Positions 1-64,000 of a stretch of 64,000 bases of DNA are shown here, one piece after another. Within the stretch, counting starts at the first letter, position 1. Each line of letters begins with the position of its first letter. The DNA is from Favolaschia claudopus (taxonomy: Eukaryota > Basidiomycota > Agaricomycetes > Agaricales > Mycenaceae), in NCBI GenBank assembly GCA_037176885.1, contig JAWWNJ010000089.1, positions 1 to 64,000 of the forward strand, written 5' to 3'. A program made the translations under genes and the position numbers. The notes below the pieces were generated by a model. It had not been told where the DNA came from and ran no database searches. It worked only from the letters and a program-made list of their open reading frames with translations.

Positions 1-202
1 CCCTAACCCTAACCCTAACCCTAACCCTAACCCTAACCCTAACCCCTAACCCTAACCCTAACCCTAACCCTAACCCTAACCCTAACCCTAACCCTAACCC
101 TAACCCTAACCCTAACCCTAACCCTAACCCTAACCCTAACCCTAACCCTAACCCTAACCCTAACCCTAACCCTAACCCTAACCCTAACCCTAACCCTAAC
201 CC
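1..202. repeat. Telomere, CCCTAA/TTAGGG array
   Basis: The window starts with an uninterrupted array of CCCTAA units read 5' to 3', as expected for the left end of a chromosome. One unit near position 42-48 carries an extra C (CCCCTAA); the rest look uniform. The array stops at about 202, where unique sequence begins. Confidence 0.98.
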
Positions 203-1087
203 AATCTACCTCATGGCGAGTCGTGCCATTTGCCATACTGGTCTTTGTGATCTTCATACCAGGTACGAACGCCTCAGCTATATCAGCAGGATTGGCTGAG
301 TTGGTCATTTTGAGGAGTACTTCCAAGAGATATTAGGTATAAACGAACTCAATGCTATGAAGGCTTACCAATACTGTTGACCAGCTCAGAGGCTGTTTTA
401 CTCTTGGGCTTCCCTTCCGCCTCCTCCTCCTCTTCCTCCTCCTTCTCTTCCTCCTCCTTCTCTTCCTCTTTTTTTTCATGACCGCTCTCTCGTCGCCACT
501 GCTATCTTCATTATCCTCTCCCCCGTCTGTGTCAGCCAGTGCAGTGAGAGACGAAGAGCGCGAAGCCCCGGACGCTGATGGCTTAGCTGCTAGTAAATTC
601 ATTCAAAGCTTGTACCCTCTGTCATCAAAAAAGAATCCATACCGCCAGACTTCAAAAGACGAGTTTGCCCAACTGGGTCAGTTGTAATCCCCATTTTTCT
701 AAGCTTTAAATTCGCCCTAGGAAATGGCTCAAGATGTGAATGTTGTGATTCAAGAGAAAAACCGAACCCGGTGATGACTGGAGCTTGATTCTTGGACTGT
801 TCCGCGAGATCCTCTGCAGCCTTGTGCGCACTAGTCTTAACTGTACCAGACTTCCTGGACCCTTCCTGGATACCTGCAAAGTGTGGATTGTCTCCGAGAC
901 AGTTTTTGCCTGAGACAAACACTCTTTCTTTGGCGGCAGCAAGATAATCCTCTTTGACTGGGTTTTTGCCGCCCTTGCCGGTGACATTGAGCTGGAGAGC
1001 AGCACACAACCTTGCTAGTGTCGCTCGGTTGAACTTGTTGATGTTTCCGGTGAAGATTTCGCCAGACTGAGGGGGGACGCTGGTCAT
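203..1087 (-). pseudogene. Gene truncated by the telomere; SAP-like N-terminus, Lys/Arg-rich middle
   Basis: A minus-strand gene of unknown function. The first ATG is at 1087. Residues about 18-50 (core LARLCAALQLNVTGKGG) resemble a SAP-type helical DNA-binding motif, but the match is weak. A 53-base intron starting GTATGG and ending ACTAG, near 605-660, joins two frames in phase. Exon 2 encodes an acidic stretch and then a long Lys/Arg run like a nuclear localisation signal. A second intron (donor near 366, acceptor GCTGAG at 273) leads to exon 3, which stays open into the telomere as a Val-Arg repeat with no stop. The gene has therefore lost its 3' end. Exon borders are read by eye. A nuclear, DNA-associated protein is inference. 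Confidence 0.5.
418..478 (-). repeat. Pyrimidine-rich triplet tract coding a Lys/Arg run
   Basis: A CCTCCT/CTTCCT-type tract ending in a T run. On the minus strand it encodes about 20 consecutive Lys and Arg residues of the telomere-truncated gene. Such tracts expand and contract easily. Confidence 0.75.
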
Positions 1088-1349
1088 CGTCGGTGGTCGG
1101 CAGTCTGAGTCAGAAGAAACAGAGATCACGCGAGTTCTGCATATTTTCAAATTCAAGGCCTGTGAAAGCCAGCAAAGACCAGTGGCAGCCGGCGGTGTAC
1201 ATAGGGGTCCTGTAATTGCACGGAAAGGCTAAAGGAAACTGCCGAAAGTCGTTATCTAATCTCGGTGATCATTGATATCCTCCGACTACTACCAGCCAAC
1301 GGAAACCGCCGACGGCCACCACTGACCGTGCCCTATGCGGGCATATAAC

Positions 1350-4300
1350 TCGATCTCCGCGTCAACCCACAACCACGTCAGCTCGGAGAGATGCAAGACT
1401 TCCACTGTGCAGAAATCCGCTGCTCTGTGGCGGCGACGCCGTGTGATGATGACTTTCCCAGCCGTTTCGTACAGCGACACAAGTTTCTGGAGTTAGGACT
1501 CAAGACGAAGTCTACTCTGCGAAGATACGGACGCAGGAGGCGCGTCGTTTCAGTACAGGCTGGTTTGGCTCTCTCCGACTTCTCGCGTTCGTCGTTTTAA
1601 TGCCATAGTCTCGCCAGGATTTCTATGATGGATCATACGCACCCTCAAAACAGTCTAGCGGCCCCGCGCTTCTTTGGGGGATGTTCTCTGGGATGTAGTG
1701 TGAGGTGATCGTGAACTCTGGATGTCAATTTCAAGGTGCGTTTCCTCCGTCCGTTTGAGTTTTCGCGAATACTTACTGCCGCCGATTCCGGTTTCCTCAG
1801 ATCTCAAGGGACTCGTCCTCTATTGTCGTCCTGATCGTCTCTCCATGCGCCGCCCCCTTTCTCTTTCTCCCCACTGTGGCGCCCCTGCAAGTCTTCTCCG
1901 CTGCACACACGTCGGTCGAGAGTTAGGGTCCCACCGCCCACTCGCTCTACATACCAGCTTTTCCAGACCCATTACCAACACCTACCGTTTATCGAAACCC
2001 AGCGCACGTTAACAAAGCATCCCGTACACCTGCTCTTGCTACCGCCGCCGTCTCCCCCGCTTTCATCGCCGTTATCGAGGTCATACTCGACGACACGTCA
2101 CTAGTCAAAATGACACGCCCGGGATATCGCACAAGTCCTTTCAGCGCATTCCGCTCTCCGCCGTCTTACATTCACCGACTTGAAGAGGCGTCGTACCTTG
2201 TACCTTGCCAAACATGGTCCCAAGTGCGTGCTCCATTCGCTTATGCTATCCTTCCGAATCCAAAATGCTAATCGCGTCTCTTCTTCAGTCGTCCAGGCAC
2301 GGGCCGTTCCGCCGCAGACTTGTATGGCGTCATCTACGCGCCCTTCGCCTCGACGAATCTCACGAGCGCATGCACGCACACCGCTCCCTGTGTCGTCTCC
2401 CCCCCCACTCTCTTCAAAGCAGTCTCGTCGTCGTAACCCATCCCCATCCCCAATCCCATCCCTCTACTGTCGATCTCCTGCAGCGCAACGTATCCGGCTT
2501 GGACGTGACCTGTCCCGACACCTCTCCTCGCATGCAGCTGAAGTCCACTTCTCGTTATCGTTACCCGTCGCCTCGTCTTGCTCCGCCAATCTGTACACAT
2601 CTCGTCCATCCGTCGAGCGCGCGCGGCGTCGGTATAGTCGTCATCGTCATCGTCACCCGCGCCCGTGCCAGTGCCCGTGCCACTCTTAATTCTATGTGTC
2701 TAGCTTACTCGGGGTCATGGAGGACATGGGGATCTTCTCTTCCTCCTCCACCTCCTCCTCTCCTCATCCGCTGACGGCAATTGACTGGAGAGACTCCTCG
2801 CGTCGCGGGGAGGGTCCGCCTGCATGTCGAGGTGGTCGCCGTCAGCGGTGCTGCGTCTGCTGGCGGGTGTGGCGTATTCGGCGTCGAGGGAGTGGTGGAA
2901 GACGAGGAGGACGTGGAGCGCCAGCGTGAGTACATACCGCGGCGATGCGCTGGAACGGGTGAGAAGGGGTGCGGGGGCGTGAATGTGGGTGGCTTGGGAT
3001 GCGATGTCCGTTTAGTCTCTCGTAGACAGACGCTCTATATATACCAGCTCGGTGCCCTCGCTATATAGAGTCTGTTGGTTACCGCGCCCCTGCGACCGCG
3101 TTAGGTTCTTATTAGCTAATATTATATAAGCAGATTTCACGGCGCGTATATCTCGACGAAAACTAATTCTTTCCCATCACAACTTTGAAGCAGGGTCAAT
3201 GGATTCAATCAAACTACATTCCTGTTTACTCAGATTCTCTAAAATCAGACGGTGCGCTACAGAAAATGTTGTCGCGTCTTCATCACGTGAGACTCGGGAG
3301 TTTCGGCCGAGATGCCCAAAATACATTCAACTTGAGCTCAAACCACTGTGAAATTCGGGAGACAAAGCAAAGATGCTCAGACCATCGTATTGAGTGTCTG
3401 AGAGCTCGAATTAGCATCATAACAGAGCAGTGGGAGGGAGAAATGAGCTATCGGCAATGTCCGGCTTATATAAGATTAGCTAATAAGAAGCTGACGCGGT
3501 TTGAGGGGCGCGGTAAACATAAGACTAATGTCCGTTGAGGATTCTTCGCCTCGTCTTGTCGTCGGGAGGCGGGGCGGGTGGTGGGTAGTGGGTGACGTGG
3601 TGGGTGTGCAGCATGCTAGGGGTTTGGGACTCCTCCAGATGAATTCGCAGGTCGGGGAGGGGATGCAGACTGGAGAGTGGAGGGTATGGATGGAGGCCAG
3701 GGGGGCTGTCGGCGGCATGTACGGCTCAAGCAAGGACGGTGTCGAGGGTAGAGGAGGTGAGTATTGTCTCGTACACCTTACACCTTATCTGCGTACTCAT
3801 AAACCTTTTGTTCTCCTTCTTAGGCTTGCCGTCTTCCCTTTCCGCTCAATTCGTCGAAGGCTGGTCGCGAGCTCGGGCTTCTACACCTACCTACCTCTAC
3901 GCCGCCGCCTTCGTCGTATGGATTCTCATCGCTTTTTTTGCATGAACCTCGACCCGCCCCCTTTGCGTGCCCCCGATAGCCCATCCATGCCCATTGCCGA
4001 TGACGTCAGAGAGGGAGATGCGCCGTCCCGACTCCTCCTCTCTCCTGACTTCGCCTCTCTAGTTACTGCAGCAGCACTTACGCGAGAAACTCGTGCCCTG
4101 CCGATCCATGGGTGGACGTGTCAATGGTGATTTGCGAGTACCTGGTCGTGCGGCGAGGATGAGGCGGGAGGTGGTCGTGGTCGTGGTCGGCTGCGGCCAT
4201 GTCCATGGAACGAGCTTTCGTGGTACGCGTCGTACCGAGGCTGGGGCGGTGGAGTGTGGAGGAAAAGGATGGCAGAGGAAAGGGTGGAGGAGGAGGGCGG

Positions 4301-5300
4301 TGGGTATGAAGGTAGCCGTGGTCGTGGCGGCTGCGGCTGCAAGTGGGCGAGTCACTCGTATTGGGGCGGGGGATGAAGGGGGAAGGGTGGAGGAAGATGA
4401 AGAGGATAAAGGTATGGGAGAGTGGTACGGGGGTGAAGATGGGGATGGAGACGGTGCTACGGGCGGCGATGAGGATGGGGGCGTGACGGGGGACTAAGTA
4501 AGAGAAGGATCGCCTTTCTCTCCTCTTCCCTGCTTACGGTCTCGGCCAGTCGCGCTCTCTCGACTTACCCTCGACGTTCTCTCACCGCCTAGCGCCAGCG
4601 CCAAGCTTTCTCTATCGCCACTGTCGCGCGTATAGGCTCCTCGTACCCGTCTTCCTAGACCTCTATTGCTGGTTTCGCGCGGCCGCGGAGGTCGCTCGCA
4701 TCCTCGTATCTAGTACCCGTCGACGGTGCATCTGACTACATGCGTCTACGGTCTGGCGCTTGCTCGTACTGGACAGGCGGAGAGCGCGATGCATAGATAC
4801 CGCGCGGAATGTAGAGCCTGAGCGGCTTCTTGTCGTTGAGGTCGAGGTCGAGGTCGAGATGAGGTCGGTGTCGGGATCCGTCCGTTTCCCTCGGCCGCTA
4901 TCGCTATCGCTGGGGTATATAGTGTCTCTGAGTATGTCGCCTCCTCGTGGCGTGCCGATCGCATGCTCGTACCCCGATCCATCGACGGTGCTTCGTGCGT
5001 GTATGGTCTGGCGGCTTACTCATCTTCGCTTTGTGGTGTACGCGGTGCTTATGCTTGAGGAGGATTGTGTGCGGGATGGGGAGTCGTCGAGCTGTAGGCG
5101 AGAGTAACTAACGTTGGAACAGCGGAACTGGGATTGTGACTGGGATGTCCGAGTCGTGATCATCATGCGATTGCGGGGAAAGAGCATTAAGGCCAAATTG
5201 AGGCACTTGCACCTGCGCCATGCTTTCGATACCACCACCACTCGCTCATCATGGGAGCGAATAGGTATCGTACTTGGGGTTCTCGTCGCTAGGGTTAACG
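1350..5300. repeat. Subtelomeric duplicated block, copy A
   Basis: A G+C-rich, low-complexity block that matches 9100-12530 in the same orientation. Collinear anchors: 1355 with 9106, 1651 with 9387, 2220 with 9914, 2484 with 10464, 2823 with 10866, 3004 with 11101, 4165 with about 11690, and about 5165 with 12370. The copies differ by many substitutions and indels. Splice-like signals are kept in both, for example the stretch from GTGCGTG at 2223 to TTCTTCAG, and GTGAGT near 3758 to TTCTTAG. In copy A the second is followed by a frame ending at 3945 with a hydrophobic C-terminus (core YLYAAAFVVWILIAFF). I read the block as a duplicated, mostly decayed gene region. None of its open frames is a convincing intact gene. 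Confidence 0.8.
3013..3527. mobile_element. 515-bp MITE-like insertion with 9-bp target duplication
   Basis: This segment is present in copy A and absent from copy B. It is flanked by perfect direct repeats ATGTCCGTT at 3004-3012 and 3528-3536. Copy B has one ATGTCCGTT at 11101-11109 in matching context, an empty site. The outermost bases are inverted (TAGTCT..AGACTA). Longer inverted arms lie at about 3077-3131 and 3464-3517, sharing ACCGCGCCCCT, CTTATTAGCTAAT and TTATATAAGC. Between the left tip and left arm sits a small hairpin built on CTCTATATA/TATATAGAG. The 117-codon open frame inside is not a recognisable protein. A 9-bp target duplication is typical of Mutator-like (MULE) elements, so this is probably a non-autonomous relative. 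Confidence 0.85.
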
Positions 5301-5484
5301 ACCGCACGTGAGCAGCCCATCAAAGCGTTCCTCACCCCTGATCTAAACATGGGTAGTACGTACTGATTCTCAGGATTTTCAATTCAAGGCTGTGGTCGGA
5401 CGTGCGTGCAAAGCTGTTGAGGGACGGTTAATAAACGCCTTCCCACATCCAGCGACCCCCGTATCGCATCCCCCGTTCTCCGTT

Positions 5485-6481
5485 ATGCTCTCGCTACGCT
5501 ATCAACAGTCTACTACGAGTTTGTTGAGCTACTGGTCAGATAATATGTCCATCGGACCGAATCTACCCCTTCATACCCTCAGCAAGCCTGCTATGCGGTT
5601 CCTGTACCGATTACAGGTTAGGAAATTCATCAAGGCAAACGAGGATCACCCGCTTTCTGAGGAAATAATGGAAGTATTCGACAGCTATCTCGGGTATATG
5701 TGTGTTGCTGCTCAAGCGATCCCTTCTCTCATCTGGAAACTCTAGGTACAAATACATATCTTCCGCGACGAAGCGTATGATTTTACACCATCTCCATTCG
5801 AGGCTAGAGTCGCTTGAAGTGGAAGAATGTTTTAGCACCATGGAAATGGTCTGTCGATGTTCACCCAGCCTCGTGAACGCTCAGGGGTGGACGTCCGCCA
5901 GTGATACACTCCGTATTCAAGTATCTGCTTTCCGGCGTGTCGCCTCCAACAAGTTGCGCAATTGGGTTATGCAAAATCAGACACCGGATGTCTTGGGAGC
6001 TTTGAAATATTTCTCGTAATGCCTTCATACTATCGTGTAAACACTCTCTGACTGTCCCCAGCTTCACATACCGACATTGTCTTCCGACCTATGATAGACT
6101 GAATGAATGGCTCGCGCATGAAGTTTCGGGGAGACTTTCTCTCCTTGCAGATGACGACCTACGTTCATTCATGAGCAGTGGTCTTGCGCTTATTGCGAGC
6201 ATTCACGACTATTACGCACGTATCGCGGCATATGCCGCCATTTTTGAACGCACATCGGCTGAAACTTCGCCGCCTGCGATACAAGATCTTACTCTGGATG
6301 TTTTCACTTCGTTCATAGGGTAAGATGAGATTTGGCTTCAATTCCCCGCGAGCTTACCATGCATGGCAGAAGATATTATGGTCGATCTGCTTTGAGTACT
6401 AGTGGAGCTTCCATGCAACTGCTTGATGTGATTATAAGTGCTGGATCCAGAGATTTCTGTCTGATTATTCTGAGTATCTGA
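5485..6481 (+). CDS. Four-exon gene of unknown function, helical protein
   Basis: I do not recognise this protein. Four exons join in phase: 5485-5693, 5746-6015, 6062-6319 and 6370-6481. Introns are 46-52 bases with donors GTATAT, GTAATG and GTAAGA and acceptors CTAG, CCAG and GCAG. The product is 282 residues, mostly alpha-helical in appearance, with Leu/Ile-rich segments, no obvious signal peptide or zinc motif, and a hydrophobic last 15 residues (LIILSI before the stop). The frame stays open upstream to an acceptor-like TTCTCAG at 5373, so the true start may lie further left, at or within copy A. It sits directly after copy A. No match to any enzyme motif is visible. Confidence 0.55.
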
Positions 6482-7059
6482 GGCACAAATACTCCTGGAT
6501 CTCCCAACTTACTCGATGTCCAATATTTTGTGTGCTACATATAAAAAACTATTTTCTTTTTGAAATTCCGCTCAGAAACGAACAAACGTCACTGGTCTGT
6601 AAAAGGTTTGTTGCTCAGTCTCTCGCATGAGAGGGGAAGAGATGATAGCGATGACGTGCATGTTTACTTTATTAAAGCGTCGCTGCTCGCTCCCATTAGC
6701 ATCTTCAGATTTCCTGCCAGTGAGTGAGGGAGGCGAACTTCTAGAAGTTGAATTCCGCAACTGTTGTCGCGGATGCATCGCCATCGGCGTTCAAAGTTCT
6801 GGACACTCAGCGTGCTGCGGTGCTGAGAAATACGTATAACGCACCGGAAACGATAGGATACTTCAGCAAACGGTCGAGACTCGGATTCGAGTGGCACTTA
6901 ACTGTGATATTCTGAATCAAATACTCGGAGACGAGCACACCAATGTCGACAGCATGTTGAATGATTGACAAAGGAAAGGCCACTGGGCGGCGAAGAAACT
7001 GTGATGGGGCAGGGTGGGGGCTTGAAGGCTCTTCAGAGAGTTTTGTTTCTCTACGAATA
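6482..7059. other. Gene-free stretch
   Basis: Only short overlapping open frames on both strands, none with a recognisable motif or convincing splice signals. Confidence 0.5.
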
Positions 7060-7500
7060 CTGTAGTTGATTGATATGGAGTTCCGCCGACGACGCGAAGT
7101 TCGTAAGTGCAGTGTTCCAGGAGCAGCGGCTGAGATGCGCAAAGTAAGTAGACTCGATCGATATAGGTCAGGGTTCTGAGTATTGCATGCCATCGAAAGC
7201 CATTCTTCATAGACTTGCAGGAATTAGTACGATTATCGAGATTCGAGACCGAGCGCTAAACTTTGGTTGAACTGAGACATTTGAGAAACAGAGAGTCGAA
7301 GACGGCCCTCCTAGTGACGATGGTGAATTCACGAGGGAAGAGCGACTGGGTGGCGAAGACACCGTCGAGGAGAATTCATTTTTGCTGATTTTTCAATCTT
7401 GGGAGATTGAAGCAAGATTGAGGTCAAATTAGAGAGTTTGTGTGCACCCCGAGGAGGTCAGGCGAGACGAAGTTTTGGTGCTTGCGATGGACAACCAGAG
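7060..7500. repeat. Diverged direct repeat, copy 1
   Basis: Matches 8570-8960 in the same orientation, offset about 1.5 kb. Shared landmarks are GTTCCGC near 7081, AAGTTCGT-AGTGCA near 7097, AAGTAAGTAG near 7141, GAGAGTCGAAGAC near 7291 and the GATGGACA stretch near 7486. Divergence is substantial, with indels. No gene product is evident. Confidence 0.6.
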
Positions 7501-8569
7501 AAACTACTTACGTCGGTCGCCGTGGCGGTTTGAAGCAGAGCAAAATATACTGTAATCATCATGTACTGTTCACCAGCCTAAACACGATCTAATTGGGCTG
7601 GGCTGGACGCTTCCTCGAAGCGAAATAGAAACAGAAATCGAAAGCGGCTGAAGAGGGCTGTTAACAACTGCGGCTAGAGACTGTAACGATAGAGTATGAG
7701 CGGATGATAATATGAGCGCGGGCGAGAGAGAGAAGAAATGGGGTTGAGGAGGCAGCTCGTTATAAGTAAAGGAGGGTTGATACGGAATTTGAGGTGCGCT
7801 TTGATTGCGGGGGAGTCGAGGTGAATCGAGGATCGGCTGGTTTCTTGAGAGGAGGTGAGTTTATGTATGATAGGTGGGATCGACTCGGAGTAAGAATTAG
7901 ACGTACGGTAAAACGGTGTACAAGGTATAACTCTGCTTGTGCGGACTCCGAATATGTGCTCGCCGATCGGAGAAGGGATCTATGCCTTTTCGGGTTGAAT
8001 GACGGTGACGAAATTTTCAAGCGGTTCGACTAAGTAGAAAGAAAGGAAAGGTAAGATCGGCGCGGCGGAATTCAAGACCTTGATCATGGGTGGTTGGTTC
8101 GATGATTTGGGCTAATACCATCCGTCTCCCGCTCCCATATGTCCGTGGGAAGTACATACTACTTTGCTGTAGCGCTTTTGAGCGGACACCGTTAGCCTCT
8201 CAAAGAACTTTGCGTTGGGTGTGGATCGGTTAGTAATGCAACGAGTATTGAAATTTGGAGAGTTATCGGGCTATAGATCCACCACGCAAGAAAATTGCAT
8301 GCGTGCTGCGGACGAGGTGGGCTAGGAAGCAGACGTACATGCGTGGTTTGAGGGCATTGAAAGAAGGTGTTGTTGGACAGCGTTTCGTGGCGGACGAAGA
8401 ATTGGTTCGTAAGCGGATTGGTTGGTTGGAATTGTATCCGAGAAGGGGAGAGGAGAGCTGTGGCGTGGGTGGAGAGTGGAGAGATGAAAGTCAGGCGGAT
8501 GCGTCGTTATGATATCAAATGTTGGTTGAACGTCGACTAAATAACCATGCATGCAGCGTTCCGAATTTT
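7501..8569. other. Gene-free spacer between small repeats
   Basis: Purine-rich, with short open frames (at most 86 codons) lacking recognisable motifs. Confidence 0.45.
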
Positions 8570-8960
8570 CTGATGGGTGACTCGGATATCTGGGGGTTCC
8601 GCGCGCAATACAAAGTTCGTGAGTGCACTGTTGAGATGTGCGAGGTAAGTAGCCTTGGTCGATCGAGGTCAGGGAGCCCAGATTCGAGAGTCGAGAACTG
8701 AAATGAGAGTCGAGACAGACAGACATTTCGGACCCAGAGACTCGAAGACTACCCTCCCAAGATCGACAGTAAGTTGAATGATACACGAGTGAGGATCGAC
8801 TGCGTCGCGAACAAGCTATGGTGGGTTGGATGGGTTTTTTTTTTGCGTTACTTTTCTAATTGACGTCGAATTTTGGTCGAATTGGAGAGTTTTGAGATTG
8901 CAAGTTCCCGGGTAATTGTGGCCATCTCGTAGACTTATCCAGTTCTAGGCGCTTCCGATG
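8570..8960. repeat. Diverged direct repeat, copy 2
   Basis: Partner of 7060-7500: GTTCCGC near 8596, AAGTTCGTGAGTGCA near 8611, GAGGTAAGTAG near 8640, GAGACTCGAAGAC near 8738, and CGATGGACAGA near 8955. It directly abuts duplicated block B, so it may once have belonged to the same mobile or duplicated unit. It includes a T run at 8834-8843. Confidence 0.55.
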
Positions 8961-9099
8961 GACAGACAGAGAACTACACAGCCGCCATATGCATGAAGGT
9001 TTGGAACAAAAAGCAGAGGTTGTTGGATTCTAGTGGCGCAGCCAAGCAAATAAACAAACGACCTCTTGCCTTTTTCGGCCATCCTCCAACTTTTACACT

Positions 9100-12000
9100 T
9101 CGCTTTCTCCGCGTCGACCCACAACCATGTCAGCTCGGGGAGATGCAAGACTTGGACTGCGCAGAATGTCACGGCTCTGTCCTGCGGCGACGCCCTGTGA
9201 GGACGTACTTTCCGGCCGTTTCGTACAACGACAAGCTTGTCTGGACTAGAACTCAAGACGAAGTCTATTCTGCGAAGATACGGACGTAGGAGACGCCTCG
9301 TTTCGGGCCAGGTTTGTTTGGCTCTCTCCGACTCTTCGCGTTCGTTGTTTCATGATCTTGCCAGGATTTTATAATTACTCTCAAAACAGTCTAGCGGCTC
9401 CGCGCTTCTTTGGGGAATGTTTCCTGGGATGTAGTGTGAGATGATTGTGAACGCTGGATGTCGAAGTGCGTCTACTCTGCCCGTTCGAACTTTCGCGGAT
9501 ACTTATGCTGCCGGCTCCGCCTCCTTAGATCTCAAGCGACTCGTTCTCTGTCCAATCGTATCCCCAATCTCCGCCGCCTTCGCTTACCCCGCGCACCCGC
9601 AAGTCTCCGCTGCAATCACGTCGGTCGACAGTCAGGGTCTGTCAGGGTTCTGTCACCGCCTCTCACTCCACGCACCAGCTTTTCGATCCATTACCGACAC
9701 CTGCGACTCATCGAAACATAGCGCACGATAACGAAGCATCCCGTACACCTGCTCTCGCCGCCGCCGCCGCCTCGCTTTCGTCGTCTTCGAGTTCAGACCC
9801 GACGACACTCATTGGTCGAAATGACTCGTCACGGGTATCCATCTGCCCAAGTCCTTTCAGCGCATTCAGCTCTATCCCTCGTAGACCAAGCCTGCTTGTC
9901 GAATTCATGTCCGCAAGTGCGTGTTCCATCCGCTCATGCTATCCTTCCGAATCCAATGCTAATCGCGTCTCTTCTTCAGTCGTCGAGGCACGGCACGTTG
10001 CGCTGCTGACTTGTATGGCGTCATCCACGTGTACTTCGCCTGGACGAATCTCACGAGCGCATGCACGCACACCCCACACCGTCTCGTCTCCCCCCCCCAC
10101 TCTCTTCAAAGCAGTCCCGTCATCGTAACCCAATCCCATCCCCAATCCCATCCCTCTACTGTCGACCGCCTGGCGTGGATCCTCCTCTCCTCATCTCCCC
10201 TTTCCGGCATATGTATACGGGGGCGATTCGCTGTACACCGATGTGGGTCGGCGCTAGAGGCGGGCCGAGGGTATGGGGGGTAGATGTGCGTGTCTAGGGC
10301 TTGTGGAAGGAATGAAATGAAGCCGGTGTCGAGCGTCAGGTACGGTGACTTCCCTATAGCTACTTACTGGCTTATTTTCCCCGAGCTCACTCTCATCTCC
10401 AGCATACATATTATATCACCCCGCGGCTATGGAATTCCGCTCCTCGGTGTCTTCACCCTCAACGCGCAACGTATCCGGCTTGGACGTCTTCGCCATGGAC
10501 GCGTACCGACACCTTTCCTCGCATGCAGGTTTTTTCAAATCTACTCTCTACCCACCTCGTCTGTCCGTCAAGCGCTGGCGGCGTCGTCATCGTCACTCGT
10601 CATCGTAACGTCACCCGCGCCCATCCAGCCACTCTCTCTCGATTCTCTTCTATGCATCTATATCTCAGATATCTACCCCCCAGCTCGCCTGCGTGGGATT
10701 AATCCCGAGCATGATGGCTCTTCGATGCATGGGGTGCATGCGTTGGCGTCGTCCGGCGTACTTTCGGAATCGGGGTGATAGAGGACTCAAGGACTAGGAG
10801 GGGACGCGTCCTGTCTTCCTCCGTCGTCCGTCCCTGGGATCGGGGAGCGGGGGAGGGTGCGCGTACATGCCGAGGTGGTCGTCGTCGGCGGTGCTGCGTC
10901 TGGCGGGGGTGGCGGGTGTGGCGTATTCGGCGTCGAGGAAGTGGTGCCAGCGTATTCGGCGTCGAGGGAGTGGTGGTGGTGGTGGAAGAGGAGGAGCGTC
11001 AGCGCGAGTACTGCGGAGATGAGATGCGTGAAGGGGTTTGGGTGCGGGTGCGGGTAAGGGCGAGAAGGGGTGGGGTGCGGGGGCGTGGACTTGGGATGCG
11101 ATGTCCGTTGCGGATTTTTCGCCTCGTCGAGAACGTTCTTGTCGTAGGGGGGTGGGAGAAACGTGTATGCTGGGGGTTTGGGATCCGAAGCTGTAGGTCG
11201 GGGAGTGGATGGTCAGTGGTGGGTGTGGATGGGGGGTAGGGGCTGTCGGCGGCATGCACTGTACGGCTCGGGCAAGGACTGTGTCGAGGCCAGACGGGGT
11301 GAGTTCCATCTCGTATACCTTATACCTCTGTTGTTGTTCACTGATAGATTTCTCGTTTTTCTTCTTAGGCTTGACGTCTTGTCGTTTCGCTCAGTTCGCC
11401 GAAGACTCATCTCGAGCTCGGGCTTCTACTCTGCACCTACCTCTACGCCGCCGCCTTCGTCGTATGAATCCTTCGTTGACTCCTTGCATGACCTCGACCC
11501 GCGTGCCCTAGCCCATCCATGACATTGTGGCCTTGGCTCGAGTGCTGAGGGAGATGTTCCGTCCCGACTCGTCCTCCCTACTGACCCTGGCAGCACTTGC
11601 GCGGGGGACGCGTGCATAGACGTACGTGTCCATGATGATTTGAGGGTACCTCGCCGTGCGGTGAGGAGGGTGCGAGGAGAGGAGGTGGTCGTGGTCGTGG
11701 TCGGCTGCGGCTATGTCTCTGGAACGAGATTTCGTCGTACGCGTCGTATCAGGTCGAGGTGGGGACGACTGGATGAGTCCTTATCGTATACACGTCGTGT
11801 CGGGTATGGGGCGAGATGGGTACGGGTGTCGGGGCCGGGCGGTGGATTGCGGTGGGGATGGAATGGGAGGAGGCGGTGGGCCTCGCGATTGACCGGATTG
11901 TGGAGATGGTGCTGCGGGCATGGATCGAGCTCGGGGGCGGGGAGGAACAGGAAAGACTTCCTCCGCTGACTGCGCTCCCGGCTAGTAGAGGATGGAAACG

Positions 12001-12530
12001 CTCTCAGTTGGGACTTCTTATTTCCCAGCACCTGCGTAAGCCCCGACGCCACTCGTCTGCCACCGAAGGCTACGCTCCTCATCCCCGGCTTCCCTCTTTC
12101 GCTAGCCTAGGGTGTCGCGTGCACGGTGCTGATCGCATGCTCGTCCTCGTATTGAAAGAGGAAGAGGGCGGCGGGTATGAAGGTGGTCCTCGTCGTGGTC
12201 GTGGTCGTGGTCGTGATCGGCTGCGGCTGCGAGTGGATAGGAAGGAAGGAGGGGAGCGGGACTCGTAGATGCCGCGAGCTGGTGCGGCGGATGGATGGCT
12301 CTGTCGTCGCGGTCTTGTCCTGCAGGCGAGCAAGTGGGAGCGGGATTGGGATGGATGCCAGTGCGATTGTCATGCGATTGCGGGGAAAGAGCACTGATGG
12401 CACTTGCACACCTTGCCTCGACCTCATGCGACCTTCTCTCATCCCAGCGACGGCGTGATTCCGGTAACACCACTCGCTCGTCATGGAAGGGAATCAGTAT
12501 CGTACTTGAGCTCCTCCTCCCCTCCCTCGG
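9100..12530. repeat. Subtelomeric duplicated block, copy B
   Basis: Same-orientation counterpart of copy A. Copy B has about 290 extra bases around 10165-10460 relative to A, extra sequence around 11760-12110, and an internal tandem duplication at about 10921-10970 where the segment starting GCGTATTCGGCGTCGAGG occurs twice. It retains the empty target site of the copy A insertion at 11101. Its version of the last spliced frame (after the TTCTTAG acceptor near 11369) has a one-base length difference near 11431 that loses the hydrophobic C-terminus seen in A. This supports decay. Triplet tracts (GGTCGT, GTGGTG) are frequent. Confidence 0.8.
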
Positions 12531-13910
12531 CTTCTATCCCTAGCGCTAGTATCTCTGCGGGGGAGGGAGGAGGGTCGGCTTGCTCCTTCCCGTTCGTGTG
12601 TTTTTGCTTCGGTGCCGCTGAATCCTTCATTCGCCTCTTGCTGGTCTCGAGCATCCGCGTTGGCTACTGAAACCTACATCCTCTCCCTCCTCATGTACTT
12701 CTCTCGCGCGTCGTCCACGAGATAGTTTTTGTGGTACTCCCTTTCGTAATTAACATACGCACACATGCTTACAATGATCGTATGCAGTCGACCCAAGCTG
12801 CTCCTGTCCTGTTCTAACCTTGGGATACCCGAGCAGTAACCGATTCTCGTTTCCCAATCCATGGATAATGGTCACTTTGGTCCCTCTTGAACTCTACAAT
12901 TGATTTCCAGCTGACGCTTCGATGCGATGAAATTCGGTGTCCTAATTCGGTCATTCCATGTGCAGATTTTTTGTCTATCTTCCTCTCTTTCTCGTTCCCA
13001 CAGATTCGCACCCCGGAACTAGACGCCGATTGTTTTGTGAAACGTACGTCCTGAAACATCTTGAAACCTTTCGAACCTCCTCCCTCACTACTGTTGGGCC
13101 GTTCCTGGGAACTTCTCATGCAGATCCGTCGATCCTCCGTTCACTTATGATTTTTAGGAAATCCTCCGCTTACTGATCTTGCCTTACTTGACCTCCGGCG
13201 GCCGCCAGTGAATTTGAACCGAAAATCACAAGAGTCTTACTTGGCCCCGAACTGTCGCTTTGACATGTTTTCTCTGTACATTAGTTGCTTGAATGTTCCC
13301 CGTCAGAACTCCAATGAATATATTGTTTGTTCAACTGCTCAACTCTAGCCTCAAGCTCTGAATCCTGACGCCGAGACGAGGATCGGCAAAATTGGTGAAA
13401 ACAGGATCAAACTCGGCCTTGGCAAAACAAATCCCCAACACACCCGGAGTTTTCAAAAATTAGCCTTCCTTCCGTCTCTCCGGCTGACGCGAGAGAAAAT
13501 TCGCCTGAAAGTCAACCTTATGGGTGTACAGTACTACAGCTTTTCATGAGCTCAGAGTAAGAAAGAGCGAAGGTCAGTGCTTGATCCGTAATCGCACCTC
13601 AGACCTGAGATTCCCTCGAAATCGTGATATTATTGGTCGCATGCGAGAAATGTGCAACAGTCTCAAGTTGGTCTCAAGCGGTTGATTTTGGGTTCGAATT
13701 TCTGCGAGTGGGCACAAACAAAATCAATATTGGTCGACGTACCTGGCTAATGTGAGAATATTGACTGCCATTTCACGATGGCAAACCCTTTGGAGGGTTC
13801 GAGCTTGCAACAGTGGCTGGTTTGGAGCGGAGTCGGAAGTGATCCGAACATGAGTCATTTGACGGTGAGAAACCTGGCACGTGAACAAATCCTGCTTGAA
13901 CTGAACCGCC
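12531..13910. other. Intergenic, no gene seen
   Basis: Lower G+C than the preceding block. Short frames only (largest 101 codons, minus strand at 12814-13119). The final few hundred bases should hold the promoter of the deaminase-like gene, but I see no clear TATA box. Confidence 0.5.
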
Positions 13911-15186
13911 ATGTCCTCCACGATTTCTGGACCAGCGGCTGCGGCGCTTGCTTCCTTGACCCAATCCCAGCTCGAATTCATCCAAATGGTACCAAAAGCT
14001 GAACTCCACGCGCATCTCAATGGATCGATCCCGATTTCCGTACTCCAGGAACTGGCTCAGGAGTTTGCTAACTTGTCAGATTCTGGACTGAGTTCGGACG
14101 CCATTGAAGAGGGAATAACTAAACTTCAAACTGGCGTCGTGCTTGATGAGATCTACGATTTCTTCAACCTCTTTCCTGCAATTTACGCCCTCACCTCCAA
14201 TCCGTCGAATCTTCGTCGTGCGACACGCGCTGTTCTAGAGCAGTTTCTGGACGGGGAGAATCCGCAGTGCACATATCTAGAACTCAGAAGTACCCCGCGC
14301 GAAACACCACGGATGAATCGACGGCAATATGTGCAGACAATACTCGATGAGGTGGAGCGCTATCCCGCCTCCAGAACCAATTTGATTGTCAGCTTGGATC
14401 GCAAAATGACGGGCGATGTGCTGCGCGAATGCGTTGAGATTGCTATTGGCTTGAGGGCTGAAGGGAAAAGGGTTGTTGGGATCGATCTATGCGGGGATCC
14501 TACGGTAAGTGAATGATCTCGATGCGTTTCTGCCACTCACCGGTAACTGATACCTATTCAGGCGGGAGATATGGGAATGCTAGAGGAGCATCTGTCTCGT
14601 GCGAGAGCCTCTGGGTTGGGGATCACTCTGCACATCGCCGAAGTACAGTTTCCGACTCCTCCTCTTCATTCCTTGTATTAACTCGAATCCGTTTATAGAC
14701 CCCAGCCAACACCGCCGCAGAAACTGTCCGGTTATTGTCCTACGCGCCTGACCGACTTGGCCACGCAACGTTCCTCAACGAAGAAGCAAAATCGATCGTT
14801 CTCAATGAGAAGATGTGCATAGAAATCTGTTTAACGTCAAATCTCCTGTCAGTTTTCTGCCCGTTTCTTAAATTGATCTGACAGCCTATCCAATCGATGC
14901 GCAGATGTAAAACCGTCTCTTCCCTTGACGCCCACCATATTCGATATTATCTTCAGAACGACCATCCCATCGTGATTTGCGTAAGCATTCATGACTTGAC
15001 TGTCTTTCTTCCTCTCAAATCTACGGTGTTTGAATCAAGACGGATGACACCCTGCCATTTCGAACTTCTCTAATGGGCGAATACGCTCTGTTATTGGCTG
15101 CACCTCCGCTTGGACTAGGTCTAAGTCATGATGAGGTAAAGCGGGTGGCTGAAATGGGGATTGGGGCGACGTTTCAGTCTCTTTGA
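13911..15186 (+). CDS. ADAL: Adenosine deaminase-like protein (ADAL / N6-methyl-AMP deaminase family)
   Basis: Deaminates adenosine-type purines. The ADAL branch is known for N6-methyl-AMP to IMP conversion in the cytosol. Five exons join in phase: 13911-14504, 14562-14642, 14699-14847, 14905-14980 and 15040-15186, giving 348 residues, the usual family length. All metal and catalytic signatures are present in order: HAHLNGS near residue 32 (zinc-binding His pair), HIAE (general acid/base region) at the end of exon 2, DRLGHAT in exon 3, TSN at its end, and CTDDT across the exon 4/5 junction with the zinc-ligand Asp. The initiator ATG gives a short leader before KAELHAHL, as in fungal relatives. 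The gene looks intact and converges on the transcription factor at 15464. Adenosine itself as substrate cannot be excluded. Confidence 0.92.
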
Positions 15187-15463
15187 ATATTTCGGAGTAG
15201 GCGATTGTGCTGGGCATTCAATGTGGATACAAGATTCGATCATGCTAATCTAGTGCGCTGCGTGGTATGGGACAGGCAAGGACGTAATGAAATATCAACT
15301 GTTGTGAACGCAGCGAAACTTAATATTCTGTTGTCATCATACCCGCGCCTTCACCATGCGGTGTGTCGTGGAAACTGTTTAGATACGTTCCCCAGACATC
15401 AGCACTACAGCGAACGTTCAGCGAACACTTCATCCACAGAAAAAATAGTGAAAGAAATGAAGC
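15187..15463. other. Convergent intergenic region
   Basis: 277 bases between two stop codons facing each other. It should contain both polyadenylation regions. No gene is visible. Confidence 0.6.
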
Positions 15464-18400
15464 TTACTCTAACCCAACCGGAGCGTTAGCCCACATCGTG
15501 TCAACCATATCCAGCATGAACCCGAGGTCTCGAGTCGCCTGAGCGGGATCCATATCGATCGTGTCATCAGTGTCATTGTTTTCCGTCGACACGTTAGACG
15601 AGGACGAGCTTAGGTTTGCTGTGGTGGGCAGCGTAAGGTGGCCTACTGAAGCCAACTCGGACAGAATATCCCTGGATACGAGTTACTGCGTTGAGAGAGA
15701 TCGACATAAGGAACGTCCTACCAAAGTACCCCGGCAGCTTGCCAGCTGAAAGGGTTTGAATGAGTATGCGAAAGAGGGAGGGCCAGAGATAGCTCACCGC
15801 ACTTCGCACAACTTTGCAACGTGCATGCACTTTTGCACATACATCATTTCTCGAGCGACGTCCTGGGGCATTCCTTTTCGTCTGATACTCCACACGTTCA
15901 GCAATAGAATCATAGCTGATGTGAATACCCCGCCCTGTACGAGAATCGGTACCTCACAAAACGAGAAAAAGGGAACGAACCAGATTCAACGGAGCGGGGA
16001 ACGTCCCATTTCGTTGATGCTGTATATCCACAATGTTCGCACACGATCGTGCTGCATTTGTGCATATGGCCAGAGAGGGTAAAGCCTGTGTTATCAAGGT
16101 AAGTTGACTCAAATGGTCGTGAGGAAGATACATTGGTGACCGTCGTAGTAGATTTTCGTAACATAGGAATAAATGGACGATGGATGAGTATTTGCAGGTG
16201 AAAGTATGCGGCGTGAAGAGCCACTGATTGATCGAAAAAAAGCTGATTTTCTCGAGCTGGATCCCAACGCACTGTGTAATGTGTGGATCAATGATTGGAG
16301 GATGGATATGTGGGAGAACGGAGGAGGGCGTACGATGCTCGGGAACCCGATTGAGCCAGTCATTCAAAGACGAGTCTAGATCCACCAGCAAGTACTCTTC
16401 CCAAGCGCTGTTGATGAAGAGATGCTGGCGAGCTTGGGGGGGTGGGTACTGAGCGTAACGTTAGCGGTGAAATCTTTTAAGGATCGAAAACACGAGAAAC
16501 CGTTTCGCACCAGGAAAGTCAAGCCCACCGACAGAATGTGATTGAGGTGAAGAAGGCAGCTGAAGAATGTGACCGTCGAAGGAACACCCTGGGGCTGCTC
16601 GAAGGGATGGATGGGATCTTCCCAGAACTCGTCGTCGACCTCGAGCGGCCGTCCGATGTCGAGGCTATCGCAAAAAAAAAGGGTCAGAACCGTATCCTCG
16701 TGTAGCGAGGTTCAAAGAGAAAACTGACTCGAGATAATCAGTCCCACAGGTCCTCCCTAGCGAAGAGCTGATCTGACCGTCGAGGTAGATCTATCGAGAG
16801 AAAAAGGGACGGTAAGGAAGATTGAGATTGGCTTTCATGCGCAACCAATACAAGACAGAAACGGACATACCAGAACCCAAAGAGCGCGCTTGAACAGCTC
16901 GCCTTCGACGGATGGAGGTTGTTTCGCGCCTTTTTGACGGTGGACACCGATATCCTGTCATGACAAAAGAGATGAAAAGAGATGAGTGTTGATATTGGGA
17001 TTGGGAAAGGCAATGAAGAACACTTGCCTGTGCGAGCAGGAAGCCAAAACCGACGAGCATCCAACAGGCTTGGGACGCGGAAGAGCCCTCAAGGAATATC
17101 ACGGCGAGCTGTGGAATGTGCATTATAAACGATAGAGTTGACTATGATTGAGAGAAAAAGAAAAAGGAGAGCGACTCACGGAGAAATATTGCAACTCGTA
17201 CAGCCTTGGTTGTCCGAAGAGGTGCTCGCCTACTGAGGAAGGGATCTGTCGAAGGGAAAAAATTGAGTGCGTGTTGCCACTCCATGATCAGGATGTGTAA
17301 GAACGAATTTGCAATATACCTTCAGTGTTTGGTTAAACCAACGCCACCCGCATGCCAGTCCTTCCTCTACGATACCAGGATCATCGCTCCATCGCGAACC
17401 GATAGCGCATACGAGAAGAAGCGTCGCTGCGAATGCGTCGTCTCTGCAACGATAGCATCGTAGGTTTGATCAACTATTCATATGAATGAATGAAAGAAAC
17501 CGAATATACACACCTCAAATGCAATCCACTACTCACCTCCCTCTCGAATGTTGGGCGGTGGAGGAGGGGGATGTATACGTTTTGATGTGTGAAGTATAGA
17601 TCGACGAGATCGAACATCAAAGGTTGGGGTGGGAAGTCGAAGGTAGTGGTGGTGTGTGAGGGAGAGGGAAGATACTGAGTTCGAAAGTTCGAAACGCGAA
17701 TATCAGGGAATGGAACGGGCAAGGTGGGGAGATGGAGATGGCGAGATGAACAAAAAAAAAGCTCGGCATTTAATCGAAAGTCAGACTCACCGGCCGCCGT
17801 CGCCAATATTGCATCCTGCGCGACGTCCACCGTGCTCCACCATTATATGTGTTGTCCGGTGGCTGATGCTCTAGTGCCACCTCTTGTAACTCCTGTTTGA
17901 CGACGTCTGCTTTGAGATCCGCCGCGACCTTGACGAGCGGGGCGCTGGAGCTTTTTCCGAGCCAACGTTGGGTCACTTCTGGTTCTGTGCTGTACGGTTT
18001 CATTGGCTGTGGGATGGATTGGGGAAATTAGTCGATGGGGATGATCTTCAAAAGTACGACGGGAAGGGGGAGACAGTTATGTAATAGGGACAGCACCTTA
18101 TACCCAAGCTGAAAGTGTTCTATGGCTTCTTCAGGTGGCATAAAAGGCGGCGTGGCGATGGCGCGGAGGGCTGCGCGCATGATGTAGAGGGATGCAGCGG
18201 CGCCGTCGGGGAGAGAATGAGGGCTGGAATTGGCGATCGTCGGTGTCAGATGCGTATTGTCCGCAGAGGGTGAGGAGTCAAGAATTTGCTTTGATGAGGA
18301 GGATGAGCCGGAGATGGAGGAGGGACTTGGAGAAGCAGAAGAAGTGTGGGCGAGAGCGAGTTCGGCGCGTAGTCGACGAACGAGGGCTTCAGATTCAGCG

Positions 18401-18898
18401 AGTTGAGTTTCGAGGGTGGAGATTGACCTAGATCCATGGCTATAATGAGGGGCTTCCTGCGTGATCGAGGAAATCAATGGCGCACTTCGTTCGAGAACAT
18501 CCGGTCTGTGGGAGTGAAAAGAAATCAACGTGAATAAATCTTTCAAAGAGCCGGGAAGTGAGAGGCGGACATCAGAGCCTACGTATGTACACGGGACATT
18601 GTCACCCGCGCATTTACTGCACTTGTTAGTGGTAGCTTGAATGCCATTGCCTAGAAGAGCAAGGCGAACGGCGTTAACTAGAAAAATACTAGAAAATGTG
18701 GATATTTACATCGAGCTTTAGGATAGGTGATCAATAGTAAGTCGAGAGGAATACAAAGGGCAAGGAGGGCGCACTTCTCCTTCGACGACAATGGTCGCAT
18801 GCAGGCTGGAGACGACGTCTCTTTCCCTGACTTGGTATGGGATGTGATTCGGGGCTGCTGGCTGTCGGCGAGTAGTCGACGTTCTCGTTGGATAGCAT
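15464..18898 (-). CDS. Zn2Cys6 transcription factor with Fungal_trans domain
   Basis: A nuclear DNA-binding regulator. The ATG is at 18898. Exon 1 (18775-18898) ends in LQPACDHCRRRR. A 6-base exon at 18710-18715 and exon 3 from 18650 complete a canonical cluster with spacing C-x2-C-x6-C-x9-C-x2-C-x6-C. A coiled-coil-like stretch follows (STLETQLAESEALVRRL), then a Ser/Pro-rich linker. The Fungal_trans (PF04082) region has LVDLYFTHQNVYIPLLHRP, LLLVCAIGSRWSDDPG, LAVIFLEGSS, AQDIGVHRQKGAK, SSSLGRTCG and PLEVDDEFWE in order, then LRWDPARE, ILIHRPFIP and SLAICTNAARSC. The C-terminus keeps ELASVGHLTLP and ends NAPVGLE. All junctions I tested preserve frame, including a GC-AG intron at 16955-17027. 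It resembles regulators related to xylanase activators, but the target genes cannot be inferred. Confidence 0.88.
16955..17027 (-). other. GC-AG intron in the Zn2Cys6 factor
   Basis: Exon sequence ends CTCGCACAG and the intron begins GCAAGT, the classic GC donor context. It ends ACAG before GATATCGG. Using GC as donor joins AQ to DIGVHR exactly as the family consensus (AQD-G-HR) demands. The nearest GT two bases downstream breaks the frame. Confidence 0.8.
18710..18715 (-). other. 6-base microexon CTCGAT inside the zinc cluster
   Basis: Exon 1 ends AGA-A at 18775. The preceding acceptor is CTAAAG, the microexon is CTCGAT, and the donor is GTAAAT. The next exon begins GCAATGGC at 18650. Joined, they read AGA ACT CGA TGC, giving R-T-R-C and creating the third zinc-binding Cys. 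Both flanking introns are 59 bases. The same arrangement occurs at 63483-63488. Confidence 0.8.
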
Positions 18899-21800
18899 TG
18901 AATAGTTTGGGACGAGACAGGTTCGAGGCAACTAGAGCTTGAAAGAACAAAGTCGAAGGCGACAAGATGGGAAGAGGGTGGGCCGCCTCTGTCATCATCT
19001 TCACGTCAGCACTTGGCAGTGATGACTGCGGAATCACTGCATTGCATTCCGTAGACGAAGACAAGTTCCTCAAAATTCAATGAAAGATTACGGTGCTGCT
19101 GTTGGAGGATCCTCTGGTGTAATCAAGTCAGTAGGCAGATAGAGCGCAATAATATAATGATTGAGGCAAAACTCAAGTATTGTGGAAGGATTTAAGAAAG
19201 ATTCAACGGGGATACGTTTACGTACCGGGCGCGGGCTTTTGAAACATGAAACATCATGAGCATTCACCGGTATTTATAAGAGAAAAGCCGATCTGTGGAA
19301 AATGCCTCATAGGTTTAGCGGCATAAGTGCTAGAGTGTTTTCTTGGTGAAGAGCATTGTCGATTTGAGTCTGAGTCGGAGGGATTCACAGTCCAGAGTAA
19401 GTGAATGGAATGCGGCCCTGGCCTCGCCTTATCGAAATCCAGGAGAGAAGGCTCAGACACAGGCACAGGGAGGCGACAAAGCCGGTGTTGGCAAATGGTC
19501 GGGTAGTGGTCGGGTCAAAGTCGTGTTCGGAACTTGCCGAAAGTGCGTGTTCACGTCACATGTGTTCGCGTGACAACCGTGACACTCTGCAAACCACCAA
19601 CTCAGCCTCAACGCGCCTGGAGCTAGTCAAACGCTGGCAGGAACTTGACAGTCGCAGGCCCCCGCCGCTTGATTAATCATGTTATCGCCACTAGTGCACC
19701 AGTGCTCTCTACTTCAATTCCCGTCAATCTCGTAGCAACCGCCGGCGATTCAGCAATTTCCAAATTCCAAGAAAATCGGCAAACTGTATCTGGGATTTCG
19801 ATTGGAGTGCGGCGGAATGTGATACCTGTCGGGGTTAGCGGGAGCTTCCTTATCATGAACTCATCTTTGAAGCATTGGCTCTCCTGTAGGCTCTATTATC
19901 CCGCGCCACGTTAATCTGTTTACTGAGCTCCCAAACTCCGTGAAACTTTTTTTGAACACCTGTTGCGCCCAGCTGTGCTGACAAACCAGGTAGGGTTTCA
20001 ATTCGGAATCCCTCGGGTAAAGTTATGTGTTCCTTATACCAGATTGCTCAAGAAAATACATCCTTTCTTTCCTGAATCGTTCAAAATCTCGCGAAAAGAT
20101 ACGCACCAGGGTAAAATTCGGACTACACATCCCAATTGCTGGATGGCAGGCGTGTATGTTATCCCGCTCCTCGAATATGTTCACCTCTATCCGCCGTCCG
20201 CCACAGCTTCATCTCTATCCCTCATGATCATCGTAAAGTGGAACAACTTAGAGCTTCATTCATAACACTGATACCCTCCCGCGGGCCGCCGATCATCGCT
20301 ACGCCACGCAGCGCGGCTTTTCGTCATCTGCCGACTCTAATTTGAAGGTGGAGGCATTATCGTATCGACAACCGCTGGTTTATTGGTCATGCAGAGGCGA
20401 TGTATGCCCCGAGAACATTGTCCACTCTTCCGCCGCAATTATCAGTTGGTATCGTCGAAGAAGATCCTTATCCGTCCCATTGTGGAACAAAAATCAACTC
20501 TATTTTGTCGCAAATGAAATCCCGACGTCCCGGTGCGATAAAGACGACGATTTTTACCGCCTCTGTCGGTGTCTACGATGCATGTCAACCAGCCATCTTT
20601 ACTTTGGTCTGCATATCATAGGTAATCTATCCGTAATCTGGACATTATCAGTGAGATGATGTGCAATTTGCTCCAACACCAGGAACGTGAATGCCCTTTC
20701 TGGTATTGACGGTACGTACATATGACAATAGATATCTCTTCAACCGCTGTATAAGTTACCCAAGACACGCCACCGTCGCCACGGATCCGATTTTTAGGAG
20801 GACTCGAACCGATAAATAGGTGATATACGTCACGATACTCTATTCTCGAGGTCTTAAATCCACTTTTGCAATCAAAATCAAACCGGCGAGTCTTAGGTGA
20901 CTCGTAATTGCTGTTCACTTAATTTCTCGTGTGTTTCACTATCTCACTTCCTGATTACAGCCAGCCCGTGAAAATGAGGTTGGGCTGAAAACTGCTCACT
21001 TGTCGCAAATTCAACGGCAACGTGCGTCAAAGCTCCAATCCCTGTACATGCGAGTCTTGTAATTCGAGTCTTTCTAGAACAAAGATCATTGTGTTGCTCG
21101 TGGCGGCGATTTTGATGCAAACAAGGTCCGCTGAACATATTCGCAAAATTAAATCCTAAACTCGTTTTAAATTCTGATCAAAGCGTGTTCTTGGTCCGAA
21201 ACCATGTCGGCCGACGACTCGGGATGAATTCCCTATGAGCGCTCTCCAACACCTTCGCTCTTGTTCGCTTTTAGGAAATTCAGCGAATGGGTCCGAGACA
21301 TGGTTTCGGATCGAATATTAATGCCGCACTCGGCTTATGTAAAGCCGTTGGTTTCAACAGCGGCATTGCATAGGACAATCACTCGTGCCAAAAGCGAAAC
21401 TGGGCTGAATCGGCCAGCTGTGTAATCCTCGTATTCCAACTCAAACCCTTGTCAGTATGCGGAGATTTGGTCATCTAATTCGCTTGCTCCGTTATAGCTA
21501 AGTTCAGGGCGGGGAACTCGTGCATACGCTATCCGGCAGCCGCTACCACGACTCGCTGGGATTTCGCACACATTCTATGCTCGCACGTTGTTGCATCTGC
21601 GGCGGCTTCGGGACGGTGCTCATTTGTTCCTCATCACGCGGAACTTGCATTGCTTCTTAAAATTTGAGGATTATATTATTATAGGTCTGGGAGCAGGTAT
21701 CCTCAGCACATACTCACGGCGCCCAAATTGGGGCGGCAATGTTGGTCAGCATTCGCAAATCGCAGCAAGAGTGGTCGAAGGCGACCTACTTACCTCTGAA

Positions 21801-24294
21801 GTCTAACCAGATAGTGCCGGCAGTATGGAAGATTTCAGCACGACGGAAGGCTCCCAGGCAGTTAAATTTCCGAATACGGTCCGCGGCATTTTCTACCACC
21901 CGCGAATGACAGCCTCGATATCCTCTTCTCCAACATATTGTTCAAAACGTGTTGCAGTCGATCTCGAAGAAATACAACCTTGGGACAGAGAAGTGTGTGA
22001 TCAGCGCTTCCAATTCAATTGATGTGATGCTCAATATTTCTTACCATCCGGAACGACAGGAACAACAGTTTTACTGCGGATGTATTTCTTTAAGCGCTGT
22101 CATGATCAGTAGCGAGGGAGCCGCCGGACGTCAATTTTGCATTCAACACAGCAATCTCGTGTCCCCGAACAAAGTGCCAGAGAAGATCCCGCGAGTGCAA
22201 AATGATCCCCGACTTTCCAGTTACCACGTCGTCATTCGATTCCCGGGTTCGAAGTCTTGTTTTTCACTTTGGTCGTCGACTGGCGGCGCACTCTTCTGAA
22301 ACCCGGGAACCAGAGCCCGACTGAAGAAAATATCAATCATTTTCGAATCTTGGATATATCTACACCCGAAAGTCGCTAATCAACGTTAGATTACCGATTT
22401 TCAACGAAGACGTCGCTTCAGGCAGGTTCCGGCCTAAATATGAGGTTCCGCGTGGCCTCGGAGCTCACTTTGCAACAGCCAGGCGCGTCGATCTCCCGTC
22501 GTCTCGCGAAGTAGCTGAAGAGAGGATCCGCTAGATTCTGTCAGAGTTGCATCAGATTGAAGCTTTCCAGTATACAGTCGCCGAACAGCGTGAGGTCCTG
22601 GGGATGGCCCGCGGAAATATTCTCGCTGCGTACTGTGTAAGAAGTAACCTGGCGACTCGGAATGCCCACATTGTTTGCGAAGACTGGACTTGCAACCTAG
22701 CAGTGAGGCAAACGTGAAAGTCTACAGTGCTGCGCTGTTCCGACGTTTTGGATTATAATTTTTGGTCCATTTATGTCCATTTTCAGACAAACGAGGCCCA
22801 GAGTCCAAGGGCTTGGACCAAATCGTAGATCTTCAATCAGAAGTCAGCCTTAAGCGTTAGTCCAGACTTTGGGGTACCATACGTTGGATCTTGCAATTGT
22901 TGGAATTTGATGGTCTGGACTTCTCTTTCGCATGACGAATTTTGAGCGCCAAGAAAACGGCGGGATATCGTACAATAGCATGTGTTCCAGCTTTTGACGC
23001 TGCGCGGGAGCGAGTTGGCCGCAATTTTCTCGATGCGCTGTCTCAAGAAATATATCCCACAGGGCACTCAGCACGGTACAGTAGATGAAGTGTAAGCCGA
23101 CTTACTTTCGCACCGAATTTCGCCGATTGCCCACGGCGATCAGTCACTGCGGGTGCCAGACCTGAGAGTACATTATGGATATGAATGCGGGGAATATGAA
23201 AGGAGCAAGTACTTATCGTCAAGATACAGAGTAATTCAACCTTGTTGTGTTGCGATGAAGTAGAGTATGTTGTGCCGCCGCATTCAGTGCACCTATAGAT
23301 TATTTTAGCACGCTCTTACTAGGTACAGTAGCGGCCGATTCCCATCGGGTTCGGATCCATGAAAACCGCGGCCAGGTCACTCACTCTCAGACTATAGGAA
23401 CGACGCGTCGTGCGTCGCTGTCTCCATTGTCACACCTCCGAGCTGCATTTATTAAGAATTTAAGGTTAAATACGATGACGCAGTTTCATACCTTGGGTAC
23501 GCTGATCCCAAGCCGCGTGTCATTCAATAGTCTATTTCCACATTATGCTCGAGGGATGATCTTGACCTTTCCTCTGCTAACGCCTTCCCGACGCAACGTT
23601 ACGCTTATGTTATGAGATTCCCGATAGGACGACGTAGATTATATACGGCGGCACGCACCTACACGAGTTTGATATTGATATTTGGCTGTGTGCGAGGGAT
23701 CCCCGTCCGAGTTTGATTCTTACCGTGACTTTCCAAATGCATCTTTCAATCGTGCTAGCCCAAGATTCGGCGTTAGTGTCATGGTTCCGCGTAATACGAC
23801 GATTGAGCAAGCACCTTTGAATGCTTGGTGTCCCTGGTAACCACTGCCACACAAGCGGACGTTCAAGTAGATGATAGTGATTACTTCCAGGAATAGAGAA
23901 TAAGGCGCGATTGCCGGCGAGTATTAATACTGTCCAATGACGCTGGATGCCGCTGCCCAGGTTGATTAAAAGGGCTCCACCGTCCGATGGTGAAGGAGGC
24001 GGAGAGGCATCAAGTAGGGCGGGGAAGTGGGAGAAAGATGAACATCACCGCCGTCCTTGTCGTCGAAAGGACACGATTTTTCGGATGCTTCGTGCGAAAT
24101 ACTCGTCGTGGGACGACAGGTCCATTTAGTGTGGTGTTCCGATTCTGGGGCGTGTTGCGAAGATGGAGTATCGTGTTTGATTGACTGCAATTTAGTGGTT
24201 GTAAGAAAATGTGAATGCATATTTTTGGCCGGCGAAACAGACTGTCTGTCGATTATATGTCGCTCGCTCATTTACCTATGGAATCTCCATTAAA
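18899..24294. other. Long gene-poor stretch
   Basis: About 5.4 kb with only short open frames (none above 116 codons) and no recognisable domain. The first part is the promoter side of the Zn2Cys6 gene. One short two-exon-like fragment is listed separately at 22850-23220. The rest looks like decayed or non-coding DNA. Confidence 0.5.
22850..23220 (-). pseudogene. Possible relic coding fragment, unrecognised
   Basis: A frame of about 73 residues reads CALWDIFLETAHRENCG, then QLAPAQRQKLEH, with protein-like composition. It is preceded by a plausible intron: GTAAGTCGGC donor near 23112, GCTGAG acceptor near 23067. I cannot name it and find no flanking exons that continue it, so it is most likely a remnant or a chance frame. 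Confidence 0.25.
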
Positions 24295-25166
24295 TCATTC
24301 AACCCATAGCCCATGCTTCTTGTGCCAGCCCTCGAGCGAGTCCGGAGGATACTTGTCATATACTTCTTTTGTCCCTTCAGGAAGCCGGACGTAATCTGGT
24401 TTGCTACCCATGAGCGCGCAGGACTGAATTGAAAAAGTGAGTCAGTATGAGTTCAACGAATAGATTTCCGTGCGAAAGGAGGCAGTAAAGGAAGAGCTCA
24501 CAATCATCTTGGGCGTCTCCAGCGGGGAGTCGATGGCAGAGGCAAAGGGGTGGACTAGCTCCGGCCTAGACGTCGGGGCGTTCATTCAGTTCACCGAAGA
24601 CAAAGTGCTATTGGTGCGAAGGACACCGAACAGCGCCAGGACAACAAGTAGCTTACCACTCGCTGTCGTACACCCAAAGCATAGCTGAGCACTTTGAACA
24701 GAAGTGTCTTTCGGAATGTGCAACATATTCTTCCGGCGTATCTCGATTCATCACCGCATTATAAATGCTGCAGTGCTTGATCGTTAGTATTGCGCAGATA
24801 ATAGAAGGAGATATAGGCCCAACTGAATAAATTCCTGTCCCTTTTCGACTTTGAGGGTCTTATGGAAGCCTCCCAAGTTGATCGATCCGCCCACACCGCC
24901 AACTTTTCGGCAAATCGAACAAACGCAGAGCTATAATGGGGATTCAGTATCGAGTGAAGATCGAGACAGACGAGAAGACAGGGTATGCGAGGGGTTAACT
25001 CAAAGACGGAGCTTTCCCCAAACTCGCCACCGATAAAGACTTGAAAGGAATCTACTATCACCGAACTATCACGATTGAAACTTACTTGGTAAGGAACAGC
25101 GCTGCTTGACTGGAGAGAGAACCGGACGGCACCACAGTGGCAGCTTCCTTTGAGCTCGACGGGCAT
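24295..25166 (-). CDS. GFA/CENP-V domain protein
   Basis: A small zinc protein of the glutathione-dependent formaldehyde-activating (GFA, PF04828) superfamily. Members act on small-molecule glutathione adducts or have unknown substrates. The ATG is at 25166 and exon 1 encodes MPVELKGSCHCGAVRF. Later exons supply LCVCSICRKVGGVGG, NLGGFHKTLKVEKG, MNRDTPEEYVAHSERHF, CSKCSAMLWVYDSEW, PELVHPFASAID and the C-terminus CALMGSKPDYVRLPEG to HGLWVE. All seven zinc-binding cysteines of the family are present: C-x-C near residue 9, C-x-C-x2-C in exon 2, C-x2-C in exon 3. Introns have GTAAGT-type donors. Length (about 170 residues) is normal. The shared domain does not fix the substrate. The gene appears intact. 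Confidence 0.88.
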
Positions 25167-28100
25167 ATCGATAGAGCAGAATTGCTGGTGGAGGGGTGAA
25201 GCAAAGTAGTAATGACTAAGGAACTGACTCCGCAGTCGATCGGCAAGCGCCGGACGTCAAGAGCACGTGCAGCCACTTGGTCCGTGCACGATTTCGAACT
25301 CCGATCCCTATATAAGCTGGGCGTGATCGCAAATTTTCCTCTTCAAGGAATGCCACGCTGGTTGTCGTAGACTCTTCCACCGCCAACACAGTGCCAATTG
25401 ACTCTCCGAGTCACTTCATGTCCTTCGCGATTAACCCAGTCTTAGGAAATATCGCCGGCGCCGTTTTCTAGGCTGCGGTATGTCGACTTTACGCTGGTAC
25501 ATTTATCTTTCTGGGTGGGAAGTGGGAGGAAGGGGTGAATGATATTGCTCTTGAGTCAAGTGAGTGCCTTTGATCTCTTACTTCAGCCGCGGGGGCGCTT
25601 TGTGTCGTTGTTGGGCATGGGTCGATGAGTGAAAAATATAAACTGATTTAATGAGTCGGATCCATTTATATGGAGTTTGACGACGTCTTATTCATTGATG
25701 AGACCCTTCCCCGTTTTGTTTCGTCTTCTGTGTCGATTTTCGTGGACATCCGCTGACGTTCGCTTCCCTCTAGATTTTTCACGTCAAGAAATGTTAACTA
25801 CGTAGTCGTTCGTGCCTTATTGCAATAGATTCGCTTTCAATTAAAAACACATCTACTGTGCCTGAGCGTCGTTCGACATTCAAAAAGTACTTACTCGAGT
25901 AACGTCGACTCTCCAACGCCAACGCTGACTGCAACTCTGACATGTCGAATACAGTCAAGTCTCCAACCCTGTTGGCTTGAATTTCGTCCAGCTTGTCAAA
26001 GGTCGAAGCTGGGACAACGCTGGTTCCGTTTCAATTGAACCCTAACCATTCATTTCAAGTATCGACGGACAATTGTCGGATCTGTCCAAGTTTGAAGTCC
26101 GCCGTTTCTGCTTCCGCCCTCGGTTCATGGAGTCAGGTAACTAACCGGCTGGAAACGATGCGAGCATGCGGCCCACTTTGAAACATTCACCTCGGTCCGT
26201 CGCTGTCCGTCGGGTCGTTTATCAACCGATTGTCTCCACCCTGAACCTGAATTCGTAGTGAGTCAACGACGGCCTTCCAGATCCAGCAAGGCATACAGCT
26301 GCACTCGATCTCTGAAGTTGCGCGCGTTGCCGATTTCAACACTGTAATGCTCCTACTCTGTTACTAATCCTTGTGCACGGTGCCATTCTCATCCGTTCGT
26401 GAGCGGAGGCGAGCGAGTCAAATTTGCTTCTGCTGACGTGCAATATGAGCTCAGGAAATCTTTGGACGGGTATTGAGAGTTCTGGAGTTGTATGACCAAG
26501 GATCCCACGCAGATCATGAGGACTTGGAGAATATCCGTTTGACTGATTCGATTCACACAAAGCTTCCCAGGGCTCAACGCCTGAATTCTGATGCAGGTGA
26601 AGTGCGATTGTATGGCGATGTACGGCGGACAGGAAGTTACTATTGGAAATTTCAATGTCCATAGCCGAGATATCTGAATTCTATACACAGACAGGGTTTG
26701 ACCTCGCTCAAGTCACCGGAGCCTGGGATCTCCACAGCTCTCTCTTTTCAACCAATGTATGAAATTTGTGTCGCTTGAATTCTGCCCGTATTGGCTAGCC
26801 ACACTTACGAAGCAAATCGAAGGAAGAAATATTCCGCAAGGTATGCATTTTCCGGATTCGTTCAAATTTCCTGCGCTGCGGGAATCAAGATGCATAGACG
26901 ACGAGGCTGAACAGGGGACCACAACACCGAGTATGCCAAATGATACTTACCTCCTCTCGATGTGTTAGGAGGTTCGCCCTGCAAGCCATTAATATTCAGT
27001 TCAGATCATGGGAAGACGGACAGGTGCATCATTCCCAAGGAACTTCCTGAATTGTACGAGTTGAACGTCGAACGCTCATTATACCTCGAGAAATATCTGC
27101 GCGTTTGAAATCTCTCCTTGCTTTCTCCTCTCTCTCCGTACTGCGACTTCCTCGATAGCTGACCAAGAAAGTTAGATCGCCTCAGAGACAATCAACATGG
27201 ACCGTGACTTGCTGTGAAACTGACGGGAAAGTTCCAAGATACGCCTGCCTAGACAGTGGACACCGCACTTACTCTTCATTCCTGAGCTGGGATGAGGCTT
27301 GTTGGCATCCCGACTCTAGCAGCCTAAATCGACCCCAATCAAAACAACCACCGCAAGAGAAGGTTGGATTTGGGTTGGATCCATCTTCTAGCTCGCCAAT
27401 GATTCCTCTAGCTATCCTTACATGCGAAGTCTTTTTCTTCAGGCTCGCGTCTCTCTGACTACTCAGAGAAGCGTCTAGCCCAAGTCTAGCCTCACTCGAA
27501 CCCTCATTTGCAATTCAGAGCGCCTCGCAGTATACTATTTCCGAGTCGATTGCGTATGTGCGCTCCTCGCACATTTTCAATGCTCCCGTATTTCTGTTCA
27601 TGCGACTATACAGCGATGCTCGTGAATACTTCGTGAATCCAACAAAGACACCATGCGAATCGATGCGATCCCACGTTTTTCAAGTGCTCTCGGAATCGGC
27701 GCTTTCCGGAATTTTGCCTTCCAACCCCTTCTGGCAGCAGTAACCAGCCTTGGTCGAGCTCGTGAAATCCTGCTAAGCAATATTGGATTTTGGATTTTCA
27801 GTACAAGACGGAACGACGGAAAAAAGGATGCCAAGTTGAAGCGAAGTGAATCCCTCTGACATCATGTTCCTGATAATTATTACAGCACCTCCTTTCTTTT
27901 CCGTGATTGATTCCGGCTTAACAATCGACAAGAGATTTGCACAATTGTATATTCGATATATAGTGTAAATACGCTATTGTACAGTTCAAGACTATCAATA
28001 CATTTGGGTTGTTTGGAGTAGCGGTAGGATCCCCCACAAATTATACGTCGAGTTGAATTCGAATTCGAACCTTTTGAGAGGTGTGAGCGGGTCCACCGCA

Positions 28101-28225
28101 GTCTATAGCGCACATCCATCGCCGACATTCTCTCCGCCGGATGGGGGGGTAGATTTTGTAGAATGGAACCGAGGAGCAAAAACACAGATGCAAGAAACCG
28201 AAGATCGGAAGGAAAACAAAACGGA
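25167..28225. other. Gene-poor stretch
   Basis: About 3.1 kb without a supported gene. Open frames are short and overlap on both strands. A two-unit telomere-like motif (AACCCTAACC) occurs at about 26038. The left end is the promoter side of the GFA gene. Confidence 0.5.
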
Positions 28226-31200
28226 TTACAGCGAAGAAGTCGAAATGGGCATCCGCGAATCATCAGGTGCGTGGAGGAAAGACGGAGCGGACCCCGACAC
28301 CGAGCTCTGGCCCTCCCCCATCCCAATGAAGGCTGGTCCAGACCACGAATTCTCCCACAGCGTCACCTGCGCAAGCCAGTAGAACGGCAGCGAGTTGCAC
28401 ACGAAGGATACGTTCCCGCCTGAAGCGTCAACACCATTGCCCTCAGCGCCATATGCGCTCATCGTCGTCGACCCCATCGACGCAGCCGCCTCGGGACTGC
28501 GCAACCACACTTGCAGCCAATTATCCAACGCGACCTGCGTGCGGAAGGAACTCTCCGTCGTCATCGTCCTCGATCCACCCGCCTGCGAATGCGCCCCGAG
28601 TGCGAAATTGAGAGAAGACGAAGACCAATTGTCCGTCGGCGACGGCCGAGGACGTTGGCCGAGAGAAATGTTGCGTAGGATGGTGTGGATGAGGACGAAG
28701 AGGCCGAAGGAGGTGAGGAGAGGGATATTGCTTGGGACGGGGTGATCGATGGCGGGCTCGCTGGGGTTGTGATTGGACGTCGGTGGCGTCGCGAGGACCG
28801 CGAGAGCGCTGCCCATGTTAACGCCATACATACGCCCGACACCAACCCCATAGGGACTCGGCACCTGGGCCGCGGACAGCCATTCCCGTGCGCTCGATGC
28901 GTTCCAGAGCTCGTCATCGCATGGTAAGGGTACGTTGAGTTCCGCTGTGGAGAAAAGTCCGAACCCGCCGCCTAGCGGTGTATTTGGCGATGCGGATGGG
29001 GAGTACGTGCATTGCGAGCAGTCGTGGATGTACGCGAGGAGGAGAGCACTTCAAGGAAAATTAAATGAGCAAACGAAGCAGAAAGAAGGAAATCAGAGGA
29101 GACACACCGTTTCGCAGTGGCGAACCAGGTCCATCCAACCCAGGCCGCCTGCAACGTATTCTCATCGTCGTCCACCCGCGCAGAGAAGATCCATTCCGGC
29201 GCAGTCCAAGATGCCACCTGCTGAATAAGTCCCGTTCGGCGGATCAACTGTGCACAGCAAAAGAGGAAAGGCCGTCATCAGCACATCAAATTCATCAAGC
29301 CAAACAAAAAAGGAGACAAGTCATTTCCCTCGCATCATCACATAGAGACGCGTCGCATCACGTCCATCACAGCACCAGAAGAAAAATGCCGCCCACACCA
29401 TCGCGACGCCGTCAAAGTCTTCGCATAGGAGCCATGCACCCCAATATCAAGATGAAACAAATGGACTCACTGAGACGAGCATGGCGTGGTGCTGCGGGTT
29501 CAAAGCCTGTGCCTGCGAAGCAGCTACCGCGATCCCTTCTTGCCCGTCGGTGGGGGAGTGGTGACTCGGTCCCTGACGTCGGAAAAGCTGTATTGTTTGC
29601 AGGAGGACAAGCGCAAGGATAAGGTCGATATCTTGATGTTGCTGATGCCCAGAAAGCACATTCGCGTTGGCGGCGGCGGGAGTAATAGTAGGGGTGTTGA
29701 GCTCGGAATCAGTTGGCGTCGTCGTCGTTGGCGTGCTTGATTTCGTCGTCGTGGCGTTGTACAACTGACAAAGAAAATCCCGTGTTAGAAATTTGAGATA
29801 TCAAGGGAAAAGGCACGAAAGAAAAAACGACGCGATACGACGTGGGTGACGCAGAACGATCATGCAAATTGGAATCAGACTCACCTGGGCTACCTCTCGC
29901 CCCACCTCCGCCATCGTAACCTCCACAAACGCCTCCGCCTCCGGCGTCGGGACGAACAGCGCGCCGCACGCGTAGAATGCCTTGGTCAAAAGCGGATGGG
30001 TCGACGACATATTCCAAGTCGGTGCGTGAATGATAGGGACCTGAGATAGGAAGCGAGTGAAAAATAGATGCACTAGAACAGATAAAAATAGCGTCAATAT
30101 CAGACCAAAAATATATCCGACGATGAGCGGAGACGCACGATAGACATCCAATACATCGGCTGCAACGCCCGCAGCGATTCCCCCCTCAGTACCACCAGCC
30201 CCCGACCCCGACGCCCCGCCGCGGAACAAGCCTTGCATGTCGAGTGGAGAGACGTAGTCGAGGGAGACGGTGGGTTGTGACATTAGGAGATTGCTGGTGC
30301 TGGCGGTGGCCGCGTTGCCCGAAATCGAGACCGAGACATCGTCGGGGGGATGCGATAATGATAATGGGGGAGGAGGCGGTGGGGGAGAAGGCGCGTGGTG
30401 ATGAGGGAGCGGGGAACGGATCAGGGAAGTGAAGAGATCGATGTCTGCCGCAAGGCTGAGAGCGACCTCATTCGTTATTGAGTTGCCGGCGGCTTTCGAA
30501 GATGGTGCTATTCCATCGAAGGAAGACGAGGAGGATAAGAGCGCCGAGGATGGGAAAAAAGAGTGGTGGGATTGGTCGTCGTATGGAGATATCGTCGACG
30601 ATAGAGCGCTGCCGGGTTCGTCGAAGGCACCGACGCCTCCCGGGAAGGCGGACGAGTAGTCGACGCCGAAGGCCTGCCGCTCTTCGAAGGACGTGCGGAA
30701 GTCGTCCGAACGAGGCGAGGACCGTCCAGACGAATACGAATAGTAGCCTTCCTCCGACGAAGACGAGCTTGACGCGCTGCTTCCTGCATCCGACAGAGCC
30801 GGCAGACTGAGGACGGGCGACGGTGAGCTTGATAATGGAGGCGAGCTGGCGCGCGAGCTACCCTCTTCTACCATCGCCAGCGCGGGAAGAGAAGAGATGG
30901 GGATTTTGGGGGAGGGAGTCGACGCCGCGGACGAATGGGACGATGAGGAGGAGTGTTTGCGGGATGCCTTCGACTTGTTGCGGGACTCTTCCGGGTCGTT
31001 CTGGAATACGCATTCGCGGCCGCGGGCGGTGCATTTGGCGCATGGATATTCGAGGTTACACTTGATTTTTGACTCTGCGCAGGACTGTGGGTACGGCATC
31101 ATCAGTGGCGGAAATAGAAATGAAAGGCACGACGCACCTCGCAAGACTTCCTCCGCGAACGATTCACACTTCTTTAACACGAACGCAGCTCTATCAGTGA

Positions 31201-31637
31201 TACCATCGAGGGTGACGAGGAGGACGACATACTGCCCGCATGTCCGTTTGTGGCGAGTGAGGAGGTCGCTCCGGGTGAATTCTGAGATGTGGCAGAGCTG
31301 GAGGGTTCGTGGATGAGCCCCGACAAGGTTTTATAAAGAAAATGGGAGCACTTACGTTGCATCGATGGAGTCTTTCATTGGTATCTATGGGAGTGCCAAG
31401 AGTTAGAAGCAGCGACCGCGATCCCGACGGCGACGACGTACGGGAGCGCAGATGCCGATTGAGGTGGGTGGTGCGGGTGAATTTTGCGGGGCACAGCGAG
31501 CAGTACTTGGTTTGCGGGAGGGAGGGGACGTTTCCCTTGTGAGCGCGCATCCTTGAGGTGTCCGAGTTGGTGGAGTTGTATTGAAGAAGGGCGTGAGTCG
31601 GCGACGGAGGCTGTTGTTGGATAGGGGCGCCAGTCAT
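28226..31637 (-). CDS. Transcription factor with two C2H2-type fingers plus Zn2Cys6 cluster
   Basis: A nuclear regulator. The best ATG is at 31637 (MTGAPIQQQPP). Finger 1 is YCSLCPAKFTRTTHLNRH. A short exon near 31362-31390 gives the linker HTNERLHRC, and the next exon gives the second finger (CNLC then FTRSDLLTRHKRTC, a C2HC type). In-phase splicing then yields NRSRRKSCESCAESKIKC and LEYPCAKCTARGREC, a perfect C-x2-C-x6-C-x5-C-x2-C-x6-C cluster. A long Ser/Pro-rich region follows. Then comes a Fungal_trans-like domain with FFTRFLSQVPIIHAPTWN and LLTKAFYACGALFV, and later LIRRTGLIQQVASWT, LAYIHDCSQCTYSPSASP and SSAREWLSAAQ. The last exon runs to the stop at 28226. The combined C2H2 plus Zn6Cys layout is known in fungal regulators. 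Targets are unknown. Confidence 0.83.
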
Positions 31638-34600
31638 GGAGGGAGAGAGAACATGAGACAACGAGGCGAAAGATACCGCTCGGTTATATATAATTGATAT
31701 TTAAGTAAAGCCTGCCATCCATACGATTCGATACGAATTCGGCGTTGACTAGAAGGGGAGTGAAGGCAACGTAACAAAATTTTGTGAAGGCACGAATTCA
31801 CTTCCGAAAACGTCTCTGATCCGGAAAATACCACCCATCACGTCGGTAGTGGAGCCGAGAGCCCGGGTTTGACGTTTTTGCACCGAACTTCGGCATACGT
31901 AACGCTATTTTCGTCCGCCGAGCACATATGGCATGCTCCTTATTTGTGCCTGCTGCGCACCCCGCGGGCCGGGATTACCTTATTTAGACTCTATTCGCGC
32001 AAATAGCGTGCAAGTCATTTGGAGCCGACGAATGTTTCAAGGCGATTTGATATCTCCCTCCAGCATCACGACCAAGACTCTAGATCATACCCCGATCTAG
32101 TCCAGAATTCGAATCGAGATTGCGAGATTTGCGTTAGAGTCGTCTTGCCACGGCACGCCGCGCATTGTTGACCTGGTCATCCATTTTTACGCTATTTCTC
32201 CCTCCTCCTTCACTCTAACTTACTTGCGCCGTCTCGTTACTGCTAATGACAAAATACCGTCTGCTTTTTATCTGATATTTTTGCCGCCGCCGCCACCTCG
32301 CGAGATAGGCATTCAATTGAATGAGAAGCAAAGCGCTTCTCCCGCTATCCACGGTCTTGTCATCTGGAGAGAGAACTCGGTCGTTTGCGGCCGTTGATTA
32401 TATGTAGTGAATAACAAGGGATTCTCCGATAGAGTTTGATGTTGGTGGTAATAATAATAAAAATAATAATAGGTAGTACGGGAGTTGGTGGCTGAATTAC
32501 CCCATGAACCTTTGGAGTAAGTAAAAGAAAGCGGGACGAGAACAAACTTCAAAATTACCTGTGGGCGTTCAAGTCGGGACGCAAGAGTTCTGCGGCATCG
32601 AATAGTTTCTCACAAGCTACTCACTTCTGTATCATACCAGCTCCTCCAATGCGACACGAATAGAAAAGTCGGAAAAAGAGCGCCTTGCACCGGTAATTCA
32701 TATACCAAACGCGGTCACTACAAAAGACAGACGTTGATATTAATTTCAACTCTATACCCATGAAATTCTTAGCACTGGAAACACCCGCCGAGCTACCTCG
32801 AAATTTTACCTCCCATCCCCAGATCCTCGCTCGACTGGCAGATATCATCCTGACCTGCAACATACCCGAACGGCGCGCAGCGCACCGGTGAATGTTGACG
32901 TCGACAACCTCGAAGCGCCGTTAGCGATTGATGTCATCATCCGCACGCAATAAGTAAAATGGGCGGCGCGGCGGCGTGCCTAACCCGATCCTCCGGCCTA
33001 GCGGAACCAAGACATCGCCAAGAGAGGAACGTTTTCTTTGACATTCGACAAGACAATCTCCAAGCTAATTTCCCACCGCAGCGGACGGAGGTGTCGGAAA
33101 CTTGCAAGTACCTATGAGAGACCTACGCAGCTTCAAAGCGAAGCAAGTACTTAATCGCGCCTAGTCTGGGCAGAGCGGGTCCGCTGATAACAAATTTATG
33201 GCCGTACGGTAGAAGGAGGAAAGAAGGACCGGAGCGCCCACTAAGCTCACAAAGGAAATGATCCACGACGGAGGCTTTTCTGATTGTTGTCGTAAAACTT
33301 GAGTATCGTTGTTCAGATAAGTTACACTCGGAAGAAGATAGATACTCAGATCGATATAGATAGCAGTTGGATAGTAGGGAATTTTTGGGTGGCCGGTGGT
33401 GTTGTGTTGACGGAAGAAAACACATAGAGGTGATGGCATGGCTGATCGCTGATTGCAACATCACAGATGCCGGTGAGCCGATGCGAGCCGTGGAATCGGC
33501 CTTTTCTTCTGAGGCAAATATAATACTAGTAGTTCCATTTTGAAAGCAGCTAGTTGCTCGTATTCACAAGCTACAGCTAGATTCTTTAGTTGAGCGCGGA
33601 AGTTCCTACTATCAGCGGAACACGACTCCCCCGGCGTTGCTGGCCGATATTTCCGCGCTTTTCAAAAGTCGAACATTGAACCAATTATGCTCAGATTTCC
33701 GAGTACCTGGCAAGGAAAATTGGGGCCCCGAGATACATTACTTACTATACTTACACTGAGCTTACAACCCATGTTGGCATTACCGAAACAATGAAGACGG
33801 AGACTGTGAGACAGTCATTATGAGCAGTCAGTAATTCGCTGTTCGTCAGTGGTACAGTTCCGAGCCGAAGCCGCAACAGTTCCGATCGCTCTAACCTATT
33901 CCGACTCCGTGTCCGAACCCTCGCAGTCCTCCGTGTACTTACCGTTTTGGTGTCCACTGCTTCCGAAACCTCAGCACGAAATCGAGGACCACAACAATAT
34001 TATGTATGACGTTCATGGATTGATAGTTGAAACACGAACGTTGCTGTAGGACAGATCGGACCAATACTTTCCGAGCAGACTTCCATCTGAAAGGAATTCG
34101 AATATTCTTCGCTCCTTCGCGGTCTTTTGGCGCTCTTTGAAGTAATAATTCTTATTGCCTATGCGCGCGAACAAACCGATGGATCTGCGTATGTATCAGC
34201 TCGAAGGTAACCGTCGACGGGCATCTGTCACGAAGTACGACACGAACGCACATTCCAGAGAAGTCAGTCAAGTAAGAACTACAATATTTCGGGCAAGGTA
34301 AAGAGGCGAGGAGGTAGCGAATATTATCTGAGTTGCATATTTACCAGCAGCTGACAATTCTGGTCTCCAAGTAGGCAGAAAAAAGGAGATTATTGGAAAC
34401 AACATACCGATGAATTACAGCGGTTGGAAAGGACGTCAAACGAACTACGTCCCCTTTTCTCGCCCGCGGTCCAGGGGTCAGAAGCTTGGGTGACATCTGC
34501 CACTGATCAGAAGCATACTCAGAGCAGTTAGACTAGTACTATACGATAGTATTCTACTCGGGGCTATCGGACTTCTTACTAGTTGAGCCCGAGAAAAATG

Positions 34601-37600
34601 TAGCTCTGATTCTACTGCGTGCATACTGCAGATATACCACAGTCGATTTAATCGCCGGTCGGTCTTTCCCCTGAGTGGACTTGATAGCACGCTTCGCGAA
34701 GGGGACTAACTCCGTTTCAGCTGCTCAGCTTCGAAGAGGGTAAGAAATTTTGGACCGGGACAGATGCAACACCGAGCTCTGATGGGACGCTTCTCAGACG
34801 GAGGATCGCGTAGGCCTTCCTTAGCGCGTCAAGCCAGTTCAGAGGTCTATTTGTACGCCGGTCGCGACTAGAAAGTTGCACAAGAAAAGCCAACTGTACT
34901 CCTAGTACGATGATTATATTAATTGATTTCGAGTTTGCATCTGTTCGTCACTTCCAACGACGAACACTCTGTTCGCAAAGAACCGAACGAGTGGGCGTTC
35001 TTGTGGAATCAAGTAGTTTGACTATTTGATTCACAGTTGGGTGTCATGGTCACTCATGAGTATTTTTTCTAGGGGTCTATATCTGACACGGCGGATGGTT
35101 GCACTCGAGATCGGCCGCACCGTGCTGCTCATCGGTGACGGGCAGTACTGCAATTTATATTTCATTTTCATACTCTCGGAAAACAGGGGGGAAGTATGCA
35201 CGGATCAACCACGCGACTTGCGCAGATCACTCGAAACGCCGTTCGCCAGCCGCCGGAAGTACCTTACTGAAGGTTTAGCTCTGTTTAGCTCGAGCCAGCA
35301 CTCAAATAAGCAGTGGATTTCCCAGGCAGTCGAGATGCCATTGTGCGCCCTGCGAATGCGTGTATGCAGATGTATGTTCTCCGCGCATCTTCATATTTTG
35401 ATTGCTGTAAAGAAAGGTCTGTAACCTTGGAGTCCGACGAATTTCAATCTTGCATACGAGTCGGAATCACTATTTATTCAATCCATCTTTGTCAGACCCG
35501 GACCCGACTCGGGTAGATCATCGTCCTGCCAAGGCTCGTGATTCTTGCGACGGCGAAACGGTTAAATTGTTATTTAATTTCCAAACCCTGGAGACAAAGG
35601 GAATTTCTGCCCCGAAACTGGACGGTAAGACTATGGTAAGTTCAGGTGAATTCGCGTTCCATCATAGAAATCCGAAAACGAGTTTCTCGACTTTCGCGGC
35701 AGATGCCGACAATGAAAAATGACGACGCTGAAATCTCGTGATCGCAAATCCTCTCCCACATTTGTAATGGAATTGGTAAGAGTTCAATTGGAAAGCCTCC
35801 GCGATGGACAGCCGGTGGGAATATAGATGCCTCTGATAATTAAATTCTGTGCAGTGTGAACCAAAACGAGGAGCGGGATTTTGATCCTCACCACCCAAAA
35901 AAGAAAGCGCCGTCCACCCGATGCAGCCAGTGGAAATAGATAGCAGAATTGAGCTGCCTGTCCTCCATGGACGTTGGCACCAAACCCATTCCCTCGCACC
36001 CTTTTGCCTCGTTCCTATCTGTCGACGAAAGAGGGTTGACGTGCACGCTGAAGGGTACTTACTTGTATTGGAAATCCCAGGCGCACAAACTATTTCACAG
36101 ATTACTCATACTTCACGGCAGGAGAACGAGCGCGACCTGATGTAACTTTTCCGACATTGATCTCCCAAAGTAAAATTCTCCATGTCTCCTGGGTTATATG
36201 TCCAAGCGGCTGAAATGTGCAGGGGGCGATTGAAGGGAACAAGCCGCGCAGATCTCGTTATTTCATTCAACCCTACGCATCCTGAGGGTTGAACAACACT
36301 CGCTTCTTGTTGTGGTTCCTCGGCGCGCCACGGCTCTCAACAAACTTGATTTCGTGATCTAATTCGCGGCTGCCGAAAGGGCCTGTATGATCCGAAATCA
36401 CGTACTTAGTTGGCCGAAATCTTAGTCGAACCAAGTTCGAACTGGGATTTTGGGCATTACATCCTGACAGACTAATTTAGGGGCAAAGAATTGGCCGGAA
36501 TAGGTTATATAGAGATCTATTTGCATTGCTGTCTTGGTCGCGGAGAAATTGAGTGCGCTTCTTTCGTAACGGAAGGAGCTTGGAAGGTTTGAGTGGGCAA
36601 AAATTCGGAATTCCTGTGAGTTTGGGGTCAAAATGATCTCCTAGATTTGTCAAGCTGTACTGTGGTGAGTCAACTAATTGGTGAGACTATGTCAGCCTAC
36701 GGGAAACAGGTAAGTACAATTAGACTCGCAAACATCCGACGGGCATCGAGTATTGAAACTGAACGTTCAACAGTAACTTGTGGTTTGATCATAGCATGAG
36801 GGTACGAACGTACAATGTGCAACAAAAGAAAACCGAACGAACAGTTTGAACTGTATCCACTAAACCTTCATTGCGGGCTTGAAGGTGGACTACAGGAAAA
36901 ACGGAGCGATTCGGGACTTGAATACGCGCCGTCGGGGTCCGCCAACCTTGCATCCCGCCTGCCGTCCATGTCGCATACGTCGACAAACGGCTAGTGGCTT
37001 GAATGAAGCCACGGTGGCGACGCTGCCGAGCTAGATATGCACGCGCATGGTCCCAGTTGCCATACGAATGTTCTTTCTTACGGCGGAATTAATTACAAGG
37101 TGAGATTTTATTCTTTAGGAAAGTTATTCAGTGAGTTTGTGACTGATGGACGGACATATCTTACGCAGATTCTTCATCAAGCGAAGCGGGAAGCTTGTTC
37201 TGATTGGCAAGAATGGAGAAACATTTTACTAGAGCGAGCAGAATCAACGATGAATCATTCCAGACACAACGCTTAGCGGTACGTTCACTCATCACCCAGA
37301 TTCTAACCACTGGTGATTGGTCCTTCCTCAATCGACATAGAGAGGCTCTACTTCGCCACTGTTTCATCAATTCTTGAGGCTATGTATGTTGAAAGAGAGG
37401 GGTTTAAGTTAGAGATGTACGACCTTCTCTTCTTGTTGGAAATCCTGCAGTTGTGCAGGTAGGAAGCAGAAGCGAACTTGTGCTCTTATCTTGAAAATGC
37501 TGTATGTCAGACGAGGTACAGATGCCCATGCGAAACAATTCCAGCGCAGGGCGTGGGGACCGAGATAGTCTGGTGTTGGAATTTCTTGTCCATACATGTG

Positions 37601-37819
37601 GTTCCATTCTCGCGGACATAGAGCATCACCGCCGCCTGTCGAGGAGAAAGCCTGAACTAAGGGTAGTTCGGGGCAGAAAAATTTCACCTTTTGCAACGTC
37701 AAGTTGACCGTGTGTATGGGGTCTTTACTATGTTTGAGCAGTGTTCACGGCAGCTGCAGCTGGCTAGAGCTTCATTCGCCGGCGATCCGCCGAGGGTGAC
37801 ACTCAACTGGAAGTAGCTG

Positions 37820-37949
37820 GCCTCGGTCGCACGTTGAGATTTAGATTCCTTCCGGTGGGGGTCATCCTAGTATATGAGTAATTAGCCTCGGTCACACGTT
37901 GGAATTTAGATCCATTTTGGTGGGGGTCATTTCAGCATGTGAATAGTTT
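37820..37949. repeat. 65-bp tandem duplication (two units)
   Basis: Unit 1 at 37820-37884 and unit 2 at 37885-37949 both begin GCCTCGGTC-CACGTTG and share ATTTAGAT and GGTGGGGGTCAT. They are clearly diverged. No open frame is repeated. Confidence 0.85.
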
Positions 37950-38417
37950 CAGTTGTTTCTCGGCCTCCCCGAACCAAAATTGAGTAGGAGTCAGCCACCG
38001 ACCGCTGAGAGGACACATAGATAAACCAAGCATGCTTTGATTCGAAGAAATTGAAACATTGACCTTCGGATTGCTCGAGAAACCAATCCGCATATCGTTT
38101 CCGCTCCCCCACCCTGCCACGCTATCGCCCACGGGGGTATGTACTCACCATTTGCGACCGAGGTCTCGCCCTCCCAACCAAGGCGTAGACTTCTTCCCAC
38201 GTTGATTCAATCTATTCATCGAAACAACATACGGCGTCCAAAATTTATATATAACGGAGAGAACGATCCATAGAAACTAGAAGGAATGATGTCCCAGTTC
38301 TGTCAAGCTTTGACAGGGCAGACGAAGGCTCGTATGTAACTCACTGTGTAGGTATGCACACCGAGTTATCACGTTGAGGATTCCGTCGGTCGGAGAGTCG
38401 GAGAAGCATCCTCAAAA

Positions 38418-39930
38418 TCACGGCATAATTAGTAGATGCGCTCTGGAAGGGAAGGACGGCGGTACCGGATGCGATAGAAGCTCCATAGGACAAGCAATAA
38501 AAATGCCTGTTGTGACACTGATCCTGGGACTAATGAACACAGAGCTCAATGGGTCATCCATCATCATACCTCGCCAAAATTTCCCTAGTTGCTCCTCCAA
38601 GTAAACTGTCGCGATACTGCTCTTCTTCTTTTTTTGTTGCCTCCATGATTCGAGTCTTGTAAATGACGATATCGCTGATGCCCAGGGCAGATTTTGGCTA
38701 GTGTGAAATGCAAATTCACCACCACCGCGGACGAAAGAGAGAACAAAAATGCGTACGACTGGTAGGCTGAAAGAGTTGGTTAGTATCGGTAGTATTTCGG
38801 TAAGGGGGGTGGCAGGAACGTAGAATGCAGGCACCATTTCCGTCATCATATGCTAGCAGGAAGTTAAGGCGGCGCGGCGACAACGAATGCTATTTACTCA
38901 CTTACCTACATGACACTAAGCTCGAACTTAGAAGTGGGTACATCCAGCCTTCGCTCCTCCAAGTCGGCTGTCACGATACAACAATTTGTTGTCCATTTTT
39001 TCTTTCCTTGGCTCGAAGACGACTATGTCAGGCTTCAAGGTCCCCAGAGCGCAAATTGTGGAGGTTTTAGATGCAGTTGAGTCAAAATAGGTCAGAGCAG
39101 AACACAAAAAATCGGCCCAAGCAGCTCCAGGTTTCGCCGAAACAATAGTATCTGGGCGAGAGGTACGGAGGGGAGCAGTTGAGAGACAATGTGTTTTTGC
39201 CACCAACGGGATAAATTAGGGCGAGCAGACATGTTTGGACATGCTCTGCAGATACTTCCGGTGCTGAAAAGAAAAGAAAGAAATAACTATTTCAGCGAAA
39301 AGTACGGAGTCGCCTCGCCTCTCCACAGTCACGATCACCTGAATCAGACTCGGTACTCGGTGCGAGTGGGAGGCGGGGATTCTTATTGCCTGTGATACAT
39401 TGCCTTCGAACGAAGCGGTAGGAGACGTTAGGCATGATACTCGCAAGGTAGCTTCAGATTCTGCCGAAAGACATTAGCGTGAAGTACGGAGGCGCGAGAG
39501 AGCTCCGGCCACAATTGTAAATATATATCTCCGACCGTGGCGCACATGTCGGAAAGGTGTCTGTTGGAAGGACGTGAGCGATGGCGAAATTGTGGACGAA
39601 TGTCTCATACCCGAGAGAACGACACAGGCCAAGGTAGACTAGGATGGACTATGATTGATTTCGCTGTACGTAGTCCTCAGAAAGCGCTGAGATGAGGAGA
39701 GAAACCACCCTGTGCCCTCCAAGACTCTCGTCATCGAAAGAGTTCAACCTAATTTTGAAATATTCCGAGATAAGAGCCAGAATGTGACTGGTCGGGTCTT
39801 GACAAGCAGTTCCACAGGGGCTTGAGTTGAGCCGTACAGACTGGGAATTCGGTGGCGTATTGGTGGGGGATTTACCGTCACGTTTAGCAGTCGCAATGAA
39901 AACGAAGTCGAGCAGAGTCTTCCCCAAGTA
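38418..39930 (-). pseudogene. Decayed minus-strand gene remains with a duplicated segment
   Basis: Two minus-strand frames carry related peptides. In the upstream one (about 38928-39206) I read LKPDIVVFEPRKEKMDNKL followed by YRDSRLGGAKAG. In the downstream one (about 38560-38690) I read SDIVIYKTRIMEATKKEE followed by YRDSLLGGA. The DNA also aligns, for example GCTCCTCCAAGT at 38591 and 38953 followed by CTGTC-CGATAC. A further protein-like frame lies at 39649-39927 (LLDFVFIATAKRDGK). A (P/S)DIV(V/I) motif with polar follow-on is reminiscent of fungal kinase-associated or nuclease-like N-domains, but I cannot assign a family. Exons do not join into one clean gene, so decay is likely. Confidence 0.35.
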
Positions 39931-40446
39931 CGGCTTGAGTAGCTGTGAATGTCATATGCACAGTCAGCATTTTGGCGGAGAAGGAGTTATTGGTGGGTGA
40001 CGTGCAGAATCGCTGACTTATCCACTGTGGGTTGAAATGGCCCATTGCCCAAGACTGCGTGCGAGGAAGAACGCAAGCTCATGAGAAAAACATATCAGCA
40101 GAATTTGATGCTGAGGCGATGACAGCAGAGCACTGTGCGCGCTGCGGAAGCCTCCACTGGACATGATGAATCTTCGCCACAAAAGAGCGAAGCCGAAGAG
40201 CAAGCAACCTAAGCAGCGAAGCTTCCGAAGCCCGAGCACTGACTGTTGACAGACATGCGAACTTCGAGGAGCAAAGGCGGAGGGAAGCTGAGGAAGCGAG
40301 TAAAATCACCCAGAGAAACGGCTGAACGCTGGGGTCCAGTCATATAATCGTGGCTCGGGTTGGGCTCGGGGAAAGGTGGAGTGACACGTCGCCCAAGAGG
40401 TGAGCGATTAAAAAGTCCCTGACACAGGGCTCCAAAAGTTGAGCGA

Positions 40447-40463
40447 GGGGGGGGGGGGGGGGG
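40447..40463. repeat. G17 homopolymer run
   Basis: Seventeen consecutive G on the plus strand, in a region without a supported gene. The exact length may be affected by assembly error. Confidence 0.85.
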
Positions 40464-42720
40464 TCGTAATTGATCCGCCCCCAAAATAAACGCGTTGGGG
40501 AAGATCAAGAGAGATAAAAAAAGATAAGGGGATCAGTCTCCGATTCCACCCGGGTCGTCCACATTTCACCGACGGCTGCCGAATCATTGCCGAATGTCAT
40601 CAGCGTCAATCAAACATGCAAATGTGTTCCAAACATGGGGGAACGAGATAATCCGAGACCACAAGGCGATTCTTAGAGTATCAAAATGGGGGGGTAGCCA
40701 AAATCTCAGCGTTATCGGTCCGAGTTCTGAGCTACAGAAAGAAGTCGAACGGTCGAGCCAGGAAAAGCTGGTCGGCTTTATCGGATTGCCTAATTTGGGG
40801 GGGTTGTCAAAGAGCCCTGTGTCTGATCGGCCAAGATCGCTCACCTCTTGACGTCGCCCGGAGCAGATGACGCGTTCGGCACTTCCCGCCTGTTCTGATC
40901 CGTGGAACCAAATAACGAACTGTGACACTATTGTGACCCCCTGTGACGCTTTCCGGTGTAACTATGGCACTCATCCCGGCGAGCTTGACAACAGCAACGC
41001 CGTCTGAGGTATCCACCGCCAACCATCTGCTCCTGGTTAACGCTCCTGGCTATACAGCATTACTTGGCCCATGCTACGTGCAGCTCTACTAACTCTACTC
41101 TTGGTCTACGAGGATGTCAAGACGCAACGGTCAACAATAATGCTACATTCGTTTGATTACTGTATCCAACACATCCAGATTCCAGAAGATTCAAGCGCAG
41201 CTCGTAGTCACTGAAGCTTCATGCTACTGCAAGCGCATAGCATCCGACAAAACCTGATTCCCCGCATCCAATTACTACAGACGCTCCAGACCAGACCACC
41301 GACGGCTCATATAAATCAAGCACTCGTCGGCAATTTGGAAGCACATGTATGTACTGCCAAAAAGCTTTCAGTTGTGGGAGTGGGAGGGAAAGATGTCGAG
41401 TTGTCCCGAGTCTTGCATCTTGATTCACTCGGTCCTAGACATTCCGATACTCATTCTGGCTATATCATGCGCAAGCGATGTCTAAATGACAAAATTCGTT
41501 GAGCATTTTTTCGGTTGGCATTCTATACGTCAACTCGGCGAAGATGCGGGAGACAACTTGTAAGTATGCTCCTCAGATTTTGGAAATTTTCTCTCATTTC
41601 ATCTTGGGGGGCATTATGAACTTTGAAGGCTCGATGGCTCGAGGAGGTAACCGGGAGTATGGAGCGCCGCAAAATTGGACGCGCTTGGATGAATCAATCA
41701 TTCCAGACCAGGCCTCGACCTTTCTTTGGGTTTCTCTCCGCTTCGCCCTGCTTCGCCTCATGTGTCCAACTATTACCGCTATAGTTGGTTTCCTATCAGA
41801 TTTCAGGAACTGCTCAGTCCCAAGACGTGTTGGAGCCTCAAATTCGACACTGCTCTCCACCACGGAGAATCCTCCGCTCTGGCTATCCTAGGCGTCCGGC
41901 ACAGATCATGTTTTCTGTCCAATAGCTTTGTTCCTAGTTTCGTCAATCGTCCCCCCGCTCGATCTCCACTCTCGGGTATGTTCGTATCAGCCCCGACTAT
42001 CTGGCTCAAATGCGTATGGAATGTGTCAGGCAAGACATGATAAGCATTCGTGGTTCTTTTTGGTCAGTATCGGTGTCCTACTCGGCGCATACAACAATAA
42101 CAAGATTCCCTCATGCTATTGCACCAATGCGAAGTTATAAAAAATAGCGCATGTGTTGGGTATAAATTGGATGCGGGCTGGGCCGGGGACGTTCCAATTT
42201 ATTGCCCGACATTTATTCTGGGCTACATGGACGACTCTTTGGATCGAATGACGAGGAGTAAGGTTTTTGCGCATTCTCCTTCTCATCAGATTTATCGGAT
42301 GCGCACGTCTACGAACTGTAGGGGAACAAACAGTTACCTTTTTCGCCGATAACAGGACCAATAGTTTATGGTTTGCGGCAACGACGGAAGATCGGGCTTT
42401 TAACTCTTTGTTTCATTCCCGACACTATCCGTGCGTGAGTGCTGCGCGGGAGCGGGGGGAACTATAGGGAATGACTGAAGATTCATTGAAGTTGTGTTTC
42501 GATACCGGTGATATCGTAAGTCGACCTATTCGTGAGTCTTGAACCTATTGGAAGAGTTAATGAAACCATCTAAACAACCACAGACGCTCAAGATTTTTTG
42601 TCAGTGCTATCATTCACAAGGTAGCGTTGTTCGTACGTACTTGCTGAAAGCGCAATTTGTTCAAATTGATCGTCTGGAAGTGCCGCGATGCCAAGGAGCA
42701 AAGCTATGAAGGCCGCCATT

Positions 42721-42732
42721 GGACAAAAAACA
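42721..42732 (+). repeat. Left terminal inverted repeat
   Basis: GGACAAAAAACA; matches the inverse of 53316-53327 with one mismatch. The adjacent subterminal region also shares TTGCAATTCCTT with the inverted right end. Confidence 0.7.
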
Positions 42733-42749
42733 TTGCACTTTACAATCAC

Positions 42750-42935
42750 ACATTTTCCTTGATAATCATTGCAATTCCTTGATATTCCGTGTATTTCCCA
42801 CCCGTTCCTTACTATTCCCGCGAAATCCCGAAAGTTCCTAACGTTCGTCCCGACAATTCCTGAGGAATAGCAAGGAAAGCCAAGGAATCCTTAGGATCAA
42901 TTCCTGCTTATTCCTCAGGAATTCCTAAAACATTG
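42750..42935 (+). repeat. Left subterminal array of TTCCTTG-like motifs
   Basis: Repeated short motifs TTTTCCTTGATA, AATTCCTTGATA, GTTCCTTACTATTCC, AATTCCTGAGGAATA, AATTCCTGCTTATTCC, spaced roughly 15-20 bases. The same motifs appear inverted at the right end. Clustered subterminal repeats of this kind are typical transposase binding sites. Confidence 0.7.
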
Positions 42936-43145
42936 CATGTGCGTAGAATTGAGTCTTCGCTTGCTTTCGGAGTCCTTGACAATCCTCAGGAATCCTGCTG
43001 ATCGGTCCGATCGGTCTTTCGGCAGTGAACTTCGCGAGCAAGATTGCCGTACATTTGAATGCTTCAAGTACTCCGTACAAACACAAGTCGTGTCGTCCAA
43101 CTCTGTCCCTCCACACACTCACAAAAAACAAGCTCTTGAGATCAA

Positions 43146-46100
43146 ATGCGTCTAAATCTTCGGCTCCCATCTCGTGGAGCCTGCATTGTTGCCAACTGCG
43201 TGCAAACTTGTTTCGGATTCGTCGCCGAAAACCCCGATGGCACCCCGAAATATTCTGTATGTGCTTTTACACTTCACTTTGAGGACTCTTGGTTGAAGCA
43301 CTGCAGGACTTTGATAATCCGGCCGCCATTTGTTTCGTTTGCGGTCATCCTTGGCTAGTCCACGTTGTTCAAGGCGGCGACATCAGTGAACAGAACAAGA
43401 TGTTTGCCCGTGGCGGAACGGGTGATGGCCGCTGCGCCTCGTTCTTCTCGGTACGTTCAATGAGTGTTCTGAGCTTGTATTCTTTCTGATTCGAGTTTTG
43501 AAGACAACCTTCCCTTGGACTATGCGACTGACCTGTATTTGCGGCCTTCCGTGGTCAGCCCACGCTCCGCTCTCCCAGTCTTCGCCGAGGTGCGCTATCC
43601 ATCATGTCAATCACATTGTATTGATCCGTTAATTAAGCTTGCCTTCTCCCGCCTCGACCACGCCGGCTCCTGCTTCTGTCCCGTCTGTCCTGCCTTCTAC
43701 GTCGTCGACTGTGGCTCCCACAAACTTCGGAATCACTCCCCATCGCCCCGTCACTGCTTTCACCGGCTTGGCTCGACCATCGACTGCTTCCGTTCAACAA
43801 GCGCGCCAGGCTTCGATTCAAAGAAACTTGCATGGTTCTAGTGCCGGTTCTTCGAGTCTCACTGCCGCCTCGGCCATTCCGACATCTCCAAAGAAGAAGC
43901 GCAAATCTGGCCCTCCCCGTTCATACACCGATACCCCGGCTTCCGTCTCCGCGTTGCATGATTTTGCTGCAGTGAGTGCTCCGACTACGGCAACCATCTG
44001 GTGTGGTATCCTGCCAAAAGTGGTGAGTGAATATCTGGTCTGAACTTCGAGTTATTTACTGATGCATGCGTACATTCTTCCATTAGCTTGACACCTCGGA
44101 TGCTAACGATACTCTTGATCTTTCCGTGCGTTATTTCTGGAAGAGCGCGGAGGAGATTGAGAATGTGCAAACTACTCTCAAAACTGCGGGCCTAGTTTTC
44201 AACGCCGTAGTTTCGACAACCGGCCCGATTTTTGAGGATATTGAGCTCGCCTTCCGGGATCATTGTGCGACCAACAACATTGATTATGTCGCTCCATCCC
44301 TTGCCACCGCTACTCCAAGTCCCAACACAATGTCTTATGTTCTACTTGGTCCACGAGGACGGTGAGTTCGTTCTACTCGAGCTAATACCCTACTTATTAC
44401 TCCTCAATCGCAGTGCTAATGGTCGAACCTGGGTGGAGGATCCCAAGTCACTCACGCGTTTCACCTTCACTTTGCAGTCTCTCCGGAGCGCCCCATACAG
44501 TCACACTCCTAACAACCTTGGCGATGGTGTTTTCATTTTCCTTGGTGCGTCATGACATGCTATGATTATCTTGCCAAAACAGCTAACGATACATTTAAAG
44601 CTCCTCGTCATCGCAATTTATTTGCACCCATTGACTGCTTGTTCGGGCCAACCAACCGTCTCCCCGATTATGTGCTTCCCCACCGGTGCTTTGGACGACG
44701 TGTACTCTATTCAGTCGTTGCATCTCTGAGCGGAGATCCGTGCCCCGAGTGCGGGAAGGGATGTACGACGCTGACAACTCCTGCAAATGTTGAAGTTATC
44801 CGTCAAGTTTCTCCCGACATTCTCGAAGTGCTGGACAGCGATGACGAGGTATCGATACATTCCATCTCATGTTGTATCTATCACTGACTCCCGCTCGCAT
44901 CTGACTCGCGCAGTTTCCTGCGATGTTGATAGACGAGGTGATGTTGAATTGTTTGCAGTAATCACTCAACCTCTAATTTATTGCTGCTCTTCAGGATGGC
45001 CCTTACCTTAGCGACAGCAGCGGTGAATCTCGTACCGTTCCGGCAATCCAACCGCGAGCAGCGCTCACGGTACGTGTTTGTTTGGACATTCTAATCAATT
45101 ACTGACCTAGCACAGATGGTAACTCGAGCTGCGGCTCGCCAACAGTGGCAAGAGGTACTTGCTTCATCCGTTCCGATTGCATTGTGATCTGAACTTTCAA
45201 TGTAGCAGGCTGCAGCCGCCGCTGTTCCGATCTCGACTGTAGCGCTTTTTGCGCCCGGCCCACTTCTCACCTCGATCATGGAGAAAGCTCCAGTAAATGT
45301 CAAAGTAAGTTCCAGGATTCGCTTGTGTCTCTTGATCACACTCAAATTTCTTTTAGCAGCGCTCATATCTCGGCGTAAATGCTGCGGTCGATCTAACTCT
45401 CCAGCATATGCCTGGCTCTGGCGCTTTCGCTATGGCGGCTTGGCAAAATCATTTACTGATGCCGCGGGAGATGGATGACCATGTTACGATCACTGCTAGT
45501 TCGGTCGATGAGGGTGCACGAGCACTCATTGTGCTATGTCTTTGGCTCTGCTCGCGTCCCACCTCCGTCAAGTTGAAAGAACTCGTCAACGAGCAGTTCA
45601 CCTCTCCCCGACCAACCATCGAGAACGCACATCTCGGGGAGAAGGGTTTGTGGGGACTTCGTGCCAGAATGTAAGCCTGTCGATTCTGCATTCAAGCTTA
45701 GCTTAATTAGCCTATTTAAGTGAACAGGGTGTCGGTCGCGGCCCTCGCAACGAGGTGGTAGCGCGAGCAGTCAAGATACTTGTCTCTGACGGCCGCTTTT
45801 GGACTGAACGGGAAGGCTATTTAACTCTTTGCCTTCACCCTTCTCGCTCGCCTATCCCCTATCGCTTCTGCATCTCCAAAGCTACCGGTCTCATATTCCT
45901 TCTTCATTTTTTGTTCATTGGCGCTCCCCTTCCTGTGTCTCCATTCCTTTTCTATACTTTGTTCGATGGTCGGGTGATTGCTTCGAAGTTTGATGTTGAA
46001 TTTCTTGCCAACTTCATGTCGCACCATTCCCTTTCGCTAATTAAACGCATCGCTGGCGTGCCGCTGGATCAGCCTCTGTACTCTTCCACGTCCGAATACT

Positions 46101-47057
46101 GCGAGGAGTATCAGTATCTCGTCAACATTCCCGGCGTCGATGTGAGTGTTCTTTCTAGTCGACGGAGAGAATGTTCTTATCTTTATTCAGCCAAGCATGA
46201 TATCTCCTTGCCGCTCAGAGGCAGAGCATGCAGGGATCTCAGACTGCGTTGTCAGCTTTGCTCAGCTTGGAACTGTTGACATCGAGCACTATCCGGACTA
46301 CCTTGCGACAGGGGATGGTTTCAACGTTGTTGTCGAGGCTTTCGGAGGTCAAGACCGCCCTCATCACGTACTGGAGGTGAGCATTGTGCGCATACTTCAT
46401 TCCTGTCTCATTTTTTTCCAGTGGTTCGCGACACCATGCCAAGAACTTATCAAAGCTGCCTTCGATCGCCAGGTCAAGGCAGCCTCGGATATCTTGAGAT
46501 TCTTGTTCTTTGAGGAGACTAATCCCGCAGACAACCCATGGGGCGATAATCACGAGATGATTGAGCTGATCAGCCGCTTCGTCATTCACTATCTCTTGGA
46601 GCCCGGTCATCCTCACGATCCAGATAAAGTGATAGGCGCGCTGATCGACGCCGACTCCACGGCCGCTGACTCTATCTTGCGGGCTCGACTCTTTCTTTCT
46701 GTTACGACTGGATCGACTCTTCTGCCCATCACCCCTGCTGGCTTTAAAATCAAGGTTAGACTTCTCCTCTCTCGCACATTTCTCCCTCTCATGAAGCTGC
46801 GGCTTGTCTCACAGTGCCTTATAACCCATGATCATTCGGAAGAGTACCCCACCCTTGATGCGCAGGGCAATGACGACTTCGGTCCGGATGTCGTCATCGA
46901 CTTTCGCTCCTGCTTCAAGACCTTCTCTCTCACCAACAACGCTCGCCTTCGCCACCTTCTTGTCTCAGACGATGCGGAGAAGGGGAAGGACACTACTTTT
47001 GGTCGTTTCTTCCATGGCCAGCTTTTGGCTGCCTGCAACTCGTATACTTCTTCGTAG
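43146..47057 (+). CDS. Large element protein with HECT-like C-terminal domain
   Basis: About 1,020 residues from some 15 exons that I could join in phase from the ATG at 43146 to TAG at 47057. The N-terminus has two related Cys motifs in separate exons: CFVCGHPWLVH (exon 2) and CICGLPWSAH (exon 3), probably zinc-binding. A Ser/Pro/Thr-rich linker with a basic PKKKRKS follows, a likely nuclear signal. The last ~300 residues look like a HECT ubiquitin-ligase domain: LFLSVTTGSTLLP resembles the HECT FVTG-S-P strand, and SCFKTFSLTNN with LRHLL matches the T-C-F-L-L catalytic loop. The candidate catalytic Cys codon is 46911-46913. HECT enzymes take ubiquitin on that Cys and pass it to a target. 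A role in element control or host-protein turnover is inference. It is followed 138 bases later by the next gene on the same strand. Confidence 0.65.
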
Positions 47058-47194
47058 CTCTCTAGCTCTTCGTAGCTGGTACAGGGTTCCATATGTTTTA
47101 GCCGAGTGCGTTTGAAATATCTAAGCGAATTCAGGGCTCGCAACCGGTGTGAAAACTCTATGCGCTTCTTTATAAACGGTAGTAGACCGCACAT

Positions 47195-48649
47195 ATGGTG
47201 CGCGTCGGTGGTATGAGCCGACCCCCCACTCGACAGAGTCGCCGGCTCAACGGACAGTCTCCATCTCCCCCGCCACCCCTGCCACCTGAACGATCTTCTC
47301 GTGCTGACTCAAATGCGCTTCACAGCGTTAATTCTGTTGAACCTGAACACCAACGTGAGAGTAAATAATTAATCTCGCTTGATTTCGACTCTCAATTTGA
47401 TATACCAGACTCAGACTTGTATGAGGTTCAGAATGACATGGATGTGATTCAGGAGCTACCGAACGCGGAAAGTTCGATACCGTGCGTGCGAATTATATTT
47501 TGAATCAACACTCATTGCTTAGTATTACTTGAAGCAGAGAGCTTAACTTCGACGACTGGGGTGGATCACCGCCAGGGGGTGCCTTAGCTGTTTCTCTGCG
47601 CCCGGAGGATCAGGCTACGATTGATCAGTTCATGAGCGAGCCCGACTTGAGCTTCCTTGAAAACGCTCTTTCTACTTCCAGCTCCCCGCTTTACCCTTTG
47701 GCGCCAATTTCGGCAGATCCTTCTCCAAGAGAAAACTCTTATTTCAATGTTTCGCCTCATATTCACTCTCCGCGTCGATCAGGGTACAAATTTCTTTGTG
47801 CTCTATGTTTTCCCTCATGTGAGCGCATTTAATCCACATGATTCCCTTGTTTGATTTCTTTCTTCACAGCGATCCGCAGCACTCATCATTTCCCCGCCTG
47901 CGCCGTCTCCCGCACTGACACCTGCGGCAAACAGTCGTCCCGTCAGTCGCTCCACTTCAAGGACACCGCTTTCCCAATCAGCGCTAACTGTTCAGCGCGG
48001 TTTGTTCAATGTTGCTCTCTTCACTGCAGCCCTCGACTCGCATTTTCGCCAGGAAGGTCATCAGCTCGCGATGCTCATGAACAGCAAAAACTCCGATCTG
48101 CACTTCGGGGTCGGGTACACCCAAATCCGACAGCTTCTGATCATTGAGGATGTTATCACTCGTGCATCACGCATGCGGATTGCAATCCCCAACGATCTCA
48201 AAATCACCGACAGTGTCCCTCTTTGGGCCGGGTTGAATCTCTCCACTTATATGAACAACAGAACATACGCGAAGAATGCGCGCGGGACCCTGATTCATTT
48301 GCGAAATCGAAAGAACGCCAACATTGTGTCAGCGCTGTCTGCCCCCGACCAGCAGAAAGAGAACGATCTACGTCGCTTCTTGGAGGTGTGCTTTGCTCCG
48401 GATCTCGCTACAGTCGAGATGGCGGAATCCTTGAGTCGGGCCGGTTTTGGATCTCCCACTGTGATGACTATTCGGACTGGCGTTGGGCAGGTGAAGAAAA
48501 GATTGGCGCTGTATCAGTCAGGGTGTCAAAACTTCCGCAATGAGCCACTCACTAGAACGTCGGTGAATCCAACAGTTCTACGACATAATCAGATCTTGAC
48601 AGGCAGAACCAAACTCGGAACGTACCTTCGTCGGCATATAGAACAGTGA
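47195..48649 (+). CDS. Element protein of unknown function
   Basis: Roughly 400 residues, ATG at 47195 (MVRVGGMSRPPTRQSRRLNG), stop ending at 48649, several short introns (donors GTGAGAGT near 47354, GTGCGTGC near 47481). The N-terminal third is Pro/Ser-rich and acidic, with a DFDDWGG-like patch (FDDWGGSPPGG). The C-terminal ~215 residues form one long exon with a helical, basic composition. Landmarks there are RGLFNVALFTAALDSHFRQ, LLIIEDVITRASRMRIAIP, LNLSTYMNNRTYAKNARG and a final LGTYLRRHIEQ. I recognise no enzyme motif. Its position behind the HECT-like gene suggests a partner function (DNA binding or complex assembly), but that is inference. Confidence 0.55.
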
Positions 48650-50130
48650 GCGGGTCAGATTCGTCTGACAGAGTACCTCCCATTTCAATCCATGCCTCCC
48701 GGCCAAAAACGAGGTGGCCGAGGTTATGAGGGAGCTGAAGACCAACCGAGACGAGGGATGGCTCAAAAACATCGTAAAGGGTCGTGTTTTCGTCGCGGAT
48801 CCACAGATCTTCGGCGGATAACTCAACGATCTTGGCCTAGAGAATTGGTGGTGAGGTGAAGATGGAATGAAACAACGAGGACTTACTTTATACTCGTCGA
48901 CGAGGAAAGCCATTCGTTCGGGAAGCCGAGTGCGATCCTTGGCGTAGACGTGCAGCCAATCCAGGTATTTTAGCCGCTGCTGTTTAGTGGGAGCAAGATA
49001 ACCGTCGTGAAGAGCGGGTCGTAGCAGCTCCCTAGAAATTAAGTTCAACGATTTACAGGGAATTGATAATCAAATTAAATTGGCGCACTCTAAACCGGTT
49101 TCCGAGCGATGAAGGAACTGGAGATATGCTAACGCAATGCGGGCTGTGCGAGAAGGGTTGGTGAAAACCTCCGCCTCAGTCAGTTGCATGGAGAGACCTG
49201 TTGACACGGTGAGCAAGATGACAAAAAAGGATTCAACACTATCGCACCAGCCAAGAAAAACAACTCGACAACGGTGTACACCCCAATTCCGGGGAAGGTT
49301 TCGTTGTTTGCTCGCATCACCTCACATGCTAGGCCGCTCCGATCACAGTTAACGCGCTTGCGGATCCACTTCGCTAAATCCGCAAGAAAAGACCACTTGG
49401 GACTGTAGAAGTCGGGCGGAGGGGGAGGCAAGTCGCTGCGAGACTTCGCCCATTTTGGCTGGGTGTTTGATCAGCTCAAACACATTTAGAGAGAAAATAA
49501 CGCACTTGAAAAACAAGATCAGAGCTCAGGAATACCAGAACATGGTCTTCAAACACAAGTGCCAGGCCTACCCGCGCTCGCCGAACCTGGGCCAGTTCAG
49601 CAATCGATCAATGAGTTGCATATACTATCACACACCTTTTTTGTGTACAAACTTTATGGTCGATTCATAGTCCGAACGCGAACAGAACAGCGCAGAGGTA
49701 TGGGTGAGCCATTGAATCTATAGAATTCAATGAGTGAGAGAGAGGGCGAGAGGGAAACGACCATAGTTACACTGAGGTGAAGAGCTCCAAGATCCAGGAT
49801 CAACGACCGATATGTGTATGATAGATCCTTCAGTTCGAGAGTCGTAAGCGGGTCCGGATCGGCAGGTCCGGCAGCCTTGGTTGTGTGCCACATCGGAGGG
49901 TAAACAGGCCCCTGAGACAAGTTTGTGCCGCGCTTGACCGTGCAGGTGGAGTCGATTTGATAAGGCAAACCGAGGGAAGCAGGATGGTCTTTGGGAAACT
50001 TGGTCTCTTCGGCTTCAGTTGCGTCGATGTCGATGCCGAGCAGTTGGAGCTTAATACCGGCTTCAAGGAGCTCTTTGAGACGCTTCATAGCAGCCAAGAA
50101 TGACGCTTTAGATTCCCGGGTTTCGGGCAT
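48552..50130 (-). CDS. Element protein of unknown function, conserved-looking
   Basis: ATG at 50130 (MPETRESKASFLAAMKRLK). Exon 1 encodes LLGIDIDATEAEETKFPKD and PVYPPMWHTTKAAG. Following exons give IQWLTHTSALFCSRSDYES, then DLPPPPPDFYSPKWSFLAD and LAKWIRKRVN, NNETFPGIGVYTVVELFFL, LRPALHDGYLAP, LKYLDWLHVYAKDRTRLPE and RMAFLVDEYK. After a GTAAGT..CTAG intron come IVELSAEDLWIRDENTT and LYDVFEPSLVSVGLQLP. The likely stop is at 48552, which would overlap the 3' end of the convergent plus-strand gene by about 100 bases. It is divergent from the MAPR-like gene, with 167 bases between the two start codons. Family unknown to me; membrane segments are not evident. Exon borders near 49060-49650 are uncertain. 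Confidence 0.5.
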
Positions 50131-50297
50131 AGCGAGGAAAGGCAGAGACGGAGAGGAGAACTGCGAGAAGGTGGTGGGAGAAAGGAAGAAGATCAACTTC
50201 ACGTGACGGTGTGTCACCGGCTATCCGGCGCCCAGTTCCGAGTACATAAATCCTTATCTGATTTCGGCGCTCAATTCTGTCTCCTCCTCCGATCGTC

Positions 50298-50811
50298 ATG
50301 TCTCTTGCAGATGGGAACCTCCCACTGTTAATTCCTCCCAATTATGTCAATCAGGACCTCGACATAATGAGGCTCCCCACAATGACACTGGCTGACCTAA
50401 CCGCAACTGATGAATACGAGTTTGGTGCCCGGATCCTTGTTGTTTTAAAAGGTACACCTCAATACCTTCCGAAATTCCCGGGAAGATTAATGACATTCTA
50501 TAGGGCTTGTCTTTGATGTTACCGGCATGAAAGAAGCGTTCAGTCCAAGGGGATTGTTTGAATTTTACCCCAACAATGATATTACATACGCGTTAGCAAA
50601 AGGGAGTGTTCTTGAAGAAGATGCTCGGGTCGGCGGGGAATCAGGACTGACCGACAGAGAGAAAGAAAATTTGGAGCGCTGGTTCACTGTTTTCAAGTGT
50701 GTTGCCTTTATCAATAATTTGTTCAACTCATTCTGATGAGTGCTTGAAAGAAATCGGTTCGAAATAATCGGAAAGACAGATCAAGTCGATCAGGGATTGT
50801 ACTCGAATTGA
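50298..50811 (+). CDS. Cytochrome b5-like / MAPR-fold small protein, element cargo
   Basis: 139 residues from exons 50298-50451, 50504-50698 and 50741-50811, joined in phase (introns 52 and 42 bases). The order TLADLTATDEYEFGARILVV, LKGLVFDVTG, ALAKGSVLEED, LTDREKENLERWFTVFK, RFEIIGK follows the membrane-associated progesterone receptor (MAPR) branch of the cytochrome b5 fold. These proteins normally bind heme and act as partners of P450s or sterol enzymes. There is no N-terminal membrane anchor, unlike typical PGRMC/Dap1 proteins. The segment KEAFSPRGLFEFY has Phe (about residue 64) where the heme-ligating Tyr of PGRMC1 would align, so heme binding is doubtful. It lies inside the transposon, divergent from the gene at 48552-50130. 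Confidence 0.75.
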
Positions 50812-51080
50812 TTTGAAGTCATGAGCAAAAGTCGAGTATTAAAGGAGTCTTGAGTCGTTTTATATAAGAGAACAATTCGGATTGGCTAGTCGTTGTGTAG
50901 TGTCGAGTTACGGGTTATTCTGATTCTGTTAACTCACTGCAGGTAATCAACTCGAAAATCATCACCCATGAGGCCTAAGTGACCCGGTAGGTAAAGTAGC
51001 TAATTCGGAACATGGAGTTCTATCGCTGGGAAGTAACATAGATTAGAGGCGACATATATTTATTAGAAATACATGATGAT
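50812..51080. other. Convergent intergenic region inside the element
   Basis: Between the MAPR-like stop and the integrase stop. No gene or repeat is evident. Confidence 0.5.
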
Positions 51081-52887
51081 CTAGCGTAAATTTCCCGCCT
51101 GAATATCCTGTGCGATCTGAAGCGCCTCAATCCACACCAACCGCCGCACATTCATATTCCGTGAAAAGAGATCCACAGAACTGTTGAGATGTTCGTCGAG
51201 CAGCTGAAGCTGTATCGGAGTGAAGGGGCAGCCAGGCGGCTCACACAAAACCTCCGACAGGTTTGCCGGCGTGCTTGCGGAGGCAAAGGGATCGGTATTG
51301 TTGACGCGCTCATGGGGGTTGTTTTCAAGCAAATGTGCTATCAGCTCCGGCTCCGTGTTCACCTCCCAATCGATTCCGTATTCGTTGATATCCTCGATTT
51401 CCTCCTCCTCCGCAGCAAGAAACGAGGATATACCGCGAGGCCCCTCGCGTAACATCCCAAACGTGAATAGATCGCGCGGACTGCGCTCCCGCTGCCGACG
51501 AACTGTTAGCTGATGCGAGTTCCACGCTTCCGCCCATTCCTCGGCATCGCGGTTAATGGATGCCAGGAATAGGTGGTGAAGCAGCCAGATATGGCCAGGC
51601 CGCGTGGGGTTCAGCCCGTGGTTAGTTTCGAGATCAAGGAAGAAAACTTTCCACTTCTTTCCGAAACCGTGCGTCACGTCGTACCACAGGCGTTCGATGC
51701 GTGTGTTGTGGACACTCCTGAATGACGTATCTCAGCAACGGTGTAGAAATGAAAAATTTAAACCAACCTTCCCCAGATGAACGAACCTCGACCCGAGCCT
51801 CTGACTTCCTCCATGTAAACCGCAACCTCGATGTTCTCGACACCGTGATCGCCTCGCATGCGGCTCGGACAGCCGTGAAGCGCGATGACATCAAGTAGCA
51901 AGCGTAAAACACTCGCACCGCGATTGTTGTTGTGCACGCGAATGCCGAGCACAAACCGCGAATACCCGTCGATGATGCAGTGGATGACGATCTTGTAACG
52001 AATGAGGCCTCAGGATCATTGATTCAGCTGAGGAATAGAATATGAACCTGAACAGTGTGCTCACCGTGTTGCCCGTCAAGATGTGCAAGGGACATGGGCC
52101 CTGGAACACGATATTTCTTGCGGCTGATTTGCCGATCCCCAAAGATTGCTGGGGCACCATGCACCCGTACATACGAAGCAGTAATTCGGTCGCGCGGGAC
52201 GTGATAACCCTGGGACTTGAGATGTCCCCGAATCATGCGCCGCCCAAACTGCGGGAAAACCTCCAATGTTGACGCAAGAAGCTGATCGAGTTCAGCGTCG
52301 GATATCGCCGAGACAGGAGGCGCAGTGGAGGTATGAACAACTTCAACTTCTCCTGTGGCATTCATCCGCGACTGAAATACAGGGGCGCCGGGTTGAACTA
52401 GTCCAGCACGAAGAGCAGCACGTCGAACAGTGCGAGCCGAAACCCCGATCTCAGGAGCAATCCCAGTCGGACCACGAAGATCAAGAGCAGCCCTCAGGAA
52501 TTGGGGATCAATCTCAATCCGTGGTCGACCTCGTCGCCCAGTATGTACACGATGAGCAACAGTTAAAGGAGCAGAATCAGGCGGGTCCATCGAGTCGTGG
52601 CAGGCAAGATCAAGAGCCGTCACCATGTCGGTGAGGGACGTTTGAAGAGTTGCATATTCGTCGGGGGGGAAAATGGCTTGATGCTAAATGAGACTGTGAG
52701 CATTCACAGTGAATTTTGCTGCTATGATTCTTACAATCTCCGCCGCCGAAGCCAACGCTAGTGCTCTATCTCGAATAGCGTGCAGGCTAGGCGGGTCTCC
52801 GACCATGGTGCGCAAAGCCGAGAGGACCTCATCGTGAAATGTGTGGTAGGTGTCTCTGAGGTTGCGGAGTCGTTGTTCAGCGTCCAT
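51081..52887 (-). CDS. DDE integrase (retroviral-integrase-fold transposase)
   Basis: The candidate transposase of the element, about 545 residues. ATG at 52887; exon 1 (52735-52887) splices in phase to exon 2 at 52683. A helix-turn-helix follows, built on IAPEIGVSARTVRRAALRAG (about residues 105-140). The catalytic core has SLAHLDGQH (first Asp, about 254), then IIDGYSRFVLGIRVHNNNR, CPSRMRGDHGVEN (second Asp, about 312) and VHNTRIERLWYDV (Glu, about 34 residues later): the D, D, E triad of rve-type integrases. Introns fall after DGQH and in WGR/SVHN and keep frame. The C-terminal ~170 residues contain LLHHLFLASINRDAEEW and an acidic patch. It resembles the stand-alone integrase-core proteins found as multicopy genes in animals and fungi. 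The triad is intact, so activity is possible. Confidence 0.85.
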
Positions 52888-53089
52888 TCCAGAAGCTCAG
52901 ATGAGAACTGAGACGAGAAAAGCAGAGCCCTTGGTCTGATGGTGGAAGGAGAAGAAACCAGAGTTCGAGTCGGCGGCAGTTGCAGGACATGGGAGCGGAG
53001 ATCACAGATCATGATACAGAACAACTAGGAATGATGGGGAATGTCAAAGGATGCAAAGGTAAACTTTCTACCGACCAAGAAAGCAAACG

Positions 53090-53300
53090 CAAGCCGAGGT
53101 GGTGAAAAACCAGGAATTAGGAGTTTTCATCGGGAAAGCTGAGGAATCAAAGTGAATGCAAACACCGGTGAAATTCAGGACTCATCGGGAATTCCTTAGG
53201 ACAAGCCAGGATATGCAAGGAATCAACGGGAGGCTTCAGGATTTACGAGGAACAGTAAGGAATTGCAAGGATTGATCGGGAAACGTAATGATTGCGCAGG
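53090..53300 (-). repeat. Right subterminal array of CAAGGAA-like motifs
   Basis: The inverse of the left array: ATGCAAGGAATCAACGGGA, TACGAGGAACAGTAAGGAAT, TTGCAAGGATTGATCGGGAA, plus GAATTCCTTAGGA, with similar spacing. Confidence 0.7.
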
Positions 53301-53315
53301 AAACAAGTGTAAACT

Positions 53316-53327
53316 TGTATTTTGTCC
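53316..53327 (-). repeat. Right terminal inverted repeat
   Basis: TGTATTTTGTCC; read on the minus strand it is GGACAAAATACA, matching the left end with one difference. It is followed by GGTACCGG. Confidence 0.7.
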
Positions 53328-56300
53328 GGTACCGGCCACCAAACAAAGCAACAGAGCGCAATTCGCTTTCTTATCTATAATCTGGACTCTTGCTAAATGC
53401 AGAAGCTTTACGCTGCATGAAACCTGAATGAGAACGATTCCATTGTCTGTGAGTCATTGTAGCCAAGGACAGTCCGTTACCTGAATGCCTCCGAATTTTT
53501 TTTGAGTTCCCATCGCCGGTCGCCGCGCCGGAGGCGAGTTATCGTCCAAGGTCATGTGGGGGGATATCACGCAATAGAGGAGGTTCTTTGTAAGTATGGC
53601 ACACTGAAGACGCAGGCAAGCTCTTGCTGCCGTAGGTGACTCCAAGGACTCGAGTCCAATCTCTGAGAAATCTAACTATCCGGCCCAAAAACAAATTGAT
53701 TAGATCTCCTACACATATTCGGGGGTGGAGCAAAAAATAATTTAAACTGTAATGTATCCCGACCTTTGCGCAGGCCGAAAAGAAACGCGTATAGATAAAC
53801 GCGGGAGACCAGAATCACGTGGTCGCGAAGTAAGTGTGGGAATGTTTGGTTCCCACACGTTTGGTGCCACACACTTTCCCGGAACAACGACCATCCCAAA
53901 GCAAACGACTCATGAGCTGCTCAGTTGCGCAAATCTGGCCACCCGTGTTAGCTAGAAACTCTTTAGCGTAGCTCCGAGCGTACATTCGTGCCGAAAAATC
54001 GATTCTTCAATGCCTATTTTTCAAGATACTATCATACAGTACTTTCTCTACAGTGTTATGCCACTCTGAAAGACTTCAGCGCAGGATGCTACATAGGCGA
54101 CGTAGTTCTGATAGAAGCTCTGGCTGCGGTGCTCATGCGTCTGTCTGTCTGTTTCCGACGTTCGAAACCTGCCGAATTTCTTCACATGGGCGCAGTTTTC
54201 CCTTCGGCGACTGGCGAATTTTTTTTCAATCGTGCATGTAGTATCTTCACCCTACCCCAATGGCGCGCATTTTAATTGACAGTCCGTGTAAGTATCTCGT
54301 TTCTGACGACTCTGCCAGCGAAACGGCAAGAACTCTCAGTGGCACAGGAGCCGAAATGACATATTTTTGCGTCATGTCGGTCCACAACTTGAATCAGTCT
54401 TCATTGGCTCGTTCGATTGGCATATCTACTTACCTTACCCCTCCGCTATGGCATAGGTGAGTTAAGTTCTTACCCTATTCCGCCTCTCCATCATGTCTTA
54501 TCATCTCTCATAGATTTCTTCTTCCCGTAGGTTGGGGTCATATGAACGCGACGAACATGCGAAAGGCAGAAGACACCTGCTGTTCCCAAGCTGTCTCAGT
54601 TGTTTCTTACCCGAATCTCACCAATGAATAGGAAAAGCCGTCCTGTTCCCGACGACACATCGCGCATTCGTGGGGCGGCCGAAACTGCTCAGACATGTGA
54701 AGATTTATACACACCGTGTTAATCTTTGCTCAGGCTCAGATAGAAAACCTGTTCTAATCAACGACCTTCAATTATCTACGACATTTCCGCAACATTTCCG
54801 TGCCACTCATTGCGGTCGCGGGTGCAGATGACACGCTGGCCTCACGCTCCTTCCTTCTGCTTCCGGACCCCGGTTCGCGTCAAGTCCGTCGTATTTTGGA
54901 GCCAAAATTCCAGCATAATTCGGCAAGTCCTTCAGATTCACTTATATTGACATTTACATGATTGAAACCTAGACACAGGGTCGTTGGGACGGAGGCCACC
55001 GGCGACGCTACACTGCAATATCTAAAAGACAAGTTAAAGGAACACGATCCTGGTATGACTATCAAGATATTCGGGACCCGGATCTTCCAGGTATGGTTAT
55101 GCCGGGTGGTATTCAATCCCGCTCAGCCTCCCTTGTCGAGGAGACATTAGCTTCCATTTGGTGAAATTTTTTGGACCTCGGAAATTCCATAGCGCCGGGA
55201 CTTCATCAGGAGATACTCGAGATGAGGGAGACATCTTAAACCTCCGCTAAGCACGGAGGCCAGAGAGCCAAGGTGCGTTTTATCATACTTGGCTACATCA
55301 ATGTCCCAACCACACCTCTTTCAGTTATAGATCCCTTGTTGGTCGACCGTCACAAATCGCGGTCCGTGCAATATCGGGATACAGAAATCAAGTACTTCGA
55401 GCCCGCCTCGCCGGGTCGCCGCTGTCTCCTTTTTTCTTTGTCTGTCATTTCGGCGATGCTCGGCTCAGCTATGCCGTGTCTTTGGTTTGTCGAATCGAAC
55501 TGTTGGAGCCTGACCGCTCACCCCAGGTAGAGCATGAGGGTGCATATGCTCGCTTGGAAAGAAATGGTGATGCTGCCTAACTCTCGTCTTCCGCCGAACG
55601 ACCGGGTCTCCAACAACGCCGGATGTCTCTCCGAACGCTTCGGAATATGGCTTAGAAGCAGGTCAACCGCAACGCCACGAAGAAGACAGCGATGACGGAT
55701 CGCCTACCTCCAACATAACATTGAGAAACAAAATGGGAGATGGGGTAGAAACGTACGATGGAGCTGAGAAATTCTCGGCACATTGCTGAAATTACGATCT
55801 GCCCCTACTTTTTGCGCAAATCTACTCACCGGATTCTTTCTGGAATGAGTCAAAACGGTCTGTATGACAACTTTACTTTTACACGAGTTTCCTTCCCAAT
55901 TCTCATTTTCCATCCTTCAAGCACGCAAACAGCTATCTTCAATGGGGGTTCAACTTTCTAGCCGAACGAAACGGAGGTAAGTACTGATTCTGCAGCGGTT
56001 CTTCGTGTCAACACACAAAAGGATCTTGCGCTCCAGACAAAGCCAGGGACTCGGACCGAATACTTAACCTAAACAATTGAACAATGGAATAAAGCGCCGA
56101 CGTCAAGCAGATCGACGTTGTCCACGCGGTATTTAATATCGTTAACAATGAGCGGTGCGAATAAGTAGTTTAAGCGATGTCTGCGTTAACGACATGATTT
56201 TATTTACTTCACCTCGGATTAGGGGGTGCTCTGGTGAGGTAGGAACGCATTTCGTGCGGCACAAGGTCGAACAGCGCCCGTACAGTTTCGATTACCTCCG

Positions 56301-58650
56301 CCGATCTGCAGTGGTTTGAGACCAAGACCTGATATCGATTGTAAGTATTGGAGTGAAAGTTCACCGACAGACTCGGATTCAATCGAATCCAGATATTCCT
56401 TGACAGGTTTCAGTGGAGAATTCCACACATGCACTTTGAAATCTAGAAACATTTACTTCAAACTTGCTTCCGTGAATTCAGACAACTTCATTTCACCTGC
56501 GCAGACCCAGAATTCTCCCGGCTCCGAGAGAGATCTGCAACTGAGCAACCATATATCCGCGGCCGCAGTGCTAACCATATATTGCTGTCGCGCAACCGAC
56601 GAAAGGAAAGGAAAGTCCCAGCACAATGGCGAGTGTAGGTTATCACACGAGTGATCCAGTAATGCTGTAATGCTGCATGGAATTGAACCAAACTACATGG
56701 AGTTCTTGGCGAAAAAGCAATTGACGACCGCTGCGAACCCAGCTGAAGATGCTACCTTCGAATCGTTCAAAAGTCCTGATTCAAACGCGCCTCCAACGCG
56801 GAGACGATTTTCTGCTACGGACATCAGGGAAGAGAATTCGAAGAACGGTTTGCTCATCGTCGCGCGCGCTCTCTTACTCGAAATCTCTGAATTCTTGCGA
56901 GAACTTGAAGTTGTGAATCTAATCTGTTCGGGGACGGTCTTCAGACGTCACTTGCTGACTCCTTGGAAAATGAAGCAATCACAGTGTTGAGGGAATCTGA
57001 CGTGACGCCCATGGGATAAAACCAAATATTAGGCTTGGTACTTAGTCCGGGCTACCGAGGTCTTCCGCAATCCCCCGACTGAAGCCGACCTACCGAAACC
57101 AGAAAGTCAGCATAAATTATGTCGAGTTCCCCAAATGGACCTAGACCCACGGAACTAAACAACCTGTATCATGAGGGATCGACGGAAGATCACTCCCACG
57201 AATATTCCACGAAGACAAAATCGGACAAATTTTCAGGTTCAAGTCACACTGGCGCCCGAGGTGCAATTCCAGATTTGCGATGCTTCGTGGAAACCTAACG
57301 CATGCGCGAATTGGATTTCGAAGAGAGCGCTATCTCCGTTGGGCGCCGGACGCTACCACCGGAACCGCCGTCAGTCGTCGGGATTTTGCACAATTAACCC
57401 GCCGCAAGACGCTGATGGACGAGCAGCCACGCGGAAGCGAATCAACGGAAATCTTGTACATTTAGAGGAAAGAACTTGGCAACGAATTTGCTCCCGTCCG
57501 TGTTTGGTGTGCAATAGCTCGTTAGTACGGTCTGGACCTTGAAAAACACACTTGGTCAGCGGTGGATGCTGAGGGCGTGTTATCCATCTTTCCTCACGGG
57601 GTGCCAAAGCGTGTAGTAGGACGGAATATTTACTAAACAAAACGTGGCGAAACGGCGTTCCGCAAGGATGACGGTATCAACACATGAGACGAATACGAAA
57701 TGTCCAGGCGTAGGCAGGAAGGCTAGATACAAGCAGACGAATGTGGAAGGACGTCGGCATCCGGGTGAGGAGAAGAAATGAGTCATGTTGAGCTTCACCT
57801 TGACGATCTGCCGGCAAGACGCGGACTTTCCTGTCGGGGCGACGACCACAGCCTTGCAAAAAGGAAGCGCTGGGCACCATAAAAAGTTCCAGTAGCTATT
57901 CCGGAACTGAGTAAGCAGCGATGCGAGAGACGATCGCGATGGACTGCGCAGTTGAATTTCACCGATGAACCGAATCTAACGCAATGACAATCAGGAGTGA
58001 GTAGGTGCAACGCGAAAGAGTACGGAAGTACTCACGATCTTGAGGAGGTAGTAACAAGAAGCTGTATCTGATCGTCGGGTATTTTGAGGTTGTCCTCCGA
58101 AGAAGCTGCTGACAAGCACAACCAAACACTACCTCACCACACCGCTTACTCAGACTGCTGAGAACTCAGAAGATTCGTCGATTCGTCGCCCCTAGCCCCC
58201 AGCACCCCACACCAGCGCGTGTCCCGGCCCCGCAGAGAGAAGAAGAACGCGAGGTCAACTCCATGGGGGACTGTATGGGACGACGCGGACGTCTTCGGCC
58301 AGCTGGCAGTGACGAGAGCCCAAGAATCGGAAGAAGCGTTCAAGAAGAAGGCGAAGGTCGGGTCTCGACGCTGGAGGTGAAACAAATCTGCGGAGGTCCG
58401 CCATGGAGTCGGTTACAAAACGGATAGCAAGGTCATTGCGTCAATGCCCCAGAATCGACGGGTCGATGATGACTAGTTTCAGGCGAGAAGCGATACATAG
58501 CCTCTGAAGATCGGGTAGGCCTCGGGTGGAGGGAGCAGCATCTTGAGTGGGTCAATCACTTGTCATCGTAGAGGCGTACAACGAAGAGACATTGTCGGGG
58601 TGCTTCACGGCCAAATGAGGGCTCTTAGGGGATAGCATGAGCTATTACAT
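53328..58650. other. Gene-poor stretch
   Basis: About 5.3 kb with only short frames (up to 123 codons at 57171-57542, plus strand) lacking recognisable motifs or joinable exons. Probably decayed sequence. Confidence 0.5.
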
Positions 58651-60970
58651 GATCAGTATTGAGCACTGACGGTGTGACCCATAGAGAAACTCACATCGTC
58701 TCACAATCCACCATTGTGCACAACACACCACTCCACAGAAGTCGACCGCTCCTCATGATACACCCATCGCGCGCGCCCCGCATCACCCGTATCATGGCCG
58801 ACGGAGACGCATCCCTACCGAACGATGACCACGACCACAATTGTCGGTGCCCTCGGATACGCGGCCTCGCCTGTCCGACCACGCTCTCCTTCTCGGCCAT
58901 TTTCACCTCGACGCAAGCTCCCACATGGAACTCGATCTCGCTCATGATTACCCTTGCTTGACTGCGCGCACCAGTAACTGGCTCATCAGAACGAGTTTTC
59001 GAAGCCACCCCATCCTCTCTCCTTGCCTCACACCCCGTTCCTCATCCTCTCGTCGTCACGCTCCAGCAGATCATGCGTCTACACCTTCTCTGCCTCGTCT
59101 CCTCGTCCGGCCTAATGACGCTGACGAGGAGCCGGAAGAATCATCGACGAGGATCGTCAGCATCGTCGCGGAGTACGGGCACCCCCGCATACAAGCACAC
59201 CCGCAACCCCTCTGGGCACCCACCCCCACCTTCGTACGTCCTACACACCAACGGCACCGTCGCCGCATTGAGTCGAGGTACGGTGTGCATCCTGATACAC
59301 TAGCAGCTCGGGGGCGATGGTATAGCGCGTAAACACGGGCAAGATCTTCGCACAATGGGTGGTGATGAGGATGCTGAAAGGCGGGACGAAGAGATTGAGG
59401 ACGTCGTTGTTGTCGAAGGTGTGCGATGCGAGTGGCCAGATCGTCGACGTAGCACGACGAGATTGTGGCGCTGGGTGTAGACGACATTCACCACCGTGCA
59501 CTCGCTTCCCCTGTTTCGTACATCCTAGGAACGTCGTGCATGCGCCGTTCGTGAGCAGTCGAGGTGCCGCCTTGAGCGACGGCCGCCGGGCGTATACGGG
59601 CGTCTTCATACAACGGAGCGGCGGGACGGTGCGCGGCGCGTGCCTTCGACGACGAAGGAAGTCGGCATGACGAGCTCCGCATCCACCTTCCCCGCTTCCT
59701 CCTCATTCCTCGTTCCTCCTCGTCATACATCCTCTTCTCATCATCCATCCTCCGCGTTCTTCTCACCACCCCCGCCCCGCCCCGCCCCGGGTCAGCCATC
59801 TCTTCTCATCCCCAGCCTCATCCACTAGCATCCACCTCTGCCGCTTCCGGTACCCACGAACAGCATAGACGTCAATCGACCCGCTGAAAGCATCCGCAGG
59901 CGCTAGTCGAGCACCAGTGCCACTCGTGTGCGCACCGACCACACCTATGGCCACTCACTCCCCTCCTCTTCTTGCTCCCGACGGGGTACGAAGGGAGCTG
60001 CGCCACCACTATCGCGAGCTTCGTACGTCGAGTATATCAGCATACTCCCACCAACCGATGAGTAAACGCGGGAAGCGTCACTGCGGATGATCCACCCAAC
60101 ACAGGTCTCCCCGCATTCGTGCACCGAGCGGTCGATGACGACGAGCAGCGCGCGCGGGCGGGAAAGGGAGCTTCGTCTGAATGGGGGCAGTGGCGCGCTG
60201 GTAGACGAACGAAGATGGGGGTGAAGGAGGGTACGATGTGCTTGCGGGAAGAATGATGAGAGCGAAATGCGAGACCAGCTCCGCGCGCCGAAGAGTGGGG
60301 CGAGACGCTTGTGAAGACGGCACGAGGAGGCGACCCGTCGATGGACATGAGTGGGTGCGCCGTCTCCACTTCCTCCTCCTCCTCCCTTCCGTCCTTCCCA
60401 CTAATCCAGCCCAATCCACCGCTTCGTCATCTCAATCACACCTGGCCGTCCTTCTCTCCCTTCTCCCCCTCCTCGTCCTTCGCATCGACCCCGGGCCCCC
60501 GTCTAACCTTCCCATCCTCATCCCCATCCTCGACCTCCCCGTAGCCCTCCTCCTCCTCCCCTACCAGCACCCCCACCATTCGCCTCAATATGTCATCACG
60601 GCGGTGGGCGGAGCAGCAGCAGCCTATCGCGATGACGTGCTGCGCTGGCTGGGGAGGATGTGGAAGTGAGGTTGGTACGGAGGTGTTTGAGGGGGCAGCG
60701 AGCGGGTACTCTGAGCGAGCGCGAACGGAGCGTTGCCAGCGAGGCGGCTACGGGCTGACGACGGAACCGGTGAACGAGACGTCGAGGTGCAGGTGACACC
60801 GTTGGAGGCATAGCATGTATATACTGCAGGGAGAGCGGATCGGTATGGGCGGAGACGCGGGTTGCAGGACAGAGGGCAACGCGATAGTCGAGGGCTTGAT
60901 GGCCCTAACCGTCCGTAGACGTCGGGGGACGAAGCTATCGTCGCGTGTGGTGTCCGCAGCCAACATCTGC
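58651..60970. other. G+C-rich low-complexity block
   Basis: Compositionally like the subtelomeric blocks at 1.3-12.5 kb, with TCCTCC and CATCCTCATCCCCATCCTC runs, but I could not find collinear anchors to them. Many overlapping frames reach 100-163 codons because of high G+C. The plus-strand frame 60238-60669 has a hydrophobic, Pro-rich part (LPILIPILDLPVALLLLPY) and is the most protein-like, but I do not call it a gene. Confidence 0.5.
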
Positions 60971-62390
60971 AGCGAGAAGAATGGCTGATGCGCGCTTGAG
61001 TAGTATTAACTAGTGACAGAGATGAATGAGACGCACCATCGACAGGGATATCTGTATCTCTGTCGAGAGAGACGGGCGTGGACGGCGTCGCCAGTCGGTA
61101 TACTACTTCTCGTCAAGGAGCCATTGACTGGATGTGATAAGGTCGCAATCTACGATGAAGGGAATGAGCGTGGTGCGCTCGGTATACGGAAAACGAGCAG
61201 GGTGGCGAGCGGCGGGGAAAGTGAAACCGGGCAAGGTGCGAAGGATAAAGCAGTTACTATGTACCCACCTGCACGAACGTCCCGGGTTATCGCCGTCACA
61301 AGCGTATGTCGGGTTGGGTTCCTCTAAGCAAATGACGGTGGTTTCGAAAAAACAGCGCGAGACTGCTGACTCTAGGACAGCGTCGATGAGAATGTCTACA
61401 AAGCGTTGGCATCAGCTTGATTTTGAATCATACAGAAATTATTGGAATAGGAATACGAGGACTTGGTAACAAGATTGGCAAGAATTATGGACTCACAGCA
61501 CAAGAGTCCCAGATGTCAGGTCTTCAAGACGCCGCTCCACTGTTGATGAAAGATATAGCGATTTGACTCCAATTGGACGACCGCCTCGACGCTCCGTTTG
61601 TTCTGGGAGAGAAACGAGATTTGCGGGAATCAAAACCTATGTCGACGCTGCTAAATAGACGTCCCGGAGAGTAGACACTTTTTAACGAAAGATATCTTGG
61701 AATTGTCCATCCAGCGCAACTCAAAAGAGTCAAGACAAAGGCGAGGCTACAGTTTGCCGATTTTCTGTCCTTCGGAATAGACTGCCCAGAGCCGATGAGG
61801 CCGGTACAGGACTGGAGAGTTTAGAACAAATTGGAGTGGCAGCGAGGATAACGCCGTATATTGCGGGAGCTGGGGGCGCGTCGAGGTCAAAGGTGGGGGA
61901 AGAGTGACGGAAGTCACACATGACTCACATGTGACATGCATCGGCAAGTTCCGGACTCGGCTTGAACTCGACCACCACCACAGTTTCTTCCGAGGTTCTT
62001 CGCCGCCGCTATCGCTCGGCCCTTGTTGATTCTTCACAATACTATTGATATTTGGATGGGCATCCGTCAGTCTCTGGGTCTAAATCTCAGTTCAGTGTAA
62101 CAATGTCGTTGATCGACAACGTGTTCGCAAATCTAGAATCGTTGGCTGAAGGTCCGTCAAGAATTTGTCGGGGCTATCAGGCTCCTGCTGGAACAATTTA
62201 ACTGTGTCCCTCGACTGTTGGATACAATCATTTGAAAGGCAGTTCAAAATAAGTAACGTATCCCCATCATTTGTTTCCTCACTTCGATACTCAGATTCGC
62301 TCAGTATCGAAACCTAGCAAAAACATGTTAACCCAGGTATGTACTACTGGGACTCTCATGATCAGCCCTCATCCACCATAACTCTTTCGC
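60971..62390. other. Gene-free stretch
   Basis: No supported gene. The segment before 62391 is where the missing N-terminal exons of the regulator relic would lie. I could not find a zinc cluster there. Confidence 0.5.
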
Positions 62391-62790
62391 CAATTCTCAG
62401 TGACGCTCCCCCCGGTCTACGTCATCGTCTTGCCTCACAGCAACAATCCGGATATTCTTGCGGGGGGAATGGGATGTGGATCGCATTGGCTCAACCAGAC
62501 ACTCAACGTATGCTTCCATACACACTTTCCTCTATTTTGCTTGCCACTTTTCCTTATTCAATCCGCACCGCACAGATCCTCTCATCAATCGGCTATCACC
62601 TAACCTATTCGCACAAACAACGTTAGGTATACGAATTGCAGCATTTGTTCGTCAGTCCTTTCTCTGCCTCTCACTCAACTTGAACTTCAGCTTTCCCACA
62701 CCACGATCTATACATGGCTCGCGGTAATGTTTCTCGAAGGCTTCTCCGCATTCCAAGCCTGCTGCACTCGGACGCTCACAGGCAAGTGTT
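62391..62790 (+). pseudogene. Relic of a Zn2Cys6 factor: Fungal_trans middle section only
   Basis: Three damaged exons align in order with the 15-19 kb regulator. Exon a reads NNPDILAGGMGCGSHWLNQT, against SDDPGIVEEGLACGWRWFNQT. Exon b starts ATCCTCTCATCAATCGG after CACAG (62577), matching ATCCCTTCCTCAGTAGG, and ends near YELQ. Exon c reads LAVMFLEGFSAFQAC, against LAVIFLEGSSASQAC. Intron positions are kept, including the GC donor context CACAG|GCAAGTGTTC at 62781. Frame breaks and an internal deletion in exon c mark it as dead. Both the zinc cluster and the C-terminal part are missing. Confidence 0.75.
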
Positions 62791-63311
62791 CAACGGTGCC
62801 GGTAATTGCGCCCCAATAATCGTTTGCTGAAAGTCAGAAGAATATGCTGATGATATCCGGCTTCTGCTCCAAGAATTTACCCGTCTGCCTGTGTGTGCAG
62901 TGGATTGCATTCTTCGAAGGGCAGTTTCAAAAACGTATCCCCGCCATTTCCTTCAGAATCTCTCCTCAACTAATGTTGTCTCGATAGGCTCGGTTAGTAT
63001 TGGAGCCTAGGCGAAAAAATATTAATACCTGTATTAGGGGATATGCGTCGTTGATTCTTCTGCGCAGTGTCCCAACCCAAGTTGCAACAGTGAACTTACG
63101 AATTTCCCATCACTCAACGGAACGCCATGTTTTGATCTCGCGCCCATCGGAAGATTCGGAAGGTTAAGTATGTGCTGACGTGAAACCAACAACACATCGG
63201 CCCTTTCTTTCTCTCCCCAGCTCTCCCCCCTCGCCCCACTCTCCCCAGCCGCATCCCCCCCATTCTGTCGAACGTGAACGCCGAACCTTCCTCTGCCACG
63301 ATCATCTGTCG

Positions 63312-63620
63312 ATGCCATCCAACAACGACGGTGACCACCCCAAAACACATCTTCTTCCAAGTCAGGGGAAAAAACGTCGTCTGCAGCCCGCATGCGACTA
63401 TTGTCGTCGTCGTAGAAGTACAGGTTCTCGACCTTTCTCTGAATTTCGTCGCTAATCAGTGTATACTACCTGAATTTCAAAGCTCGATGTAAGAACAGTA
63501 CACCCAACCAATTACTAGTACTTACATGAATTCCCACCAGGTAATGGCAGCCAAGGAACCGCTCAAAAGTGCAACAGATGTGCGAAAGCAAACGTCTCAT
63601 GTACATACGTTGGCGCTGAT
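63312..63620 (+). pseudogene. N-terminal fragment of a second Zn2Cys6 factor
   Basis: ATG at 63312. Exon 1 (63312-63417) encodes GKKRRLQPACDYCRRRR, nearly the same as the 18.9-kb regulator. The microexon 63483-63488 (CTCGAT) and exon 3 from 63541 complete C-x2-C-x6-C-x9-C-x2-C-x6-C, ending KCNRCAKANVSCTYVGAD. Introns are 65 and 52 bases. After about 63620 I find no coiled-coil or Fungal_trans sequence in the remaining 380 bases. The gene is therefore either truncated or continues after a longer intron beyond the window. The zinc module itself is intact. It lies just downstream, on the same strand, of the relic at 62391-62790. Confidence 0.65.
63483..63488 (+). other. 6-base microexon CTCGAT, second copy
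   Basis: Acceptor TTTCAAAG, microexon CTCGAT, donor GTAAGA. Joined to AGA-A before and GTAATGG after, it reads R-T-R-C-N, placing the third zinc-binding Cys. Confidence 0.75.
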
Positions 63621-64000
63621 GTATGTTCTACTTCTCATTTCTCCGCTTTTCGTTATTACTAATCATATCGGTCTCGAACCAATACATAGAAAAAGTACGC
63701 CATCCGTCTGAATCAGGCTTCCTCACTCGAATCTCTAGCGCTCATCACTATCACATATAGGTCCATCTCCCAGCCCAGGTACCGACGTTTTGATGACAAA
63801 TCGACCTTCAAGGTGGGGTTAATCGGGTCAGCTAAACCGAGCCTCAAGCTCCCAGCAACGGCGTCGACCTTACATCATAAGCCGTACCTCCGAGGGCTTA
63901 CGCTAATTTGGGACCGCGTCGATGTCGGCGGTGGCGCTTAGGTGTGGGCGGCCTGTTTGGTCGTGTTGTTATCAGATCACAACCTCCGTCGTCGTTCCCT
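63621..64000. other. Right edge, no gene seen
   Basis: No supported coding continuation of the zinc-cluster fragment and no repeat recognised. Confidence 0.4.

Follow-up and report, generated by a model that had tools for sequence, protein, structure and literature searches.

The window, a 64,000-nucleotide stretch of the Favolaschia claudopus genome, contains a real and recently mobile DNA transposon, copies of which measure 10–13 kb. We consider it quite probable that this is a recently active cut-and-paste element related to IS3/IS481 (IS3EU/GingerRoot-like), which carries a HECT-fold protein (gene A) and a MAPR-like protein (gene D) as the commonest partners of its integrase (gene E). The features are collected in Table 1; gene models in the window were spliced by hand.

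Table 1. Features of the element and its insertion site, in window coordinates
Feature	Position	Strand	Remarks
Left target-site duplication	42699..42704	.	CAAAGC; present once at the C206 empty site
Complete transposon copy	42705..53343	.	10,639 bp; deletion derivative of the 13.0/12.4-kb copies
Left terminal inverted repeat	42705..42730	+	imperfect, 18/26 match; perfect core GGACAAAA
Left subterminal TTCC array	42755..42926	+	42755 to 42838 in 10-bp register, later motifs mixed with GGAA
Gene A	43146..47057	+	16 exons, 1035 aa; predicted HECT fold at the C terminus, Cys/His motifs at the N terminus and a basic PKKKRKS stretch
Cys988 codon of A	46911..46913	+	motif-matched to HECT catalytic Cys (RSCFKTFS)
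Gene B remnant	47195..48649	+	frameshifting 623-bp deletion at ~47775; the 1,760-bp deletion also changes its 3' end; B has 615 aa in 13.0-kb copies
Gene C, truncated	48552..50130	-	403 of 599 aa; no assigned family
1,760-bp deletion junction	48554..48555	.	window copy
Gene D	50298..50811	+	3 exons, 135 aa; MAPR/cytochrome-b5-like by sequence; identical to public protein P0054
Gene E	51081..52887	-	4 exons, 549 aa; integrase/transposase (rva_4)
Catalytic residue D254 of E	52075-52077	-	
Catalytic residue D311 of E	51848-51850	-	
Catalytic residue E346 of E	51693-51695	-	
Right subterminal TTCC array	53112..53302	-	partly in 10-bp register (minus-strand reading)
Right terminal inverted repeat	53318..53343	-	imperfect
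Right target-site duplication	53344..53349	.	CAAAGC

Ends, copies and an empty site

The 264.6-Mb Favolaschia claudopus genome was searched at the DNA level with positions 42721-53328 as query. Matches of 99–100% were returned at nine further places, together with diverged ones. All ten copies read (that of the window and the nine others) share the start TATGAAGGCCGCCATTGGACAAAA, and eight of the ten show the right end GGTACCGGCCACCAAA within the part read, unlike the degraded copies C251 and C38. The termini TAT...AAA occur in all eight copies with both ends, and perfect 6-bp direct repeats flank seven of these, the exception being C17b. The duplications all differ (GTTTTC, GAGCGG, GAATAA, GAGGAA, GTTGTC, GGCAAA and, in the window, CAAAGC). 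The inverted termini reported in the first-pass annotation are present, and the further copies with common ends that it proposed to look for exist. Its placement of the termini was wrong: GGACAAAA is not the end of the element, since the copies agree on ends 15–16 bp further out, and the true element is the CAAAGC-flanked unit of Table 1.

When the flanks in the window were joined at one CAAAGC, they matched a single uninterrupted interval, C206:256418-257009 (88% over 600 bp), with an alignment that passes the single CAAAGC without a gap. This empty site, also among the proposed checks, lies in the same assembly as the window, and most likely sits on the other haplotype. The PacBio assembly of F. 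claudopus is given as 265 Mb with 86.8% duplicated BUSCO genes in the available part of its report (PMC10905254), a duplication level from which it follows that two haplotypes were probably assembled. That host genes happen to cluster around a domesticated integrase is scarcely conceivable, since the copies are nearly identical, their 6-bp duplications differ and the empty site corresponds exactly; this site refutes both a chance cluster and a fixed host gene.

Copy types and deletions

The copies C174 and C17b are 13,020 bp long, and in both of them A, C, D and E are open and B reads through 615 aa, so that all five genes are open. C54, C17a, C90 and C49 measure 12,399 bp and C44, which has an additional 1-bp length change in C, 12,402 bp (identity to C54 99.98–100%). 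In these 12.4-kb copies a deletion of 623 bp puts B out of frame, and since they have spread without an intact B, this gene can be absent in cis. The same deletion is found in the window copy, together with a 1,760-bp deletion that is private to it among the copies read and that removes the 3' part of C and alters the end of B. The window copy had been described as carrying five intact genes. This is ruled out by the two deletions, which leave A, D and E intact, B frameshifted and C cut from 599 to 403 aa.

Degenerate repeats (73–80%) recur with a step of ~171 bp in the piece deleted from the window copy, which corresponds to 5851-7610 of the C54 element and lies between B and C where their ends converge. 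At ~244.8 kb on C54 (near 7704-7739 of L017), a diverged relative with ~76% identity across its integrase end stops ~35 bp short of the C54 copy's left end, which suggests insertion beside a related element.

The integrase and its family

Gene E encodes a DD34E integrase, recognised by Pfam as rva_4 (E=2e-57), with rve scoring below its own cut-off (E=6.5e-5). The complete D-D-E triad seen at first pass was found as D254, D311 and E346. Comparison of E with PDB sequences gave 0 matches, and no HHCC motif was found in it, one Cys preceding D254. There are 214 homologs of E, and the 120 listed include proteins from Ganoderma, Trametes, Athelia, Mycena, Rhizoctonia and Tulasnella. Two integrase proteins (P0071, P0078) are publicly named 'nitrite transporter NirC', a likely misannotation. 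Integrase loci of 45–62% identity, with A and D undetected nearby (C83:623843, C14:167826, C16, C31, C109, C114:131610, C215), probably represent further families with a transposase of this type.

In the accessible part of PMC10045372, IS3EU/GingerRoot elements are described with 6-bp duplications, TA..TA ends (sometimes TG..CA in GingerRoot) and without an HHCC motif. Pucciniales IS3EU elements, the TET-bearing ones among them, have TAYGG..CCRTA ends and TIRs >30 bp according to the portion consulted of PMC12730594. The present element shares the 6-bp duplications (seven of eight copies), but it ends in TA..AA and matches at 18 of the first 26 positions of its inverted repeat. Because the terminal signature differs, we call the element IS3EU/GingerRoot-like and do not file it in that group. 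That E belongs to a different, unnamed transposase superfamily would agree with these termini and with the short imperfect TIR, which are unlike the published IS3EU signature in the parts of these sources covered; we nevertheless regard it as unlikely, as the duplications, the rve/rva_4 core and the lack of HHCC fit the descriptions of IS3EU/GingerRoot.

The HECT-like protein A

The 1035-aa model of A is based on full-length Mycena homologs of 1022–1036 aa (P0012, P0014, P0019); public F. claudopus models are shorter (794 aa, P0001; 780 aa, P0002), and identity to F. claudopus proteins is 99–100%. Pfam detected no family at E<=1 in the window protein and no HECT at E<=0.1 in 24 homologs, and a PDB profile search with A gave no match to HECT. 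The HECT domain of A would accordingly be very divergent. The predicted structure of a Mycena homolog matched only HECT E3 ligases at significant E-values, and both lobes of the bilobal HECT fold were covered, although this model, which is of the homolog and not of the window protein, superimposes on HECT with an rmsd of 6–14 Å at 7–14% identity.

Cys988, assigned as the putative catalytic Cys by its HECT-type motif rather than by structural alignment, is conserved in 42 of the 44 homologs that cover the position (9 of 53 are gapped there), and the Phe after it in 43 of 44. A homolog from Pilatotrama, 28% identical, retains both the catalytic-type Cys and the following Phe. Cys769 (43/49) and Cys850 (42/50) are almost as conserved, which counts against our main reading. 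A HECT fold in A is thus supported by structure prediction, with ligase activity putative, and the HECT-like assignment made at first pass holds for the predicted fold and the conserved Cys, while sequence profiles do not detect it. It is conceivable, if rather improbable, that A retains the fold without ligase activity and contributes to transposition structurally or by binding DNA/chromatin. The great sequence divergence, with neither a Pfam nor a PDB profile match, would suit such a role, and the conserved N-terminal Cys/His motifs suggest binding; the retention of Cys988 and of the adjacent Phe, also in the distant Pilatotrama protein, argues for the catalytic alternative.

Genes B, C and D

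Pfam found no match in B, and its predicted structure (model m66beab4a8b77) was unusable at a mean pLDDT of 32. Models of B with 404 and 427 aa arose artefactually from the 623-bp deletion. In several species B lies next after A, and four predicted proteins fuse A and B by blastp (P0020, P0025, P0049, P0052), that in P0049 at an E of 2e-4 only. A C-terminal stretch of P0018 resembles the start of B by eye; blastp gave no match. For C, the only Pfam hit was DUF6879 at 12.9 bits, under the 23.9 cut-off.

Over residues 32-124, D matched the structure 1j03 (E=3.2e-9), and it also matched 1t0g (3.7e-9) and 4x8y (7.7e-5). The Pfam Cyt-b5 score is 14 bits, under the 23.7 cut-off, and the relative P0060 has a precomputed PF00173 match. 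At the level of sequence, D is therefore MAPR/cytochrome-b5-like. No clear membrane segment was found (best 19-residue hydropathy 1.5). A Phe of D aligns to a Tyr of 1j03 that is presumably the axial haem Tyr of MAPR, and with Phe at this position D is probably not a classical haem carrier.

Subterminal arrays

The left 330-bp end contains 8 TTCCT (mean 0.57 in mononucleotide shuffles) and the right one 7 AGGAA (mean 1.16), and the left end also holds 5 AGGAA (shuffle mean 0.18). The inverted subterminal arrays noticed at first pass therefore exceed chance, but they are not purely inverted. Phasing was measured within 330 bp as the fraction of TTCC distances that are exact multiples of 10, against 5,000 random placements. 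The exact fractions were 0.45 at the left end (p<0.0001) and 0.40 at the right end (p=0.0004) of the window copy, 0.45 at the right end of the diverged copy C124 (p<0.0001) and 0.24 in the diverged C54 neighbour (p=0.0096). With 1-bp tolerance the signal was weaker (p 0.013, 0.005, 0.0004 and 0.019, respectively). At one unit per helical turn, the TTCC motifs would face one side of the DNA, and we take the phased arrays as a putative binding array.

Selection and co-occurrence

Comparison with C124 gave dN/dS values of 0.12 for A (933 codons), 0.11 for C (569) and 0.19 for D (124). The value for E was 0.047 (451 codons), with synonymous sites saturated in two of four segments, and that for B was 0.24, from the artefactual 404-aa model and hence from 215 alignable codons. 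dS was 1.1–1.5 for A, B and E and 0.09–0.19 for C and D. These ratios indicate purifying selection on all five genes, over a deep divergence for A, B and E. DNA identity to C124 is 95% over the C-D block, but 79% in E and 74–76% across much of A, a difference from which this block was probably exchanged lately by recombination between the two families.

Loci were compiled by hand, one per place, among the best-scoring candidates listed, so that absences are not firm. Genome-wide there are at least 68 integrase, 58 D, 51 A and 46 C loci. Among these best-scoring candidates, an integrase lies within 12 kb of D at 54 of 58 loci, within 12 kb of C at 32 of 46, and within 16 kb of A at 35 of 51, D being present at all 35. 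Conversely, 16 of the 51 A loci have no detected integrase nearby, and A went undetected at 33 of the 68 integrase loci. A, C, D and E stand together at 21 of the 68, and A and D without a detected C at 14. By these counts the combination of A, D and E is the more stable one in F. claudopus and C is variable; the co-occurrence of the five genes, raised earlier as a check, is frequent but not constant.

Matching contig sizes indirectly place homologs of A and E together on a contig, both in Mycena capillaripes (613,497) and in Pilatotrama (303,782). Seven pairs of A and E identities, matched on contig size and leaving out contig 2640309 as ambiguous (two A, two E), gave r 0.80 with an exact p of 0.037, and r 0.34 (p 0.25) without the Pilatotrama pair. 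Being driven by one distant pair, this weak correlation is not counted as support.

These data also bear on the possibility that A, B, C and D are captured passengers and that E alone matters for transposition. It would be consistent with C going undetected at 14 of the 35 integrase loci with A and D and with the 33 of 68 integrase loci where A was not detected, among the best-scoring candidates, with the broken B of five 12.4-kb copies, and with D homologs found in F. claudopus only (10 of 10). We judge it improbable, because selection appears to have acted on all five genes, A is near E at most of its candidate loci, and the two share a contig size in other fungi.

Proposed mechanism and significance

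In the model that we favour, E would carry out cut-and-paste transposition, and the transposase, perhaps with B or C, would bind the repeats at the termini, along with the TTCC arrays phased on one face of the helix, and pair the ends. A would act in trans as a nuclear HECT E3, guided to its substrates by the N-terminal Cys/His domain. Our first choice, held at somewhat less than even confidence, is that it would ubiquitinate a host silencing or repair factor; ubiquitination of the transposase itself seems distinctly less probable, and otherwise the fold of A would be used without catalysis. D would be a soluble MAPR helper. Slightly more tentatively than that first choice, we propose that the lineage has persisted at least among Mycenaceae, and possibly even into Polyporales, by carrying its own active HECT ligase, which would assist transposition or counteract silencing, along with a co-opted MAPR protein and the phased end array, through which the ends would be recognised.

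If A is an active ligase, the transposon would act on the host ubiquitin system, to be compared with fungal elements bearing TET/JBP enzymes, which may counter DNA methylation (PMC12730594, in the part covered). It would also offer a testable handle on why very large mushroom genomes (265 Mb) fail to contain transposons. A would moreover add a HECT-fold family missed by the Pfam profile.

Comparison with known systems

With the HECT E3 ligases Smurf, Nedd4, HUWE1 and Rsp5, A shares the predicted two-lobe fold and a Cys-Phe motif near the C terminus; it differs from them in its N-terminal region, in its low identity and in escaping profile detection. D matches MAPR proteins (Arabidopsis-type 1j03/1t0g and PGRMC1, 4x8y) over the domain, and departs from them in having no clear membrane segment and Phe for Tyr.

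Among the titles and abstract openings covered, with most subscription journals outside, none tells of a transposon that bears a HECT or MAPR gene, which is no proof of absence. The words HECT, ubiquitin, Favolaschia, Mycena and cytochrome each appear 0 times in the main text of PMC12730594, as does 'ubiquitin' in that of the Styx paper (PMC10853768). Within these sources, no cargo combining a HECT-fold with a MAPR-like protein was found. The first-pass remark that no named family is known with this gene set stands for the cargo, but in its 6-bp duplications and probably its integrase type the element agrees with IS3EU/GingerRoot, and fungal IS3EU transposons bearing different cargo are already published.

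The latter elements, from Pucciniales and Tuber (Kojima 2025; PMC12730594, as far as consulted), have a transposase placed in IS3EU, carry TET/JBP and alpha-kinase genes and resemble the present one in their 6-bp duplications, multi-gene content, possibly host-acting enzymes and ends starting with TAY. The Pucciniales elements are unlike it in their termini, here TATGAAGG..CCACCAAA with an imperfect TIR, and in cargo, here a HECT-fold, a MAPR-like and two unassigned proteins. Styx of Zymoseptoria, whose transposase is IS3EU-related in the part of PMC10853768 covered, is likewise a multi-gene fungal element with recent activity, but it measures 7,927 bp and has four ORFs (transposase, GATA, CCHC, DUF3577).
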